Source of the DNA: Candidatus Scalindua japonica | Lineage (GTDB): Bacteria > Planctomycetota > Brocadiia > Brocadiales > Scalinduaceae | Assembly: GCF_002443295.1 (NCBI RefSeq) | Contig: NZ_BAOS01000001.1 | Coordinates: forward strand, 186,001 to 250,000 | Direction of reading: 5' to 3' | DNA: 64,000 nucleotides | In this document: positions 1-64,000 of the stretch, in pieces | Numbering within the stretch: the first letter of the stretch is position 1 | Layout: each line of letters starts with the position of its first letter | Translations under genes and position numbers: made by a program | The notes under the pieces: generated by a model | Seen by the model: the letters and a program-made list of their open reading frames with translations, nothing else | The model's database searches: none | What the model was told of the DNA's origin: nothing

Positions 1-810
1 CAGAGATTAGTTACGCCAGGTAAAGCAGTTGTTTTTGCTAATATTCCTTATGTCTCAGATATTGCTTTTCTTATTGACCGTCAAGATCTGATTAAATTTC
101 TTGGCTCAGATTTTGGCCTGCCAGAAGGAGATTTAACGAGTATCGTTGTTATGTTTCTTATAATGCTGGGGATAGATGACGGCAGTTTACTCAACAATCC
201 GGATTATGTTCTCGATTCGGGAGAGATACAACTTATTGAACAAAGAACAGATGTATTTAACCAGATAATTCAAGAGACCGCTGCAGGGCTTGGCATGCCT
301 GTTGTTAATATTAACGCTTTATTTAATCAGATTGCCGCGAATCCTCCTTCACCTTTCGGCCTCACCCTTACAACCCGTTTCCTTGGTGGTATTTTCAGCC
401 TGGACGGTGTCCATCCATCAAATTTTGCGCATGCGGTTATAGCCAATGCTTTTATTCAGACAATCAACAGCAGTTTCAACGCGAACATACCTCTTATCAG
501 TAATAATGACCTCCTGCAAATTCTTATTACTGACCCGTTTGTAGATAAAGACAATGACGGAAGAGTTACCGGCAGATTTGGTGCGGGACTTTTAGAAACT
601 TTAGCGCCTTTTCTGGGAATATCCGGAGATCCTAATGATTTTGCACCAAATAATTTGCCGAGCAATAGTGACATAGTTACTGCAGACGCTTTCAAAAATG
701 GTTTTCTCTCTTTAAAAGGAAAAAACCCTGAGCAGGCCACTGAATGGGATAAAGACGAATTTATTAAAATCTTTAAAGATATTTTCAGTCCTGAGATTAT
801 TTTAAAATAG
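1..810 (+). CDS. SGNH/GDSL-family hydrolase, C-terminal part (cut by window edge)
   Basis: The frame is open from base 1, so the gene begins upstream of the window; the ATG at 151 is internal and not the likely start. The visible 269 residues end at a TAG at 808-810. The segment DGVHPSNFAHAVIANAF has the spacing of block V of SGNH hydrolases, where the Asp and His of the catalytic triad lie; the Ser and Asn/Gly blocks would be upstream. Such proteins hydrolyse esters of lipids or sugars and are often exported. After the catalytic block comes a tail with a Ca-binding-like loop (DKDNDGR) and no recognised domain. The next gene, 100 bases downstream, is a secreted FG-GAP protein, so an extracellular role is plausible. 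Substrate cannot be inferred. Confidence 0.75.
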   Translation, partial: QRLVTPGKAVVFANIPYVSDIAFLIDRQDLIKFLGSDFGLPEGDLTSIVVMFLIMLGIDDGSLLNNPDYVLDSGEIQLIEQRTDVFNQIIQETAAGLGMPVVNINALFNQIAANPPSPFGLTLTTRFLGGIFSLDGVHPSNFAHAVIANAFIQTINSSFNANIPLISNNDLLQILITDPFVDKDNDGRVTGRFGAGLLETLAPFLGISGDPNDFAPNNLPSNSDIVTADAFKNGFLSLKGKNPEQATEWDKDEFIKIFKDIFSPEIILK

Positions 811-912
811 TCTCATTCATGTATGTGTCTTCCAGGAGGGAATTCCATAGATCTGAATACATTTGGTCATTTATTTAGATATTATAAAAGAAAGTACTGG
901 AGGTAAGAAAGA

Positions 913-3900
913 ATGGATTTTCCCAGGATTAAAGGTTCATATACAAGTTTTTCCAAGTCTCGTTTCCGTACACTTGCGACAACCTCACTTCTCTTTATGC
1001 TTATCGGTGTAGCACCGGTCCTTAGTACATGCTTGATTTCAGTCTCCTCCATGGCTTCTGTGAAAAAAGATACAGCGGTCAAGCTGCCTGCTGAGGCTTC
1101 AGCAGGCTGGTGGTCTAAAGTGCAGAAACAAATCCGTCAGTCCGAGTATCATGTGGGCTGGCAGGACCACTCTTTTCTTCCGTATGTTAAATCAGCCTAT
1201 CAGGCCCCCAACAGAGCACAAAACCTGCGCACCTATTTCATTCGTGATGGTATCCGGGTAATTCCACGATCTTCAAAAGGAGATGATTGGATCTGGGGTA
1301 TGTCCATGAGTAGTTATGGTTTTAAAGGTGATATCAAGGCGGCTGGACAAGCAATACCCTCATATTCAGGAAATGGTATTTATTACCAGCGGGAAGGCTT
1401 GATCGAATGGTACATAAATGACGAACACGGTCTTGAACAGGGATTTACTCTCGATTCTCCTCCCCGATCAAATGAACCTGACCCGGGAACATGGATTATC
1501 ATTGAAATGGATCTTTATGGTGACCTGAAAGCCAGCCTGAACAGTATGGCTGGTATCGTAGAATTTATAAATACAGATGGGGAAGTAGTGTTATTTTACC
1601 ATAAACTCCATGCGTTTGATTCCTCCGGAAAGGAACTGCCATCCGAACTTGCCCTTTCTGATTCAGGAATTGAAATTCTCGTTGACACAGACCAGGCGTC
1701 TTACCCCGTCACTATTGATCCTCTCATTACGGCTCCCAAACCAAACTGGTCAGCCGAGGGCAACCAGGTCGATGCTGTTTTTGGCTGGTCAGTCTCGACG
1801 GCAGGCGATGTCAATGGCGACGGATATAGCGACGTCATAATAGGGGCAGAATTGTACGATAATGGTGAGACAAATGAGGGTAAGGCCTTTGTGTACCATG
1901 GCTCGTCCTTTGGTTTAAGTGCTACTGCGGACTGGACGGTAGAAGGAAATAAGGAAAATGCCTACTTTGGATTTTTGGTGTCTACAGCAGGCGATGTGAA
2001 TGGTGATGGGTACGACGATGTTATCATTGGTGCACCTCTATACAGTAACGGTGAGCTTTATGAAGGGAGGGCCTTTGTGTACCATGGTTCCGCTCTGGGC
2101 CTGAGTGCCGCTGCGGACTGGATGGACGAGAGCAATAAGGTATTAGCTTTTTTTGGTGTGGGATTAGCCACTGCGGGTGATGTGAATGGCGACGGATTCA
2201 GCGACATCATCGTAGGAGCAGATAGTTACAACAATGGTGAATTTGAAGAAGGAATGGCTTTTCTGTACCACGGCTCATCATCAGGTCTTAGTACTACCGC
2301 TGACTGGACAGACGAGGGTGACCAGGTCAGTGCTTACTTTGGTTTTTCGGTCTCTACAGCAGGTGATGTCAATGGTGATGGGTACGACGATGTTATTATT
2401 GGAGCAAATGGTTATGACAATGGTGAGGTAAATGAGGGAAAGGCCTTTGTATACTACGGTTCATCATCAGGTATTAGCACGATAGCAGACTGGGAGGTTG
2501 AAAGCAATCAGGTCAATTCTGTTTATGGCTGGGCAGTATCCTCTGCAGGTGATGTCAATGGCGATGGATATAGCGACGTTATTGTCGGGGCGCCTTTCTA
2601 CGACAATGGTGAAAAGAACGAGGGTATGGTCTTTATGTACCTGGGCTCATCTTCCGGCCTCAGTATCAATGCAGACTGGACTGCCGAAAGTGATCAGGAA
2701 GCTGCTTTGATGGGACGTCTGGTATCTACAGCCGGTGACGTGAACGGAGATGGATACAGCGACGTCATTGTCGGGGTTCATGAATATGACAATGGTGAGA
2801 TTGATGAAGGGTTGGCCATCGTGTACCTGGGCTCATCTACAGGCCTTAGTATGACCGGGGACTGGTCAGCCGAGGGAAACCAGAACCGTGCTATTTTTGG
2901 CCGTTCAGTATCAACCGCAGGGGATGTAAATGGAGATGGATACAGCGACATCATTGTAAGCGCGCCTTTTTATGACAATGGTGAGAGTCAGGAGGGGAAA
3001 GTCTTTGTATACATGGGCTCACCTGCCGGGCTTGGGACAACTGCAGACTGGAAGGCTGAGGGTGGCCAGACATCTGCTTATTTTGGCATTTCCGCGACAA
3101 CAGCAGGAGATGTGAATGGAGATGGATTTGGGGACGTTATAGTCGGGGCCTATGAATTCGATAGTGGTGAGGTTAATGAGGGTAAGGTTTTTATGTACCT
3201 GGGTTCTCTTCTTGGTCCGAGCACTACAGCAGACTGGGAGGCTGAAGGCGATCAGGCAAATGCCTCTTTCGGTGTATCCGTTTCCACGGCCGGGGATGTG
3301 AATGGGGATGGCTACAGCGATATAATAGTCGGAGCGAATAAATATGATAACGGCGAGACTGATGAGGGAAGGGTATTTGTGTATAATGGTTCATCATCGG
3401 GGCTGGGTGCTTCCGCGGTATGGACAGCCGAAGGTGATCAGGCATATGCTTCATTTGGTGTATCAGTATCTACCGCCGGAGATGTGAATGGTGATGGGTA
3501 CAGTGATATCATTATAGGGTCATGCACATATGATAACGGTGAAATTGATGAGGGGAAGGCCTTTGTATACCACGGATCGGCATCAGGTCTTAGTATCACT
3601 ACAGACTGGACGGCAGAGGGTAATCAGGGCAGCGCAAACTATGGCTGGTCAGTATCAACAGCCGGAGATGTGAATAACGATGGTTACAGTGAGGTAATTG
3701 TAGGGGCGCCGCTCTACGAGAACGGAGAGACAAATGAGGGAATGGCCTCTGTGTACAATGGATCTTCATCGGGCCTTAGTAGCGCGGCGGACTGGACAGC
3801 AGAAGGCAGTCAGGCTAATGCTTACTTTGGTATTTCAGTATCCGCGGCAGGTGATGTTAACGCTGATGGGTATGGTGATGTAATTGTAGGCGCGCCTCTT

Positions 3901-5667
3901 TATGGTAACGGTGAAAGCTATGAAGGGATGGCTTCTGTGTACCATGGCTCTTTTTCAGGGCTGAACACTCTTGCAGACTGGACAGTGGAGAGTGACCAGG
4001 CATTAGCCCTGTTTGGTATTTCGGTGTCCACAGCAGGAGATGTGAATGGTGATGGATATGATGATGTCATTGTCGGATCACGCTTTTATGATAATGGCGA
4101 GACAGATGAGGGTATGGCCGTTGTATACCTCGGTTCTTCCTGGGGTATTAGCCCTACTGCATTCTGGACAGCCGAGGGAAACCAGATCAGTGCGTACTTT
4201 GGCTGGTCAGTATCTACAGCGGGTGATGTGAATGGAGATGGCTACAGTGATGTTATTGTTGGGGCCCCGCTCTATAATAACGGAGAAGCTGATGAGGGAA
4301 TGGCGTTTTTGTATCTTGGTTCATCCTCCGGTCTTAATACTACCAGTACCGGGGATTGGACAGGAGAGGGAAACCAGCACAGTGCGTACTTCGGCTGGTC
4401 AGTATCAACGGCCGGAGATGTAAATGGAGATGGCTACAGTGATATAATCATTGGAGCGTATGGGTATGATAGTGGTGAGGTTAATGAAGGAGCAGCTTTT
4501 GTGTACCACGGCTCTTCCTCTGGATTCGGAACGAACGCTGACTGGACAGCCGAAGGTAATCAGGGATCTGCCTCTTTTGGTATCTCTGTATCTACAGCAG
4601 GAGATGTGAATGGTGATGGGTATAGTGACGTGATTGTGGGTGCGAATGAATTTGACAATGGAAATGTTAATGAGGGCATGGCCAATGTGTACTATGGTTC
4701 TGCAATGGGCCTTAATGTGCCTCCGGACTGGACGGCCGAGGGGAACATGGACAATGCATATTTTGGCTGGTCAGTATCCAATGCCGGAGACGTGAATAAT
4801 GATGGATACAGTGATGTGATCGTGGGGTCACCATTTTATACTAATGGTGAGGCCTCTGAGGGAATGGCATTTGTTTACCTTGGCTCTTCTGCAGGACTTA
4901 ACACTACAGCGGACTGGACAGGCGAAGGAAATCAGGGAGGAGCTGTTTTTGGACGTTCAGTAGCCGCGGCCGGAGATATCAACGGAGATGGGTATGGTGA
5001 TGTGGTTGTTGGTTCGCCGGGATATGACAATTACGTAAGTGGTAATAATAATGTTGGGAGAGCTTTTGTGTATCAAGGCTCATTATCTGGTCTCAGTGCC
5101 AGTGAGAACTGGATGACTGAGGGAACGCAGTTAAATGAATATTATGGCTGGGAAGTAGATACAGCAGGAGATGTGAATGGTGATGGATACGGTGATGTTA
5201 TAGTAGGAGGTCCTGGACATGACAACGTTGTGACTGATGATGGAATGGCTTTTGTATATCATGGGTCACTGTCAGGGCTCAGCCTCACGTCAGACTGGAA
5301 TGCCGATGGTGGTCAGACAGGTGCTTTCTTTGGTTATTCTGTGTCTACAGCAGGAGATGTCAATGGCGACGGGTATGGTGATGTCATTGTAGGATCTCCT
5401 CTTGCAGACAACGGTGTTATTTATGAGGGAATGGCCTTTGTCTATCACGGATCGTCATCTGGCCTTAATACAAACGCTGACTGGACAGCTAAATCCGGCA
5501 TGAGTGCTTCTTACTTTGGTATTACCGTGTCGTCAGCAGGCGATGTAAATGGTGATACCTTCAGTGATATAATTATTGGTGCTTATAGATATAATAACGG
5601 AGAGGCTGAAGAGGGAATGGCCTTTGTTTATCAAGGCTCATTATCGGGTCTGCGTACTACTGAGTAA
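913..5667 (+). CDS. Giant secreted FG-GAP (integrin-alpha-like) beta-propeller protein
   Basis: The 1584-residue product starts at an ATG behind GGAGGT at 899-904. An N-terminal hydrophobic signal runs to about residue 48, with likely cleavage after SSMA. Residues 50-270 form a conserved-looking domain I cannot name, ending in a YPVTIDP segment. From about 275 to the end I count 21 FG-GAP blades of about 62 residues, each with an AGDVNGDGYSDVIVGAP-like core. The D-x-N-x-D-G loop is the calcium-binding loop of integrin alpha propellers. Twenty-one blades equals three seven-bladed propellers. Blades 18-21 are the most diverged (blade 18 has a longer loop, blade 21 has NGDTFSD). No sorting or anchor domain follows the last blade. 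Probably an extracellular adhesion or scaffold protein; ligand unknown. Confidence 0.9.
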   Translation: MDFPRIKGSYTSFSKSRFRTLATTSLLFMLIGVAPVLSTCLISVSSMASVKKDTAVKLPAEASAGWWSKVQKQIRQSEYHVGWQDHSFLPYVKSAYQAPNRAQNLRTYFIRDGIRVIPRSSKGDDWIWGMSMSSYGFKGDIKAAGQAIPSYSGNGIYYQREGLIEWYINDEHGLEQGFTLDSPPRSNEPDPGTWIIIEMDLYGDLKASLNSMAGIVEFINTDGEVVLFYHKLHAFDSSGKELPSELALSDSGIEILVDTDQASYPVTIDPLITAPKPNWSAEGNQVDAVFGWSVSTAGDVNGDGYSDVIIGAELYDNGETNEGKAFVYHGSSFGLSATADWTVEGNKENAYFGFLVSTAGDVNGDGYDDVIIGAPLYSNGELYEGRAFVYHGSALGLSAAADWMDESNKVLAFFGVGLATAGDVNGDGFSDIIVGADSYNNGEFEEGMAFLYHGSSSGLSTTADWTDEGDQVSAYFGFSVSTAGDVNGDGYDDVIIGANGYDNGEVNEGKAFVYYGSSSGISTIADWEVESNQVNSVYGWAVSSAGDVNGDGYSDVIVGAPFYDNGEKNEGMVFMYLGSSSGLSINADWTAESDQEAALMGRLVSTAGDVNGDGYSDVIVGVHEYDNGEIDEGLAIVYLGSSTGLSMTGDWSAEGNQNRAIFGRSVSTAGDVNGDGYSDIIVSAPFYDNGESQEGKVFVYMGSPAGLGTTADWKAEGGQTSAYFGISATTAGDVNGDGFGDVIVGAYEFDSGEVNEGKVFMYLGSLLGPSTTADWEAEGDQANASFGVSVSTAGDVNGDGYSDIIVGANKYDNGETDEGRVFVYNGSSSGLGASAVWTAEGDQAYASFGVSVSTAGDVNGDGYSDIIIGSCTYDNGEIDEGKAFVYHGSASGLSITTDWTAEGNQGSANYGWSVSTAGDVNNDGYSEVIVGAPLYENGETNEGMASVYNGSSSGLSSAADWTAEGSQANAYFGISVSAAGDVNADGYGDVIVGAPLYGNGESYEGMASVYHGSFSGLNTLADWTVESDQALALFGISVSTAGDVNGDGYDDVIVGSRFYDNGETDEGMAVVYLGSSWGISPTAFWTAEGNQISAYFGWSVSTAGDVNGDGYSDVIVGAPLYNNGEADEGMAFLYLGSSSGLNTTSTGDWTGEGNQHSAYFGWSVSTAGDVNGDGYSDIIIGAYGYDSGEVNEGAAFVYHGSSSGFGTNADWTAEGNQGSASFGISVSTAGDVNGDGYSDVIVGANEFDNGNVNEGMANVYYGSAMGLNVPPDWTAEGNMDNAYFGWSVSNAGDVNNDGYSDVIVGSPFYTNGEASEGMAFVYLGSSAGLNTTADWTGEGNQGGAVFGRSVAAAGDINGDGYGDVVVGSPGYDNYVSGNNNVGRAFVYQGSLSGLSASENWMTEGTQLNEYYGWEVDTAGDVNGDGYGDVIVGGPGHDNVVTDDGMAFVYHGSLSGLSLTSDWNADGGQTGAFFGYSVSTAGDVNGDGYGDVIVGSPLADNGVIYEGMAFVYHGSSSGLNTNADWTAKSGMSASYFGITVSSAGDVNGDTFSDIIIGAYRYNNGEAEEGMAFVYQGSLSGLRTTE

Positions 5668-5770
5668 TTGACAGGCTGAGACTATCTGACGAGCTTTCCT
5701 TTTGTAAGACAAGTCAGATGATCATCTCAATTCTCAAAATTTTATATACATTGAATCAGGAGGTAAAAAA

Positions 5771-7351
5771 ATGAAAAGACTGTTAATTACACTTTTTTTA
5801 TTTTCCCTGGTAACAGGGTTAAATAGCCTTATTACAAGAGGAAGTTCCGGAAGTGAATCATTTTGGTCCGGAGACGAAATCCCGGCAGTAACCGAATTAC
5901 CTCCAAATAATGGTGAGATACCGTTGGCACAGTTATTACATAATTTTCTGGCAGGCCATGTGTCAACCGGATGGCCTGGATGGCTTACTGGACTCCAGAA
6001 TACAATAGAAAATTTTAATAACAGAAACGGTGATGTGGGTGTGACGATCTATTTCCCTGAGGAGAGTTGGTCTGGCTATACGCTTTTGGGCGGAACTCGT
6101 TTTGGTCCTGAGGGGCCAATAAACAATTCTACCCTGATCGATATGCAGGGTAACGTTATAAAAGAATGGCCACTCATGGGGCGTCCAGCCAAATTACTTC
6201 CAGGTGGTCACGTTATGGGTGGTGTTATGAGTGCGGGGTCAGGGGGTCTGGATATGGCAGAACTGGTACAAATGGATTGGTGTGGTAATCAGATATGGTC
6301 GTGGACAGGTTCTGGGGGTGAAGGAGGGGCCAGATGGCATCATGATTATCAGAGAGAAGGAAACCCTGTAGGTTATTTTTCGCCTTATCAATTACCACTA
6401 TTACAGGATGGAAAGACCCTGATCCTTTCCAATGATTTTCCTCCTTTAGAGGAAACATGTCCAGACCCGGTTAACAACAGGGACAATTGTATAAGTGAAA
6501 TGCCTTTGTTAGATGACGTAGTCTATGAAGTAGACTGGGAGGGAAATATCCTCTGGGAATGGCACGCATATGAGCACTATGATCAAATGGGGTTTGATGA
6601 GACTGCTAAAGAAGCCATAAGGACAAATAAGGTTTTTACGCTTGAAGGGTCTCCGGAGACTGATTGGCAGCATGTTAACGCTGTGTCTTATCTTGGCATA
6701 AATGTCTGGTATTCTCTAATGGGCGATGAGCGCTTTCATCCGGACAATATTATCCTGGATGGCAGAAGTTCAAATATCACAGCCATTATAGCCAGACATG
6801 ATCATCCCCAGGGAGACTGGCAATCTGGAGATATTGTCTGGAAAATAGGTCCTGATTTTTCACAGGGTAACGATGAACATAAACTGGGACAGATAATTGG
6901 ACAGCATATGGCACACATGATCCCGATTAATCTACCCGGTGGGGGTAACATTCTGTTGTTTGACAATGGAGGAAATGCCGGGTTCGGGTCATTGATACCT
7001 GGGTTGCCACCACACTTTCCCAATAAATACAGGATCTACTCACGTGTTATAGAATTTAATCCCCTGTCACTTGAAATTGTGTGGGAGTACGAGCTTAAAC
7101 AGCCATCCGAGGGTGAACGAAAGTTTTTCAGCCCATTTTTAAGCGGTGCCCAGAGACTTCCAAACACGAATACCTTGATTACGGAAGGAGTTACCGGACG
7201 TGTTTTCGAGATTACACAGGAAGGTAAAATAGTCTGGGAATATATCTGGCCACATGAGGCGCCGCCTGGCTTTCCATTTCCTGCTATAGTCTATCGTGCG
7301 TACCGAGTACCACCCTGGTGGCTACCCGAGAACCTCGATTGTCCGGAATAG
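5771..7351 (+). CDS. Secreted aryl-sulfotransferase-like (ASST) beta-propeller protein, copy 1
   Basis: 526 residues, ATG after AGGAGG at 5759-5764, with a signal peptide at residues 1-20. The body carries repeated tryptophan-rich propeller strands (GNQIWSW, GNILWEW, GDIVWKI, LEIVWEY, GKIVWEY) typical of the aryl-sulfate sulfotransferase/PQQ-like fold. Histidines placed as in that family occur in HHDYQREG, DWQHVNAV, ARHDHP and GQHMAHMIP, and GGGNILLFDNGG is a family hallmark. Bona fide ASST moves sulfate between phenols through an active-site histidine in the periplasm; I have not shown which histidine that would be here. It is followed 108 bases later by a paralogue with a near-identical leader. 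Activity is inferred from family only; a non-catalytic propeller is possible. Confidence 0.75.
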   Translation: MKRLLITLFLFSLVTGLNSLITRGSSGSESFWSGDEIPAVTELPPNNGEIPLAQLLHNFLAGHVSTGWPGWLTGLQNTIENFNNRNGDVGVTIYFPEESWSGYTLLGGTRFGPEGPINNSTLIDMQGNVIKEWPLMGRPAKLLPGGHVMGGVMSAGSGGLDMAELVQMDWCGNQIWSWTGSGGEGGARWHHDYQREGNPVGYFSPYQLPLLQDGKTLILSNDFPPLEETCPDPVNNRDNCISEMPLLDDVVYEVDWEGNILWEWHAYEHYDQMGFDETAKEAIRTNKVFTLEGSPETDWQHVNAVSYLGINVWYSLMGDERFHPDNIILDGRSSNITAIIARHDHPQGDWQSGDIVWKIGPDFSQGNDEHKLGQIIGQHMAHMIPINLPGGGNILLFDNGGNAGFGSLIPGLPPHFPNKYRIYSRVIEFNPLSLEIVWEYELKQPSEGERKFFSPFLSGAQRLPNTNTLITEGVTGRVFEITQEGKIVWEYIWPHEAPPGFPFPAIVYRAYRVPPWWLPENLDCPE

Positions 7352-7459
7352 TAAATGGTGTGAATGTCCGAGAGTTGGTATATATTTCATTGAATAATTG
7401 AAGGAACTTACAACTCAAATCTCAAAATCTTATATACATTGAATGAGGAGGTTAAGAAA

Positions 7460-9121
7460 ATGAAAAGACTATTAATGATACTTTCTGTATTTTTTCTGGT
7501 CATGGGCTCGCATACCCTTGCTGCACGGGAAAGTTCTGGAAGCGAAATATTCTGGTGTGGTGATGACGACATTCCGATTGTGGCCGAATTACCTCCTGTC
7601 AATGGAGAGATACCGCTGGCACAGTTGTTACATGGCTTTCTGGCGGGAGATGTGCAAGCCGGCTGGCTGGGTGTGCTTTCTATACTCATGAATTCAATAA
7701 ATAATTTTGATAATAGAAACGGTGATGAAGGGGTAACGATCTATAACCCTGAAATGAGTTGGTATGGCTATACATTACTGAGTGCGCCTCACATTACCCC
7801 TGAAGGAGAAAATCATTCTATCCTGATTGATATGCAGGGGAACATTATAAATGAATGGCCCCTCTATGGTTTTCCTGCTAAAATGCTTCCAAATGGTAAT
7901 GTTATGGGTGGTATTAAAGGAGGTGATCCGGATAGTCAGGACCTGACAGAATTAGTGCAAATGGATTGGTGTGGTAATCAGGTATGGTCCTGGACAGGGT
8001 TTGGGGGAGAGGGAGGCGCCAGATGGCATCATGATTATCAGAGAGAGGGGAATCCTGTAGGTTATTTTTCGCCTTATCAATTACCATTACTACAGGACGG
8101 AAAGACCCTGATATTGGCTCACTATTTTCCAACCCTGGCAGAAACATGTCCAGATCCGATCAACGACCGGAATAATTGTATCAGTGAAATGGAGTTGCAG
8201 GATGATGTTATCTATGAAGTCGATTGGGAAGGTAATATAATCTGGCAATGGCATGCATATGAACACTATCACCAGATGGGATTTGATGAGTCAGCCAGAG
8301 AAGCTATAAGGACAATTCACGCGCCTACAGGTGGTTGTGATATAACAAAAACCGATTGGCAGCATACAAATGCCATATCTTACCTTGGTCCCAATATATG
8401 GTATTTGAAAATGGGAGATGAGCGTTTTCATCCGGACAATATCATCTGGGATGGTCGAAGTTCCAATATCACAGCCATTATTGCCAGGCATGATCATCCG
8501 CTGGGTGACTGGCAATCTGGCGATATTGTCTGGAAAATAGGGCCTGACTTTTCACCCGGTAAAGATGAACATAAACTGGGACAGATTATTGGACAGCATA
8601 TGGCCCACATGATTCCGATTAATCTACCAGGTGGGGGCAATATCCTATTGTTTGACAATGGGGGATATGCGGGGTTCGGTTCCCTGTTACCAGGTTTGCC
8701 GCCACACTTCCCAAATAAATTGAGGGACTATTCTCGTGTTATCGAATTTGATCCCCGGACGTTTGAAATTGTATGGAAGTACGAAAACAAAAACCCGCTC
8801 GATGGTGAGCGTAAATTTTTCAGTTCCTTTATAAGCGGAGCTCAAAGGCTGCCAAACTCGAATACCCTGATTACAGAAGGTGTCAGGGGACGTGTTTTTG
8901 AGGTTACACCGCAAGGAGAAATAGTATGGGAATTCATCTCTCCATTTGGAGCAGTTCCTGTGGACGGGTGTACTAATGCCAATAGTCAGGCGCTTCTTCC
9001 TCTGGCTTCTCCGATTGAATCACAAGAACAAGGCTCTGCCAATACTGTCTACCCTGTCTACCGTGCATACAGGGTCCCACCCTGGTGGCTTCCTGAAAAT
9101 CTGGATTGTACTGGTCAATAG
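7460..9121 (+). CDS. Secreted aryl-sulfotransferase-like (ASST) beta-propeller protein, copy 2
   Basis: Tandem paralogue of the preceding gene, 553 residues from the ATG at 7460 behind AGGAGGT (7446-7452). An in-frame TTG at 7439 lies upstream of that ribosome site and is unlikely; alignment with copy 1 (MKRLL) supports 7460. Signal peptide at residues 1-20. All histidine-bearing segments of copy 1 are retained (HHDYQREG, DWQHTNAI, ARHDHP, GQHMAHMIP), as is the GGGNILLFDNGG strand. It differs by a cysteine near the mature N terminus (FWCGDDD) and by an insertion of about 25 residues near the C terminus containing another cysteine, so a disulfide between the two ends is possible. Probably periplasmic or extracellular, with a substrate different from copy 1. 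Confidence 0.75.
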   Translation: MKRLLMILSVFFLVMGSHTLAARESSGSEIFWCGDDDIPIVAELPPVNGEIPLAQLLHGFLAGDVQAGWLGVLSILMNSINNFDNRNGDEGVTIYNPEMSWYGYTLLSAPHITPEGENHSILIDMQGNIINEWPLYGFPAKMLPNGNVMGGIKGGDPDSQDLTELVQMDWCGNQVWSWTGFGGEGGARWHHDYQREGNPVGYFSPYQLPLLQDGKTLILAHYFPTLAETCPDPINDRNNCISEMELQDDVIYEVDWEGNIIWQWHAYEHYHQMGFDESAREAIRTIHAPTGGCDITKTDWQHTNAISYLGPNIWYLKMGDERFHPDNIIWDGRSSNITAIIARHDHPLGDWQSGDIVWKIGPDFSPGKDEHKLGQIIGQHMAHMIPINLPGGGNILLFDNGGYAGFGSLLPGLPPHFPNKLRDYSRVIEFDPRTFEIVWKYENKNPLDGERKFFSSFISGAQRLPNSNTLITEGVRGRVFEVTPQGEIVWEFISPFGAVPVDGCTNANSQALLPLASPIESQEQGSANTVYPVYRAYRVPPWWLPENLDCTGQ

Positions 9122-9336
9122 TAATACCAGAACAGTCTCAATTCATGAATGAATAGTTTATGGAGGAAGATAAGGCGCTGCGTAAAATGTGCATATTACC
9201 TTTCACGTTGTGGGCCTCATCTCAGCTCTTGTACTTAATAAACATAACTATAGGGGCAATCGGAAACATACGTGGAAACTATTGTTTATGACTATTATAA
9301 AATTACGATTTATTTTCAAAAGGGAAAAACAGCAAT

Positions 9337-10401
9337 ATGCAATTTAGAGTTGGACATATGGAGATTACAAATATATGCAATTTCAAATGCACGTTCTGCG
9401 CTGACAGTCAAATGTCACGAAAAAGACGTATTATGAGTCCGGATTTGTTTTACAGAGTTATTGATGAAATAGCTTCAGAACAATTAGCAGAAGCCATTGC
9501 ACTTCATGTATTTGGTGAACCGTTAATTCACAGGGATGTGTGTGAATTTATTAAATATGTGAAGAACAAAGGATTAAAGCTCAATATTACAACAAACGCT
9601 TCACTATTGGAGGATAAGCATATAGAGACGATTTGTTCATTCATGCAAAACGATGAAGACAGCGTACATATTAGCTTTAGGTCCACAAATGAGGCAGTAT
9701 TCGGAATACACGGGTGTAATGATACTTTCGATAATTATTTACGTCGAATCCAGGATTTGATTAAAATGAAAATATCAACGGAATCACCGTTTCGATTAAG
9801 ATTAGATGTTTTCTGGAAAACAATCTTCAATTATCCTGTACTCCTGCGTAATAGTAAACTGATGGAATATATACTGGACGCAAAGTCTTCACATAAACTG
9901 GTTAAATGGATACAGGATATTGTCAGTGAAAAACCATATTATGATAAGATTAATTACAGTATTTTTGGTAGTACACGGACCGTGAACTTTCATAATAATA
10001 TTGTTCTCTGTTTTCAGCCTCTTACAGAGTCAATAGACAGCAGTTTTAATAACCGTATGAGAGCAAGCACAGGATATTGTGATATGAGATACTTTACTGT
10101 TTTTTGTGATGGAAAGGTAGGGCCATGTTGTAATAATTACGATGCGAGAATATCTTTTGGAAATGTTAATGACAGAAGTTTGAAAGAAATATTATTTGAT
10201 CAAAAAACTCTTACCTTCAGAAAGAAAATGAGTTGCGGGAAATTACCTCATGAATTCTGTAAACTATGTCGTGGGCATACAAATATACTTGGGTTGACTA
10301 CAAAACAGGTATTGAATTACATTAAAGTCAAGATTGATCCATATGGAAATAGAAAGTTCATTTTTAGAGAAGAACATAATAATTATGGTGATAAAAAATA
10401 A
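9337..10401 (+). CDS. Radical SAM protein with C-terminal SPASM-type cysteine region
   Basis: 354 residues. The N-terminal C14-x3-C18-x2-C21 motif (CNFKCTFC) binds the radical-SAM [4Fe-4S] cluster; HVFGEPLIH and LNITTNAS are typical strands of the partial TIM barrel. The C-terminal third has a further cysteine set (GYCDMRYF, FCDGKVGPCC, MSCGKLPHEFCKLC) with the spacing of a SPASM/twitch domain that binds auxiliary clusters. Enzymes of this layout modify peptides or act in cofactor and lipid-associated biosynthesis; none of these is indicated by the neighbours. No precursor peptide gene is visible upstream (9122-9336). The gene stands alone, preceded only by a weak ribosome site (AGGGA), and is followed after 36 bases by a REP-like array. 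Confidence 0.8.
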   Translation: MQFRVGHMEITNICNFKCTFCADSQMSRKRRIMSPDLFYRVIDEIASEQLAEAIALHVFGEPLIHRDVCEFIKYVKNKGLKLNITTNASLLEDKHIETICSFMQNDEDSVHISFRSTNEAVFGIHGCNDTFDNYLRRIQDLIKMKISTESPFRLRLDVFWKTIFNYPVLLRNSKLMEYILDAKSSHKLVKWIQDIVSEKPYYDKINYSIFGSTRTVNFHNNIVLCFQPLTESIDSSFNNRMRASTGYCDMRYFTVFCDGKVGPCCNNYDARISFGNVNDRSLKEILFDQKTLTFRKKMSCGKLPHEFCKLCRGHTNILGLTTKQVLNYIKVKIDPYGNRKFIFREEHNNYGDKK

Positions 10402-10437
10402 AAGATTGTCAATTTGCGCAAATATAGTGGTGGATAG

Positions 10438-10740
10438 CAGTAGGGTGGGCACTGTCCACCAGAAACATTCTCCATCCGGAAACAAAATTCGTAGGGTGCG
10501 TTTTACGCACCAGAAACACTCCAGCATAAACAAGTATTTGTTTAATAGATAACACCATTGCCATATCCAATGTTGTTAACGGTGCATGGAATGCACCCTA
10601 CCGCCCACCAGAAACATTCTACGTCCGGTAACAAAAATCGTAGGGTGCGTTTTACGCACCAGAAACATCCCGGCATAATCAAGTATCTGTTTAATAGATA
10701 ACACCATTGCCGTATCCAACGTTGTTAACGGTGCATGGAC
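10438..10740 (-). repeat. REP-like repeat array (family A), two units plus a partial
   Basis: Two roughly 149-bp units in reverse orientation. Each contains the perfect hairpin GGTGCGTTTTACGCACC (10495-10511 and 10644-10660). Between them is the hairpin GGTGCATGGAATGCACC, and at the left end a GGTGGGCACTGTCCACC hairpin with one mismatch. The hairpins are joined by a conserved linker (AACACCATTGCC, TTGTTAACGG). The array ends abruptly at a half hairpin near 10740. The same family recurs throughout the window and flanks the RAYT-type transposase genes, which are its probable mobilisers. The 108 bases after the array (10741-10848) show nothing recognisable. Confidence 0.9.
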
Positions 10741-10848
10741 ATGGTATAAATATGAAAGTTAAAACGTGTAATTTATGACGAATAAGAAAACGACTATAAG
10801 GAAGCCATGAAAGCAGGAGAAAAACAGAAAAGCAATAAGATGAAATTT

Positions 10849-11024
10849 GTATTTTAGCTAGAAGCATCCGGTCAGGTTTTTGCGTATACCGTTCTTGTCA
10901 TACCCGCCCGCCTGGCTCAACCGTTCGCCAGCCCGACAATGTCATTCTGGCGAGGGCTGTTCTGGCGGGGACGGGTACCTATTCGGGCAGGAATTCCTTT
11001 ATCGGGTATCTATGTGACTCGTTC
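10849..11024 (-). repeat. Family B intergenic repeat, overlapping the 3' end of gmd
   Basis: Read on the minus strand, this runs from the last codons of gmd through a conserved CCTGCCCGAATAGGTACCC block to a terminal AAAAACCTGACCGGATGC block. It closely matches 46449-46565 but carries about 45 extra bases in the middle. The outer 33 bases (10849-10881) recur exactly, inverted, at 59544-59576, where they form the end of the HyuA-like gene. Shorter relatives lie at 42474-42541 and 46093-46172. Confidence 0.8.
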
Positions 11025-12023
11025 TATATCAGATTCAACCATAATACGCACAAGCTCCTCCAGCTGTGTAGCAGCTTCCCATCCAAGATTTTCCTTCGCT
11101 TTTGAAGGATCTCCAATAAGGAGCTTAACTTCTGCGGGTCTGTAAAAATCTGGAGAAATTAACACAACTACCTCATTTGACTTCCTGTTAATCCCCCTGG
11201 TATCTACTCCTTCTCCTTCCCACACTATATTAATATCGGCAGCCATGAATGCAAGTTCGACAAACTCTCTTACCGTATGGGTTTTTCCCGTTGCGACAAT
11301 ATAGTCGTCCGGCTCTTCCTGTTGAAGCATCAGCCACATTGCCTCAACATATTCCCTCGCATAGCCCCAATCTCTCTTTGCGTCTAGATTACCCAGAACG
11401 ATATTATCTAGTAAACCATGCTTTATCCTGGCCACTCCGTTAGTAATCTTGCGGGTAACAAATTCGATTCCTCTTAATGGGGATTCATGGTTGAATAATA
11501 TTCCTGAGCAATTGAACAAGTCATATGATTCTCGATAATTTACCGTCATCCAATGCGCGAAAAGCTTTGCTACAGCGTAAGGACTTCTGGGATGAAATGG
11601 GGTATTTTCACTCTGAGGTATTTCCTGGACCTTGCCAAACATCTCTGATGTAGAAGCCTGATAGAATCTTGTTTCCGGGCTGAAGTGTTTTATAGCATCC
11701 AGAATACCTAAGACACCAATGGCGTCAACCTGTGAAGTTACTAATGGTTGATCAAAAGATACTTTTACAAAGCTCTGGGCGGCAAGATTGTAAACCTCAT
11801 CCGGCTTTAGTTTCATAATAGTATCAGTTACATTTGTATTTTCAAGGAGATCCATGTAGACAATTTTAACCTTTTCATCAATTCCAAGTTCTTTCATCCT
11901 CCAATTTATCTGGTCGGTACTCCTTCTATCCGCACCATAAACATCGTATCCTTTTTCAAGTAAGAAACTGGCCAGGTATGCTCCGTCCTGGCCCCTTATT
12001 CCGGTAATTAGTGCTTTTTTCAT
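11010..12023 (-). CDS. gmd: GDP-mannose 4,6-dehydratase
   Basis: 337 residues, short-chain dehydrogenase/reductase fold. It converts GDP-D-mannose to GDP-4-keto-6-deoxymannose, the first step to GDP-fucose, GDP-rhamnose and related sugars for surface glycans. Visible motifs: NAD(P)-binding G8-x2-G11-x2-G14, the STSEMFG segment (about 124-130) with the active-site Thr/Ser-Glu, and Y149-x3-K153. NCSGILFNHESPLRG and LGNLDAKRDWGYA are strongly diagnostic of GMD rather than other epimerases. No sugar-nucleotide partner gene (fucose synthase, Rmd) is adjacent. The last four codons and the TAG stop lie inside a family B repeat, so the native C terminus may have been replaced. The 5' end at 12023 is an ATG. 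Confidence 0.93.
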   Translation of the reverse strand: MKKALITGIRGQDGAYLASFLLEKGYDVYGADRRSTDQINWRMKELGIDEKVKIVYMDLLENTNVTDTIMKLKPDEVYNLAAQSFVKVSFDQPLVTSQVDAIGVLGILDAIKHFSPETRFYQASTSEMFGKVQEIPQSENTPFHPRSPYAVAKLFAHWMTVNYRESYDLFNCSGILFNHESPLRGIEFVTRKITNGVARIKHGLLDNIVLGNLDAKRDWGYAREYVEAMWLMLQQEEPDDYIVATGKTHTVREFVELAFMAADINIVWEGEGVDTRGINRKSNEVVVLISPDFYRPAEVKLLIGDPSKAKENLGWEAATQLEELVRIMVESDIERVT

Positions 12024-13015
12024 TTAATTTTCCTTAGTGTTTTTGTATTAAATACCTTTTGTACAGGAATTGTTAAGCGTAATATCTGCAATAGCTTTTG
12101 ATTTGGAGATAAGTAGTAAAACACGTTACAAAATGGGAATAAAGCGATATAACTCATTTCCAGGTGCTTATTATGAGCAATCCAGTGTAATGATGAAAAA
12201 CCCGAGTAAGTTGGGACAATCAATTCGATATGGAATTTTATCAAAGCAATAGCAAAATGTCAAAGAAACTGTAGCAAATTTGTCAATCCAGAATACAAAT
12301 GAATTGAATACGTCCCATAAGAAATGTCAATGAGATAGGCACTTATGAATATTTGTGAGGGACATTATTACTGGTTATAGGTGATGGTAACTGTTTAAAC
12401 TACTCTTGTGTTTCTGATAGATTTATTTTTCGATAATTGCACCAGAAAACTGTGTAGAAAACAAGGGTAAAAGGGATTAATAGAAAGAAAATTACAATGA
12501 AGATTATAGCACGGTCGTTAATAGGCGCTTCAGCAAAAAAAAAGAGTGAGATCATGATATATAAACCAAATAACCACATTATTATTAACTGTCTTTTTGT
12601 TATTTTGTACACCTTAAAACCCTTATCTTTTAAACAGAAGGTTAACTATTCCCTGACCATGTCAGCTGGTTTATGTTCCACGCGGGATATAATCTCCCGA
12701 TAAAAACAAGTCATAATTCAGGTTTTCAGCATGATGTTTAATATTTTATACATTATTGTGTGAAAATCAATACAAAAACTTATGAGATGCGTATATATTG
12801 CTAATTCAAACATGTATTTTTTAAACAAAAATTATTTAAAAATATAGCTACAGGATAATTTAAATATGACGATAATAACTGGAGACCTGTTTTAAATGAA
12901 TCATTTCTTTATTATAAACACTGATAATGATATCTAACAGGTATTATATATTATAAAGAAGATACTGTTTTTGATAAAAAAAAAGTGAAATGGTCAATAA
13001 AAAAAGGATGGTGTT
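12024..13015. other. Long, mostly non-coding AT-rich gap
   Basis: Nearly 1 kb between the divergent gmd and REC-HDOD genes. Apart from one small minus-strand membrane ORF (12400-12612) I see no coding region, RNA gene, REP hairpin or clear terminator. Short ORFs at 12020-12252 have no domain-like composition. The segment 12750-13000 is very AT-rich and probably holds the promoter of the downstream regulator. Confidence 0.5.
12400..12612 (-). CDS. Small two-helix membrane protein, hypothetical
   Basis: 70 residues from a GTG start, preceded by AAGGG about six bases upstream on the minus strand. The product has a basic N terminus and two strongly hydrophobic segments (about 9-27 and 36-58) with a short polar loop (EAPINDR), then a polar tail. 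That pattern is unlikely for random translation of AT-rich DNA, but no family is recognised. It lies alone in a 1-kb gap, with no operon context. It could be a real inner-membrane microprotein or chance. Confidence 0.4.
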   Translation of the reverse strand: MYKITKRQLIIMWLFGLYIMISLFFFAEAPINDRAIIFIVIFFLLIPFTLVFYTVFWCNYRKINLSETQE

Positions 13016-14323
13016 ATGAGAAATATTATCTTTGTTGATAATGATTCTGTTGCAACCCGGAAACTAAAAAAACTGCTTGGCACAATGTGTCCTGAATGGG
13101 AGATAGAGGTTACCCGGAGTGGAAAAGAAGCCCTGGATTTAATGTCCAGGTCCCCATTTGATGTTATTGTTTCTGATCTGCGTATACAGGGAATGAACGG
13201 GATAGAACTATTTGAAACCGTTAGTGAAAGCTATCCGGAAACTGTTCGTATCATCCATTCAGAAGCTTCAGACTTAAGGTCAACCATGATTGTACACCAG
13301 TTTCTGAAGAAACCATGTTCCGCGGAAGCAATGAAGAACACTATTTTACGCACATATAAGCTTCAGGAATTGTTAAGAAAAAAAATATTAAGAAAAACTG
13401 TCGCAGGTATTAAAAATCTGCCCAGTCTTCCCCGCTTATATAATATGATTGTTGAAGAGATGCAGTCTCCGGATGTATCCCTTAAAAAGGTAGGTTATTT
13501 AATTTCACAGGACATCTCAATGTCAGCCAAAATATTACAACTGGTTAATTCCGCTTTTTTTGCTCTGCCACAAAAAATTACTGATCCTCAACAGGCATCA
13601 GTTTATATCGGCCTTGAAACGCTAAAATCACTCGTGCTCTCTATCCATGTGTTTTCTTCATTAACAAAAGACGCGGAATCGTATGGCTTCTTTCCTGTGA
13701 AAATGTGGAAACATAGTTTGAAGACTGGCAAGCTGGCCAGTGACATAGCGCGTTCAGAGAATGCCGATAGAGCAATAGTGGATGGGGCGATGATATCCGG
13801 GATGCTGCATGACATAGGAAAACTCATAATATTACTGGAAATGCCCAAAGAGTTCATTGACGTAATGAACCTTGTTGAAGCTACCGGCTGCTGTCCGACA
13901 GAGGCTGAGTATTCTATACTGGACACTTCTCATGCGGAATTGGGCGCCTATCTGTTAGGGCTATGGGGTCTTCCAGGTAATGTAATTGAATCAGTTGCTT
14001 TCCATCACAAACCTTCAGAATTGATAGAGCGTATGTTCAATACGCCGTCTGAAACCATAGGAGATGATTCGGAAATAACGAAATCGAAAGATGCTGATAT
14101 AAAACTACAGGCAGAAGAGAAGCCAGCAACAGCGTTTACCGCGTTGACGGCTGTGCATATAGCGAATGCCTTGACGATGCAGGGAGATTGCTCTTCTGAT
14201 ACACCTTATTTCCCATACGTTGACATGTCATACTTAAAAAAACTTGGTCTGACAGACAGACTGCCTCAATGGGTAGAGCTTTATGAGCAGACAAAACAGG
14301 TATCCGAGATAAATATAGTTTAG
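13016..14323 (+). CDS. Response regulator with HDOD output domain
   Basis: 435 residues; ATG preceded by AAGGA about ten bases upstream. Residues 1-118 form a receiver domain with acidic pocket (VDND), phospho-acceptor D54 (VSDLRIQGMNG) and the conserved lysine in FLKKPCS. Residues about 128-330 form an HDOD domain, recognisable from IKNLPSLPRLYNMI, VNSAFFALP, IGLETLKSLVLSIHV and the MLHDIGKL segment. HDOD proteins are regulators related to HD phosphohydrolases but usually lack phosphodiesterase activity; many act in c-di-GMP or stress signalling. It lies 155 bases upstream of the histidine kinase operon that leads into the secretion ATPase, so it probably belongs to the same signalling unit. 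Confidence 0.88.
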   Translation: MRNIIFVDNDSVATRKLKKLLGTMCPEWEIEVTRSGKEALDLMSRSPFDVIVSDLRIQGMNGIELFETVSESYPETVRIIHSEASDLRSTMIVHQFLKKPCSAEAMKNTILRTYKLQELLRKKILRKTVAGIKNLPSLPRLYNMIVEEMQSPDVSLKKVGYLISQDISMSAKILQLVNSAFFALPQKITDPQQASVYIGLETLKSLVLSIHVFSSLTKDAESYGFFPVKMWKHSLKTGKLASDIARSENADRAIVDGAMISGMLHDIGKLIILLEMPKEFIDVMNLVEATGCCPTEAEYSILDTSHAELGAYLLGLWGLPGNVIESVAFHHKPSELIERMFNTPSETIGDDSEITKSKDADIKLQAEEKPATAFTALTAVHIANALTMQGDCSSDTPYFPYVDMSYLKKLGLTDRLPQWVELYEQTKQVSEINIV

Positions 14324-14478
14324 CCAGGCTCGAATTGCGTTAATCATAAGCTATTTAAATACTTCAACCTATCCCTGTTTACATCAAAAAAACAACTAAA
14401 GCTTTCGCCAGATTCACCGACAATAATCTATAGAGTTATGAGTACAAGGATGACTGGAGTCGTGTATTCTCTCAAATA

Positions 14479-16398
14479 ATGAAAAAGAATTTGAGTCCTT
14501 ACTATTTGATTAATACTATGTTTAAGTTTAATAAAAAATTCATAGATCCTGAAAACAGTGACAGGCAAAATAAAATCCCACTGATCGCCATCAGCATTTT
14601 GATCGTTCTGATTATAGGGATTATAATTATTACAAAGTTCCAGTTAAAACAGGAAGAAAAGGAGAAACGGACAGGAGTGCTTAATAACAGCCTCCAACTG
14701 ATAAATCTTATTTCAATGTACCCAATCAAAGATTTTGAAACTGACAAGCGGGATCTCTTCTTCAAAACACTCATAAACAATTCTTTAAATTCAGGTCTTT
14801 TATACTGCTACGCTCACGACCTTACAGGAAAGGTTATCGCTTCATTTACTATGAGTGATTCAGTAAAAGATTCACCTTGGGAGATCCAGAGGAGCTCACT
14901 ATTTTCGATGTGGTTGACGAAACAGACCTTCAATGAGCCTGGTACAGGAAAAGCGATTTATGAGTATGCTAAACCTGTCTTTGAGAATAACCAGAAGACC
15001 GGGACGGTAAGGATAGGATTTCAAGTCCCTGAAATAGTGGTTTTCAAAGGAGAACGGTTAAGTCATTTGTCTATGATAGTTTTTCTTATACTCGCTACCA
15101 TTATTCTTTTCTATTATGGTGTCCTCATCGTCATAAAACCTCTTCAAAAAATCATGAAAAACAGTAAAAAAATCATCCATTCGTCAGTACCGGAAAGCAA
15201 TAACGGAGGACAAGGCACAAATATTGTAAATATCATTGGAGAGCTTAATAAATCATTTTCAAACATTCAAGACAGGATAACCAGGATCGAATCAGAAAAC
15301 ATTGAATTGAGCACAAAAATGGGGGCTATCTCTTTTGAGAAAGATCAAATTATTAATCTCCTGAATTCTTTGAGCTTCGGAATAATAACCACCGACCTGC
15401 ATGACAATATTAACTATATAAATGATTATATAAGTAACCTGATAGGCAGGCAATTGAAAGACGTGCTTGATCAACCGTTTGATCAGATAATCGAGAATGA
15501 TGATATTGCATTGAGCATTTTGCAATTTGAACAGATAGAAACTGCCGGAAATGGTAAGAATATTGAAACAACCTTCCCAAACTTTTCTCCCGGAGAAACT
15601 TTTGGAGTCTCCCTGTATAACCTTACTGATAAGTCAGGGGAGTCTATAGGCAAGATGATCCTGGTCAAAAATATCACTTTCCAGAAAATGGGAGAAAAAA
15701 CCCAGCAGGAATTTATCTCACATGTATCACATGAACTTCTGACCCCTTTAACGACAATTAAATCATACAATGAGATGTTAATGGATGGTGAAATAGACAA
15801 GGAAGAGATGCAGAAAGAGTTCTACAACACCATAAGTGAGGAAACATCACGTTTAACCCGCCTTATTCAGAATCTTTTGAATATCTCAAGAATAGAAACA
15901 GGTGAATTAGTAATAAACAGAGATTTTGTCAGAACTGAATTACTTTTTGAAGATTGTGCTGCTGCCATTAATGCTTCCGCTCTTAATAAAAACATAAGCT
16001 TTCAAAAATTATTACCAGACACATTTCCATCACTGAACGGTGATAAAGAACTACTCAAGGTATCGATTAACAATATCTTGAATAACGCGGTAAAATATAC
16101 TCCTGAAGGAGGCAGAATCTCATTTTCACTCTACGAGTACAACAACACTGTGACATTTGAGGTAATCAATACAGGTGGCGGCATTTCTAAAAATGATATA
16201 CCCCGCATTTTTGATAAATCCTATCGTTCCGATGACAAACATGTTTCAGAGCAGTACGGGTCAGGGTTAGGTCTTGCAATAACATCTGAGATTATCAATC
16301 TCCATGGAGGAGAAGTTGAAGTACAAAGTGAGCCAGGAAAGGAAACCTGTTTTAAGATAAACATTCCGAAGGGAGAATATTACCTTGAAGATAAATAA
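14479..16398 (+). CDS. Membrane sensor histidine kinase with PAS domain
   Basis: 639 residues. Transmembrane helices at about 33-53 and 197-217 bracket a periplasmic sensor region of roughly 140 residues. A PAS-like domain (about 290-400) precedes a HisKA box SHVSHELLTPL with phospho-acceptor H418. The ATPase domain has the N box NNILNNAVKYTPEGG, G1 box GGGISKNDIPRIF and G2 box GSGLGLAI. The 3' end overlaps the next response regulator by 14 bases, so the two are translationally coupled partners. The start is uncertain: neither ATG 14479 nor ATG 14518 has a good ribosome site. It begins an overlapping run of genes ending in the STAS-GspE ATPase, indicating control of the secretion or pilus machine. 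Confidence 0.88.
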   Translation: MKKNLSPYYLINTMFKFNKKFIDPENSDRQNKIPLIAISILIVLIIGIIIITKFQLKQEEKEKRTGVLNNSLQLINLISMYPIKDFETDKRDLFFKTLINNSLNSGLLYCYAHDLTGKVIASFTMSDSVKDSPWEIQRSSLFSMWLTKQTFNEPGTGKAIYEYAKPVFENNQKTGTVRIGFQVPEIVVFKGERLSHLSMIVFLILATIILFYYGVLIVIKPLQKIMKNSKKIIHSSVPESNNGGQGTNIVNIIGELNKSFSNIQDRITRIESENIELSTKMGAISFEKDQIINLLNSLSFGIITTDLHDNINYINDYISNLIGRQLKDVLDQPFDQIIENDDIALSILQFEQIETAGNGKNIETTFPNFSPGETFGVSLYNLTDKSGESIGKMILVKNITFQKMGEKTQQEFISHVSHELLTPLTTIKSYNEMLMDGEIDKEEMQKEFYNTISEETSRLTRLIQNLLNISRIETGELVINRDFVRTELLFEDCAAAINASALNKNISFQKLLPDTFPSLNGDKELLKVSINNILNNAVKYTPEGGRISFSLYEYNNTVTFEVINTGGGISKNDIPRIFDKSYRSDDKHVSEQYGSGLGLAITSEIINLHGGEVEVQSEPGKETCFKINIPKGEYYLEDK

Positions 16399-16765
16399 AA
16401 CCATTCTGGTCATTGATGATGACTCCCATATAAGGAGGGTTATTGAGCTTAAGTTGAGAAAGGCCGGATATGAGGTAATAATTGCCGAGAATGGAGAATC
16501 AGGGATTCAGATCTGTAATACCAGGTTGCCGGATGCTGTCATCACAGACGTTGTAATGCCAAAAATGGACGGTAAAGCAGTCCTTAGAAGAACTAAGGAA
16601 TTAAAAAAGGAATATTCTTTCCTGACCATTATTATAAGCTGCTCGATAGGTTTTGAGGAGCATCACTGGATAAAAGATATACCCGACACTCATTTTATGG
16701 AAAAACCGTTTAGTCTTAATAAAGTATTGGATTGTGTTGATCAATACTTCGGAATTAAAAGATGA
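16385..16765 (+). CDS. Single-domain response regulator (receiver only)
   Basis: 126 residues, from a TTG start inside the end of the kinase gene. Acidic pocket DDD at 11-13, phospho-acceptor D55 in VITDVVMPKMDG and the conserved lysine in FMEKPFS are all present. There is no DNA-binding or enzymatic output domain, so it should act by protein contact, as CheY-like regulators do. It overlaps the kinase by 14 bases and the following HD-GYP gene by 4 (ATGA), so its likely partners are the kinase upstream and the HD-GYP protein or ATPase downstream. Confidence 0.88.
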   Translation: MKINKTILVIDDDSHIRRVIELKLRKAGYEVIIAENGESGIQICNTRLPDAVITDVVMPKMDGKAVLRRTKELKKEYSFLTIIISCSIGFEEHHWIKDIPDTHFMEKPFSLNKVLDCVDQYFGIKR

Positions 16766-18321
16766 TTATGCACATTGAATATTTTCAGGAACTATTCTGC
16801 GGCTTAACTCAAATCAGCCCGTTAAACTTTGAGGTCTGGAATGGTGACGGTCCGGTGTTCTCTTCAAGATTTGACGGCGCAGACACAACCATCAGCAGCC
16901 AGATAGAAGAGTTTTCTGATAGTGTCATGAGCCAGGGGGTATTCCGTCATACTTCTATGAACGGCTGGAAAGCGGTATTTGGTGTTCCCATTAGAAACAA
17001 TGAGCAGACAGTCGGGTGTCTGCTTGCCTACAGCAAAAATTCAAATAAAAATCTCATACCTGATGAAAGTGCTTACGCGGAAATTCCTGATGTTAAAGGG
17101 GTCGAAATGTTTCTTACCCGCCTGGTATCATTTATAGAAGATAAATGGGAAGGTGAGCAGGAAAAAGAGAAGATTACTGAAGAACTTGGCCGGAGTTTCG
17201 AAGATCTATATCTCTATTCCCAGGTTGCAAACCAGATAAAAACGTTATTGTCCTCCAATCAAATGAACAACGATCTGGTTTTAGATACCATGAAAACAAT
17301 GCGGGTAGACATCTCCTTCGTCAATTTATTTAACCATGAAGGAAGTAAAATAGCCTTTAATGAAGATAGTTTATACCTGCAATTTTCTGGCATTGCGGAA
17401 AAATTTGTAGGAAAGCTTATAAGAACTCTTACTGTTCAAGAGAAAGTAGAAAAGAGAACACATTTTACTATTCATGATTCCAGGACAGACAGTCAATTCA
17501 GCAAATTGTTTATTGCTCAATACCGTTTACTTGCAGTAAAGATCACACATGACAACAAATTTTACGGGTGGTTGGGACTGATTTCATTTAATCTTAAAGA
17601 ATCTTTCAGAAGAAGCGAATTGAGGCTCTTGATTTCTATGGCTGAGCAGCTTGCCATGTTGATAACCAATACTGACCTGTACAAAGAATTAGAAGGATTT
17701 GTTATCAATTTGATTAAGTCAATGGTCTGTGCTATTGAAGCGAAAGATGTATATACCAGCGGCCACTCTGAACGAGTCAGTGAATTATGCTTGAATATGG
17801 CAGAATATATGGATCTGACAGAAGATGATAAAAAGAACCTGAAATGGGCCGCCATCCTGCATGATGTCGGGAAAATAGGTGTGCCTGAATCTATTCTGTG
17901 TAAAGAAGGGCCTCTGGAAGATGATGAGTATCGTAAAATTAAAGAACACCCAAAAAGAGGGTTTGAGATCCTTAAACATATTAAGCAACTGGTGCCTATA
18001 ACCCCCAGTATTTTACATCATCATGAGCGCTATGATGGAAAGGGATATCCTGACGGGCTGAAAGGTGATGAAATCCCATTATATGCACGCATTATTGCTA
18101 TTATTGACACATACGATGCTATAACTTCACGGCGGTCTTACCGGTCGGCAAAATCTTCGGAGGAAGCTATGTCAATTATTGAAAAGGTTGCCGGCACACA
18201 ATTAGACCCGAATCTGGTTTTAATATTCAAAGAGGTATACAGGGACTCAATCGTTGTAAAAAAAGATGAGCAAATCTCTGGGAAGGAGAAAGCAAGATGG
18301 CAATGTCAGCAATTAACATAA
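16762..18321 (+). CDS. GAF-HD-GYP protein, probable c-di-GMP phosphodiesterase
   Basis: 519 residues. The first 100 residues resemble a small ligand-sensing domain that I cannot name with certainty. A GAF-like region follows at about 150-305. The C-terminal HD-GYP domain (about 315-500) has GHSERV, LHDVGKIG (the HD pair) and HHERYDGKGYPDG (the GYP signature), all metal and nucleotide residues apparently intact. Enzymes of this class hydrolyse c-di-GMP to GMP via pGpG in the cytoplasm. The start ATG overlaps the receiver gene stop, and its own end overlaps the STAS-GspE ATPase by 25 bases. The ATPase contains a putative c-di-GMP-binding MshEN domain, so enzyme and effector are encoded together. 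Confidence 0.9.
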   Translation: MIMHIEYFQELFCGLTQISPLNFEVWNGDGPVFSSRFDGADTTISSQIEEFSDSVMSQGVFRHTSMNGWKAVFGVPIRNNEQTVGCLLAYSKNSNKNLIPDESAYAEIPDVKGVEMFLTRLVSFIEDKWEGEQEKEKITEELGRSFEDLYLYSQVANQIKTLLSSNQMNNDLVLDTMKTMRVDISFVNLFNHEGSKIAFNEDSLYLQFSGIAEKFVGKLIRTLTVQEKVEKRTHFTIHDSRTDSQFSKLFIAQYRLLAVKITHDNKFYGWLGLISFNLKESFRRSELRLLISMAEQLAMLITNTDLYKELEGFVINLIKSMVCAIEAKDVYTSGHSERVSELCLNMAEYMDLTEDDKKNLKWAAILHDVGKIGVPESILCKEGPLEDDEYRKIKEHPKRGFEILKHIKQLVPITPSILHHHERYDGKGYPDGLKGDEIPLYARIIAIIDTYDAITSRRSYRSAKSSEEAMSIIEKVAGTQLDPNLVLIFKEVYRDSIVVKKDEQISGKEKARWQCQQLT

Positions 18322-20339
18322 CTAAAATTGGTACAAATACCGTCCTGACTCCAAGAGCTTCATTATCGCATAAGAATTATGAGGATCTTGATACGCTATT
18401 CAAAGATTGTATCAGCCACCAGAAAACGCAGATTATTCTGGACTGCAAAGCGGTGTCATTCATCGACAGTGAAATACTTGGCCTTATGGTCAAGACGCAT
18501 GAAGCGCTTTCAATGCAGGAGAGAATGTTGAAAATAATTAACCTGGTTGAGATATGCCGGGACATACTGACGATAACACGGCTCATAAAGATTTTTCACG
18601 TTTACAAAAACATCAATGACGCACTTAAAAACGTACCATTAAAAGATGATAATTTAATACCAAAAAGAAGAAAACTTGGCGAAATTATGGTCAACCAGGG
18701 GCGTATTACTCCTGATGAGCTAAACGTCTATCTCGCCACACAAAAGGAAACCTGCAAACCAATTGGAAAATTATTTATTGAAAATAATATCATTACGGAA
18801 GAAGAGATGATCCGTATTCTCGGAGAACAGCATGGGATCCCAAAAGTCTGGCTGAGGAAAGGGCTGGTAGACGGAAGGATTGTGAATGTTTTATCTAAGG
18901 AAAAGGCGCTGCGTTATAAAGTAATCCCCATTTTTAAGGTTAACAATATCCTGACACTTGCCACGTCAGATCCAAACGCTATCTTTGTGTTTGACGAAAT
19001 AGCAAAAATTACTAACCTGGTAGTCCAGCCCGTTCTCTGCCGTACTGATGACATTCTTGATATTATCGAAGAATACTACAAAGAGGGGGGTCATACAGAT
19101 GTCAATGATATCCACCTTGACGATAATCTTGAGCTTGTTGAAACTGCAACTGAAGAAGAGATAAATGAATTAGCACAAATGGCTGAAGATAGCCCGATAG
19201 TTAATCTGACCAACAAAATTCTTCTCAAGGCTATCAGAGATGGTGCGAGCGATATACATTTTGAGCCGCAGCGGAACAAATTCCGCATACTGGTCAGGAT
19301 TGACGGAATATTGTATGACTTTATGTCCCCTAAAATAGAGATTCATCCGTCTCTTGTCTCAAGGTTAAAGATTATGGCAGGTCTTGATATCTCTGAAAGG
19401 CGCATGCCCCAAGACGGCCGTATCCAGGTACGGACAGATGGCAGGACCGTAGATCTCAGGTTTGGATCAATGCCGAGCATTCATGGCGAAAAAGTTGTTT
19501 TGAGGGTGCTGGATAAGAGTAATGCCATCCTTGACCTCAATAAGCTTGGGTTTAAAAATGTAATACTGGACCAGTTTAAATCGATCCTCAGAAAACCCCA
19601 TGGGCTCATTCTGGTCTGCGGTCCTACCGGCAGTGGAAAGACAACCACCCTCTATTCCGCTATAACAATGCTCAACTGCATGGAAAAAAATGTTATAACC
19701 ATTGAAGATCCGGTTGAATATCAGTTGGATGACATCAACCAGAACCAGATCAAGGATTCCATAGGTCTCAACTTTGCCAAGTTTCTGAAACATGCTCTCC
19801 GTCAGGACCCTGATATTATACTGGTGGGAGAAATCAGGGACCGTGAAACAGCTGAAATTGCGATCCAGGCTTCACTGACCGGCCATCTTGTTCTTTCGTC
19901 GCTTCATACGAACGACAGCCCCAGCGCCATTACCCGACTCCTGGAAATGGGAGTTGAACCATACCTCATCTCTTCCGCCCTGCTGGGTTGTCAGGCACAA
20001 CGTCTCGTCCGGACAATCTGTCCGGACTGTAAGACAAGCTACTTCCCCTCAAAGGCAGAATTGCAGGAACTTGGATTTGACAATGATACAACAATCCGGT
20101 TGTACAAAGGCAAAGGGTGTTCTTCCTGTTATGACTCAGGTTTCAAAGGACGTTTCGGGCTCTATGAACTCCTGCCTTTAGACGAAGAGCTCCAATCGGT
20201 AATACTGGAAAATCCGAATGCAACCGCTATAAAAAAACATATTAGCGGAAATGGTCATCAGAGATTGAGAGAGCTTGGATATGAGAAGGTAATTGAGGGT
20301 TTAACCACCATAGAAGAGGTAAGGCGGATCGCGATTTGA
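18297..20339 (+). CDS. gspE: STAS-MshEN-GspE/PilB assembly ATPase fusion
   Basis: 680 residues, ATG with GGAAGGAG at 18281-18288. Residues 1-113 form a STAS-like domain: strand QIILDCKAVSFIDSE, with D57-S58 aligned to the phosphorylatable Asp-Ser of anti-sigma-factor antagonists. Residues 123-183 match the duplicated MshEN motif (KLGEIMVNQGRITPDEL and PIGKLFIENNIITEEEM, each followed by a Q), a c-di-GMP-binding module in MshE-type ATPases. The rest is the secretion ATPase: Walker A GPTGSGKTT 442-450, Asp box TIEDPVEYQ, Walker B LVGEIRD, His box LHTND, and zinc cysteines C575, C578, C608 and C611. It powers pseudopilin assembly from the cytoplasmic face. An N-terminal STAS is unusual for this family. 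Gene gspF follows after 47 bases. Confidence 0.93.
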   Translation: MAMSAINITKIGTNTVLTPRASLSHKNYEDLDTLFKDCISHQKTQIILDCKAVSFIDSEILGLMVKTHEALSMQERMLKIINLVEICRDILTITRLIKIFHVYKNINDALKNVPLKDDNLIPKRRKLGEIMVNQGRITPDELNVYLATQKETCKPIGKLFIENNIITEEEMIRILGEQHGIPKVWLRKGLVDGRIVNVLSKEKALRYKVIPIFKVNNILTLATSDPNAIFVFDEIAKITNLVVQPVLCRTDDILDIIEEYYKEGGHTDVNDIHLDDNLELVETATEEEINELAQMAEDSPIVNLTNKILLKAIRDGASDIHFEPQRNKFRILVRIDGILYDFMSPKIEIHPSLVSRLKIMAGLDISERRMPQDGRIQVRTDGRTVDLRFGSMPSIHGEKVVLRVLDKSNAILDLNKLGFKNVILDQFKSILRKPHGLILVCGPTGSGKTTTLYSAITMLNCMEKNVITIEDPVEYQLDDINQNQIKDSIGLNFAKFLKHALRQDPDIILVGEIRDRETAEIAIQASLTGHLVLSSLHTNDSPSAITRLLEMGVEPYLISSALLGCQAQRLVRTICPDCKTSYFPSKAELQELGFDNDTTIRLYKGKGCSSCYDSGFKGRFGLYELLPLDEELQSVILENPNATAIKKHISGNGHQRLRELGYEKVIEGLTTIEEVRRIAI

Positions 20340-20386
20340 GAAATAGAGCAAATAATCAGAATAATTTATTCGGATGGTAAAAGACT

Positions 20387-21532
20387 ATGGCTTTATCGTT
20401 AAGTAACAATTATAAAGATAGCGCGTCAATACATCTTAAGAAAGAGTCTCGCGTTAAATCGATATCCCTGAACGATATTTTCAGCAGAATTGGCAAACCT
20501 GTCAAGTCAGCCGAACTTATGTTTTTCTGTTCGCATCTGTCCCTGATGTTTGAAATTAAAACTCCTTTGAACCAGGCGCTTAAAACGATAGAGAACCAGA
20601 CTCAAAATGCGGCTTTTAAGAAAGTGATACAATCCATGACTAAAGATGTTGAGGAAGGGCGGCAGCTTTCTGACGCTATGAAACGACATCCACGGTTTTT
20701 CAATACAATGTTCACAAGCATGGTTAAAGCCGGAGAGAACGGCGGTTTTCTCCATGTTGTTCTGGAGAAAATCGTTGAAATGCAGGAAAAACGTCAACGG
20801 CTTATATCACAGATAAAGTCCGCGTTAACCTATCCCGCTTTCCTCTGTATTTTAGGTTTTCTCGCGATAATTTTTATCATGGTCAGCGTGTTGCCAAAGT
20901 TTACCGGATTATTTGAAGGAAAGGAGAGTGTCTTACCGTTCACGACTCTCTGTTTGATGAATGGAAGCTCTTTTTTGCGAAGCTATTGGTGGTTGTGTAT
21001 TTTATCCTGCGGCGGCCTGCTGACAGGTATAAAAATCTTCAAAGACAGTAAGCATGGAAAGGCCCTTATCGAATGGTTTCTTGTAAGCGGCCCATTAGTA
21101 TCCAATTTGTGTACAAAGATTTATACCAATGAACTGCTTCGAATACTGGGAAACTTGATAGAAAGCAAGGTCTCATTTATAGAAGCGCTTGAAGTGACAC
21201 GCGGTACTATTCGAAACAGCTATTTCAGAGATTTTATCGATAAAACCATAAAACATATGGAGAATGGAGGAAAATTCTCAGATCAATTTGTACATTTTCC
21301 CTACATCATGGAGTCCGTTAAACAGATGGTGGTAACAGGAGAGGATACCGGCAACTTGTCGACAGCTATGCTGAGGTTGAACAAACACTACGATTTAGAA
21401 ATTGAACAGGACCTTAAGAAGTTGACAGCCCTGATAGAACCGGCAGCACTGGTAGTAATGGGAGCGGTTATCGGAATTATCGTTTCTTCCATAATCCTTC
21501 CAATGTTTAAGCTGTCACAGGTAATAGGTTAG
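20387..21532 (+). CDS. gspF: GspF/PilC-type inner-membrane platform protein
   Basis: 381 residues, the usual length for GspF/PilC after a 35-residue extension. Two cytoplasmic T2SF domains (about 40-160 and 250-350), each with a G-x-F/L-s pattern (VEEGRQLSDAM; MENGGKFSDQF), are separated by a membrane hairpin (about 145-170 and 200-220). A final helix at 355-378 (VVMGAVIGIIVSSIILPMF) is the family's most conserved membrane segment. The protein anchors the assembly ATPase to the pseudopilus. It lies 47 bases after gspE and ends the first block of the locus; a 409-base gap follows. Confidence 0.93.
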   Translation: MALSLSNNYKDSASIHLKKESRVKSISLNDIFSRIGKPVKSAELMFFCSHLSLMFEIKTPLNQALKTIENQTQNAAFKKVIQSMTKDVEEGRQLSDAMKRHPRFFNTMFTSMVKAGENGGFLHVVLEKIVEMQEKRQRLISQIKSALTYPAFLCILGFLAIIFIMVSVLPKFTGLFEGKESVLPFTTLCLMNGSSFLRSYWWLCILSCGGLLTGIKIFKDSKHGKALIEWFLVSGPLVSNLCTKIYTNELLRILGNLIESKVSFIEALEVTRGTIRNSYFRDFIDKTIKHMENGGKFSDQFVHFPYIMESVKQMVVTGEDTGNLSTAMLRLNKHYDLEIEQDLKKLTALIEPAALVVMGAVIGIIVSSIILPMFKLSQVIG

Positions 21533-21720
21533 TGTCTGTGCAGAAACCAGAGAACATTGTATAAAAAATCAACAAAAAGCAGGTGGCACAATCAGGCGGT
21601 ATGTTTTACATCGTCCATTCTTACCTATTATTATTGATAACTATAAAGTATTGAAATGTAAAGATATGTCAACACAATGGTTATACTCTGGTCCGTGATG
21701 TTATAAATATATGTAGAGCT

Positions 21721-21737
21721 TTGGCATTTCATTTGCT
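21721..21737 (+). promoter_or_regulatory. Candidate sigma-54 (-24/-12) promoter for the major pseudopilin
   Basis: TTGGCATTTCATTTGCT has the invariant GG (21723-21724) and GC (21735-21736) exactly ten bases apart, and matches the TGGCAC-N5-TTGCT consensus at all but one core position. It lies about 205 bases upstream of the pseudopilin start, leaving room for a leader. Sigma-54 promoters drive major pilin genes in several bacteria. No enhancer-binding activator is encoded in this window. The rest of the 409-base gap (21533-21941) shows nothing else I can name. Confidence 0.5.
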
Positions 21738-21941
21738 AGTTCTCTTCCAGATAATAAGCTGATTTCTAAAAACAATTTCGCATATTTTTTTTCTAATCTT
21801 TAGAAAAAAACTACCGATAAGTAAGTAAGAAGTGAATAAGATATTATTACCAGAACTGAGTAGATCCTGATTAAATAATGGGAAAATTGCCAGGTGATTT
21901 TGAGTAAAGACTTTTATTTTTTTTTATTAAGGAGGATAAAT

Positions 21942-22472
21942 ATGAAGAGGGGAGAATTAAGTAAAAAGAATGGTTTTACCCTGATAGAAATGCTTATTGT
22001 GGTAATAGTACTCGGTATATTATCAGCGATTATTATTCCACAGATTGCCGTTTCTACAGATGATGCCAAGCTTAACACGCTGGAGACCAATCTGACTGGA
22101 TGTCGTAAGGCAATTGAGCTCTACTATTATGAGCATGGTTCCACCTATCCCGGAGACGCTGTACCTACAACGAAGCCGATAGATGTTACTGACACGACTG
22201 AAGCCTTTGTCGCTCAGCTTGTACGATATACGGATGCGGCTGGTAACATAGCAAATGCAAAAACTGCTGTGTATAAGTATGGACCATATATTAAGAATGG
22301 TAAATTGCCGACAAATCCATACAATGACAAATTTGATGTTGTTGTTGACAATACTGAAACTGACATTACGGTAAGAGACTCATCAGCGTCTGATAACGGC
22401 TGGCTGTTCTATTCGAAGACAGGTGTTTTTATTGCGGCTGACGGAACTGCCGGTATTCACGACAATCTGTAA
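21942..22472 (+). CDS. gspG: Major pseudopilin, GspG-like
   Basis: The start is the ATG at 21942 behind TAAGGAGG (21928-21935). An upstream in-frame GTG would place that ribosome site inside the gene. The 176-residue product has a basic leader ending in KKNG, then FTLIEMLIVVIVLGILSAII, the class III signal cut by prepilin peptidase between G and F with Glu+5 present. The body contains a helix (LNTLETNLTGCRKAIELYYY) and a C-terminal sheet region (NGWLFYSKTGVF) as in GspG/PulG-type proteins. A candidate sigma-54 promoter lies upstream and a hairpin terminator downstream, so it is probably transcribed alone and at a high level, as suits the main fibre subunit. The required prepilin peptidase is not in the window. 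Confidence 0.9.
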   Translation: MKRGELSKKNGFTLIEMLIVVIVLGILSAIIIPQIAVSTDDAKLNTLETNLTGCRKAIELYYYEHGSTYPGDAVPTTKPIDVTDTTEAFVAQLVRYTDAAGNIANAKTAVYKYGPYIKNGKLPTNPYNDKFDVVVDNTETDITVRDSSASDNGWLFYSKTGVFIAADGTAGIHDNL

Positions 22473-22540
22473 AACCCATTTATCCTCCTGACAACATATG
22501 AAAGACGAACTCCTTGATAAGCATTAATTAATCGTCTGAT

Positions 22541-22571
22541 AAGCCGTCAGCGTAAAGCTGGCGGCTTTAAA
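22541..22571 (+). terminator. Stem-loop terminator after the major pseudopilin gene
   Basis: An 11-bp stem (AAGCCGTCAGC / GCTGGCGGCTT, one T-G wobble) with a five-base loop (GTAAA), starting 69 bases after the pseudopilin stop, followed by a short T/A run. It would uncouple the abundant GspG-like subunit from the minor pseudopilins. Confidence 0.6.
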
Positions 22572-23148
22572 TAGATTAGAATGAAGAGAATTCGATTATA
22601 CCGGCAATGCCCACCCTACAACTACAAGCCTGAACCAGCATTAAATAGTTTTGCATTATTTGACTCTGGTTGTTTTTTTATTTTTTCTTTGCGTTCTGCC
22701 TGCCCGGCCAGCCATTCGCCCGCCCGGCAAGGCTGTTCTGGTGAGGACGGGGACGGCTCCGGCTCCTTGCCCGACGTCTTCTTTGGCGGGTGCGTGATAA
22801 ATTATAATATGCCTGTTTGGAGAAACGGGTCCTACATATTTAATTAATGAGGAAAAAATTACCCCTTTGTTGAATAAATCACCATAACATTTCAAACCAT
22901 ACCATACCCATCAGACAAGAACCACGCAACATATCATATAACAAGGGTTTACGCTTCTTTGTGCAAAATACATTATTTGGTATAAATCTTGCAATTGTAA
23001 TAAGTATAAGCAGGAATGTAGTTACATAGCGATAATAAACTCTCTCCCCCCCGGGGGAGAAGGCAGGGAGAGGAGGGGCAAGTCGAAGTGTTGTCGACAT
23101 TCAAATGTACATTTAATTATTTTGTTCATAACACTAAAATAACAATCT
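22572..23148. repeat. Gap with degenerate REP/family B fragments
   Basis: This 577-base gap contains a CCCACCCTAC half-hairpin at about 22611-22620 and a GC-rich CTGCCTGCCCGGCC...GAGGACGGGGACGG stretch (about 22697-22760) that resembles the middle of the family B repeat at 10890-10980. Further along, 23041-23080 holds a short C-run/G-run hairpin (TCTCCCCC / GGGGGAGA). ORFs across it are low-complexity and I do not consider them genes. Confidence 0.5.
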
Positions 23149-23733
23149 ATGAAACGATGGATGAAAAGACAATTTTGTGACATAACGGTAACTTCCAGGC
23201 GGTCTGCAGGTTTTACGCTTATTGAAATGTTGATTGTAGTGATGCTTATGGGGATCACAGCAGCGATCAGTCTTCCCGCGATACACTCAACACTTACAGA
23301 AAACCGGCTTAAAGGTGCTGCTTATGAAGTCGTCACCGCACTGGAATACGCGCAGCTGACCGCTATGTCCTCCGGCAGAGGAACACGAGTGGTTATCGTG
23401 GAAAATCAAGAGCGTATTGGAGTAAGGCAGTACACATCAAATGCCGACTTTTTTACTGGTGGTGACGAACTGGCTGAAAATGATGTGGAAAATGGGTCGT
23501 ATGTATTAATGCCATACCCTACTAAAAAAGGAATAAATTACCCCATTCTGCTGACGGATGAAAATCGCTTTAGCGGCGTTGACATCACCGTATCAGACTT
23601 TAATGCAGGCAGTCAGGTAGACTTCAACGCACAGGGAGCACCGACGAAAGGAGGCTCTGTCACACTTGCTTTAGGAGGTGAACAGATAGTCGTAACCCTC
23701 GACGCACTGACCGGAAAGGTCACGGTGAATTAG
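23149..23733 (+). CDS. Minor pseudopilin, GspH/FimT-like
   Basis: 194 residues with a long basic leader ending in RRSAG, then FTLIEMLIVVMLMGITAAISLP, a class III prepilin signal with Glu+5. The adjoining sequence (NRLKGAAYEVVTALEYAQLTAMSSGRG) is typical of GspH/FimT, which keep an 'A...R..A...A' helix after the transmembrane segment. Minor pseudopilins prime and cap the pseudopilus in the inner membrane. The TAG stop is immediately followed by REP sequence, and the next pseudopilin gene is 2.4 kb away, beyond a transposase duplication and a toxin-antitoxin pair, so the ancestral operon appears split here. No clear ribosome site precedes the ATG. Confidence 0.85.
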   Translation: MKRWMKRQFCDITVTSRRSAGFTLIEMLIVVMLMGITAAISLPAIHSTLTENRLKGAAYEVVTALEYAQLTAMSSGRGTRVVIVENQERIGVRQYTSNADFFTGGDELAENDVENGSYVLMPYPTKKGINYPILLTDENRFSGVDITVSDFNAGSQVDFNAQGAPTKGGSVTLALGGEQIVVTLDALTGKVTVN

Positions 23734-23910
23734 TGTTTCTGGTGCGTAAAACGCACCCTGACGTTTAATCTTTCCAGACAAGTAGGGTGCATTCCATGCA
23801 CCGTTAACAACCTAGGATACGGCAATATTGATATCTATGAAACAAATACTTGATTACGCTGGCATGTTTCTGGTGCGTACAACGCACCCTACGATTTTCG
23901 TTTCCGGTGG
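23733..23910 (+). repeat. REP-like repeats (family A) upstream of RAYT copy 1
   Basis: Two inward elements: hairpin GGTGCGTAAAACGCACC at 23741-23757, starting seven bases after the pseudopilin stop, and GGTGCGTACAACGCACC at 23872-23888, just upstream of the transposase start. A GGTGCATTCCATGCACC hairpin lies between them (about 23787-23803). A matching pair sits in front of the second transposase copy (24582-24720). Location of REP hairpins directly beside a RAYT gene is the expected arrangement for this transposase class. Confidence 0.9.
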
Positions 23911-23920
23911 AATGTGATTA

Positions 23921-24469
23921 ATGTCGAATTACCGGCGTGCTAATGCAAAAGGAGGCACATATTTTTTTACTGTTGTGACGTATCGGCGACAAGAATTCTT
24001 ATGCGATGAAAATGTTCGAACGGCGTTGCGTGACGGTATTCGTGATGTGCAAACACAACATCCACTGATCATTGACGGTTGGGTTTTGTTGCCGGATCAC
24101 CTTCATTGTATATGGACGCTGCCGGAGGACGATTCAAACTTTGGTGTTCGCTGGGCTATGATAAAACGTTTCATAACAAAACAATGTGGTCCGGACTTAC
24201 GCCGTGATGATTGGATGAATGCATCAAAACGGAAACGAAATGAATCCACAATTTGGCAAAGGAGATTCTGGGAGCATATGATCCGTGATGAAGATGATTA
24301 TAATAGACATATGAATTATATACATTATAACCCGGTGAAGCATGGTTTGGTATCAAGTGTTAATGATTGGCCATATTCCACGTTTCACAGGTGTGTGAAG
24401 AAAGGACTATATCCACCGGATTGGGGTGGAGACGGAACAGATACAAACGAAGCGAGTTATGGTGAATGA
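23921..24469 (+). CDS. REP-associated tyrosine transposase (RAYT, Y1/IS200-like), copy 1
   Basis: 182 residues. The HUH motif is H60-L-H62 (LPDHLHCIW), and the likely nucleophile is a tyrosine in the C-terminal helix around [17 protein letters not shown]. These single-strand endonuclease-like transposases cut at REP hairpins, and the gene here is flanked by REP hairpins on both sides, with GGTGCGTACAACGCACC ending 32 bases before its ATG. The frame is intact. It differs from copy 2 at seven residues. RAYTs are usually single-copy, domesticated genes, so an intact tandem pair is notable. A GCAGGCAATGCCTGCC palindrome lies about 40 bases after the stop (24508-24523). Confidence 0.92.
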
Positions 24470-24730
24470 GTGGATTGCCATTCATTTTGGATTGGTATAA
24501 ATAACGGCAGGCAATGCCTGCCCTACGTAATTGTGGTTCTTTGAAAAATTAAATTATGGTGTATTATCTGACGTTTAATCTTTCCAGGCAAGTAGGGTGC
24601 ATTCCATGCACCGCTAACAACCTTTGATGCGGCAATAATGTTATCTATTAAACAAATACTTGATCACGCTGGCATGTTTCTGGTGCGTACAACGCACCCT
24701 ACGATTTTTGTTTCCGGTGGCATGTGATTA

Positions 24731-25279
24731 ATGTCGAATTACCGGCGTGCTAATGCAAAAGGAGGCACATATTTTTTTACTGTTGTGACGTATCGGCGAC
24801 AAGAATTCTTATGCGATGAAAATGTTCGAACGGCGTTGCGTGACGGTATTCGTGATGTGCAAACAAAACATCCACTGATCATTGATGGTTGGGTTTTGTT
24901 GCCGGATCACCTTCATTGTATATGGACGCTGCCGGAGGACGATTCAAACTTTGGTGTTCGCTGGGCTATGATAAAACGTTTCATAACAAAACGATGTGGT
25001 CCGGACTTACGCCGTGATGATTGGATGAATGCATCAAAACGGAAACGAAATGAATCCACGATTTGGCAAAGGAGATTCTGGGAGCATATGATCCGTAATG
25101 AAGATGATTATAATAGACATATGAATTATATACATTATAACCCGGTGAAGCATGGTTTGGTAACAAGTGTTAAGGATTGGCCATATTCCACGTTTCACAG
25201 GTGTGTGAAGAAAGGACTATATCTACCGGATTGGGGTGGAGACGGAACAGATGCAAACGAAGCGAGTTATGGTGAATGA
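24731..25279 (+). CDS. REP-associated tyrosine transposase (RAYT, Y1/IS200-like), copy 2
   Basis: 182 residues, 175 identical to copy 1. The substitutions are Q to K, Q to R, D to N, S to T, N to K, P to L and T to A, none in the HUH or NPVKHGL segments, so both proteins should be active if either is. Upstream REP hairpins (GGTGCATTCCATGCACC at about 24597-24613 and GGTGCGTACAACGCACC at 24682-24698) and the downstream GCAGGCAATGCCTGCC palindrome (25318-25333) are duplicated with the gene. The unit ends at the 3' end of brnA. Low divergence points to a recent duplication. Confidence 0.92.
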   Translation: MSNYRRANAKGGTYFFTVVTYRRQEFLCDENVRTALRDGIRDVQTKHPLIIDGWVLLPDHLHCIWTLPEDDSNFGVRWAMIKRFITKRCGPDLRRDDWMNASKRKRNESTIWQRRFWEHMIRNEDDYNRHMNYIHYNPVKHGLVTSVKDWPYSTFHRCVKKGLYLPDWGGDGTDANEASYGE

Positions 25280-25373
25280 GTGGATTGCCATTCATTTTGG
25301 ATTTGTATAAATAACGGCAGGCAATGCCTGCCCTACGTAATTGTGGTTCTTTGAAAAATTAAATTATGGTGTA

Positions 25374-25622
25374 TTATCTGACGTTTAATCTTTCCAGGCG
25401 TTCCGCAAGCCACATTTTGATAAGGGCTGTTCTGGCAACGCCGATGTGCTGTGCTTCTTTGTCAATTTTATTTAAAAAAGATATGGGAAAATCAATATTA
25501 ATCCTTTGGACCTTTTTGTTTACTTTTGCCCTTTTGCTATCGAGGAAATCTCCCATATCTTTACCGTTATCAAAATCTTTATCAAATTCTTTGGAGGTTA
25601 TCTTACTCTTTGATTTTTTCAT
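25374..25622 (-). CDS. brnA: BrnA-family antitoxin (ribbon-helix-helix)
   Basis: 82 residues. The C-terminal half (RINIDFPISFLNKIDKEA followed by GVARTALIKMWLAERLE) is the ribbon-helix-helix domain of BrnA, which binds DNA as a dimer and neutralises BrnT. The polar N-terminal half, rich in Lys/Asp, is the likely toxin-binding part. Its start overlaps the end of brnT by 20 bases, the usual toxin-first order. The last six codons and stop are encoded by the 19-20 base motif that bounds each RAYT tandem unit, so the native C terminus either donated that motif or was rewritten by the insertion. The BrnA core is complete, so function is probably retained. Confidence 0.82.
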   Translation of the reverse strand: MKKSKSKITSKEFDKDFDNGKDMGDFLDSKRAKVNKKVQRINIDFPISFLNKIDKEAQHIGVARTALIKMWLAERLERLNVR

Positions 25623-25872
25623 GATATATGTTCCTTTCTTTTGTCCTGCTTCTTCTACATGAGATTATCCTTATCTTTTTGTCTCTGGTTGTAAAGATGC
25701 AGGAGAATAGACGGGTTTTTATTTTACCGATAATCATGTATCTTTGTTCACCTTCGGTAATTGCAGGCAATTTTACGTGGGTATTTGACCAGATAGTTTT
25801 CGCTTCTTCAAAGTCTACCCCGTGTTTTTGTTTATTTATTACGGATTTATTTGAATCATATTCAAATTCCAT
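25603..25872 (-). CDS. brnT: BrnT-family ribonuclease toxin
   Basis: 89 residues, ATG at 25872. It matches the BrnT layout: N-terminal EFEYDSNKSVINKQKHGVDF (family form D-x-x-K-x-x-x-N-x-x-K-H-G-V), then EGEQRYMIIGKI and the C-terminal IRIISCRRSRTKERNIY, corresponding to the IRIISARRA...E segment that forms the RNase active site. BrnT cleaves RNA in the cytoplasm and is inhibited by BrnA, encoded immediately downstream and overlapping. The pair is antisense to the surrounding pseudopilin genes and sits beside the RAYT duplication, consistent with horizontal acquisition. The first 50 bases upstream are very AT-rich and probably include the promoter autoregulated by BrnA. Confidence 0.85.
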   Translation of the reverse strand: MEFEYDSNKSVINKQKHGVDFEEAKTIWSNTHVKLPAITEGEQRYMIIGKIKTRLFSCIFTTRDKKIRIISCRRSRTKERNIYHEKIKE

Positions 25873-25925
25873 ATTAAAATTGTATCAAAATAATATATAT
25901 ATTCAATTATTTATATACAGGACAA

Positions 25926-26095
25926 GTAGACAAGTAGGGTGCATTCCATGCACCGTTAACAACATTGGATATGGCAATGGTGTTATCTATTAAACAAATA
26001 CTTGATTACGCTGGCGTGTTTCTGGTGCGTAAAACGCACCCTACGAATATTGTTACCGGACGGAGAATGTTTCTGGTGGGCAGTGCCCACCCTAC
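25926..26095 (+). repeat. REP-like repeat unit (family A), one full unit
   Basis: One complete unit with all three hairpin types in order: GGTGCATTCCATGCACC (about 25939-25955), GGTGCGTAAAACGCACC (26024-26040) and GGTGGGCAGTGCCCACC (about 26075-26091), joined by the common linker. It lies between the brnT start and the GspI-like gene and so marks the right edge of the insertion that splits the pseudopilin cluster. Confidence 0.9.
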
Positions 26096-26161
26096 ACCTA
26101 CACCGACTGAATCTGCATTAAACCGGCTTTCCCAGGTTAGCAGCTTTACCGGAGATTCACT

Positions 26162-26590
26162 ATGTCTTTGAAAAAACAATTTAATCAAATAGAAAAATTA
26201 AAAGCCTCTTTCGGCTTTACCCTGGTAGAAGTTATATTTTCCGTAGTCATTTTAGGGCTCATCTCCGCGGGGGTTGCCTACCCGTACATGATAGGTATGA
26301 AGTCCATCAACGCGAAGGAGGATCGTATGCTTCTCGACAGCGCGCTCCGCAGCCGGATGGAAATACTTATAAGTACCGACTTTGGCGCACTCAGCGATAG
26401 TTCTGAGGTAGTTAATATTAATGGACAGAATTATACTATTACCTGGACGGTGGTGAACATGGATATGGACGGGGACGCTGTACCGGAGACGAATGCAAAA
26501 CTGGTTGTTGTATCGGTAACGGAAGTGCCCGGACGTTCTCTGACAACCATCATCGTAGATAATGAAGGCAGAATAGGTAAGATATCATGA
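26162..26590 (+). CDS. Minor pseudopilin, GspI/PilV-like
   Basis: 142 residues. The prepilin signal FGFTLVEVIFSVVILGLISAG has Glu+5, preceded by a basic leader. The short body (EDRMLLDSALRSRMEILIS, then a small sheet domain) fits GspI or PilV, minor subunits that nucleate the pseudopilus tip with GspJ and GspK. GGAG lies about eight bases before the ATG. Its stop overlaps the start of the GspJ-like gene (ATGA), so the two are coupled. Its predecessor in the cluster is the GspH-like gene beyond the RAYT/BrnTA insertion. Confidence 0.82.
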   Translation: MSLKKQFNQIEKLKASFGFTLVEVIFSVVILGLISAGVAYPYMIGMKSINAKEDRMLLDSALRSRMEILISTDFGALSDSSEVVNINGQNYTITWTVVNMDMDGDAVPETNAKLVVVSVTEVPGRSLTTIIVDNEGRIGKIS

Positions 26591-27471
26591 GGGCCACTGA
26601 CGAAAAAGGTTTTACGCTTATTGAATTGGTCCTGGCTATCACCATTATGGGAATCATTGCCGGGACAACAGTAACCCTCCTTTCCGCAAACCTCAAGGCA
26701 CACAATATCGCTTCTGACAGGTCCGGCCTGCACCAGGAAGGCCTCCTGACCATGGAACGTATGACAAACGGACTCAGGAAAACAACGGTTGTCGCAGTCC
26801 CTAATGGTCACAGTTACACAAGAGACATCCTGGCCTTTTCCCGTCTGGTCAACAGCGACAATGACTTCTACTTCGGAGACCCACTATTTCCGCGTATTGA
26901 TGAAGACCTCAGTGACGATTATTCATGGTGCGGAAACGGCATCTTGGGTGTTGATGAAGACGATGATGGTCAGATTGATGAAGGTGATTGGAGAGATGAG
27001 GATGAAGATGGTTTATATAATGAAGATCCACTTGATGGATTGGACAACGATGGAGACGGTTCTATCGATGAGGGGACGATGCCTGATAGTAATAATGACG
27101 GTAAGAACGGTATTATTATGATCGATGATGACGGTGATGGAACGGTAGACGAGCAACAGGGTGATAATGTAAATGATGATGATGAAGACGGAGCTACTAA
27201 CGAGGAGGATATACTTTTCGTAGTGTACGTGTATAATTCTGCTACTAATACCCTGACTGAAATACATTCTGACCCTGATAGCGGCATAAACAGCCCTGCG
27301 CCTCAAATAGTCTTGTCGACACAGGTCACCAATTTCCAGGCCATATACAAATCACCGGGGTTAATTGAGATTATTCTCCAGCTCACCGGAGAAGATGGTA
27401 AGGTCATAGATTTTGATGAACATGTATATGTCAGAAACGTACTTCAGAAAAACGGTAAAAGGGTGAGATAA
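26587..27471 (+). CDS. Minor pseudopilin, GspJ-like, with inserted Asp-rich calcium-loop repeats
   Basis: 294 residues. The N terminus KGFTLIELVLAITIMGIIAG is a clear prepilin signal with Glu+5, and the following helix with RMTNGLRK fits GspJ/PilW-type proteins. Residues about 105-210 are an acidic insertion with repeated D-x-D-x-D-G loops (DEDDDGQIDEG, DEDEDG, LDNDGDGSIDEG, DDDGDGTVDEQ, DDDEDG), like thrombospondin type-3 or EF-hand calcium loops. The C terminus returns to a normal pseudopilin sheet. Calcium stabilises several known pseudopilins, but a tandem loop array inside one is not usual. It shares an ATGA overlap with the GspI-like gene. Confidence 0.85.
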   Translation: MRATDEKGFTLIELVLAITIMGIIAGTTVTLLSANLKAHNIASDRSGLHQEGLLTMERMTNGLRKTTVVAVPNGHSYTRDILAFSRLVNSDNDFYFGDPLFPRIDEDLSDDYSWCGNGILGVDEDDDGQIDEGDWRDEDEDGLYNEDPLDGLDNDGDGSIDEGTMPDSNNDGKNGIIMIDDDGDGTVDEQQGDNVNDDDEDGATNEEDILFVVYVYNSATNTLTEIHSDPDSGINSPAPQIVLSTQVTNFQAIYKSPGLIEIILQLTGEDGKVIDFDEHVYVRNVLQKNGKRVR

Positions 27472-27474
27472 CGG

Positions 27475-27625
27475 AACTAAATACGAAATCCGAAGCACGA
27501 AATGCGAAACAAATACGAATGAATAAAACCAAAAATACAAAACTTTAGATCGTTTAAAATTAAAATTCCTGATTTGTTTCGTATTTCGATATTCGATTTT
27601 CGGATTTATTTGTGCATTTAAATAA
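27475..27625. repeat. AT-rich imperfect inverted repeat
   Basis: Left arm AAATACGAAATCCGAAGCAC and right arm TTCGTATTTCGATATTCG...TTCGGATTTAT are roughly complementary around a 50-base centre. Part of the right arm (CTGATTTGTTT...) recurs in diverged form at about 34574-34610. It separates the GspJ-like gene from the giant pilin-like gene. It may be a MITE-like element or an extended hairpin terminator; no transposase is associated. Confidence 0.4.
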
Positions 27626-27711
27626 ATGATTCATAAACAAAAAAAAACCATATCTCCATTCGAACAAATAAACCCTGGGACTACCGTAGTGAATCAGGAA
27701 TAGGCTATGTC

Positions 27712-30700
27712 ATGATCCTGCTTGTCCTGGTTTTAATGAGTTCCCTGAGCCTGGCCTTTCTCGCTAAGGTAGGTACAGAAACATCTGCCACGATGAAACG
27801 CGGTGATGGCATGCAGGCGTCTTATCTGGCAGAGACTGCAGCCAACCATGCCATGTGGCGACTGTTGCATGAAACTACTCTTCCGCCAGTTGATATCAGG
27901 ATAACACAGATTAGCGATGACGCAGAGGAAGATTTTAGTGGAAATATGAGGACTGGGTCAGCCGCTAACACATTGAGCCTGGGTAGCGATAAATACGTCG
28001 GAGTACGTTTTCTCAATGTAAATATTCCTCCAGGTGCCATTATCTCCAATGCCTATGTAGAATTCAAGTCTAACGCATCTCCCTCAGAACCAGCAACGTA
28101 TCTGTTAATTAGAGGAGAAGCCAGTGACGATGCCGCTACATTTACATCCAACTTTCAGGATATTACAAACAGAACCGAAACGTCTGCCTCAGTACCCTGG
28201 ACCATTTCCCCACAGTGGACAAATAACAATCTCTACCAGTCACCTGATTTGAGCACTATCGTCCAGGAAATCGTTGCTCGTCCAGGCTGGTCAAGCGGAA
28301 ACGCTATGGTCATTCAATTTGAATCAACCGATTCTGGTGGTAATTCTAAAGCCTGTGCTTCTGATAATTACCCAACTGCAGAAACAGCCTTGCTTCATGT
28401 AGAATACAGTGCTGGAAGCATTAACCCCAATACCTACTATATGCATTCTCTGGGAAGTGGACGTTACGGTTATAAAATCCGAAAAAATACTGACACCACC
28501 TTTGCCACCATTGCCACCGTGGGCGCCTTTGGAGATAATGTCGTTAATCAGAGCTATGTACTTTATGTGAAGCCGCAAATTGCGATGCCGGATCCTCTCT
28601 GTGCAGGCCTTATTGGCTATTGGGAACTTAATGAGATCGATGGTATCACTGCAGCGGATTTCAGTGGAAACGGTAATGATGGTACGCTGACGAACATGGA
28701 CCAGTATACAGATTGGGTTGCCGGAAAAATTGCGGGTGCGCTCGACTTCGACGGTTCTAACGATTATATCAATGTGCCCCATAATGATAATCAATCTCTG
28801 ACCGGGGGGATGACCTTTGCTGCCTGGGGCAACACGCTTAATACAAGTGGAGGCTACAAGGCCATCCTTGCCAAGGACATCCCCGGCAATGGTCTTTCCA
28901 ACTACTGGTTCGGCATCGAGAATGATGAGCTGGTGTTTGGCTTCTTTGCCGCAGGAGCTTTTCAGGTAGTAAAATCAGCGAGTAGTAATCTTCAGACAGA
29001 CACCTGGTACCATCTGGCCGCCAGCTTTGATAATGGGACTGATGTTGTACGATTGTATGTTGATGGTGCGGAGGTGCATGTGGGTGCAATTACCTACGAG
29101 CCGACAACAGAAACAGCTGATCTGTGGATTGGACACTCAGTGGATGGCGAGTACTGGTCAGGAATGCTGGATGAGGTGCGAATTTACGACCGCGTGCTGG
29201 ACCCGACGGAAATCTCCCAACTCCACGCCATGACCGTGGGCGGATGCGGTACTCAGTCTATTATTTCTACCGATAGTGACGCGGGCCTGGGCGGGCTCAG
29301 CTTTACTGATATCGACCTCGTGAGGTATGACGAGGTGAACGACACGGCCAGTCTCTTTTTCAATGGCAGCTTGACAACCCTGATTGCAGATATCGATGCG
29401 GTACATGTGTTGGCGAACGGTCATATAGTGCTTTCGACTAATGGACCTGCAATCCTGGGCGGTCTGAGTTTCGACGACGGTGATTTGATTGACTATAACC
29501 CCGTAGCAGATACAGCCAGGCTGATCTTTGATGGTAGTATGCTGTTTGACGATCCGAGTGAGCAAATTAGCTCTGTCCATGTTCTGGATAACGAACACTT
29601 CGTCCTGTCTACAGTAAACAACGCGATTCTGGGAGGACTTAGTTTTGGAAAGGGAGACCTCGTAGAATATGACCCGTTGACCGACACGGCTAGTCTCTTT
29701 TTCGATGCCAGCTTGACGACCCTGACTGAAGTTATCGATGCGGTGCATGTGCTGGACAACGGTCATATAGTGCTCTCTACAAAAAACAGCGCGATCTTGG
29801 GTGGATTGAATTTCGACGATGGCGATTTGGTTGACTATGATCCTGGAGCGGATACAGCCACACTGATCTTCGATGGATCTGCACTGTTTAACTACCAGTG
29901 GGAAAAAATAATCTCGGTACATATTGGTGCCGGGAGTGGTAGTGTTGCTCCTGCAGGTAACCTGCTCTTTGTTGTGGCTGACGCTTTAAGTCTGAATCAG
30001 CAGGAAGTCGATAGAAAAACGTTGATAGAAAGCTGGGGTTATCAAATTTCACTCATTTCTGACGATGCTTTGCAGTCCGAGTTTGATACTGCAACAGCAA
30101 CCGCTGATGTTGCGTACATTTCTCAAACAATCGACGAAACGATGCTTGGGACGAAGCTGCGCAATACGACGATCGGTGTTGTTGTTGAAAAAATGATGTC
30201 CGACTTTGGTATCGCTGGAGGCTGGCTAAGTAAGAGCCGGGATGAGATAGACATAATAGACAATACACACTATATTACCTCCCCGTTCAGTACGGGTCTG
30301 CTTACCACCACAACCAGCTTCCAGGCTCTCACCTTGAGAGACGGCAGTCCAGCTCCAGACGTTACTGTATTATCTAAAACTTTTAATGTTGGTTCCACAT
30401 GGAAGCCTTCGTTGCAGGTAATTGAGACGGGAGGAGAACTTAATGGTGGAGACTTCGCCGCCGGCAGAAGGGTGCAGTTGCCCTGGGGAGGTGCGGGATT
30501 TGATATCAACGCACTCAACGCTGATGGTAAAACCATTATGCAGCGCGCAATCAAATGGGCCGTTAGAGAGTTAGAGTTACCCTTTCCGACTAACCTGCTC
30601 TTCGTCGTTGACAATTCACTCAGTCTGACGGGAAACGAATCAGCGCGAAAGACATTGATGGAGGGCTGGGGTGCAGTTGTTACGCCAATTTCTGACGATG

Positions 30701-31857
30701 CAGATACAGTTGATCTTACCGCTGGTATAGCGGTGAATGATGTGATGTATATTTCCCAGGAGATCACCTCTCTCGTAAATGGTCCCAGGTTCAGGGATGC
30801 GACTATCGGCATAGTCAACGAGGAATACCAGCTTAGTAACGATTTAGGGCTTACTTCTGGTGAGGGATCTGGGTTTTTCAGCAGTACGACCATCCAGGAC
30901 AACACCCATTATATTACGTCGGGATTTAGTTCAGGTGCACTGGCCTTGTTTGATCCGGCGTACGACATCTATACTGGCGGGGGTATGACGTTAGCTCTCG
31001 ATCTCCGCGTGCTGGGAGAATGCGGAACTATTAGTGCAGCGCTGGCAGCACTGGAAGCCGGAGACGACTTGTGGGATACAGGGACCGCAGCTGCCCGCCG
31101 TGTACAGGTACCCTGGGGTGACGACTTCTCCGCGCTCAATGCAGATGGTCAAACCATCATGAAGAGAGCTATCGAATGGGCTGCAGCTGGCAGTGGTAGT
31201 GGCGGAGGCGGAGGTGGAGGCGGTGGTGGCATCGTCTTCGAAGAGTTTACTGAAAAGAAACTCAGTACCGATGGGACCAGTATCATAATGGACAAACCGC
31301 CGGCAACTTCACAGAGTGATCTACTGATTGCCGCTGTCGCTACCTCTGGCAATAACGCCAGTTCACTCTCTGCACCGAGTGGCTGGACAACAATAAATAT
31401 TGGCCAAACATCGAGCAAAGTCACCTTAGGCGTATGGTGGAAACAGGCAGGTGCATCAGAAAGCGGTACGTACACCTTCACCTGGTCAAACAACAAAAAG
31501 GCATACGGGTGGATTATGCGATTGACCGGGCACGACACGAACAACCCGGTTGATACGTTCAGTTCTCACGGAGGGGGTAGCAACTCACCAACCAGCCCTT
31601 CCGTAACAACGAGCTTTGACAATTCGATGATTCTTCGACTGGGAGGGTTTGAAAATAATAAGATCACGGTAGATGATCCTGGCCTGCCGGGCCACACCGC
31701 AATCACCATGGATGAGAGCGGAGGCGGATCACCCGTCTCTGGAGGTGCTGGATACATACTCCAGCCAACCTCCGGCAACAGCGGAACATCAAATTTCACA
31801 CTTAATCAAATGAAAAAATACAGGACTGTTACGGTTGGAATAAGTCCGGCACCGTAG
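27712..31857 (+). CDS. Giant modular PilX/GspK-like membrane-anchored adhesin
   Basis: The open frame gives 1381 residues from ATG 27712; the true N terminus may be at ATG 27626, out of frame by one base across a nine-A run. Residues 1-21 are a pilin-type hydrophobic helix followed by MQASYLAETAANHAMWRLL, typical of PilX/GspK minor pilins. Then: a DNRLRE-like sheet domain (about 60-240), a LamG/concanavalin-type domain (about 298-505: GLIGYWELNE, GALDFDGSNDYI, WSGMLDEVRIYDR), four about 62-residue ILGGLSFDDGDLVDYDP repeats (about 520-745), two related domains starting NLLFVV (about 750-960 and 965-1165), a poly-glycine linker and a C-terminal sheet domain. Likely a fibre-tip or surface adhesin assembled by this machine. 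The stop abuts a REP unit. Confidence 0.82.
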   Translation: MILLVLVLMSSLSLAFLAKVGTETSATMKRGDGMQASYLAETAANHAMWRLLHETTLPPVDIRITQISDDAEEDFSGNMRTGSAANTLSLGSDKYVGVRFLNVNIPPGAIISNAYVEFKSNASPSEPATYLLIRGEASDDAATFTSNFQDITNRTETSASVPWTISPQWTNNNLYQSPDLSTIVQEIVARPGWSSGNAMVIQFESTDSGGNSKACASDNYPTAETALLHVEYSAGSINPNTYYMHSLGSGRYGYKIRKNTDTTFATIATVGAFGDNVVNQSYVLYVKPQIAMPDPLCAGLIGYWELNEIDGITAADFSGNGNDGTLTNMDQYTDWVAGKIAGALDFDGSNDYINVPHNDNQSLTGGMTFAAWGNTLNTSGGYKAILAKDIPGNGLSNYWFGIENDELVFGFFAAGAFQVVKSASSNLQTDTWYHLAASFDNGTDVVRLYVDGAEVHVGAITYEPTTETADLWIGHSVDGEYWSGMLDEVRIYDRVLDPTEISQLHAMTVGGCGTQSIISTDSDAGLGGLSFTDIDLVRYDEVNDTASLFFNGSLTTLIADIDAVHVLANGHIVLSTNGPAILGGLSFDDGDLIDYNPVADTARLIFDGSMLFDDPSEQISSVHVLDNEHFVLSTVNNAILGGLSFGKGDLVEYDPLTDTASLFFDASLTTLTEVIDAVHVLDNGHIVLSTKNSAILGGLNFDDGDLVDYDPGADTATLIFDGSALFNYQWEKIISVHIGAGSGSVAPAGNLLFVVADALSLNQQEVDRKTLIESWGYQISLISDDALQSEFDTATATADVAYISQTIDETMLGTKLRNTTIGVVVEKMMSDFGIAGGWLSKSRDEIDIIDNTHYITSPFSTGLLTTTTSFQALTLRDGSPAPDVTVLSKTFNVGSTWKPSLQVIETGGELNGGDFAAGRRVQLPWGGAGFDINALNADGKTIMQRAIKWAVRELELPFPTNLLFVVDNSLSLTGNESARKTLMEGWGAVVTPISDDADTVDLTAGIAVNDVMYISQEITSLVNGPRFRDATIGIVNEEYQLSNDLGLTSGEGSGFFSSTTIQDNTHYITSGFSSGALALFDPAYDIYTGGGMTLALDLRVLGECGTISAALAALEAGDDLWDTGTAAARRVQVPWGDDFSALNADGQTIMKRAIEWAAAGSGSGGGGGGGGGGIVFEEFTEKKLSTDGTSIIMDKPPATSQSDLLIAAVATSGNNASSLSAPSGWTTINIGQTSSKVTLGVWWKQAGASESGTYTFTWSNNKKAYGWIMRLTGHDTNNPVDTFSSHGGGSNSPTSPSVTTSFDNSMILRLGGFENNKITVDDPGLPGHTAITMDESGGGSPVSGGAGYILQPTSGNSGTSNFTLNQMKKYRTVTVGISPAP

Positions 31858-32012
31858 TTAACAACATTGGATATGGCAATGGTGTTATCTATGAAACAAA
31901 TATTTGATTATGCTGGCGTGTTTCTGGTGCGTAAAACGCACCCTACGATTTTTGTTTCCGGACGTAGAATGTTTCTGGTGGGCGGTAGGGTGCATTCCAT
32001 GCACCGTTAACA
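31857..32012 (+). repeat. REP-like repeat unit (family A) left of the IS
   Basis: Linker GTTAACAACATTGG begins on the last base of the preceding stop codon. It is followed by hairpin GGTGCGTAAAACGCACC (31926-31942) and GGTGCATTCCATGCACC (about 31988-32004). The unit is interrupted by the IS1634-like element whose inverted repeat starts at 32013. Confidence 0.9.
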
Positions 32013-34063
32013 ACTTTCGCTATTCGCGACTAAATTTAAGGAATTTTGGAAAATTTTTGAGTTTACCAAAACGTAAGTCCATGTAAATAAAGGATCCAGC
32101 TTTTCAAGAAGTCCCAAAATAGGCCAAAACCCGTTGTAGTGTAGACCTACCCCCTTTTTTTCTTAATTCCTTTCTGCAATAATACCCTCATCATGTTTCT
32201 AAGATGCAACGAACGATTTAAAAATGGTAAGAACCATAGGTACTGGAACATAGTCGAAAACAAGCGAACAAGCTCTGGTCGTATTGTCCAACGCCAAGTT
32301 CTCTACCTTGGCGAAATAAGTGATAACCAACAAGACACATGGCGTAAAGCAATAGAGGTATTTGAAGACGGGCAAGAACAACCCAGGCAAATGCATCTTT
32401 TCCCTCAAGACACACTCTCTCCTTCACACAACGAAACTCAGAATGCGATACATGTAAAATTAAATGAATTACAAATTAAAAACCCTCGTCAGTGGGGAGC
32501 GTGCTGGTTGTTTTGTGAGCTATGGGATCTCTTAAAACTAGATCAGTTCTGGTCAGGCAAACTATTACCTGGTAGAAAAGGAACACGCTGGCTAAATGTT
32601 TTTAAGACACTCACTGCCTATCGATTAATAGACCCCGGAAGTGAGTGGCGTTTACATAGATTGTGGTATGAACAAAGTGCCATGGCAGATCTATTAGGCG
32701 AAGACTATGGTTTAGTCCAAAAGGATAAATTGTATCGTTGTCTCGACAAACTCGTTGAGCATAAAGAAGATCTTTTCTCATTTCTCAGGCAGAGATGGCA
32801 TAACATGTTCAATGCCAGGTTTGACATTTTACTTTATGATCTGACCAGTACATATTTTGAATGTGACCCACCTGGTGCAGGACTACGGAAGTTTGGATAT
32901 AGTAGAGATAAGAGGTCAGACTGCGTACAGGTAGTGATAGCTCTTATTGTAACTCCAGAGGGCTTCCCTTTGGCGTATGAAGTGATGCCAGGCAATACGA
33001 AAGACTCCAACACGCTTGAAATGTTTTTGCAAAAGGTTGAAGGGCAATATGGGAAATCAAATCGTACGTGGTTGATGGATAGAGGGATTCCAACGGATGA
33101 AACAATAGAGAAGATGAAAGGTTCAGAGTATCCGATAAAATATCTCATAGGTACTCCCAAGGGTAGATTGACCAAGCTTGAAAAAAAGTTTTTAGACAAA
33201 CCGTGGGAAGAAGTCCGAGACAAAGTAAAAGTAAAGTTACTCAAGGATGATGGAGATCTGTATGTATTGGTGGAGAGTGCAGACCGTGTAAACAAAGAGA
33301 GGGCTATGCGTAGACGTAGGCTAAGGAAACTATTGGAGAGGTTAAAGCAGTTGCAGGATCAGAGCAACAGCAGAGACAAATTGCTATTAAAGATAGGGGC
33401 GGCCAAGAAAGAAGCGGGACGAGCATACTCGTTGGTAAAGATCAATTTGCCTGATGCAAAGGAAGTAGTTAACAAAGAGACATTTACCTTCAGCTTGGAC
33501 AAAGACAAGCTTCGCAAAGTGATGAGAAAGGAAGGAAAGTATTTGCTTTGATCTAATTTGACGGCTACAGATCCTGGGCTACTTTGGAAGCAGTATATGT
33601 TATTGGGAGAAGTAGAGCAGGCGTTTAAAGAGATGAAAGGTGACTTGTTAATACGTCCAATTCATCATCAGAAAGACACAAGAATAGAGGCACATATTTT
33701 TGTTGCGTTTCAGGCCTATTGTTTAAATGTTACGCTTAAGCAGAGGTTAAAGTGGTTAGCTCCAGGACTAACACCAAGGGCCGTAATAGAAAAGTTTAAG
33801 AAGATGCAAATGCTTGATGTACATTTTCCGACTACTGATGGAAAACAGCTCGTATTGACTCGATATACACAACCTGAAAAGGAACACAAAATGTTACTGA
33901 GTCAAATGAAATTTAATTTGCCCAAACAACCACCACCGAAAATTACATCTAATTTGGAGGCTATCGTGAAGTAGAGAGATTGCAATTTGTAGTGTAGACT
34001 TTTAGGGTGTTTTTGTTGATTTATAAGGACTTAGATCGTCAAAATACCTCGAATAGCGAAAGT
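32013..34063 (+). mobile_element. IS1634-like insertion sequence, about 2.05 kb
   Basis: The ends are the perfect 14-bp inverted repeats ACTTTCGCTATTCG (32013-32026) and CGAATAGCGAAAGT (34050-34063). The interior is one transposase frame broken by a single stop codon. Both flanks are REP-like arrays, so the element landed in repeat DNA. No target-site duplication is obvious, which may mean later deletion at one flank. Confidence 0.8.
32193..33974 (+). pseudogene. IS1634-like DDE transposase, interrupted by an in-frame TGA
   Basis: Two pieces in the same frame (32193-33551, 452 residues; 33552-33974) are separated only by a TGA at 33549-33551. The junction reads KYLL-stop-SNLTATDP, where an arginine would fit the family pattern, so a CGA-to-TGA change is the simplest explanation. 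DDE residues are visible: Asp in LLYDLTSTYFE, Asp in WLMDRGIP and Glu in EVEQAFKEMKGDL, the last lying in the second piece. With catalysis split, the gene is inactive unless the stop is read through. The N-terminal part (GKNHRYWNIVENKRT, RQVLYLGEI) is characteristic of IS1634/IS4-superfamily transposases. The second piece would have no proper start (TTG at 33558). Confidence 0.82.
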
Positions 34064-34565
34064 CGGGTTAGGTGCGTAAAACGCACCCTACGATTTGTGT
34101 TTCCGGACGTAGAATGTTTCTGGTGGGCGGTAGGGTGCATTCCATGCACCGTTAACAACGTTGGATACGGCAATGGTGTGATATATGAAACAAATACTTG
34201 ATTATGCTGGCGTGTTTTAGGTGCGTAAAACGCACCCTACGATTTTTGTTTCCGGACGTAGAATGTTTCTGGTGGGCGGTAGGGTGCATTCCATGCACCG
34301 TTAACCACATTGGATATGGCAATGGTGTTATCTGTTAAACAGGCACTTGATTATGCTGGCGTGTTTCTGGTGCGTAAAACGCACCCTACAAATTTCGTTT
34401 CCGGACGTAGGCCAGTAGGGTGCATTCCATGCACCGCTAACAACCTTGGATATGGAAATGGTGTGATATATGAAACAAATTCTTGATTACGCTGGCGTGT
34501 TTCTGGTGCGTAAAACGCACTCTACGAATTTCGTTTCCGAATGTAGAATATTTCTGGAGAGTATT
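34064..34565 (+). repeat. REP-like array (family A), four units at about 149-bp period
   Basis: Hairpin GGTGCGTAAAACGCACC starts at 34071, 34220, 34369 and, with one mismatch, 34505, giving spacings of 149, 149 and 136 bases. Three GGTGCATTCCATGCACC hairpins lie between them. The regular spacing and identical linkers indicate tandem amplification of a whole unit rather than independent insertions. It is the largest array in the window. Confidence 0.92.
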
Positions 34566-34926
34566 GAAAATTAGAATTTCTGATTTGTTTTGCATTTAAA
34601 TATTCAGCCAGAAGTTGACACCAGGACAGGATTGAAAAGTGTTTATTTATTAAACATCTTCATCTGTTTTTTCCGATAAAAACAGACAATATAACCCAAC
34701 TATGAAATCACATCATAGTGATAAATATAATAATGACTGCTGCGTCCTGCTCATCATATTAATATATTGTATAACTTAACATACAGCTGATTAAAGACTT
34801 AATGAACTCAGACATCTAACGAATTAAATAATGTATTGTAAAATGGTCTGACCTTGCATGTTTTTAAATCACGGCATAAGTTTTGCGATTAAACTTGTCG
34901 TTAAATAATTATTTTCAGAAAAACTC
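34566..34926. other. Non-coding gap upstream of pilM
   Basis: 361 AT-rich bases. The first 45 bases resemble the inverted-repeat element at 27540-27600. No ORF with coding character, hairpin terminator or clear promoter consensus was seen, though the promoter of the pilM-secretin block should be here. Confidence 0.4.
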
Positions 34927-36036
34927 ATGTTTAATCTTAAACCAAATTACCCAATAGCCATTAATATCGGTGATCATAGTATATCTGCAATACAACTAAA
35001 AGAAACTGGGTATGGTTTGGGTGTAAGAGAGTGGTTTTACCAACTATTTGAAGATGATTTTGAGGATGTTCTGGATAATGGTGTACTGGTAAAGATCTTA
35101 AAAGATATGATCAAAAATAGAAAATTTGCTGGCAGAAGAGCTATTGTACTTGTCCCCACAAAAAATATCACAAGCTTTCCCATCCGGTTTAAAGTAGATG
35201 AAGAAGAAAGTATTGAATCGGCTATCGTACGCGAGTCAGTAGAGCGTGTTACCATTCCAATGAATGAAGCCGCTATAGATTATACTTCAGTTTGCAGGAT
35301 AGGGAATGATGGTAGTGGAGACCGGTATAACGCGGCAGTGATTTCGGTGAAAAAGGAGCTGATAAAGCAATATATCATTATGCTCAAGCAGGCAGGTATT
35401 AACGTAGAGGTAATTGATTATGGCTTGTTATCTCTGGTCCGGCTACACCGGTATCTATACAATGCTATTAATGATTCTGTTATTTTATGCCACATCGGTT
35501 ATAAAGAAAGCCTGCTTTCAATTATAGGTAATGACAGTATTTTAGCTCAGCGCAATATCATGTGGGGAATACAGCCCATTATTAAAAAACTGGAACAGAA
35601 CCTTGGGCTTACAGAAGATAGCAAGGCCGCCAAAACGCTTCTCAGAAAATATGGGCTTATCTATGAAAATCGTCAAAACGACAAGAACACTGCAGATACT
35701 GCTTCGGATATAAAAATGGACAGTAGAATCCGTCCAACGTATCAGGTCATAGTTCCTTATATCAATAAGTTAATACATGAGTTTCAGAAAATGATCGCAT
35801 TTTTCAGGTCTGAGGAGCATAATACCGCAATCAAAAACATATACATATACGGACAAGGGACCATAATTCACCATCTTGACCAATTCATTGAGAATAGCCT
35901 TAACATCAAGACAGAACTGATCAATCCGCTGAAAAAAATATCTTATAATGACCACAGTACCCTCGCAGAAGTGTTTGATGAGGTCCCATTAACCCTTGCG
36001 CTGGGCATGGGAATGAGGAAGGTGAAATGGCTTTAA
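34927..36036 (+). CDS. pilM: PilM-like actin-fold pilus assembly protein
   Basis: 369 residues. The start IAINIGDHSISAIQLKE is the phosphate-1 strand pattern of the actin-like fold. VRESVERVTIPMNEAAIDY and YNAAVISVKKELIKQYIIMLKQAGI are characteristic of PilM, followed by VEVIDYGLLSLVRL. PilM sits on the cytoplasmic face and binds the N-terminal tail of PilN. The usual phosphate-binding DxGxxSxK motif is degenerate here (GDHSIS), so nucleotide binding is uncertain. It overlaps the pilN-like gene by ten bases and begins the second structural block of the locus. No good ribosome site precedes the ATG. Confidence 0.88.
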   Translation: MFNLKPNYPIAINIGDHSISAIQLKETGYGLGVREWFYQLFEDDFEDVLDNGVLVKILKDMIKNRKFAGRRAIVLVPTKNITSFPIRFKVDEEESIESAIVRESVERVTIPMNEAAIDYTSVCRIGNDGSGDRYNAAVISVKKELIKQYIIMLKQAGINVEVIDYGLLSLVRLHRYLYNAINDSVILCHIGYKESLLSIIGNDSILAQRNIMWGIQPIIKKLEQNLGLTEDSKAAKTLLRKYGLIYENRQNDKNTADTASDIKMDSRIRPTYQVIVPYINKLIHEFQKMIAFFRSEEHNTAIKNIYIYGQGTIIHHLDQFIENSLNIKTELINPLKKISYNDHSTLAEVFDEVPLTLALGMGMRKVKWL

Positions 36037-36626
36037 GAGAGATTAATCTGATCCCCTCAGATATATTGTCTTCTCGATATCTGAGACGTCATCTTTTGTT
36101 CTGGGCAGTATTGCTTATAGCATTACTTTCACTGCCGGGTAGTTTCTATGCGTACCAGACGCAGTTTGTCTTGAATAAAGAGAGACCTATGAAAAACCTC
36201 GAAAATATTCACGCGCTGATCGGTACAAAAATTGATGATATTTACCGGATACAGGCAGAACTGGAAAGGTTGGATCAGCAACAGGGTGTGCTTAAAACCA
36301 TAAAAAGGAATCTGCCCTATTCGAGCGTGCTTTATCAACTGTCAAATATCATGAATGAATATGCCTGGCTTACCAGTCTCACTATTGATAGTACCCCTGG
36401 CAAAGATAGAATTGATAACGATAAACTCGAGTTGACGGGGCTTGCTTTGTCCAATGATAAACTGGGCAATTTTTTAATCAGTCTTTCGAGTGATGATCTA
36501 TTTAAAGATGTCGTATTGAAATACGCAAAAGAAATCAGAGGTAAACGGTATTACCAGGCCAGTAAGGTAGATAAGGGTTTAATCCAGTTTCAAATCACGT
36601 GCAGAATGTATGAGGATAATCAATGA
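36027..36626 (+). CDS. pilN: PilN-like inner-membrane alignment protein
   Basis: 199 residues. The N-terminal REINLIPSD is the hallmark PilM-binding tail of PilN, followed by a transmembrane helix at about 24-46 and a periplasmic coiled-coil and ferredoxin-like domain (LSNIMNEYAWLTSLTIDS, LELTGLALSNDKLGNFLISL). PilN with PilO forms the periplasmic bridge between the platform and the secretin. It overlaps pilM by ten bases and the next gene by four (ATGA), so the three proteins are translationally coupled. Confidence 0.88.
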   Translation: MALREINLIPSDILSSRYLRRHLLFWAVLLIALLSLPGSFYAYQTQFVLNKERPMKNLENIHALIGTKIDDIYRIQAELERLDQQQGVLKTIKRNLPYSSVLYQLSNIMNEYAWLTSLTIDSTPGKDRIDNDKLELTGLALSNDKLGNFLISLSSDDLFKDVVLKYAKEIRGKRYYQASKVDKGLIQFQITCRMYEDNQ

Positions 36627-37153
36627 TAACGCTCAGGATGAGAAAACTTGATCGATTCTGTCTGCTCACGGTGGTCGTTGTTCTGGTAACATGCGGCTAT
36701 CTGATTGTAAGTTACGTCAGCAAACAGAAAAGACAAATACAGCAGGAGACAGAACTGCTTTCAGAAAAATTGAAAAAATTAAATATAGCCGAGGTAAATC
36801 TGGAAAACCTCAATAAATTTTTAGATGATACTAAAAATGAGCTGAAAATCATAAATGATCAAATACCGGAAACTGCTAAGATTGGAATGTTTCTGACAGA
36901 AATTGATTCGTTAATGGAACAAAGAGAACAGTTATTGATAAATATAGAGCCTCTTCCTCCCATTATAGAGGATAACTATAAAAGAATTCCCATTCGAGTG
37001 GAATTCAAGGGTTCTTTTGAAAATACTTATAAAATCCTTCACGATCTTGAAACAATGAACCGTTTGCTGGTAATGGAAAGAATTAATATCTTCAAGTCCG
37101 ACACCGATAAGCGATGTAAAGTTGATTTAACAACCAGTGTTTTTGAAATGTGA
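36623..37153 (+). CDS. pilO: PilO-like inner-membrane alignment protein
   Basis: 176 residues. A single transmembrane helix (about 12-32) is followed by a coiled coil (about 35-85) and a ferredoxin-like fold whose strands include RIPIRVEFKGSFENTYKILHDLETMNRLLVMERI, the pattern of PilO. It partners PilN in the periplasm. Its start overlaps pilN (ATGA). The gap to the next gene is 34 bases. Confidence 0.86.
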   Translation: MITLRMRKLDRFCLLTVVVVLVTCGYLIVSYVSKQKRQIQQETELLSEKLKKLNIAEVNLENLNKFLDDTKNELKIINDQIPETAKIGMFLTEIDSLMEQREQLLINIEPLPPIIEDNYKRIPIRVEFKGSFENTYKILHDLETMNRLLVMERINIFKSDTDKRCKVDLTTSVFEM

Positions 37154-37187
37154 TCGACTAAATGAGAAGCAAATATAAAACTACGCA

Positions 37188-37724
37188 ATGTCTGATAAAC
37201 AAAAAGAGAAAAATAAGATTTATATAGCTATAGGATTGGCCGTGATTATGGTGGTACTATGTTATTTTCGGCTGATACACAAAAAGGGTACGGGTACCAC
37301 TGTTAAGAACAATATCCAGAATAATCTGACTGTCACAGAATTAGATGTCCCTGAAGTAAATACTGAAACGCTGAAAAAGATAAGCTGGCGTAAGAAGGAC
37401 CAGGTCGGGCCGCTTCCTGAGCTTAAGAGAGATATTTTTGACAATACAAAATTTCTGAAAAAAGCTGAAAAAGAGCGTACAAAGAGCAGTCCGGAAAATG
37501 CCGAAATCGGCAATGCGACAATCAGCTCTCCAGAGATGGCTTCAGAATTGGAACTGAAGGGTACGGTTGTCGGCGGGAAGAATCCAATAGCAATCATAAA
37601 TAATAAATTTGTAAGAGTGGGAGACCTGATAAATGACTATACATTAGTCAGGATAGGAAAAAAAGAAGTTATACTCGTCATGAATGACAGGACAGTGAAA
37701 GTTGAAATGTTAAGAAATGAATAA
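37188..37724 (+). CDS. PilP/GspC-like periplasmic linker protein
   Basis: 178 residues, with an N-terminal transmembrane helix (about 10-27) and no lipobox. It therefore resembles GspC more than lipoprotein PilP. The middle is polar and probably disordered. The C-terminal domain (about 120-178: LELKGTVVGGKNPIAIINNKF, VRVGDLINDYTLVRIGKKEVILV) is the homology-region fold shared by GspC and PilP, which contacts the secretin N domains. It overlaps the secretin gene by eight bases. Role: linking the inner-membrane PilMNO complex to the outer-membrane channel. Confidence 0.8.
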   Translation: MSDKQKEKNKIYIAIGLAVIMVVLCYFRLIHKKGTGTTVKNNIQNNLTVTELDVPEVNTETLKKISWRKKDQVGPLPELKRDIFDNTKFLKKAEKERTKSSPENAEIGNATISSPEMASELELKGTVVGGKNPIAIINNKFVRVGDLINDYTLVRIGKKEVILVMNDRTVKVEMLRNE

Positions 37725-39315
37725 GAGAAAAATCAATAAGAAAAAAATAATAACCAGTGGCTATCTCATCATTTTACTGATGTTCATCCATCCATCCATT
37801 TCAGGGTCCCGGGAGAATATCAGTGGTTTTCGGCAAGGAACGGATAATATCCATCCGGGTAGTACGTTATCTGATAAAGAGCAAAACCTGATTCCTGCCC
37901 AATCGAAGGAGGATGACCTTATAACCGTCAATTTCATTGATACTGACATCCGTCAGGCGCTTTCAGCCATCTCCATGAAACAGGAGATCAATATTTCAAC
38001 AGCGAAAGAAGTCAAAGGAAGAATATCTGTGCACCTTTATAAGGCAACGCTGAATGAAGCGCTGGACGCGATTACGAATGCCGGACGGTTCAGCTATCAG
38101 AAACGGGGAAATCTTTATTATATCTATAAGTCCGGAAATGCGATTGATCCATTTTCCAGTAATCTTGAAATGCGTATTTTTAAACTCAAATACGCTGAGA
38201 CTAAATATATACAGCAGATACTGGATTCAATGTCCGGGATGCGAGCTGTCAAGATACATAAACCGTCAAAGACGGTTATCGTGGAGGATACAGAGGAAAA
38301 TATAAATAAGATAGAAAGGTTAATCAATCAATGGGACGTTATGCCAAGACAGGTGGTGATTGAGGCAAAGATCCTGGAGATTACTCTGAATGATGATATG
38401 GCAATGGGTGTTAACTGGGAAAGGGTAACAGGTAACGCGCGTCTTTCTACAGGCGGGCTGAGCAGAGCAGTGCAGCCTGGTGAAGTTGGCGAAATGATTT
38501 CTCCGGTCCCTGGTGTTGGAGCAGGCTTTTTTGCCAACTTTATCACCGGTATCGGTAGAAATTTTGATATTTCAGCGGCTCTTGATGCCCTGCAGACAGA
38601 GACTAACGTAGACACTCTGTCCACTCCCAAGATTATCGCCATACACGGCAAACCCGCTAAAGTTCAGGTTGGTGGAGAGCAGGGGTATAGAGTAACCACT
38701 GTCAGTGATGGTATATCACAGGAGACTATCGAATTCATACAAACCGGCACTATTCTCGAAATAACCCCATACATTAATGATAACGGCAAGATATTGCTCA
38801 ATGTAAAGCCTAGTATTCAGTCAGCGACTATTGAAGAGAATGGCGTTCCCATTGTTAATACTACAGAAGTTGCTACCTGGCTGATAGCTGATAACGGGGA
38901 GACCGTTTTTATTGGCGGGCTGATTCAGGATGAAAAGATCATGGAAAGCAGAAAGGTCCCGTTACTTGGTGATATTCCTCTTCTGGGCGGGCTGTTTTCA
39001 AGGCTCCTCCGTGACACAAGAAGAAGCGAACTTGTAGTTTTAATTACCCCTCGAATCATTGACGAAGACCAGGGAATCTGGACACAGGAAGCCATCGAAA
39101 AAACCATACAAATGGAACGGAACTTATATAAAGAGCCGTTGCCGGATTATAAACAGTTTTTTGATCTATTGTCCCCAAAATCCTATGATAAAGACAAAGA
39201 CATTTTAAAAAGTGAGGCATACGAAGAAAATAAAAAAGTGGAACAATACTTACAGAAGGAGCCATTACCTGATTACAGACGGTTCTATGATCTGTTATCA
39301 CCGGGCGATGTATGA
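37717..39315 (+). CDS. Outer-membrane secretin, PilQ/GspD family
   Basis: 532 residues with a signal sequence at about 9-30. A secretin-TonB-like short domain and N1-type domain occupy about 65-200 (DIRQALSAISMKQEINIS, IFKLKYAETKYIQQIL). The channel domain runs from about 205 to 455, with TLSTPKIIAIHGKPAKVQVG and the signature VPLLGDIPLLGGLF. After the channel is an unusual tail containing two copies of a KEPLPDY-x2-F-x-DLLSP motif. It is shorter than most GspD proteins and lacks the S-domain pattern I would expect. The gene overlaps the PilP/GspC-like gene. It forms the exit pore for the fibre or secreted substrate. Confidence 0.9.
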   Translation: MNKRKINKKKIITSGYLIILLMFIHPSISGSRENISGFRQGTDNIHPGSTLSDKEQNLIPAQSKEDDLITVNFIDTDIRQALSAISMKQEINISTAKEVKGRISVHLYKATLNEALDAITNAGRFSYQKRGNLYYIYKSGNAIDPFSSNLEMRIFKLKYAETKYIQQILDSMSGMRAVKIHKPSKTVIVEDTEENINKIERLINQWDVMPRQVVIEAKILEITLNDDMAMGVNWERVTGNARLSTGGLSRAVQPGEVGEMISPVPGVGAGFFANFITGIGRNFDISAALDALQTETNVDTLSTPKIIAIHGKPAKVQVGGEQGYRVTTVSDGISQETIEFIQTGTILEITPYINDNGKILLNVKPSIQSATIEENGVPIVNTTEVATWLIADNGETVFIGGLIQDEKIMESRKVPLLGDIPLLGGLFSRLLRDTRRSELVVLITPRIIDEDQGIWTQEAIEKTIQMERNLYKEPLPDYKQFFDLLSPKSYDKDKDILKSEAYEENKKVEQYLQKEPLPDYRRFYDLLSPGDV

Positions 39316-39357
39316 AATTAATGATTATTTTCTTAATATCTGTTTTGTGAGAAAGTT

Positions 39358-40302
39358 ATGAATTGGATAATGATCGCTGGCGTCGCATTTGTGTGCGGAG
39401 GAATGTTTCTGTTCTATTTTGGTCAGAAATTAAAGAGCAGGTTTGACAATAACAGACTGCGGAAGCGTGTAAACAAGATGACAGATGAGGTTGACCAACT
39501 GGTAAACAGTAATAACGAATTACATTCCAGGGTTGACCAATACAAGAAGGGCCTGTCAGAGAAAGAAAAAAATATCCATCAGCTTACAGATCAAATTGAC
39601 AAACAGAATGTGGCTGTTGAAGAATACCGGAAATGCCTGGAAGAAAAAGACGAAACTGTTTATCAACTTACAGAACAGGCTGGCAGACAGAATACGGTCA
39701 TTGAGGAATATCAGAAGCGCATATCAGAACAGGACGAAACAATCCACCGATTTACAGCACAGGTTGATAAACTAAACGCAGATGCTGAAGGTTACCGAAA
39801 GAGCCTGTCAGAGCAAGATAAAACAATTCACCAACTGACATCTCGGAATAGTAAACGGAAGATAGCTGCTGAGGAGTTCCAGGATGATCTTTCAGGGAAA
39901 GACAAAACCTTTCGCCTGCTTACGGAACAGCTTGACAATGTTAATATAGTTACTGAAGAGTATACGAGGAACATGCCGGAAAACGGAAATAACATTCACA
40001 GGTTTACTACCCGGATTAACAAACGGGAATTCGATGAAAAAGACAAGGATAATATCTCGAAGAGAAATAAAAACATCAAACAACGCAGGTCCTGGTTTAA
40101 AAAATTCAAGCGGTCAGCTTCAAAAACATCCTTTAAAACAGAGCGTGACACAAATGGTGTATCTGGATTGATAACGACAGTTCCCGGGGTGTTAAGAAGT
40201 ACAACAGATGTTAAGGAAAAAACGCCGGGAGTTCAAAAGGCAAAACCGATTGTAGAAATAAAGAACTATTTCACAAAAGCCTTTACTGGCGGAAAATCTT
40301 AA
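39358..40302 (+). CDS. Membrane-anchored coiled-coil protein with 28-residue repeats
   Basis: 314 residues. An N-terminal helix (about 3-21) anchors it to a membrane. From about 57 it has six consecutive 28-residue units of the form YRKSLSEQDKTIHQLT...EE, that is four heptads each, predicting a long continuous coiled coil of about 170 residues. The C-terminal third is basic (KQRRSWFKKFKRS) and otherwise featureless. No known family. It lies 42 bases after the secretin gene and 64 before a related gene, so it may be a periplasmic or cytoplasmic spacer of the same machine. Its repeats are also seen at the DNA level (84-base period). Confidence 0.75.
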   Translation: MNWIMIAGVAFVCGGMFLFYFGQKLKSRFDNNRLRKRVNKMTDEVDQLVNSNNELHSRVDQYKKGLSEKEKNIHQLTDQIDKQNVAVEEYRKCLEEKDETVYQLTEQAGRQNTVIEEYQKRISEQDETIHRFTAQVDKLNADAEGYRKSLSEQDKTIHQLTSRNSKRKIAAEEFQDDLSGKDKTFRLLTEQLDNVNIVTEEYTRNMPENGNNIHRFTTRINKREFDEKDKDNISKRNKNIKQRRSWFKKFKRSASKTSFKTERDTNGVSGLITTVPGVLRSTTDVKEKTPGVQKAKPIVEIKNYFTKAFTGGKS

Positions 40303-40366
40303 CCGGGAACATGAGATTTTCACTCTTTATTATCTTTACCATTATACTATATTTCTTGAGAAAATT

Positions 40367-41746
40367 ATGAGCAGGATTGCGATATTAGGAGTTGCTCTCG
40401 TAACTGGCGGAGTATTTCTGTTCCATTTGGGGCAGGAAGTAAAGAACAGGTTATACAATAACCACCTGCACCAGAGCATAAACGAAAAGAGTCACGAAGT
40501 CGAAGAACTGACAAACAACAACAATAACGCGTTGAAATCGAGGGATGACAACTATCAGAAGGTGCTCTTAGAGAAAGAGGCCGCAATACAGCAGCTTACT
40601 GTAAGGGCTGATACGCAGAAAGCGGCTGCTGAAGAGTATCAGAAATATATTTCAGAGAAAGACAGCATAATCAACCAACTTACTGAACAGGTTGACAAAC
40701 AGAAGTTGACAACTGAAGAGTACAGGAAAACTCTTACAGAGAAAGACGAAGCTTACCATAAGCTTACAGAACAACTTGAAAAGCTGAATGTAGTTACTGA
40801 AGTGTACCAGAAAAAGCTGTCGGAGAAAGAGGCGATCATCCATCAGTTGACAGCCAGGGTTGACAAACAGAAAGGCGCTGATATAGACAAAGAGGGCCTT
40901 TCAAAGAGGAACACAACCATTAATCAACATAAATCCTGGTTTGAAAAATTATTACACAAGTCAGAGCCCAGGCATGTTTCATCTTCAGAAAAAGAGAGCG
41001 GAAAACAGGATTTAAAAGAAACAGAGTATGATAAGGAAATTGCGCATGCCAGAAATCTATATAAAACGGGAAGGTATGATGATGCCTATAAAATCGCGGA
41101 TAACCTCAGGCAAAAATTTCCTGAAAACGGACAGGCATATTTAGTACTTGGGACAATCGAGATTCACAGGGAGCACTGTGACAATGGTGAGCTTTTGTTA
41201 AATAAAGCCATTAAACTCGGACTGACTGACAGGGATAAAGCGTGGGCCTTTCATAATCTGGGAATAGCATCAGTTAGAAAAAAGAGTTATGAAAAAGCAG
41301 AGGAGTTTCTTGTAAATGCGATTGAGTTGGACAGTAATATGGAGAAAAGTAAGAAGGCCCTGTTATTTCTTCAGGGTTATTTGCAGAGGAAATCTTTGAT
41401 TATAAAGGCAAGAAGTCTTTGTAAAATGGGAAAGTATGATGATGCCTACAGGATTGCTGATGACCTGAGGCAAAAGTATCCTGAAGACGGGTTGCCCTAT
41501 TTCATTCTTGGAACGATTGAGATGCAAAATGAGCACTATGACAAGGGTGAAGACCTCTTAAATAAGGCAGTCAAAATGGACCAGTCAGACGAAGACAGGG
41601 CCTGGGCTTTTCATAGCCTTGGAATATCCTCTGCTCGAAAAAATAATATTGAAAAGGCAAGAGAATATCTGGTTAAAGCTGTGGAGTTGAATCCTGGTAT
41701 GACGGAGAGCAGGAAAGCCCTGAAGTTACTTGATGATTTAGATTGA
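40367..41746 (+). CDS. Membrane-anchored coiled-coil and TPR protein
   Basis: 459 residues. The first 210 resemble the preceding protein: membrane helix at 5-20, four 28-residue coiled-coil units (YQKYISEKDSIINQLTEQ-type) and the linker SKRNTTINQHKSWFEKL. The C-terminal half holds two copies of a roughly 110-residue TPR module beginning ARNLYKTGRYDDAYKIADNLRQKFP and ARSLCKMGKYDDAYRIADDLRQKYP. TPRs mediate protein binding, and TPR lipoproteins such as PilF support secretin assembly, although this protein has a helix rather than a lipobox. It probably arose by duplication of the preceding gene plus TPR acquisition. Confidence 0.78.
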   Translation: MSRIAILGVALVTGGVFLFHLGQEVKNRLYNNHLHQSINEKSHEVEELTNNNNNALKSRDDNYQKVLLEKEAAIQQLTVRADTQKAAAEEYQKYISEKDSIINQLTEQVDKQKLTTEEYRKTLTEKDEAYHKLTEQLEKLNVVTEVYQKKLSEKEAIIHQLTARVDKQKGADIDKEGLSKRNTTINQHKSWFEKLLHKSEPRHVSSSEKESGKQDLKETEYDKEIAHARNLYKTGRYDDAYKIADNLRQKFPENGQAYLVLGTIEIHREHCDNGELLLNKAIKLGLTDRDKAWAFHNLGIASVRKKSYEKAEEFLVNAIELDSNMEKSKKALLFLQGYLQRKSLIIKARSLCKMGKYDDAYRIADDLRQKYPEDGLPYFILGTIEMQNEHYDKGEDLLNKAVKMDQSDEDRAWAFHSLGISSARKNNIEKAREYLVKAVELNPGMTESRKALKLLDDLD

Positions 41747-42094
41747 AAACATGAAAAGTTTATAATAAAAAAGTAAAATTTCTCAACTTACGGTTTATAA
41801 ACTTTGTAAATAATATTCAGGATATACAGAATGAGTAATATCATAATTTGAATGTTAACACCATATTCTTCAACAACCCTCCTTGAGTAAATCCTTGTAG
41901 TTGTCTTAACAGATCATTGGTTTGCCAGGCTATGACAGGACGATTTGTGTGTTTTACTTGAATAGTAACGGCAGATAGCCTCCATGGTGAATATACAATT
42001 AATTTATATATACGATTCACCATGCAATATATCCGTCTTCACTCTCTTGATTTATTTGAAATATCGTGGTATATTTGTGAAAAGTTAATTTGTC
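41747..42094. other. Gap with two inverted repeats, no gene recognised
   Basis: An 11-bp perfect inverted repeat (AAAGTTTATAA at 41755-41765, TTATAAACTTT at 41795-41805) lies just after the TPR gene and may terminate transcription. A second imperfect palindrome (CATGGTGAATATA ... TATACGATTCACCATG, 41983-42024) is internal to a 60-codon minus-strand ORF that I do not accept as a gene. Nothing else is seen. Confidence 0.4.
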
Positions 42095-42541
42095 CTGAGA
42101 CAAGTAGGGTGCATTCCATGCACCGCTAACAGCATTGGATACGGCAATGGTGTTATATATTAAACAGACACTTGATTATGCTGGCGTGTTTCTGGTGCGT
42201 ACAACGCACCCTACGAATTTCGTTCCCGGATGTAGAATGTTTCTGGTGGGCAGTGCCCACCCTACACGGGTGCCTATTCGGGCAGGCATGATTAAAACGG
42301 GAATCCAGACAAGTAGGGTGCATTCCATGCACCGCTAACAACATTGGATACGGCAATGGTGTTATATATTAAACAGACATTTGATTATGCTGGCGTGTTT
42401 CTGGTGCGTAAAACGCACCCTACGATTTTTGTTTCCGGATGTAGAATATTTCTGGTGGGCAGTGCCCACCCTACACGGGTACCTATTCGGGCAGGCGGGC
42501 GGGTATGACAAAAGCGGTATACGCAAAAACCTGACCGGATG
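42095..42541 (+). repeat. REP-like array (family A) ending in a family B repeat
   Basis: Hairpins GGTGCGTACAACGCACC (42194-42210) and GGTGCGTAAAACGCACC (42403-42419) alternate with GGTGCATTCCATGCACC (about 42113 and 42319) and two GGTGGGCAGTGCCCACC hairpins. The right end (42474-42541) is family B: CGGGTACCTATTCGGGCAGG then GGTATACGCAAAAACCTGAC. The two families therefore join head to tail here, as also at 46093-46565. Confidence 0.9.
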
Positions 42542-42633
42542 ACGTTGATTTGTTCTGAGAATATTGAAAGGTAATCGATTCTGGAGAATGGAAATGACTG
42601 TGATTACAATTTTCTTACATTACGGAGATAAAA

Positions 42634-44544
42634 ATGTTTATTTCAATTCAAAATAGAATTATTTTTTTGTTAATTGTATTTACGTTGCTGCCATTTGTTA
42701 TCTTAAAGATTATCGCTTTTCCTAAGGTGGAGAGGGATGTAGAGGAGTTGCAGATTCGCCATTTGAGTAGTGCCGGGCATAAGCAGGCAACGCTGGTATC
42801 TAACTGGATGCGTGAAAGAATGACGGATGTCCTGGTTATTGCGGATAACCCTTATATGATAAATAGCGTGCATCATACCTGGAAGGATGAAGAGTATGCG
42901 GAAACTCTCAGGTATTTAGAGCTGATTGTCGTTGAGTATGGTTACATGGGTGCTTTTGTCTGCGATGATAAAGGATTGGTCACAATAGCTACAATTAAAG
43001 AGAGTGTAGGGAGAGATTTATCAAATAAAGATTATTTCAAAAAAGCATTACGAGGGTATCCATTTGCATCGAGTATCATGCCGTCAGAAGTACCACTTGT
43101 AAATGAGTTTGACGAGAAAGAGATAGGAGTGCCAACAATGTTTGTTTCAACTCCTTTAAAGAATAAGGCGAATGATATCATCGGAGTTATTGTATTGAGG
43201 GTCCACGCGGGTACCTTGAGTAATATGATGAATAGCCTGAAGTTTGGGAAGACAGGAGAGTCTTACCTTGTAAATGAGGAAGGTTATATGATATCCGAGT
43301 CCAGATTTGCTGAACGTTTAAAAAAGAATGGATTGGTGAAGAAAAGATGCTCGCTGGAATTGAAAGTGACAGACCCGGCAACAGGCGAATTGACTTATGG
43401 GGCTGCGCAATGTGTTTCCGGAAAGAACGGTTTTAGTGGAAGCGGTTATTCAGACTATTCCGGCATAACGGTTTTGGGTGTATGGCATTGGCTGCCTGAA
43501 TTCAAGTGGGGTGTCATTACGGAAATTGACATGGACGAAGGATATGGGCTTGCGCACAATCTCCATTTTATTGCTAATGCCATTCTCTTCGTTATTGCGT
43601 TTCCCGTTATTCTCGCTGCGTACCTTATGGGCCGGAAGTTGTCCAACCCTATTCTGCGCTTGCGAGCAGTTGCCGAGAAAATGGCATCCGGTGAGGACCT
43701 TTCTCAAAGGATAGAAGTTAAACAAAACGATGAGATTGGTGATTTGGCCAAAGCTTTCAATACGATGATCAGTTCACTGGATGCAAATAAGAGAGAACTC
43801 TCTGCCTCTGAGCAGCGATACAAACGAAGAATTCATTCGTTAATGGAAGGTATTTATGAGTGTGAACCTGGCGTTGACGGAGTTTTTACCTGGATTAATA
43901 AGGCCGGGGCTGAAATACTGGGATATAAATCACCGGAAGATGTACTTGGGACAAAAGTAGCAGATATATATATCGATCAGGAAGACCGCAAAAGACTCGT
44001 TGAAAGACTTGAGAAAGATGGAGTATGGATGGGCTTTGTTTCACATTGTAAAAAGAGGAGTGGTGAGCAGTTTTACATGGAACGTACTTCTAATATGGTA
44101 AGAGACGAGCATGGTAAACCTACTCTTATTTTTGGGGTTTTCAGGGATATTACGGAACGTAAGAAACTGGAAGATGAACTCCACGAGTCAGAGAAGCAAC
44201 ATAAAGCTCTGTTGAACTCGATAAGTGATGGAGTTTACCAATGTAAACCGGGTATAGATGGTGTGTATACTTACGTTAACCTGGCAGGGGCGGAAATACT
44301 TGGTTATAATTCTCCAACAGAGGTGATTGGTACTCGCGTAGTAGATATTTATGTAAATTCTCAAGACAGGTATGAATTAATCAAAACATTGGAAAAAGAG
44401 GGAGTGTGCAGGGATTATACAGCTTTTTGTAAAAAGAAAAACGGGGAACGTTTTATCTATGAGGTTAGTTGCAGTCTGGTACGTGATGAATCAGGAAAGC
44501 CTGTTATGATTGAGGGTATATTCAGAGACATGACAGACCAATAA
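42634..44544 (+). CDS. Transmembrane receptor: CACHE, HAMP and two PAS domains, no output domain
   Basis: 636 residues; GGAG about eight bases before the ATG. Transmembrane helices at about 9-28 and 308-330 flank an extracytoplasmic double-CACHE sensor (GYMGAFVCDDKGLVTIAT, FVSTPLKNKANDIIGVIVLRV, GKTGESYLVNEEGYMISES). A HAMP domain (about 330-385, ISSLDANKREL end) leads to two PAS-PAC units (about 390-510 and 515-636) that resemble each other strongly (NKAGAEILGYKSPEDVLGTK; NLAGAEILGYNSPTEVIGTR). The protein stops after the second PAC (GIFRDMTDQ), where a kinase, GGDEF or methyl-accepting domain would be expected. It may signal through a separate partner, or be a truncated sensor kinase; no kinase remnant follows. 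A small coiled-coil gene is 49 bases downstream. Confidence 0.86.
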   Translation: MFISIQNRIIFLLIVFTLLPFVILKIIAFPKVERDVEELQIRHLSSAGHKQATLVSNWMRERMTDVLVIADNPYMINSVHHTWKDEEYAETLRYLELIVVEYGYMGAFVCDDKGLVTIATIKESVGRDLSNKDYFKKALRGYPFASSIMPSEVPLVNEFDEKEIGVPTMFVSTPLKNKANDIIGVIVLRVHAGTLSNMMNSLKFGKTGESYLVNEEGYMISESRFAERLKKNGLVKKRCSLELKVTDPATGELTYGAAQCVSGKNGFSGSGYSDYSGITVLGVWHWLPEFKWGVITEIDMDEGYGLAHNLHFIANAILFVIAFPVILAAYLMGRKLSNPILRLRAVAEKMASGEDLSQRIEVKQNDEIGDLAKAFNTMISSLDANKRELSASEQRYKRRIHSLMEGIYECEPGVDGVFTWINKAGAEILGYKSPEDVLGTKVADIYIDQEDRKRLVERLEKDGVWMGFVSHCKKRSGEQFYMERTSNMVRDEHGKPTLIFGVFRDITERKKLEDELHESEKQHKALLNSISDGVYQCKPGIDGVYTYVNLAGAEILGYNSPTEVIGTRVVDIYVNSQDRYELIKTLEKEGVCRDYTAFCKKKNGERFIYEVSCSLVRDESGKPVMIEGIFRDMTDQ

Positions 44545-44593
44545 GATTCCATGATTTTAAAGACTGAATACGATTGGACCAGGAGTATAAATT

Positions 44594-45118
44594 ATGGAGA
44601 ATAATCAATTCCGGTTATCTATAAATGCGAAGACCATCATTATAATACTGTTATTATTAAATGTTGGGTATGCGTATAAGAAGATAAAACAATATGATAA
44701 CATAAAAGAGGTTGGTTACATCAGGGAGAGGACTGACCAGGAACAGATTCGAAAGCGAATCATGAAGTCTTTTGGCTCAGTGCAAGAGAGGGACCAGCTT
44801 GTTAATGATTTTGCAAAACTGAAAGAAGCGACAAAAAACCTGTCCGCAGCTCTTCAGGAAAAAAATGAAAAAATAAACAGGGTACATAAGGAACTGGAAG
44901 AAACAAAGTTAAAGTATAAAAAAGAGAGGGCTTATTTACATAAAAAGATACGTGGTATGGCAGACGGGTTCTCTAAGCGTAAGGACCGGTATGAACTGAG
45001 GAATAAGGCAAACAAAGAGCTCAAAGAGTCAACGTCAAAATTTAAAACGGAAAATGCCGGTTTGAATAAGAAGATACAGGATCTGGAAAATTTATTGCAT
45101 AAACCTGATAATCAGTAG
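44594..45118 (+). CDS. Small membrane-anchored coiled-coil protein
   Basis: 174 residues; AGGAG at 44581-44585. One transmembrane helix (about 11-27) is followed by an almost entirely helical, charged region with heptad-like spacing (about 65-170: LKEATKNLSAALQEKNEKINRVHKELEETKLK). No family recognised. It resembles the two coiled-coil proteins after the secretin in design but lacks their 28-residue repeat. Its position 49 bases after the PAS receptor suggests co-transcription. Confidence 0.65.
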   Translation: MENNQFRLSINAKTIIIILLLLNVGYAYKKIKQYDNIKEVGYIRERTDQEQIRKRIMKSFGSVQERDQLVNDFAKLKEATKNLSAALQEKNEKINRVHKELEETKLKYKKERAYLHKKIRGMADGFSKRKDRYELRNKANKELKESTSKFKTENAGLNKKIQDLENLLHKPDNQ

Positions 45119-45191
45119 ATGGTGTTTTATGAATACTCATGCTGTGTAATACCAGAGTTGTATAGAATGGTTAATGAGGAGAACATGAAAA

Positions 45192-46058
45192 ATGGAACTT
45201 GGACATTTCTTTTATGATCTTTTAGTCCACAATGAAGGATTCGTAGAGAAGAGTGAAGATACGCAGTTTTCAGCTTATGAAGACCAGCAACATCCACCTA
45301 TAACAATGCTCACTTGTGCTGATTCTCGTATACAGGGGAAGATTCTTGGGATGGACCTCATTAATAAGGTGTTTACGGTCCGTAACGCGGGAAATCAGGT
45401 TGCCAGGAACAAGGGTAGCCTTGCATATGCTTTAACGGCCCTTAATACTCCAATATTTTTTATACTTGGACACACAAATTGTGGGGCAGTAAATTTTGCA
45501 GCTGGTGCCAGTCTGGCAAATGTAAGAAAACTGGAAGAATCAAAAGATGACTCTTCAGTGGTGTCTGTCACAGGTGGGCAGAAAAAAGAGGGCGGAATTC
45601 AACTTACCTCTTCTAAAGGAGAGTCAAAGATTATCAGTAGTCTGAAAAAATCGGACTTTTCTGCAGCCAGTCGTGAGGTCCAGCGTGAAATGCTCCCTTT
45701 GACCATTCCGATTGAGAGAGGAATTGCTCATTTAGTGAAGATCGGTAACAAAAAAAAGGAACTTGCTTATCTTAGCCAGGTGAATGTTGATTATCAGGTA
45801 GAGAAAGCACTCGAATATTATGGTGACAGAGTAAAGGAGAATAAACTGGCAATTGTTGGTGGTATCTATGATTTTGTTGGTGCTTATTCTGATAAACGTG
45901 GAAGAGTTGTGGTCACCAATATAAATGGAATCTATGAGGAAAAGAAGCTTCAGGAAAGTGCCATGGCCTTTTGTGAGACCGATAACACTCTCGACAAATC
46001 CAGCGAATCATATAAGCTTTGTTGTAAATTAATTGAAGAGAAGGTGTCTCGCATTTAG
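45192..46058 (+). CDS. Beta-class carbonic anhydrase
   Basis: 288 residues. Zinc ligands are C42 (TCADSR, with the D44-R46 dyad) and H94-x2-C97 (GHTNCGAV), as in beta-carbonic anhydrases, which interconvert CO2 and bicarbonate. After GAV comes an insertion of about 50 residues rich in Ser, Lys and Gly (about 108-160) before the usual helix IERGIAHLVK. The C terminus GIYDFVGAYSDKRGRVVV is standard. There is no signal peptide, so it is cytoplasmic. GAGGAG (45176-45181) serves the ATG at 45192; an out-of-frame ATG at 45185 opens only ten codons. It lies in a run with NhaA, NhaD, SulP and a DUF2294 protein. Confidence 0.9.
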   Translation: MELGHFFYDLLVHNEGFVEKSEDTQFSAYEDQQHPPITMLTCADSRIQGKILGMDLINKVFTVRNAGNQVARNKGSLAYALTALNTPIFFILGHTNCGAVNFAAGASLANVRKLEESKDDSSVVSVTGGQKKEGGIQLTSSKGESKIISSLKKSDFSAASREVQREMLPLTIPIERGIAHLVKIGNKKKELAYLSQVNVDYQVEKALEYYGDRVKENKLAIVGGIYDFVGAYSDKRGRVVVTNINGIYEEKKLQESAMAFCETDNTLDKSSESYKLCCKLIEEKVSRI

Positions 46059-46092
46059 TTCTTAGAGTTTCAAATAATCTAGAATCAATCAG

Positions 46093-46565
46093 CGTCATCC
46101 GGTCAGGTTTTTGCGTATTGCAAATTAATGCTCCAAAACTGTCATTCCCGCCCGCTTTAAGCGGGAATCCAGCGTGTTTCTGGTGCGTAAAACGCACCCT
46201 ACGAATTTCGTTTCCGGACGTAGAATGTTTCTGGTGGGTGGTAGGGTGCATTCCATGCACCGCTAACAACGTTGGATACGGCAATGGTGTTATATATGAA
46301 ACAAATTCTTGATTATGCTGGCGTGTTTCAGGTGCGTAAAACGCACCCTACAATTTTTGTTCCCGGACGTAGAATGTTTCTGGTGGGCAGTGCCCAACCT
46401 ACGCGGGTACCTATTCGGGCAGGCATGCTTAAAGCAGGAATCCAGATTGAACGATTCACATAGATACCCGATAAAGGAATTCCTGCCCGAATAGGTACCC
46501 GTCCGAACGGTTGAGCCGGGCGGGTATGACAAAAGCCGTATACGTAAAAACCTGACCGGATGCGT
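46093..46565 (+). repeat. Mixed family B and family A repeat cluster
   Basis: Order: inverted family B end (46093-46172, CATCCGGTCAGGTTTTTGCG and a CCCGCTTTAAGCGGG hairpin), family A hairpins GGTGCGTAAAACGCACC at 46182 and 46331 with GGTGCATTCCATGCACC between, then family B copies facing each other. The facing copies create a perfect 19-bp inverted repeat: GGGTACCTATTCGGGCAGG (46405-46423) and its complement (46482-46500). The right half (46449-46565) is the full family B unit that also ends gmd. Confidence 0.9.
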
Positions 46566-46739
46566 CTGAGAATCAATAGAAATTATATTATTTTATGTTA
46601 TAATGCAGATCTATGATTTATTCTAAACTCAGGCATTTTTAGTTAGTAATTAAAACTTTCCAGACTCGGCAAAACTCGTAGATGTTGCCAGAGAGCAAAC
46701 AATTTTATTAGAAATTATTTATAAATAGAGCATGAATTT

Positions 46740-48182
46740 ATGAAAGAACAAAACAAACCGATTGATGACTCCTGTCACGATGGGATTTTTTATGCCCCCT
46801 GGGAAAAAACATTTAATCGAATACTGACTCCTTTTGAGGAGTTTATACATCGTCAGGCTACTAGCGGCATATTGTTAATGATAATGGCTATGCTGGCTAT
46901 GGTATTGGCAAACTCCGGTCTTGCCGAATTCTATCATCAGCTGATAGAGACGCATATTTCAATAGATGTTGGTTCCTGGGAGATGGAAAAAACAGTGCAT
47001 CATTGGGTCAACGATGGTTTGATGACCCTCTTTTTCTTTGTGGTCGGTCTGGAGCTTAAACGCGAGGTTTTAGTTGGTGAACTTGCAGACGTGCGCAAAG
47101 CTACGCTTCCGATTGCGGCAGCGATTGGTGGTATGGCCGCACCAGCCCTGATTTACTACTTTATTAATCCGGAAGGGGTAGCTTCCGGCGGGTGGGGAAT
47201 GCCGATGGCTACCGATATTGCTTTTGCGCTTGGCGCGTTGGCTCTGATCTCGCACCGTGTGCCTAAAGCACTGATTACTTTCCTGGTTGCCCTGGCTATT
47301 GTCGATGATTTAGGAGCAGTAACGGTGATTGCTATTTTCTATACAGAGAATATTTCATTAGACGCGCTGGCTTTTGCAGGGGGGCTGTTTGGCTTGCTTA
47401 TAGTGTTTAATCGTGGTGGTATTCGAAGCTTTACTCCCTATTTCATTGTTTCAGTTTTGTTATGGTACATGCTTATGCAATCAGGAGTACATGCTACCTT
47501 AGCGGGGGTCCTGGCGGCTTTTTCTATCCCTGCGATACCTAAATACAATCCGATGGTTTTTAATGAGCGTGTTAAATATTTAATGAAGCGGTTTGAATCC
47601 AGTCATGAACACGATAAAAGCATCATGAATAATGCTGAATTACGTGCTATTGTATGTTCCCTGGAAAGTAGCGCGCAAAGCGTTCAAACCCTGTCACAGC
47701 GTCTGGAACATACATGGCATATGCCAGTCGCTTATATCATTATTCCCTTTTTTATATTAGCTAATGCCGGAACGCAGTTGGAGCTGTCCTCTTTAAGTGA
47801 AACGTTGGCCCATCCAGTGGCATTAGGAGTATCGTTGGGCCTTATCGTTGGAAAATTTGCTGGTATTACCGGTGTGAGCTGGCTGCTTTTAAGATTTGGA
47901 TTTGCGCGCTTGCCCAGTGGTGTTCGTTTCACCCAAATTGCCGGGGTATCCTTGCTGGCTGGAATTGGATTTACGATGTCTATGTTCATCGCTGAACTTG
48001 CCTTTGAGCATCAGGAAAATCTATTACTTATCTCCAAAACTGGTCTTATGTTTGCTTCTCTCATTGCAGGTGTCGCGGGTTCTGTCTGGTTGTTTGTTGT
48101 AAGCAAACAAAATGAAGTCAGTGATGATTGTGGGGTGGAACATGCGGATACAACTAATTATCAGGTACAATCGTTTCTGTAA
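46740..48182 (+). CDS. nhaA: Na+/H+ antiporter NhaA
   Basis: 480 residues, about 90 more than E. coli NhaA because of an N-terminal extension and a longer hydrophilic loop (about 275-325, KYNPMVFNERVKYL...LEHTWH). Key residues are present: MATDIAFALG with D159 and VDDLGAV with D189-D190, matching the ion-binding aspartates, plus the periplasmic-facing LFFFVVGLELKREVLVGEL signature. It exchanges external protons for internal sodium across the inner membrane, for pH and sodium homeostasis. It is convergent with nhaD, the stops being 23 bases apart. A second antiporter next door suggests strong sodium stress or use of a sodium cycle. Confidence 0.95.
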   Translation: MKEQNKPIDDSCHDGIFYAPWEKTFNRILTPFEEFIHRQATSGILLMIMAMLAMVLANSGLAEFYHQLIETHISIDVGSWEMEKTVHHWVNDGLMTLFFFVVGLELKREVLVGELADVRKATLPIAAAIGGMAAPALIYYFINPEGVASGGWGMPMATDIAFALGALALISHRVPKALITFLVALAIVDDLGAVTVIAIFYTENISLDALAFAGGLFGLLIVFNRGGIRSFTPYFIVSVLLWYMLMQSGVHATLAGVLAAFSIPAIPKYNPMVFNERVKYLMKRFESSHEHDKSIMNNAELRAIVCSLESSAQSVQTLSQRLEHTWHMPVAYIIIPFFILANAGTQLELSSLSETLAHPVALGVSLGLIVGKFAGITGVSWLLLRFGFARLPSGVRFTQIAGVSLLAGIGFTMSMFIAELAFEHQENLLLISKTGLMFASLIAGVAGSVWLFVVSKQNEVSDDCGVEHADTTNYQVQSFL

Positions 48183-48205
48183 GCGTTTACAGGATTAAAG
48201 CTGAT

Positions 48206-49747
48206 TTATAATGCGTTGAGAAGATAGTAGGTTCCTGCTCCAGCCAGGTAACCGGCCAGCGCCAGTAAGCTCATTTTACTCAAGTACCAGATGAAATCAA
48301 TTTTGAGAATACCCATAACAGCGACGCCTGCAGCTGATCCAATTATCAGAACACTTCCCCCGGTTCCGGCACAATAGGCGAGGAGTTCCCAGAATGTTCC
48401 GTTCACGGCAAAATGGCCACCTGGCGCTATCTCGTACATGCCCATAGCCCCTGCCACAAGTGGTACATTATCTACAACAGCAGATAATAATCCTATTATC
48501 AAATTGATAGCATATATATTGCCTACATGATTATCAAGATAGGTAGCAACATATCCTAAGTGTCCGGCAGATTGTAACGAGGCAACTGCAATAAGGATAC
48601 CAAGGAAGAACAAGATAGTCGTCGTATCTACTTTTCTGAGCACTCCAACTATCGTTCTTGTCGATTTTACTTCTTCGTTCTTGCTGTGATGCATCAACTC
48701 CGTAACTACCCAGAGTACACCCAGGCTGAAACTTATCCCTATAACCGGAGGAAGATGTGTTATAACTTTACATAAAGGTACAAAAAGCAATCCTCCAATA
48801 CCAAGGAAGAAAACAACTTTCCGTTCAGTATCTGTAGTGGGATCAGAAAGTTGATGCTTCACCCGGGTATCTTCTGGTCTGACAACTTTACCTTTCATCT
48901 TAAAAGAGAGAATTCCTAATGGTACTACCATGCATACTAGGCTTGGGAGTATCAATGAAGTTATGATATTAAGAGAGGTGATATGTCCGTCAATCCATAA
49001 CATAATGGTAGTAATATCACCAATAGGCGACCAGGCGCCTCCGGCATTAGCGGTAATAATTATAACACCCGCAAACATCCAGATATTCTTCTTCTTTTTC
49101 ATAAACTTCTTCAGCAACGTTGTCATCACAATAGAGCTTGTCAGATTATCCAGCGCTGCCGAGAAAAAGAATGTAATTAAACCTACAATCCACATCAACT
49201 TCACCTTGCTGGTGGTTTTTATGAAATCTGTGATTATGCGAAAACCTTCATGCGCGTCAATCACCTCTACAATCGTCATTGCACATAACAGGAAAAAAAG
49301 GATTGCTGCTACTTCACTTAAAGTATGAGTAATCGAATGTTCAATATAGCCGTGTAATATCTCCGGTGTCTCTTCTGCAGGAAATTGGTGGATCGGAATA
49401 TGTAGTCTTTTTCGTTTAATTATGTTCGGAGTAGAACCATAACGATCGTCTATGCTTCGATTAATAGTCTCGTGAGACAAATACTCCTTTAGCCAGGGTG
49501 GTGTCTGTTCTGATTGGGCAATAACATTAATTGACTCCTGACTATTGTAATGAAGTACAATATCGGGAGCAAACGAGTAAATTCCCCAGCACAAAGCACC
49601 GGTTATCAGCGCGGTTGCCGCCTTGTCAACTTTTATCGTATGTTCCAGCGCTATCGCCAGATAGCCTATAACAAAAACGGCAATCATTAAAAAAAACATG
49701 TTTATGTATGATATTGATAGCATCCTGTAAAAACAAGACAATATCAA
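48206..49747 (-). CDS. nhaD: Na+/H+ antiporter NhaD
   Basis: 513 residues as drawn from a TTG; ATG at 49723 (MLSISYIN) or 49699 (MFFLMIAV) are alternative starts, and I cannot choose by ribosome site. The ArsB/NhaD ion-transporter fold shows about 12 membrane segments, with the paired family motifs SAALDNLTSSIVM and AVVDNVPLVAGAM and the segment ITANAGGAWSPIGDITTIM. A periplasmic-like hydrophilic loop of about 80 residues follows the second helix (LHYNSQESINVIAQSEQ...). NhaD antiporters are typical of marine and alkaliphilic bacteria. It exports sodium in exchange for protons. It heads a minus-strand set with SulP and two further genes. Confidence 0.9.
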   Translation of the reverse strand: MILSCFYRMLSISYINMFFLMIAVFVIGYLAIALEHTIKVDKAATALITGALCWGIYSFAPDIVLHYNSQESINVIAQSEQTPPWLKEYLSHETINRSIDDRYGSTPNIIKRKRLHIPIHQFPAEETPEILHGYIEHSITHTLSEVAAILFFLLCAMTIVEVIDAHEGFRIITDFIKTTSKVKLMWIVGLITFFFSAALDNLTSSIVMTTLLKKFMKKKKNIWMFAGVIIITANAGGAWSPIGDITTIMLWIDGHITSLNIITSLILPSLVCMVVPLGILSFKMKGKVVRPEDTRVKHQLSDPTTDTERKVVFFLGIGGLLFVPLCKVITHLPPVIGISFSLGVLWVVTELMHHSKNEEVKSTRTIVGVLRKVDTTTILFFLGILIAVASLQSAGHLGYVATYLDNHVGNIYAINLIIGLLSAVVDNVPLVAGAMGMYEIAPGGHFAVNGTFWELLAYCAGTGGSVLIIGSAAGVAVMGILKIDFIWYLSKMSLLALAGYLAGAGTYYLLNAL

Positions 49748-49892
49748 CTATCTTTCCCTTTTCCGGTTTAGAAGTTATCTATTGATTTGATGAAAATATA
49801 TTTATCATGCCAGGAGGGATTAATCGAATGTAATTACGTTTATGATTTAATTTTTGCGTAATTAATTAATCGTTCTACACAAATAACCGATT

Positions 49893-51518
49893 TTAATCTG
49901 TTGACGGATTGCTTTGTACAGGCAAAGCATAGACCCATTTATCCAGTTTCTTAGAGTAAATCTCTTCTTTTGCAGAAGATCGGCCAAGAGGCTGGATCAC
50001 TTTTACGTTTATATTTCTATCGTCTGCTGAAATAATAAAATCCCCGATTGCCTCCCTTACATCGTAATCAATGCTGGCACATTTACTCATATCAATAGTC
50101 AGGTAACTATCATTGGGGATTGCTGCCAACTCTTTTATGATCGCCCCTTTATTCAAAAAAGTAACATCTTCAGACAGGCTGATTTTTATTTGTTGTTTTC
50201 CGTCAGATGTCTGCTTGTGTAAAAAATGAGAATTCTTAAAGTTACGAATTAAGATAGTGGCAGAACCTACACAGCACCCTAAAGCAAGCCCTATCAATAG
50301 ATCTTCAAAAACAATGCCCAGTATAGTGACAATAAACGGTACAAATTGCTCCCATCCCAGTCTGTATTGTTTTACAAAAAGAGCAGGTTTCGCTAATTTA
50401 TATCCAACCATTAACAATATACACGCAAGAGCAGGTAAAGGTATGAGATTAAGAATGCCTGGAACAAAGGCAACGCAAATCAATAGAAAAAACCCGTGAA
50501 GAATAGCAGATATTTTTGATTCTGCACCAGCCTGTACATTTGCTGAACTTCTAACGATCACCTGAGTAATTGCCAACCCGCCAATCATCCCGGATACAAT
50601 GTTTCCGGCGCCCTGGGCAAATAGCTCACGGTTGGTTGGTGTAACTCTCTTATGAGGATCCAGCTTGTCCGTAGCCTCTACACATAAAAGTGTCTCTAAG
50701 CTGGCTACGAGTGCTATCGTAACACCCAGGATATAAACTTCTTTATTACCTATCTGGCTGAAATCAGGAAAAGTAAATTGTCCAAAGAAAGAGGAGACAC
50801 TGTTCGCAACCGGCACATGTACCAGGTACTCATGGCTTAAATGGTATTGGGAAAAAAAACTTTTTGTTAAAAGTTGAAAAATAATACCTGCAGCTACTAC
50901 AACTATTGGTCCCTGTATTAACCTGAAAAATTTATGTTTCTTTGTCAGGTACAATTCCCATGATAATAGAATTGCCATTGAAATAATAGCAATTATTACT
51001 GCCCCGGCTGTTATATGTTCAAAATACTGCATCAGCGCTTTAAACGTATTGCCATCACTCATGCAGGCATGGTAATCAGGCCCTTTCCACTCTCCATCAT
51101 ATCCAAATGCAAAAGGTAACTGTTTAATGAAAATAATGATCCCAATACCCGCAAGCATTCCATTTATAGCCGATAATGGAAAATAATATCCTATAATTCC
51201 AGCTCTTAAAAAACCAAGGATTATTTGAATTATGCCGCCGATGACTACGGCCAGCAAAAAGGTTTCAAACGGTGTAGTAATTAATGCAGTCAGGATAATT
51301 ACAGCAAGGCCCGCAGCAGGCCCGCTGACTCCATGAGCGGATTTACTTATCGCCCCGACAAGTATACCACCAACAATTCCTGCAATAAGACCGGAAAACA
51401 GCGGCGCTCCGCTTGCCAATGCTATTCCAAGACAAAGCGGTAAGGCAACAAAGAGCACAACGATACTTGATGGTATATCTCGATTTAACGTGGAAAAAAT
51501 GGATTGTTTTTTCATCAT
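49893..51518 (-). CDS. SulP-family anion (probable bicarbonate or sulfate) transporter with STAS domain
   Basis: 541 residues. The transmembrane part (about 1-430) opens with RDIPSSIVVLFVALPLCLGIALASGAP, the SulP entry signature, and contains SAHGVSGPAAGLAVI and NRELFAQGAGNIVSGMIGGL. A C-terminal cytoplasmic STAS domain (about 445-530) has LTIDMSKCASIDYDVREAIGDF, lacking the usual phosphorylatable Asp-Ser. Members carry sulfate, bicarbonate (BicA) or other anions, usually with sodium or protons. With a carbonic anhydrase, two sodium antiporters and a DUF2294/MpsC-like gene nearby, bicarbonate is a reasonable guess; sulfate is the alternative. Confidence 0.88.
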   Translation of the reverse strand: MMKKQSIFSTLNRDIPSSIVVLFVALPLCLGIALASGAPLFSGLIAGIVGGILVGAISKSAHGVSGPAAGLAVIILTALITTPFETFLLAVVIGGIIQIILGFLRAGIIGYYFPLSAINGMLAGIGIIIFIKQLPFAFGYDGEWKGPDYHACMSDGNTFKALMQYFEHITAGAVIIAIISMAILLSWELYLTKKHKFFRLIQGPIVVVAAGIIFQLLTKSFFSQYHLSHEYLVHVPVANSVSSFFGQFTFPDFSQIGNKEVYILGVTIALVASLETLLCVEATDKLDPHKRVTPTNRELFAQGAGNIVSGMIGGLAITQVIVRSSANVQAGAESKISAILHGFFLLICVAFVPGILNLIPLPALACILLMVGYKLAKPALFVKQYRLGWEQFVPFIVTILGIVFEDLLIGLALGCCVGSATILIRNFKNSHFLHKQTSDGKQQIKISLSEDVTFLNKGAIIKELAAIPNDSYLTIDMSKCASIDYDVREAIGDFIISADDRNINVKVIQPLGRSSAKEEIYSKKLDKWVYALPVQSNPSTD

Positions 51519-51696
51519 AGTGTTTAACCGTAAGAAGTGTTCTTATAGAACATTCAATTAAATGTGAATCGTATCTGATAAAATAAAATATTCAAGTTTT
51601 TTTTATTATTATCTAACGGATTTCCTGTAACGAATTAAGTCAAAAAATTATTAATTGTTGATTTGTTTAGCTATGGGAAAATATTCATCAAAAAAT

Positions 51697-52329
51697 TTAA
51701 TGAAAGGGAAAATTAATAATTCGATCTGAAAAGAGGGTATTTAATGATGAAAAATAAATTTCTAAAATATCCTTGTTCTCTTTAATAGCATATGAAGCAA
51801 TAAATCCTGCCCAGTATGACCCCAGGTTAATCTCTTGTTTTTCTTCACCAAGTAGATTGAGATCACAATTACTCAAGCTTATTTGGTCTATCTGTTTATG
51901 GTTCAGGCATGCCCTTCTTCCCAGAAATATATCGCCCTTTTCAAATAACTGCTGCCAGATAACTATATCTATTTTATGCCTGATTCTCTGGTTCTCTGAT
52001 AGAATAATTAGATGAGGAATTGAGTCACTTATGATTTTTATGGGAATCTCATTCTTTGCTTCTATCAGTGTTGAATATGCCTGTATCAGCAAATCATTTC
52101 GAACTTCTTTAAAACTACCCCAGGACTGTTTAATAAAAAATTTATTTGGTTCGCTGGTTGCTAATGTTTTCAACCCGGATTGTAATAATACTCCTTCCTC
52201 GCTTATTGACTTTTTGGTCAGTGGTATTATTTCCAACATATCAGGAGGGATTAAATAAGCGGGATCTATCTGCTTCACCATATCTTTGTATATTTCAGTG
52301 ATATAAGTTAATGGTTGTTTGTGTCTCAT
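51697..52329 (-). CDS. Hypothetical soluble protein in the SulP/NhaD cluster
   Basis: 210 residues, no signal or membrane helix, and no domain I recognise. It is predicted mixed alpha/beta with conserved-looking stretches (KSISEEGVLLQSGLKTL, FIKQSWGSFKEVRNDLLIQAY, IWQQLFEKGDIFLGRRACL). Codon use and the long clean frame between two real genes support it being a gene. It lies 178 bases from sulP and 263 from the DUF2294 gene, all on the minus strand. No Shine-Dalgarno sequence is obvious before the ATG. It may be an accessory cytoplasmic factor of the transport cluster. Confidence 0.6.
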   Translation of the reverse strand: MRHKQPLTYITEIYKDMVKQIDPAYLIPPDMLEIIPLTKKSISEEGVLLQSGLKTLATSEPNKFFIKQSWGSFKEVRNDLLIQAYSTLIEAKNEIPIKIISDSIPHLIILSENQRIRHKIDIVIWQQLFEKGDIFLGRRACLNHKQIDQISLSNCDLNLLGEEKQEINLGSYWAGFIASYAIKENKDILEIYFSSLNTLFSDRIINFPFH

Positions 52330-52592
52330 TGTTAAATTAACCGGTACCTGAGCATGTATACAAAAAAAGCCAGCATCATCTCTCAGGTCTCTCTTCGTTT
52401 AAGAAGATGATAGGAAATAATGTTGGCTTACTCAACAACAATTCTATTGAAAGGAATAGAATTCTTGTCTAGTCTTCCGATACTTTCGAGGAAGTATAGT
52501 TTAAAGAAACAAATAAATCAACTGTTTTTTTTGTCTGTTTTATCGCCTTCCGGGTTAATCTCTATTTAACTTTTCTATGATACCAAATACAT

Positions 52593-52976
52593 TTACTTTA
52601 TTGCCAGATATTTAAATCTTGACTCAAGGTTTTGGTCCAATATGAAAACAATTACCTTTTCTCCTGTCTTTGTACTGATGTCAGAGTGTAGACTTTTTGT
52701 TTTGCAGCCGGTAATGTCAGATACGATATTCTTTAATAGCATTTTTGCTCCTTCTAACAATTGCATACGCGTCCTTTTTATCAACTTGGCGCCTTCCTGG
52801 GTTTTAGTCAGTTGTACCTCTGCCGGTGTAAGGACTCCTTTGCAGCGTATCATTATTGCGTCCTTTATAATAAAGGTGTTTGCTTCTAATGGGCCTCTAC
52901 CCATAAATTCTTTTTCAAACTTTATTATTGCTTCACTTATTTTTGCTTCCAGTTGTCCTTTAGTTGTTTTTTCCAT
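52593..52976 (-). CDS. DUF2294 / MpsC-like protein
   Basis: 127 residues, the normal length for the family. Diagnostic stretches are FMGRGPLEANTFIIKDAIMI, RCKGVLTPAEVQL, GAKLIKRTRMQLLEGAKMLL and ITGCKTKSLHSDIS followed by a VIVFIL strand. DUF2294 is also named MpsC after the sodium- and membrane-potential-related MpsABC genes of Staphylococcus, where MpsA and MpsB are a bicarbonate/inorganic-carbon uptake system. No MpsA/DabB or MpsB/DabA gene is seen in this window. Association with SulP, carbonic anhydrase and sodium antiporters suggests a role with inorganic-carbon or sodium transport here too. The biochemical function of the family is not established. Confidence 0.78.
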   Translation of the reverse strand: MEKTTKGQLEAKISEAIIKFEKEFMGRGPLEANTFIIKDAIMIRCKGVLTPAEVQLTKTQEGAKLIKRTRMQLLEGAKMLLKNIVSDITGCKTKSLHSDISTKTGEKVIVFILDQNLESRFKYLAIK

Positions 52977-53354
52977 AATCAGATTTTACATAAAAAAAGG
53001 ATGGTTGTCTACTTGCTAAATAATTTCATAATCAACCTGTTCAATCATATCATAAAATGTTTGAGATCCAGGTTTTCTACTTTTTATAATAGTAAAGTCT
53101 ACAATTAAAACGCATTAGCTTGACTCTTAATACTATTCCTATTTATTTGACAAATCAGCTGATAATAACTAATATTATCTCAATTCAAAAATTGTCAGAG
53201 TCACAAGACCTGGTAATAGTTGACCGTCATTTGTAATTATTAAAAATGTTTCAGTGTGTTTCTGTGTAATGTGTTAACAGTTTTTATTCTATATTCAAAG
53301 TATCAAAGATAGTTGAATAGATATTGAAAATACTTTAAAGAGGAGTTATGAGTA
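52977..53354. other. Non-coding gap between divergent DUF2294 and FGE-like genes
   Basis: 378 AT-rich bases that should hold promoters for both directions. One sigma-70-like site for the rightward gene is listed separately. No repeat, hairpin terminator or small gene is recognised. Confidence 0.4.
53147..53175 (+). promoter_or_regulatory. Possible sigma-70 promoter upstream of the FGE-like gene
   Basis: TTGACA (53147-53152) is followed after 17 bases by TAATAT (53170-53175), a four-of-six match to TATAAT. The -35 box and spacing are ideal. It lies about 180 bases before the FGE-like start. In AT-rich DNA such matches also arise by chance. Confidence 0.35.
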
Positions 53355-54488
53355 ATGCAGACAATTCGAACCGGATATAACAGACAGATTTTCTTTTACT
53401 ACTTATTAACACTGGTTATGATTGTACTCAATATTGGCATGACAGATGTGTTTGCGCAAGGTAATGAGTTGTCGTATGAAAAACAATTGGATTCATTGCT
53501 TAACACTGCAACTTCAGATCTGGATGCTGAAAGATGGGAAGATGCTGTACATAACTTAGAGAGAGCGAAGAAACTGGCGGTTAGTCTGCCAGGAGAATTT
53601 CATTATCTATTCGGGAAGGCACTTTTAAAAACGGGAAACTATGATTACTCGTTATCAAATTTAACCGATTACATCACATTAGAAGGCAGGGAAGGGAAAT
53701 ATTTTGAAGAAGCAATTAACCTGATCGTGGAAGCAAGGAACAAACAAGATGAAAAAAGACGTCCAACAGTAGAGCCACATCATCAGGTAACAAAAGCTGC
53801 TGAAGAGATCGAGGACGGTATGGTTTTTGTGAAAGGTGGGTGTTTTGAAATGGGAGATATCTTTAACACAGGGGGTAGTGATGAAAAACCGGTGCATACG
53901 GTATGCGTGAGTGGGTTTTATCTGGGGAGAACAGAAGTAACACAGAAACAGTGGGCATATGTAACAGGTAAGAATCCGTCGAAATTCCAATGTGAAGACT
54001 GCCCGGTAGAAAGAGTGAGCTGGGATGATATTCAGGAGTTTATAAAAAAACTGAATGAAAAAACCGGCATGAATTACCGCCTGCCAACAGAAGCGGAGTG
54101 GGAATATGCTGCAAGGAGTGGTGGATTGAAGCAGCAATGGGCTGGGACAAATAATGAAGGGGAAATTGGAGAATATGCCTGGTATGGATCTACTGCCGAG
54201 GGCCGTACACATAGTGTGGGGAGCAAGCAGCCTAATGGAATTGGCCTTTACGATATGATGGGAAATGTATGGGAGTGGTGTTCAGACTGGTATGACAAGA
54301 GATATTATGATGTCAGTCCCGCTAAAGATCCTCAGGGTCCTTCAGAAGGGCACGGCCGTGTTTTGCGGGGTGGTGGTTGGCGCAGCAAAGATAAGGGCTT
54401 GCGTACGACAGATCGTAATGATTTTATTCCCACCGAAAAAAAGTTCAGTGATATCGGTTTCCGTCTTGCCAGGTGCCTGCAATATTAG
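53355..54488 (+). CDS. Secreted TPR protein with formylglycine-generating-enzyme-like (SUMF1) domain
   Basis: 377 residues, ATG with AGGAG 10 bases upstream. Signal peptide at 1-35 (cleavage near VFAQG). A TPR-like helical region (about 40-130: LDSLLNTATSDLDAERWEDAVHNLERAKKL) leads to a C-terminal FGE-sulfatase fold (about 150-377): MVFVKGGCFEMGD, VSGFYLGRTEVTQKQW, YRLPTEAEWEYAARSG, GLYDMMGNVWEWCSDWY and RVLRGGGW. The cysteine pair that true FGE uses to oxidise sulfatase cysteines is not seen in the expected C-terminal segment (RSKDKGLRTTDRNDF), so this is probably a non-FGE member of the fold, perhaps a binding or scaffold protein in the periplasm. It is monocistronic. Confidence 0.86.
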   Translation: MQTIRTGYNRQIFFYYLLTLVMIVLNIGMTDVFAQGNELSYEKQLDSLLNTATSDLDAERWEDAVHNLERAKKLAVSLPGEFHYLFGKALLKTGNYDYSLSNLTDYITLEGREGKYFEEAINLIVEARNKQDEKRRPTVEPHHQVTKAAEEIEDGMVFVKGGCFEMGDIFNTGGSDEKPVHTVCVSGFYLGRTEVTQKQWAYVTGKNPSKFQCEDCPVERVSWDDIQEFIKKLNEKTGMNYRLPTEAEWEYAARSGGLKQQWAGTNNEGEIGEYAWYGSTAEGRTHSVGSKQPNGIGLYDMMGNVWEWCSDWYDKRYYDVSPAKDPQGPSEGHGRVLRGGGWRSKDKGLRTTDRNDFIPTEKKFSDIGFRLARCLQY

Positions 54489-54622
54489 TTTATCCGGGAA
54501 ATCTAATGTGCCGCTCTGACAATTTAGATATTAGTCATCTACGGGATTCTTCCAATAATACTCTTTCCAATTATTAGTTTAATAATAAGCTGAGGTTTCA
54601 ATCAACTATTAGTAACAGAAGA

Positions 54623-55600
54623 ATGGCTTACGTACAGGTTTTAATAAACGATATTGATTTATCTTCAGAAGGGCATGATAAATATGTCTTTAATTATAAG
54701 CAGGATTTTAATAACATAAAAAAATCGCTGAATAGAATTGGATTAATCAGTCCTGTTGTTTTGAAAAAGAATACTGATTATGATGTGACATATACTGTTG
54801 TGTGTGGGTTGCGGCGCGTCATGGCTTGCCGGGCCTTAGGGATGGAGAGTATAGAAGCAAAGATAATCGATGGTATAAATGAAGAAGAGGTTTTATTGCT
54901 GAGCCTTCACGATAATGTATACTCAAGGGGGTTCAATGAAATAGAGAAGGCAATTGTCTTAAAAAGGTTTCTGGCTATAGGGTATTCTAAAGATAGAGTG
55001 TTGGCTGAAATAGCCCCACTCCTTAAAATACCATCAAATAAGAATATAATGGACAAATACCTTTCCGTTTTACGGCTGGGGAGTTCAATGAAACAGTCTG
55101 TAGCAAGAGGTGAACTTGAACTGGAAAAAGCATTTCTTCTTGTTTTATTTGACACAGAAGAAAGAGAAATTATCTATAAATTCCTTTTTAGAGAATCAAT
55201 CACTAACATAAATGAAGCAAAAGAGACAATAAAAAATCTATTCGATCTTAAGTTGATAAAACAGTTATCAATAGAAGAGTTGCTGTCTTTAGAGGAAATT
55301 AGTCTCATCATCGTGGATAGTAAACTTAATAAGAGACAAAAAGGGGAGAAGATATACAGATTAATAAAGTCTATGCGTTGTCCTACTATCAGTCTGAAAG
55401 AGGATGAGTTTGACAAATCATACAGGGCTATGAGGCTGGATAATGATGTTCGGATTAATCACTCCAGGTATTTTGAAGGAGATGGTATCAGGATAACGTT
55501 AAAGGCATCTAATGAAGAAAAGTTAGGGAATAATCTCAAGAAACTCCTTTCAAATATCAGGAATGGAATGTTTAAGAAAATCTTTTCTATTGTAGAATAA
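54623..55600 (+). CDS. ParB/Spo0J-like nuclease-fold protein, orphan
   Basis: 325 residues. The N-terminal domain (about 20-110) has ParB boxes: QDFNNIKKSLNRIGLISPVVLKK, the box II equivalent VVCGLRRVMACRALG (usual form GERRxRA) and LSLHDNVYSRGFNEIEKAIVLKRFL (usual form ENxxRxxLNPxEEA). A helix-turn-helix-like helical region follows. The family binds centromere-like DNA and CTP; box II here keeps the paired arginines. There is no parA nearby, so it is not an ordinary partition cassette; some orphan ParB-like proteins act as regulators. It ends six bases before the ClC channel gene, implying a two-gene operon. Confidence 0.78.
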   Translation: MAYVQVLINDIDLSSEGHDKYVFNYKQDFNNIKKSLNRIGLISPVVLKKNTDYDVTYTVVCGLRRVMACRALGMESIEAKIIDGINEEEVLLLSLHDNVYSRGFNEIEKAIVLKRFLAIGYSKDRVLAEIAPLLKIPSNKNIMDKYLSVLRLGSSMKQSVARGELELEKAFLLVLFDTEEREIIYKFLFRESITNINEAKETIKNLFDLKLIKQLSIEELLSLEEISLIIVDSKLNKRQKGEKIYRLIKSMRCPTISLKEDEFDKSYRAMRLDNDVRINHSRYFEGDGIRITLKASNEEKLGNNLKKLLSNIRNGMFKKIFSIVE

Positions 55601-55606
55601 CTTTCT

Positions 55607-57466
55607 ATGGTTAAAGATAATAAAGTTGGATTAAAAATCATTGCGGCGGCCAGAAAATTAAAGATTTTCGACGATACATTTATACTCATGCTGGCGGCGC
55701 TGGTAGGGCTTGCAGGTGCGTATTTTGCAATTATATTTCGATATTTAATAGTTTACATGACGTCTTTAATTGGAATTCTGTGCGGATATATTTCCATTGG
55801 GATTAATTATGTAGCACTGTTTGTAGGTAAAATATCTTTCCTTGATATCAGCGGTGAAATTAATGAATTCAAAGGATTACAATTTGTTTACATATCAATA
55901 ATACCTGTTGTTGGGCTTATTATCGTTGCTTTTATAACAAATATATTTGCAAAAGAGGCAAAAGGCCATGGGGTTCCGGAGGTTATGTCTGCTGTCGCCA
56001 GAAAAGGTGGCTTGATCAGGCCACGCATCGTTTTTATAAAGATGTTTGTGTCGGCAATATGCATAGGTTCCGGAGGGTCAGTTGGTAGAGAAGGGCCAAT
56101 CGTACAAATTGGATCTGCCATAGGATCTTTTTTCGGACGTTTTTTCAAAATGCCCAGTTTTGCGGTAACCGTACTTGTCGGCTGCGGCGCGGCTGCAGGC
56201 ATTTCAGCAACTTTCAATGCACCTATAGCCGGTACTTTATTTGCCTCTGAAGTCATCCTGAAAGATATCAGGATCAACAGCGTTACCCCCATACTTATAT
56301 CTTCTTTAGTTGCTGATTCCATTTCAAGGGCTTATTACGGAAATATCCCCGCATTTATTGTTTCTCAATATGAACTGGCCAGTTATGGAGAGCTGAGCTT
56401 GTATTGCCTGCTTGGTGTGTTGGCCGGCCTGGTTGCGGTGCTTTTTATTAAGGTTCTTTATAAAACAGAAGATATTTTTGATGCAGTTAAGATCCACTGG
56501 TTACTAAAAGCCACTATAGGGGGATTGTTATTGGGGCTTGTAAGTATGTTCTGTCCTGAGATAAATGGAGTAGGGTATGGGGTTATAGAAAATGTACTGA
56601 ATAATCCCGGCCAATTCAGTATTTTTATGTTGTCTCTTTTATGTATACTCAAAATAGTTATGACATCGGTTACGATTGGAGCTGGGGGTTCAGGTGGAGT
56701 ATTCGCGCCTTCGTTGTTTATGGGTGCTGCTCTGGGTGGACTTTTTGGGGTTTGTGTTCAGGATGTTCCTTATTTTGCTATTGCTTCGCCAGGGGCATAT
56801 GCGCTGGTGGGTATGTCTGCCGTTGTAGCAGGTACAACTCATGCGCCCATTCAGGCAATCCTTATTTTGGTAGAAATGACCGGTGATTATGAAATAATTC
56901 TGCCGATTATGGTAAGCTGTATAATCAGTCACATAGTTGCGAAGAAAATTGAAAGCGGCTCTATCTATACAATGAAGCTTATCAGAAGAGGGGAATCAAT
57001 GGAAATGGGTAAAGATAAAGCAATCCTGAAACACTTGCGGGTAGCTGATGTTGTCGTTAGAAATTGTATAACTGTTGAGTCGCATACGCCTTTCGATAAG
57101 ATTCTACAAAAATTGCGCTCATCTAATGCTGATGCATTTCCGGTATTGAATGAAAAGGAAGAGTATGTTGGAATGATAGATTTAAGACAGATTAGTAATA
57201 TATTACATAGCGATACATTGCTTAGCGATGAAGCAAAGAAACATCTGCTTGCAAAAGATCTGGTATTAACCGATCAATATACACTCACACTCGACCAGGA
57301 TTTACTTGAAGTGTACAATGAGATGTGTATGGAAGAACATGAATGTCTTCCAGTAGTTGACGAAGATGATGATAAGAAACTCATTGGGATAGTTACAAGG
57401 TTTCATGTGATGTACCGATACAATAAAGAAATGGTATTATCACAGGGAGACAGTGCTCAAAAATAA
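55607..57466 (+). CDS. ClC-family chloride channel/antiporter with CBS domains
   Basis: 619 residues. The ion-path motifs are KGHGVP (119-124, replacing the usual GSGIP), GREGP (160-164, including gating glutamate E162) and GVFAPSLFMGAALGG. The FASE segment near 215 sits where the internal proton glutamate of exchangers would be. About 430 residues of membrane helices are followed by two CBS domains (about 470-600: VADVVVRNCITVESHTPFDK; LAKDLVLTDQYTLTLDQDLLEVYNE), which bind adenine nucleotides and gate the channel. The serine of the selectivity filter is replaced by histidine, so anion selectivity may differ from chloride. It is six bases downstream of the ParB-like gene. Confidence 0.92.
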   Translation: MVKDNKVGLKIIAAARKLKIFDDTFILMLAALVGLAGAYFAIIFRYLIVYMTSLIGILCGYISIGINYVALFVGKISFLDISGEINEFKGLQFVYISIIPVVGLIIVAFITNIFAKEAKGHGVPEVMSAVARKGGLIRPRIVFIKMFVSAICIGSGGSVGREGPIVQIGSAIGSFFGRFFKMPSFAVTVLVGCGAAAGISATFNAPIAGTLFASEVILKDIRINSVTPILISSLVADSISRAYYGNIPAFIVSQYELASYGELSLYCLLGVLAGLVAVLFIKVLYKTEDIFDAVKIHWLLKATIGGLLLGLVSMFCPEINGVGYGVIENVLNNPGQFSIFMLSLLCILKIVMTSVTIGAGGSGGVFAPSLFMGAALGGLFGVCVQDVPYFAIASPGAYALVGMSAVVAGTTHAPIQAILILVEMTGDYEIILPIMVSCIISHIVAKKIESGSIYTMKLIRRGESMEMGKDKAILKHLRVADVVVRNCITVESHTPFDKILQKLRSSNADAFPVLNEKEEYVGMIDLRQISNILHSDTLLSDEAKKHLLAKDLVLTDQYTLTLDQDLLEVYNEMCMEEHECLPVVDEDDDKKLIGIVTRFHVMYRYNKEMVLSQGDSAQK

Positions 57467-57581
57467 CTATGGTGTTATTATGGCAGGCGTTTGATAGTAC
57501 AGGGAAATAAGTATCTGCGAAAATCCCTGCCCGACCGGCTTTTTGGCGTGTGCGTCCCATTGTATTTAAGGAGAAGAGAGA

Positions 57582-59567
57582 TTGGTTGTTTTAGGGGTTG
57601 ATATTGGGGGTACATTTACAGATTTTGTGCTGTTTGATGGAAGAGAGCTCAAGGTCCATAAAGTTATCTCTACACCTGATACTCCGGCAGATGCAGTTTT
57701 TAATGGAATCAGATCACTTGAAATTAAACAGGAGCATGTGTCCATAGTCCATGGTTCTACTGTCGCCACAAATACGCTTCTTGAGAGAAAAGGCGCGAAG
57801 ACCGCGTTAATTACTACAGATGGATATGAGGATGTACTAGAAATAGGCCGTCAGGCAAGAAGTTCGCTATATGATCTCTTTATTACCCGTGAATCAGCTC
57901 TGATACCTGAAGAGCTGAGGTGGGGTGTGCGGGAGAGGGTGTCCGCAACAGGTGAAGTGTTGTCTCGTGTCAGTAAGGGCGATCTGAAAAAAATATGTAT
58001 TGCATTAAGAAAGAAAGGGATAGAGTCAGTTGCTGTATGCTTTCTTTTCTCTTATAAGGACCCGCTCAATGAAGGGATTGTGGCAAAGGAGTTGGAACAG
58101 TTGGGAGTTCATGTCTCTGTTTCCAGTAGAATTCTGCCTGAGTATAGAGAGTACGAGAGGACCAGTACTACGGTAGTGAATGCGTACGTATCTCCAGTTA
58201 TGGCCAGATATTTGACTACGTTGGAAGAGGGCTTAGAGGCTGATAATATAAGAATTATGCAGTCAAACGGTGGTAGCATTTCTACTGGAGCTGCTAAGAA
58301 AATGGCCGTTAACTGTATTCTTTCAGGACCGGCAGGCGGTGTCGCGGGGGCATTCGGGATAGCAAAACTTGCAGGTATAAAAAACATTATATCTTTTGAT
58401 ATGGGCGGGACATCGACAGATGTTTCGCTGTGTAACGGTAATGTGAGGCTTACGACACAAACTCTTATTAATGAGTTGCCTGTAAAGATACCTGTTGTAG
58501 ATATGGTTACAGTCGGGGCTGGTGGAGGGTCAATTGCATTTATTGACTACGGAGGGGCGCTCAGGGTAGGTCCGCAGAGCGCTGGCGCTCACCCTGGCCC
58601 GGTCTGCTATGGAAAGGGTAGAGATATAACAGTAACAGATGCTAATCTGTTTCTTGGAAGAATCAGCGCCGAATTCTTTCTTGGTGGAAGGATGAAACTT
58701 AAAACCGCTATGGTGTCAGGATTTATGAATACCCTTGCAAAGAAATTGGGGATGTCTTCAGTAAAGGCAGCGGAGGGTATAATAGAAGTGGCAAACGCTA
58801 ATATGGTAAGGGCCATAAAGGTTATCTCCGTTGAGAAGGGGTTTGATGTAAGAGATTATACACTGGTCTCTTTTGGTGGCGCCGGAGGACTTCATGCGTG
58901 CGAGCTGGCTGAAAGCCTCTTAATTAAGAAGGTCCTTGTTCCTAAAAATGCGGGTGTCTTGTCAGCGCTGGGTATGACCATTGCCGATATTGTCAAAGAT
59001 TATTCAAAAAGTGTACTTTTAAAGGTGAAAGAAAAAGATCACAGTAAGGTCCTGCGCTTGTTTAAACCATTAATATCGCAAGGTATGAAGGAGGTGCTTT
59101 ACGAGGGTATCCTGAAAAACTGCATAAAAGTAGAAAATGCAGTAGATATGAGATATATAGGCCAGTCTCATGAACTTATGTTACCATTTGATAAGGACTA
59201 TATTGATAGTTTTCACAAACTCCACAGGAAGAGATATGGTTATGCAAATACGGACTCTGGAATTGAAATTGTCAATATCAGAGTGAGAGTAACAGGAAAG
59301 ACGAAGAAGCCCTCTCTTAGAAAAAAAGTGATGACTTCTTCAACAAAAGAGAAGATAGCTGCAAAAAACACAAAATGTTATTTCAGGGGAAAATGGTTGA
59401 AGGCTGATATTTACGACAGGAACAGGATACAGACACATACCGGAATTAAGGGGCCCGCGTTGATAGTCGAGGAGACCTCGACAACTTTTCTTCCACCCGG
59501 ACATATTTGCAATATTGATAATTATGAAAACCTGATTATAGAGAAAAACCTGACCGGATGCTTCTAG
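57582..59567 (+). CDS. HyuA-like hydantoinase/oxoprolinase family ATPase
   Basis: 661 residues from a TTG start with AAGGAG at 57568-57573. The N-terminal VLGVDIGGTFTDFVLFDG is the phosphate-binding entry of the hydantoinase A/oxoprolinase fold; IVHGSTVATNTLLERKG, ILPEYREYERTSTTVVNAYV, ILSGPAGGVAGA and FDMGGTSTDVSL are family signatures. These enzymes hydrolyse cyclic amides such as 5-oxoproline or hydantoins with ATP, normally with a HyuB partner; none is adjacent. The last seven codons and TAG stop (KNLTGCF) lie in a family B repeat identical to 33 bases near gmd, so the C terminus was rewritten, but the preceding family end (GPALIVEETSTTFLPPG...ENLII) is complete. Confidence 0.87.
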   Translation: MVVLGVDIGGTFTDFVLFDGRELKVHKVISTPDTPADAVFNGIRSLEIKQEHVSIVHGSTVATNTLLERKGAKTALITTDGYEDVLEIGRQARSSLYDLFITRESALIPEELRWGVRERVSATGEVLSRVSKGDLKKICIALRKKGIESVAVCFLFSYKDPLNEGIVAKELEQLGVHVSVSSRILPEYREYERTSTTVVNAYVSPVMARYLTTLEEGLEADNIRIMQSNGGSISTGAAKKMAVNCILSGPAGGVAGAFGIAKLAGIKNIISFDMGGTSTDVSLCNGNVRLTTQTLINELPVKIPVVDMVTVGAGGGSIAFIDYGGALRVGPQSAGAHPGPVCYGKGRDITVTDANLFLGRISAEFFLGGRMKLKTAMVSGFMNTLAKKLGMSSVKAAEGIIEVANANMVRAIKVISVEKGFDVRDYTLVSFGGAGGLHACELAESLLIKKVLVPKNAGVLSALGMTIADIVKDYSKSVLLKVKEKDHSKVLRLFKPLISQGMKEVLYEGILKNCIKVENAVDMRYIGQSHELMLPFDKDYIDSFHKLHRKRYGYANTDSGIEIVNIRVRVTGKTKKPSLRKKVMTSSTKEKIAAKNTKCYFRGKWLKADIYDRNRIQTHTGIKGPALIVEETSTTFLPPGHICNIDNYENLIIEKNLTGCF

Positions 59568-59780
59568 CTAAAATACAGGGCAGTAGGGTGCATTCCATGC
59601 ACCGCTAACAACGTTGGATACAGCAATGGCGTTATATATTAAAAAATACTTGATTATGCTGTCGTGTTTCTGGTGCGTACAACGCACCCTACGATATTTG
59701 TTTCCGGATGTAGAATGTTTTGGTGGGCAGTGGGGTGCATTCCATGCACCGCTAACAATGTTGGATATGGCAATGGTGTT
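59544..59780 (+). repeat. Family B fragment followed by REP-like family A units
   Basis: 59544-59576 is the family B end shared exactly with 10849-10881 and overlaps the HyuA-like stop. Then GGTGCATTCCATGCACC (about 59587-59603), the common linker, GGTGCGTACAACGCACC (59672-59688) and another GGTGCATTCCATGCACC (about 59735-59751) follow, ending in ATATGGCAATGGTGTT. The B-then-A adjacency repeats the pattern at 42.1 and 46.1 kb. Confidence 0.9.
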
Positions 59781-59805
59781 ACTGAAAAAGAATTGCGTAA
59801 ATCCA

Positions 59806-59863
59806 ACCGACCTCTCTTTCGAGAGGACTCCAGTTGTGGAATCCTCTCGAAAGAGAGGTCGGT
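59806..59863. repeat. Long perfect inverted repeat between convergent genes
   Basis: Twenty-two-base perfect arms (ACCGACCTCTCTTTCGAGAG... and its complement), 59806-59827 and 59842-59863, surround a 14-base loop that itself contains TCCA/TGGA. It lies between the end of the HyuA-like gene and the end of the cupin gene, so it could terminate both. It lacks a T-run, and its length is more like a mobile hairpin or regulatory RNA than a normal terminator. Confidence 0.75.
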
Positions 59864-59929
59864 AATAAGGGGAGCCGCATTTGAGAACCTCCCGCGTGTA
59901 TTGCAATGAATGAGTTTTTTAAATTGACC

Positions 59930-60277
59930 CTATCTTTTTTTCATACCTGACGGCTGGTCAGTAACCTGTTGCGCAACGAGATTACCACTGCCGGAATCAA
60001 TTAAGTCGTGCCATACATTAGCAGGTGCCAGAAAAGTTGATCCCTGTTTGACCTCTAAAGTTTCTTCACTGCCATCATCTAACTTAAACGTTCCGCTTCC
60101 TTCTATAACGGTAAAAATCTGGTCTCCCGTTGGATGCTTGTGATATCCCAGGGCCTGCCCCGCTTTAAAGTAATAAACGTCAAGAGATAACGAATCTGTT
60201 TTGATTATAGTTACTTTTGCTACCATGTCATCCTGGGTTTTTCTGTATGCTGAAATGTTACCGTTTAGAATTGTCAT
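59930..60277 (-). CDS. Single-domain cupin protein
   Basis: 115 residues; ATG preceded by AGGGGGAT seven bases upstream. Cupin motif 1 is GYHKHPTGDQIFTVIEGSG (two histidines, then Asp/Gln in place of the usual Glu) and motif 2 is FLAPANVWHDLIDSG. This gives three metal-ligand histidines. Small cupins bind a metal and catalyse varied reactions or bind sugars; no substrate is suggested by context. No signal peptide. It diverges from the ABC transporter genes, with 171 bases between starts. Confidence 0.85.
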   Translation of the reverse strand: MTILNGNISAYRKTQDDMVAKVTIIKTDSLSLDVYYFKAGQALGYHKHPTGDQIFTVIEGSGTFKLDDGSEETLEVKQGSTFLAPANVWHDLIDSGSGNLVAQQVTDQPSGMKKR

Positions 60278-60448
60278 GTATAATCCCCCTTTTAAAGATG
60301 AGAAAGATAAAATCAGTAGCTGGTAGTAGAAATGTTAATGTACCACCTTTTGTTTAAATAGTCAATACTGGCAAAGTAATCATTTTTATAGTAAAATGCT
60401 TTACTTGACATTATTAAAGATTGAGATGTACTGGGATTAAGTGAAAGT

Positions 60449-61480
60449 ATGAAGCAGAATAAAAATATAGCAATTAAAGTTAAAGATTTAAGGAAGGACT
60501 TTGATCTCAGTGAGTCCGGTAAAGGCTTTTCAGGAAAGTTGAAAGCCCTTTTTCACAGAAAACGAAAAACTGTTACAGCAGTAGATGGTATTGAATTTGA
60601 GATTGAACGTGGAGAATTTGTTGGCTATGTTGGAGAGAATGGTGCCGGTAAATCTACAACAATCAAGATGCTGACCGGTATACTTGTACCCACATCCGGA
60701 AGTGCTGAGGTAAATGGAATTATTCCTTACAAGGACAGAAAGAGGAATGCCGCGAAGATTGGTGTTGTTTTTGGTCAAAGAACACAACTTTGGTGGGACC
60801 TTCCGGTGCGTGAGTCCTTTGATTTGTTAAGAGTGATTTTTCGGGTTTCTCAATCAGACTTTAACGCACAAATAAAGAATCTGGATAAAGCGCTTGGCCT
60901 TAAACCCCTTATGGCAAAACCGGTCAGAAAACTGTCATTAGGGCAGAGGATGAGGTGCGATATAGCCGCCTCTCTGATCCATAACCCTCCAGTACTTTTT
61001 CTGGATGAACCCACAATTGGTCTGGATGTGCTGGCAAAGGAGTCGATAAGGAATTTTCTCGCGGAGATGAACAGGGACGAGGGAACTACCATTATTCTCA
61101 CTACTCACGACATGAACGATATTGAGCAGCTTTGCAAAAGGCTCATTATTCTTGAACAAGGGAAGATAATGTATGACGGTGAGACTGAATTGTTGAAGCA
61201 GAAGTTTGTCCATGAAAAAGTGATAGAGGTTGAGTTTCATGATGATGGAAATGTTATACAGGGAATACCCGGGGTCAGTGTTATACGAGAAGAGGGATGT
61301 AAAAAATGGTTGACGTTTGATAACGACAACTTTGGAATAGGTGAGGTTATTGGTACAATTGCGTCTCGATATAAAATTAAGGACATATCCGTAAAAGAAC
61401 CTTCTGTGGAAAGTATAATCAGGAATATTTATAATAATCGAGTCGATTTAGCCACTCCTTCAGAAGAACTGCTTACTTAA
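60449..61480 (+). CDS. ABC-2-type exporter ATP-binding protein (COG4586-like)
   Basis: 343 residues. Walker A GENGAGKST (62-70), Q-loop GVVFGQRTQLWWD, signature LSLGQRMRCDIA (Leu in place of the usual Gly of LSGGQ), Walker B VLFLDEPTIGLD and switch TTHDMND are all present. The FGQRTQLWWDLPV stretch is typical of the uncharacterised COG4586 ATPases that pair with two small ABC-2 permeases. A C-terminal domain of about 80 residues (KVIEVEFHDDGN...) follows. It energises export of an unknown substrate at the inner membrane. The stop is four bases before the first permease gene. Confidence 0.9.
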   Translation: MKQNKNIAIKVKDLRKDFDLSESGKGFSGKLKALFHRKRKTVTAVDGIEFEIERGEFVGYVGENGAGKSTTIKMLTGILVPTSGSAEVNGIIPYKDRKRNAAKIGVVFGQRTQLWWDLPVRESFDLLRVIFRVSQSDFNAQIKNLDKALGLKPLMAKPVRKLSLGQRMRCDIAASLIHNPPVLFLDEPTIGLDVLAKESIRNFLAEMNRDEGTTIILTTHDMNDIEQLCKRLIILEQGKIMYDGETELLKQKFVHEKVIEVEFHDDGNVIQGIPGVSVIREEGCKKWLTFDNDNFGIGEVIGTIASRYKIKDISVKEPSVESIIRNIYNNRVDLATPSEELLT

Positions 61481-61484
61481 TGAG

Positions 61485-62285
61485 ATGAATCCAAAACTTT
61501 TCCTAAAATTTGTATCAGTATCGTTCCAGAAGCAGGTTACTTACAGGTTTGATTGCTTTGTTGGAATCGTTAATGGTTTTCTCTACGTCTTTATATTTAC
61601 CTCTTTATGGAAAGCATTATATTCCCAGTTTGACACCACAGTACATAATGGATATACGTTGACTGCAATAGTATCTTACGCGGTACTGGTTATGGCTGTG
61701 AGAATATCCTTTACGATGGATGATTCTATCATTTACAGGAAGGTTATGGACGGTTCGATTGCAATGGAACTTGTAAGGCCGACATCTTTTTTCTTTATGA
61801 ATCTTGCCGAGAATGTGGGGCATTCTCTTTTCCATATGATGGCAAGGACAGTCCCTATTGTCATAATCTCCATATTTCTTTTTGATATCTCTATTCCGTT
61901 TGAAGTTTCAAGGTTTCTGGTTTTTCTTGTATCATTCATTGCCGGGTATGTCCTGGTTTCCATGCTTAACTTTATTGCCGGATTACTCGCTTTCTGGTTT
62001 GTAGAAATTTTCCCATTCATGCTCTTCAAATATGCGTTGTTTACTTTCTTTGCCGGGGGAATAGTGCCATTAGACTTTTTTCCTGAATTTTTGGACCCAT
62101 TGGTTAAGTTTCTTCCATTTCAATACATGCTTTATTTCCCGACTACTATTCTTCTTGGACGTGCTTCATTAGCGGAAGCCCATTCGATAATAATAGTTCA
62201 ATTGATCTGGGTTGTAATAATGGGTAGCATTTGCACTCTTATGTGGAATGCCGGTAAGAAAAAATTGATAATTCAGGGAGGATAA
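61485..62285 (+). CDS. ABC-2-type exporter permease 1 (COG4587-like)
   Basis: 266 residues with six predicted membrane helices. The opening KFVSVSFQKQVTYRFDCFVGIVNGFLYVFIF and the segment IYRKVMDGSIAMELVRPTSFF match the small permeases paired with COG4586 ATPases. AGGIVPLDFFPEFLDPLVKFLPFQYMLYFP is the conserved ABC-2 signature near the C terminus. It forms half of the membrane channel with the next gene, two bases downstream. Substrate is unknown. Confidence 0.88.
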   Translation: MNPKLFLKFVSVSFQKQVTYRFDCFVGIVNGFLYVFIFTSLWKALYSQFDTTVHNGYTLTAIVSYAVLVMAVRISFTMDDSIIYRKVMDGSIAMELVRPTSFFFMNLAENVGHSLFHMMARTVPIVIISIFLFDISIPFEVSRFLVFLVSFIAGYVLVSMLNFIAGLLAFWFVEIFPFMLFKYALFTFFAGGIVPLDFFPEFLDPLVKFLPFQYMLYFPTTILLGRASLAEAHSIIIVQLIWVVIMGSICTLMWNAGKKKLIIQGG

Positions 62286-62287
62286 GT

Positions 62288-63088
62288 GTGGAGTCAATAA
62301 AAATATATTTTTCACTGTTTGCGACATCCATAAAGGCGAGGATGGAATATAAGGCAAGCTTTCTCTTCTATATATTTGCCATACTATCTTTCTATGCAGG
62401 GCAATTTGGTTTACTGTTTATACTTTTGAACCGCTTTCATGAAATAAAGGGTTGGACTCTGGGTGAGATGATTTTCCTGTATTCACTTCACGCCTTTGCT
62501 TTTGGATTTACAAACCTGATATTTTCACAACTGGTAAATTTTGACAAAATGATTGTAGACGGTGAATTTGATAGAGTATTGGTAAGGCCTCTCAGTCCTT
62601 TAGGACAGGTGGTGTTTTCGAAATTCGAGGTATCGACAGCCGCACATCTTATTATCGGTTCCACTGCACTCTATTTTGGTTCACATGTTGCAGATCTGGA
62701 ATGGACCGTTTATAAGGTCCTGATGTTTCCTGTGGTTGTACTTGGGGCGGTTATGATTGCCGGAGGCTTACGCCTGATGGTAACATCGGTTGCTTTCTGG
62801 ACATTGAGAAACAGGACTCTTGTTCACACCGTTATTTTTTCAAGCAAGGAGTTTATTAATTATCCTGTAAGCATATACAATCTGGGAATGCAGTTTTTTT
62901 TGACATTTATATTTCCAATAGCGTTTATAAATTTTTATCCGGCACATTTCTTTTTAGACCGCTCAGGTACAGGCCTCCTTCATCCGGCTCTGGAAATGGG
63001 AACTCCAATAGCAGGCGCTGTAGTTATTACCGTTTCAATATTCTCATGGAAAGCAGGGGTAAATCATTACCAGAGTACTGGATCATGA
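62288..63088 (+). CDS. ABC-2-type exporter permease 2 (COG3694-like)
   Basis: 266 residues from a GTG start with GGGAGG at 62276-62281, which lies in the end of the preceding gene. Six predicted membrane helices; KMIVDGEFDRVLVRPLSPLGQVV parallels the 'VRP' segment of permease 1, showing common ancestry. The C-terminal FPIAFINFYPAHFFLDR is the conserved motif of this permease class. It completes the three-gene exporter. Confidence 0.88.
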   Translation: MESIKIYFSLFATSIKARMEYKASFLFYIFAILSFYAGQFGLLFILLNRFHEIKGWTLGEMIFLYSLHAFAFGFTNLIFSQLVNFDKMIVDGEFDRVLVRPLSPLGQVVFSKFEVSTAAHLIIGSTALYFGSHVADLEWTVYKVLMFPVVVLGAVMIAGGLRLMVTSVAFWTLRNRTLVHTVIFSSKEFINYPVSIYNLGMQFFLTFIFPIAFINFYPAHFFLDRSGTGLLHPALEMGTPIAGAVVITVSIFSWKAGVNHYQSTGS

Positions 63089-63279
63089 GAATATTTCTTA
63101 AATATGAATCCAATTATCGGTATTATTCCGAGATTCTCATATTTCATAATAATGTTGATTTGTGTAGAGAGTGAAGGCCATTTATGTATGGAAATCAATT
63201 GACAAGAGGAATACATAGAGTAAAATTAATGGTTTTATAGTATATTGAAGATTTCGTGTTTGTAGAAAGGGGTTTAAAA

Positions 63280-63561
63280 ATGGGTACAGCAAAAGCGCGC
63301 CATATCCTTGTGTCCAGTCAGGAAGAGTGCCAAAAGTTAAAAGAGCAGATCGAGGCTGGAGCAGACTTTGATGAGATAGCTAAGGAGCACTCACAATGCC
63401 CTTCTGGCCAGAGCGGAGGGGGTCTAGGTGAGTTTAGTCCCGGACAAATGGTTAAAGAATTTGACCAGGTAGTTTTTAACGATGAAGTTGGAAAAGTCCA
63501 TGGTCCTGTTAAAACTGATTTTGGATATCATCTGATCGAGATTACAGATCGGATGGAATAA
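63280..63561 (+). CDS. ppiC: Parvulin-type peptidyl-prolyl isomerase
   Basis: 93 residues from ATG 63280 behind AAAGGGG; the in-frame GTG at 63256 would put that ribosome site inside the gene. Length equals that of E. coli PpiC. Parvulin motifs: ARHILVSSQEEC, GADFDEIAKEHSQCPSG, GGGLGEFSPGQMV and GPVKTDFGYHLIEI, with the active-site histidines and cysteine in place. No signal peptide, so it is cytoplasmic. It catalyses cis-trans isomerisation of prolyl bonds during protein folding. Monocistronic. Confidence 0.93.
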   Translation: MGTAKARHILVSSQEECQKLKEQIEAGADFDEIAKEHSQCPSGQSGGGLGEFSPGQMVKEFDQVVFNDEVGKVHGPVKTDFGYHLIEITDRME

Positions 63562-63714
63562 GTGTCTATAGCTTGTGGTTACAGGCATACGGTTTTACAT
63601 TATTATTAAACACAAGAAAATAAGCCTTTGATCAGGCTGTTATCGCATAATATGTGTGTTGGTTATCCGGTAATGTATACTTTATCAATACACAATAGCT
63701 TAGCAGGAGCAGAG

Positions 63715-63987
63715 ATGAATATATATGTTGGAAGCCTATCTTATGATACCACAGAGGAAGAAGTTCGGAATATTTTCGAGCCGTATGGGGAAATAGCAAG
63801 TATATCTATCATTACGGATAAATTTTCCGGTAAGTCAAAAGGCTTTGGTTTTGTAGAAATGCCTAAGCAGGAAGAGGCAGAAGAGGCTATAAAGTGCTTA
63901 AATGAAAGTGAAATGAAAGGTAGAAATATTAAAGTAAATGAGGCGCATCCCAGAGAAGAGCGTTCAAAACGCAGGGAAAGATATTGA
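63715..63987 (+). CDS. RRM-type RNA-binding protein
   Basis: 90 residues from ATG 63715, with AGGAG five bases upstream; an in-frame ATG at 63628 is too far upstream to use that site. One RRM: RNP2 NIYVGSLSYD at the start and RNP1 KGFGFVEM at about 45-52, with the basic tail PREERSKRRERY. Bacterial single-RRM proteins bind RNA and are often cold- or stress-induced. The gene is complete within the window; 13 bases remain after its stop. Confidence 0.93.
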   Translation: MNIYVGSLSYDTTEEEVRNIFEPYGEIASISIITDKFSGKSKGFGFVEMPKQEEAEEAIKCLNESEMKGRNIKVNEAHPREERSKRRERY

Positions 63988-64000
63988 TTCGCTTTGTTGT

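Follow-up and report, generated by a model that had tools for sequence, protein, structure and literature searches.

RpoN-dependent control of pilin genes is best known from Proteobacteria and Geobacter, and the control of pilA in Pseudomonas aeruginosa involves RpoN. Sigma-54 promoters follow the consensus TGGCAY-N5-TTGCW, in which the GG of the -24 element and the GC of the -12 element stand 10 bases apart. In Geobacter sulfurreducens, an RpoN-dependent promoter of pilA was identified by 5'-RACE and the gene is described as lying directly 3' of pilR (PMC2725144), and the major pilin gene pilA of P. aeruginosa is described as being under two-component PilS-PilR control (PMC6058289).

Here we describe a pilin gene of Candidatus Scalindua japonica that lies in a 64-kb stretch of DNA (C1:186001-250000; referred to as the window, whose numbering is used below unless a contig is named). 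As in G. sulfurreducens pilA, as far as the account of that gene goes, the product is a major pilin and the gap 5' of the gene holds a -24/-12 element, but the window is without an activator gene, unlike the pilA neighborhood with its adjacent pilR. In contrast to P. aeruginosa pilA, the gene codes for a GspG-like pilin inside a pilB-pilC cluster (Table 1) and no PilS-PilR pair was identified. Our reading, to which we assign a probability of roughly three in four, is that the pilC-pilin gap carries a sigma-54 promoter and that pilin transcription is RpoN-dependent and activator-gated. That the promoter itself is genuine we consider very likely; it would be of a known kind, albeit in an unusual lineage, and a search of a limited literature collection found nothing that links anammox with type IV pili and sigma-54 or anammox with a pilin and RpoN.

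Results

Table 1. Features of the pilin cluster, the pilC-pilin gap and the region downstream (window coordinates).
Feature	Position	Strand	Remarks
Histidine kinase, upstream in cluster	14479-16398	+	
Stand-alone receiver protein	16385-16765	+	without sigma-54 activator domain
pilB-like ATPase	18297-20339	+	MshEN domain, N-terminal STAS fused
pilC/gspF-like inner membrane protein	20387-21532	+	
Intergenic stretch 5' of the core, expected activator-binding region	21533-21721	+	189 bp
Sigma-54 promoter core TGGCATTTCATTTGCT	21722-21737	+	-24/-12 consensus, all 11 informative positions match
Predicted 5' leader	21748-21941	+	194 nt
A/T hairpin in leader	21786-21810	+	11 bp, no T-run after it; -6.4 kcal/mol, z -4.6
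Major (pseudo)pilin, GspG-like	21942-22472	+	176 aa; motif, profiles, structure comparison
Stem-loop 3' of pilin gene	22541-22567	+	11 perfect pairs, GC-rich stem
Second -24/-12-like site TGGTATAAATCTTGCA	22978-22993	+	one deviation; 171 nt upstream of gspH-like gene
gspH-like minor pseudopilin	23149-23733	+	
Prepilin-type protein, probably minor pilin	26162-26590	+	
Prepilin-type protein, probably minor pilin	26587-27471	+	

The pilin ORF is preceded by a strong ribosome site (TTAAGGAGGATAAATATG) and its product carries a prepilin cleavage/methylation motif of the GFTLIE type. Its N-terminus is GspG-like, yet with TIGR01710 it stays below the cut-off (53.2 vs 88.85 bits). When the predicted structure (pLDDT 88.5, built from 23 sequences) was compared with 51 chains by VIA-align, the top six rows were GspG-type pseudopilins (Z 6.9 to 5.4; best row 3fu1_B with rmsd 2.8 over 92 residues) and type IV pilins scored Z 4.8 and less, all values lying under Z 8. 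A Foldseek search with the same model gave no match at E <=0.001 (best E 0.21), and when a sequence profile was run against the PDB the highest ranks went to a geopilin, the short pilin of Geobacter type, and to GspG, via the N-terminal part only. The closest structural neighbors are thus pseudopilins of type II secretion (GspG, PulG, EpsG), from which the sub-threshold profile score and modest Z values set it apart; major pseudopilin, as the first-pass annotation called it, is a fair name, while these values do not establish the protein as a GspG.

Between the end of the pilC-like gene and the pilin start lies the gap of 409 bp that had been reported there (21533-21941). It holds the anticipated GG-N10-GC in a good sigma-54 context: the element occupies 21723-21736 and its GC ends 206 bases from the pilin ATG (the first-pass annotation gave about 205), within a core, TGGCATTTCATTTGCT, that meets the TGGCAY-N5-TTGCW context with its 10-base spacing. 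Since bare GG-N10-GC is common in the window (362 matches vs 261 expected), the evidential weight is on the full 16-base pattern, of which the core is the sole exact match in the 64 kb. When the gap was dinucleotide-shuffled 20000 times, an exact match arose in 5 cases. Taking the usual promoter-to-start spacing, we presume that transcription starts at about 21748. A search for a paired activator site 5' of the core (21533-21721) returned short or weak repeats, none of them convincing. The first 143 nt of the predicted leader show no more structure than shuffles. A riboswitch in this long leader was considered and dropped: no Rfam family reached gathering scores across 12000-34000, and relaxing the search to E 5 over 21500-22700 added three weak, implausible matches. 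Nor is the gap a repeated or mobile element, as it is present once in the genome.

The proposal presupposes rpoN, and the genome has it (one match, 202 bits, in an open frame of 493 aa). Matches to the sigma-54 activator domain number 38, of which 24 are near full length (at least 164 of 168 model positions), and a GAFTGA or GSFTGA loop can be read in 22 of these 24. As regards the PilR/NtrC-type activator for which a scan had been suggested, none of the 38 matches falls in the window, no pilS-pilR pair lies beside the pilin gene and, with NCBIfam run on 10 of the 24, none scored above a curated cut-off, so that no PilR-type protein was identified. Elsewhere (G000:C44:10294-12471, L027-L030), part of an activator gene, interrupted by a TAG, occurs twice; the copies score equally and are spaced by 1679 bases.

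Genome-wide, the strict pattern occurs 16 times as against 5 for a reversed control, which means that, position aside, about 5 of the 16 could be due to chance. Of the 16, 13 lie outside ORFs of at least 100 aa (binomial ~1e-8), although such ORFs take up 85% of four sampled stretches and leave about 15%. Among the 15 sites other than ours, an ORF of at least 90 aa begins within 100 nt of seven, whereas the next ORF follows at 253 nt in one and at 305 to 513 nt in three. Among the genes 3' of strict sites are those for an HDOD protein, a cytochrome c, a response regulator, an ethylbenzene dehydrogenase-family protein and, with a score under its cut-off, an N-acyl amino acid synthase-like protein. 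One site (C5:155615; L040, L079) has a 16-base core identical to that of the window and precedes an operon for a TPR protein, a kinase, an activator and an flgC-like protein, names that come from reading the ORFs, with the activator domain alone scanned for. We considered the identical 16-mer as a sign of shared regulation and set this aside, as one shared five-base spacer among 16 sites may be chance.

Another strict site (C38:72714) lies 89 nt before a pilin gene that heads an MSHA-like operon (pilin, ATPase, PilC-like protein, second prepilin and secretin-like protein; the prepilin motif apart, these names were read from the ORFs). On this reading, the leading gene of the MSHA-like operon and the window's pilin gene each follow an exact match to the strict -24/-12 pattern, albeit with a different pilin, a different gene order and a site-to-start distance of 220 nt here vs 89 nt there. 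Prepilin genes follow 2 of the 13 intergenic strict sites (16 prepilin-motif genes listed; P ~0.001), or 1 of 12 (P ~0.04) without the site in the window, from which the idea of the test had come. Viewed from the 15 prepilin-motif genes that could be placed, the 350 bp upstream contain an exact site in two and a one-deviation site in one, and these three include the window's pilin and gspH-like genes.

For orthologs we searched PilC in 98 genomes, our own included, and besides the latter a single genome, Ca. Anammoxibacter (G019, record L082), was more than 50% identical (61%) among the matches listed; it is the nearest ortholog. With the pilin as query, 19 of 392 sampled genomes of the phylum matched at E 1e-20 and, our own genome apart, Ca. 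Anammoxibacter was again alone above 50% identity. No close PilC was found in 12 relatives of the same genus, several of which are incomplete (77% at lowest). The other close clusters are from Desulfobacterota, plus one genome that the tree tool labelled Myxococcota, and of 389 genomes sampled from the class to which G432, host of locus L087, belongs, 21 matched at E 1e-75, G432 included. A cluster that we read as kinase, receiver, HD-GYP, STAS, pilB, pilC and pilin is common to Planctomycetota and Desulfobacterota (14479-22472 in the window; L082-L087 and L112-L131). This cross-phylum sharing, together with the lack of a close PilC in the 12 same-genus relatives, may mean horizontal transfer. 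STAS and the PilB-like ATPase form a single ORF at 18297-20339 in the window and two overlapping ORFs in Ca. Anammoxibacter and several Desulfobacterota clusters. RpoN was found in all five ortholog host genomes searched, the L083 host not being among them.

Twenty-six ortholog loci were read and, with the window left out, 22 distinct pilC-pilin gaps were counted: L083, L119 and L131 were dropped because the contig or locus ends before the pilin and L113 because it belongs to the genome of L085, while L111 (the same as L087), L088 (24% identity), distant PilC matches and 17 distant genomes never entered. The scan kept GG and GC fixed and counted deviations elsewhere in the pattern. An exact site is present in 1 of the 22 gaps (L087), a result reached by 3 of 1000 shuffle sets. 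Allowing one deviation gives 3 of 22 (L084, L112 and the exact L087; shuffle mean 0.048) and allowing two gives 4 of 22 (L085 added; shuffle mean 0.33), neither being reached in 1000 sets. The remaining 18 gaps have no site at up to two deviations, among them that of Ca. Anammoxibacter (131 bp), which has no GG-N10-GC at all; on the opposite strand none of 23 gaps has a site at up to two deviations. The site in L084 fits the shorter, script-chosen pilin start only, since with the longer ORF its -12 element touches the start codon. In L086, a site straddles the pilC stop and was found with the scan extended 150 bp into pilC, a post hoc step made after the L086 sequence had been seen; this gives 4 of 22 at one deviation, where the remaining sequence of these loci would predict 0.2. 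The extended scan also finds two-deviation sites at the end of pilC in L112, L116 and L118. The sites in L084, L086 and L112 begin with A (AGGCAT), and as these loci form one clade (99/98) they are not independent. On the PilC tree, six rows labelled site-bearing (L085 and L086 included) require 3 changes vs a shuffled mean of 5.4, and 3 of 500 shuffles were as low. The distribution of the site is thus patchy yet clustered.

Discussion

In support of sigma-54 control of the pilin, as the first-pass annotation had it, we find rpoN, strict sites that are concentrated between genes, a second exact site before the MSHA-like pilin and sites in the equivalent gap of some orthologous clusters from another phylum. 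A sequence of events can be envisaged in which RpoN-RNA polymerase would be held in a closed complex at 21722-21737. To open it would take an enhancer-binding protein that attaches somewhere 5' of the core and has its gene in another part of the genome. Transcripts would then begin near 21748 and run through the 194-nt leader and the pilin gene, and the hairpin at 22541-22567 would either mark their 3' end or protect them. Given how good a sigma-54 promoter this is, the fibre is probably on only when a dedicated activator signals. This would extend RpoN-dependent pilin control to a Planctomycetota genome that shares its order with Ca. Anammoxibacter, and it suggests that a single cell has two fibres under activator-dependent switching. 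A wider scenario, which we regard as speculative and rather improbable, is that RpoN commands a surface-appendage regulon comprising the GspG-like fibre, the MSHA-like pilus and the flagellar-type kinase-activator operon with the identical 16-base core, and that the cluster, on its way from one phylum to another, either retained the site between pilC and pilin or gained it anew.

Several points speak against the sigma-54 reading, namely that the nearest ortholog has no GG-N10-GC and 18 of 22 ortholog gaps no site, that the leader is longer than many, and that there is neither a nearby activator gene nor a clear paired binding site. Instead, the housekeeping sigma factor might serve the pilin, with transcripts that either start within the gap or continue from pilC, and the -24/-12 match might be chance or a relic. 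The gap does hold sigma-70-like hexamers on the + strand (21605-21634 with 10/12 and 21651-21678 with 9/12), most orthologs do without the -24/-12 site and the terminator scan lists no + strand terminator between pilC and pilin, all of which would suit such transcription. Yet sigma-70-like matches are frequent in this AT-rich DNA (58 in 16 kb, both strands, vs 41.1 in shuffles, sd 6.8), whereas strict -24/-12 matches are much scarcer and turn up again in the corresponding gap of other lineages, so to our minds housekeeping transcription is quite unlikely.

Two further alternatives are compatible with the sigma-54 promoter and concern what lies behind it. The stem-loop after the pilin gene may act as a genuine intrinsic terminator and so set the pilin mRNA apart. 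It is real and very stable (a 51-nt stretch containing it folds at -23.3 kcal/mol, z -5.9, with none of 200 shuffles as stable), it is the only AAGCCG-N6-16-CGGCTT match in the window, the next gene follows the pilin at 676 bp and a comparable hairpin lies 152 nt 3' of the Ca. Anammoxibacter pilin. But its tail, TAAATAGATT, has no T-run, in neither genome do more than three T in a row follow the hairpin, the terminator scan did not call it, and 13 of 22 orthologs, two of which offered only 98 and 261 nt, have no stem within limits in up to 300 nt after the pilin. The stem-loop of the "own terminator" claimed by the first-pass annotation thus stands while its terminator function is in doubt: without a T-run it is perhaps a 3' end or a stabilizer of the mRNA rather than a canonical terminator, and we see the chances of intrinsic termination as somewhat short of even. 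The idea that the pilin is controlled separately from the rest of the cluster is less well supported too: a weaker -24/-12-like site precedes the gspH-like gene, and with it pilin control need not be separate. There may even be two RpoN-dependent units, starting from the sites at 21722 and 22978 and covering the pilin and the minor-pilin part. While TGGTATAAATCTTGCA retains GG, GC, TTGC and W, sites with one mismatch occur often (6 in the window vs 4.8 expected) and the matching gap of Ca. Anammoxibacter has three deviations at best, making two such units doubtful. With either alternative, the sigma-54 promoter ahead of the pilin would keep its role.

The minor pilin genes are also interrupted by two near-identical ORFs (23921-24469 and 24731-25279). 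NCBIfam identifies the first as a REP-associated tyrosine transposase, and palindromes such as GGTGCATTCCATGC recur around both. Further downstream, 32193-33974 comprises an IS1634-type transposase ORF followed by a second ORF that is perhaps its remainder.

Follow-up and report, generated by a model that had tools for sequence, protein, structure and literature searches.

The window, a stretch of 64,000 nucleotides comprising positions 186001-250000 of contig C1 of a draft genome assembly from an anammox-type planctomycete (4.81 Mb, 47 contigs), contains a tandem pair of RAYT transposase genes whose origin is best explained by recombination between repeats, with a probability of about 0.7. 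RAYTs are the textbook example of a domesticated bacterial transposase; the analysed genome holds three intact, near-identical copies of what fits the group-2 type, and the steps by which they arose can be traced from 20-bp scraps that an antitoxin gene left behind. The anatomy of the locus, the brnA nature of its repeated motif, the uniqueness of the junction, the order of states and the recent age can be read directly from the nucleotide sequence, the copy number of the tandem being that of one assembly.

Structure of the tandem RAYT locus

Unit 1 (23758-24567) and unit 2 (24568-25377) are directly adjacent and comprise 810 bp each. In both, the 20-bp motif comes first, with a REPIN, an intact RAYT gene and one REP of another class behind it; the opening 20 bp of the units recur once more after unit 2. 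The following features were assigned to the locus:

23733..23761, no strand assigned: half REPIN (one REP arm in reverse orientation), repeat family D3
23741-23761: REP arm pattern within the half REPIN, 2 mismatches
23758..23777, minus strand: remnant of the brnA 3' end, copy 1, 20 bp, identical to 25378-25397
23782..23892, plus strand: REPIN/BIME of unit 1, two inverted GTAG-headed REPs with 7-bp perfect stems and 3-nt loops
23921..24469, plus strand: RAYT copy 1, 182 aa, HUH (DHLH) and catalytic Tyr intact
24506..24526, minus strand: downstream REP of another class (GTAGGGCAGGCATTGCCTGCC), unit 1
24568..24587, minus strand: remnant of the brnA 3' end, copy 2, 20 bp, at the junction between the units
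24592..24702, plus strand: REPIN/BIME of unit 2
24731..25279, plus strand: RAYT copy 2, 182 aa, HUH and catalytic Tyr intact
25316..25336, minus strand: downstream REP of another class, unit 2
25374..25622, minus strand: complete brnA antitoxin gene (NF047399, E=7.6e-26; PF12441)
25603..25872, minus strand: brnT toxin gene (PF04365, E=2.4e-22), overlapping brnA
25928..26059, plus strand: solo REPIN/BIME behind brnT

A preliminary description of this DNA had reported an exact tandem duplication. The duplication is real and its period is exactly 810 bp, but the units are identical at 789 of 810 positions only (97.4%). Nine of the 21 differences fall into the RAYT reading frame, seven being nonsynonymous and two synonymous; both frames (23921-24469 and 24731-25279) are open, in line with the earlier statement that two intact transposase genes differ by seven amino acids. 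The range formerly given for the element, 23761-25399, leaves out what explains the repeated motif, whose third copy is the coding 3' end of brnA, with brnT and the REPIN at 25928-26059 behind it.

The RAYT-brnTA block lies between a gene for a pilin-like protein with a GspH domain and the next pilin-like gene (window 23149-26590), within a run of type II secretion and pilin genes (T2SSE, T2SSF and N_methyl proteins), and the half REPIN at its left border is located immediately past the stop codon of the gspH-like gene. A search of the pilin/T2SS-like operons of relatives for the corresponding empty site yielded no orthologous site, since the downstream pilin-like protein has weak matches there (25-52% identity over part of its length).

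In the REPINs of the window, two GTAG-headed REPs stand in inverted orientation, their 7-bp stems being perfect. The predicted fold of the solo REPIN was far below that of shuffled sequence (z -3.8); that of the unit-2 REPIN was not (z -0.8), and its centroid structure contains the same two hairpins. The REP hairpins GTAGGGTGCATTCCATGCACC and GTAGGGCAGGCATTGCCTGCC are candidate substrates of the RAYT. When one mismatch at most was allowed, the genome contained 60 REP arms (reversed-pattern control, 0), and 35 of these fall into a 96-kb part of contig C1 around the RAYT copies; in two Marinomonas REPtrons, such clustering of REPs close to the gene has been interpreted as pointing to recent arrival (PMC8266576). 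The arms are nearly invariant and the spacers differ by about 10%, a contrast that rests mainly on the alignment, as counting by arm pattern favours conserved arms. Invariant arms would be expected if the enzyme recognises the arms.

The 20-bp motif and its junctions

The preliminary description had noted a boundary motif at three sites. Its recurrence stands, as the 20-nt sequence CTGACGTTTAATCTTTCCAG occurs exactly at 23758, 24568 and 25378 (three matches when up to three mismatches are allowed, with none expected by chance); its role as a boundary does not. The third copy (25378-25397) represents the last codons of the minus-strand brnA gene, and this native brnA end is kept in three relatives. 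In one genome (L063), brnTA is 84% identical and is accompanied by neither a RAYT nor a REPIN, with GCGTTTAATCTTTCCAG at the place of the motif. A pattern search detected such native brnA ends in four genomes of the genus, with a single copy per genome. The brnA end without a RAYT and the single native ends therefore identify the motif as brnA, and the two upstream copies are 20-bp scraps of this gene. A function of the motif as an element terminus was ruled out by its being brnA coding sequence. For the same reason, a circular 810-bp intermediate, proposed earlier as a means of verification, would not be expected to form, since a remnant of brnA is no element end.

In the closest named relative, Candidatus Brocadiaceae bacterium S225 (L036), and likewise in another genome (L015), intact brnTA adjoins the RAYT tail without a break, and a REPIN comes next. 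In the window, the first brnA remnant is fused to the REPIN start at CCAG/ACAAG. This joint (TTTAATCTTTCCAG/RCAAGTAGGG) occurs three times in the analysed genome, namely ahead of unit 1, at the border of the two units and, 60 kb away, at another intact RAYT copy, the third (L002); it was absent from 12 relatives of the genus in a sequence-pattern search. The distant RAYT copy is 97% identical; its locus starts at a REPIN edge and continues through the brnA scrap into a REPIN. The left edge is thus shared with the window, and the right side of the distant copy continues into a REPIN. Unit 2, on the other hand, keeps the ancestral right side, because it adjoins intact brnTA as in the sister genomes. 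Unit 1 and the distant copy have derived sites in common at codons 52, 88 and 123, with codon 177 in conflict, so that the distant copy probably descended from the unit-1 lineage. Accordingly, the RAYT is present not as a tandem pair alone, as first described, but as a tandem pair with a third intact copy and a broken copy on contig C34. The latter (L085, 2565-2931) is an internal RAYT fragment with frame breaks between two REPINs and represents a decay intermediate.

These junctions bear on two readings of the tandem. An assembly artefact, in which one unit was duplicated by the assembler, is conceivable for a draft of 47 contigs and was the refutation envisaged at the outset. A false expansion would, however, yield identical copies and no independent joint, whereas the units differ at 21 sites, nine of them inside the gene, the same novel junction is found at the distant locus, and the nearest relative also contains repeated RAYT pieces around brnTA; an artefact is thus very improbable. 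Alternatively, the 20-bp motif might be a target-site duplication generated by insertion of the RAYT into brnA, as it flanks both units in direct orientation. This reading is hardly credible and was rejected, since it is contradicted by two loci: sister genomes, including S225 (L036), have the RAYT beside brnA without an upstream motif, and the 60-kb copy (L002) carries the motif on one side only. Moreover, enzymes of the Y1/IS200 type make no larger target duplications (PMC2817692).

Origin of the tandem copies

The synonymous divergence among the three RAYT copies amounts to 0.009-0.027, compared with 0.49-0.53 to S225. With a dS of about 0.02 against about 0.5 to the sister species, the copies are recent, which bears out the recent duplication assumed previously. 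Two explanations had been offered for it, current activity or recombination between flanking repeats, and recombination is the better of the two.

We infer the following recombination route, together with enzymatic activity of the RAYT. Before the split from the sister species, the locus would have had the order REPIN-RAYT-tail-brnA-brnT-REPIN, with a group-2-type RAYT beside brnTA. In the analysed lineage, a single rearrangement would have fused the 3' end of brnA (ending in CTTTCC AG) with the 5' edge of a REPIN (AG ACAAGTAGGG), using 2 bp of shared sequence. This junction may have formed either by a tandem duplication with its right end inside brnA or by a deletion of about 530 bp in which a 1.34-kb tandem like that of S225, presumably the product of a crossover of the flanking REPINs, lost brnTA from one of its units; both routes are recombination. 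S225 indeed contains a 1340-bp version of the tandem, in which the second RAYT is truncated, and a RAYT scrap between REPINs, so that REPIN-bounded duplication and deletion recur. The 810-bp unit would then have been amplified by homologous recombination, the leading unit would have been trimmed to half a REP and 20 bp of brnA, and one unit would have been copied once to the site 60 kb away, between REPINs. A further, trimmed unit is suggested by the REP piece and the brnA scrap preceding unit 1, and the half REPIN at 23733..23761 is probably the remnant of this additional upstream unit (U0). For each RAYT, the prediction is that its HUH and Tyr residues nick REPs folded as single-stranded GTAG hairpins, leading to the spread of REPINs.

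One of the observations against the recombination route concerns the REPINs. The REPIN part of the units (23776-23911 versus 24586-24721) differs by about 8% and the rest by about 1.5% (Fisher p 1.4e-4), an excess also seen in comparison with the 60-kb copy, and simple duplication gives no explanation for it. Conversion of the gene bodies or exchange among REPINs could have caused this uneven divergence.

The RAYT might also have moved its own gene, producing both the tandem and the 60-kb copy. In this alternative, the enzyme would have cut the single-stranded 810-bp unit at CT beside REPINs, between C and T on the bottom strand (brnA GCC/TGG and REPIN edge TTGTC/TGA), capturing the 20-bp brnA piece, and the unit would have been closed and joined beside REPIN 5' edges. 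The HUH and Tyr residues are intact, and TnpAREP is known to cut and rejoin at CT beside REPs (PMC8266576). CT is common to both novel joints, the brnA/REPIN joint on the bottom strand and that of the trimmed unit on the top strand (CACCCT/TATCT), and the 60-kb copy is structured as if the unit had joined the AG/ACAAG edge of a pre-existing REPIN. Sharing of CT at the joints is suggestive of RAYT action, with a mixed picture across several junctions; as proof of such action the CT-cut signature was discarded after several junctions had been examined with mixed results. Two-base overlaps are common in ordinary recombination, the CT test was post hoc, and the RAYT-fragment junctions in S225 and on C34 are inconsistent for CT. 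Moreover, no insertion into a REPIN-free site was seen, and mobility of the TnpAREP gene is unreported in the literature searched. The 60-kb copy may have been moved by RAYT catalysis; mobilisation of the RAYT gene by its own product, with capture of the brnA piece, is unlikely on the whole. If it did occur, this lineage would hold a RAYT still acting like an insertion sequence.

A different explanation for the retention of two copies is selection for dosage, in which more transposase benefits the host. Both reading frames are intact, but nonsynonymous and synonymous rates are similar among the copies, in contrast to a dN/dS of about 0.1 to S225, which makes dosage selection most unlikely. No constraint was detectable among the RAYT copies, the tandem pair differing by seven nonsynonymous and two synonymous changes. 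If the long-term ratio of 0.1 held, nonsynonymous changes would make up about one quarter of the total, and by hand calculation seven or more among nine would be expected with a probability of about 0.001; the excess can in part reflect the usual inflation at short divergence.

Relation to known RAYTs and REPINs

The classification as a REP-RAYT element agrees with the protein evidence. RAYT copies 1 and 2 matched NF047646 with 200.6 and 199.6 bits (cut-off 80), and the HUH histidines and the Tyr align to E. coli TnpAREP (4ER8, E=1.2e-47), a group 2 RAYT (subclass 2.2). This alignment extends over almost the full protein length and includes the HUH, WQxRFWEH, Tyr and C-terminal parts, the DHLH motif and the Tyr motif of the Y---NP type corresponding to HMH and DYIYINPVKHG of 4ER8. 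Since DHLH, YIHYNP and the C-terminal extension match Table 1 of PMC6006769, the protein fits group 2, subclass 2.2. Like group 2 genes, the RAYT is flanked at both ends by recurring GTAG-headed palindromes. The REPs of group 2 are, in the majority, long and often bulged, whereas those found here have short perfect stems of 7 bp with 3-nt loops, as in group 3 (PMC8266576); the name group 2 is therefore claimed for the protein alone.

The description of RAYTs as normally single-copy, which is a usual rather than a strictly defining property, is in accordance with the literature: tnpAREP is single-copy "in most cases" without evidence of mobility (PMC8266576), neither multiple copies nor changes of location were reported (PMC2817692), and RAYTs are mostly single-copy without mobility evidence (PMC8049555). 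Subclass 2.2, equivalent to Bertels group 2, has a mean of 1.5 copies per genome, which are 42% identical to one another (PMC6006769), in contrast to the three near-identical intact copies found here. Among 392 genomes drawn from the phylum, 34 gave a strong RAYT match, and two strong RAYTs at most 2 kb apart on one strand were found in the analysed genome only, scoring being confined to the best candidates of each genome. A looser cut-off added two genomes of the same order with neighbouring RAYT copies. One of them, a single-contig genome (L080, 1295-2733), contains two intact RAYT-like genes 905 bp apart that differ by 8 nt and 4 aa and are embedded in arrays of a 26-bp repeat; the other contains a degenerate RAYT array. 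Tandem RAYTs are thus rare yet recurrent and have arisen more than once in the order, the pair of the single-contig genome being independent of that in the window. A described tandem RAYT pair was not found in the literature searched.

The REPINs resemble those of Pseudomonas fluorescens SBW25 and E. coli in being inverted REP pairs with conserved arms and a variable spacer and in forming tandem clusters beside RAYT genes (PMC3116915). They differ in that only about 60 arms are present, 35 of which lie in the 96 kb around the RAYT copies, and in that the tandem unit contains the RAYT gene itself. With IS200/IS605 elements, the RAYT has in common a Y1 HUH transposase and the presence of several near-identical copies per genome; unlike class 1.1, it carries Y---NP instead of Y---Q, and it lacks defined ends common to all copies, the tandem boundary being a gene scrap. 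The brnT/brnA genes form a canonical type II toxin-antitoxin pair, located here on the minus strand, which is set apart by adjoining a REPIN-RAYT unit in three species and by the fact that its 20-bp brnA pieces mark RAYT duplications. In kind, the element of this locus is a known one; its multi-copy state is unusual, and so is the clarity with which the formation of the copies is recorded. It provides a natural test case for what keeps RAYT copy number at one, selection or simply a lack of movement.

Further RAYT-like genes in more than one copy were observed apart from this locus. A second, different RAYT-like gene occurs twice in the same genome, in 608-bp units of 98.4% identity with unrelated flanks (L082, 1578-2185, on C17; L083, 1997-2602, on C19) and with AAAGACCTGACCCCTTTTTT at one unit end; these units look more IS-like than the RAYT of the window. 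Methylomonas sp. LW13 (L045, 5001-6919) contains two adjacent, diverged RAYT-like genes. Finally, another planctomycete genome (G249) is possibly a further multi-copy case, with three RAYT genes on its contigs C1, C7 and C38 whose frames are all 178 aa long and whose scores are similar.
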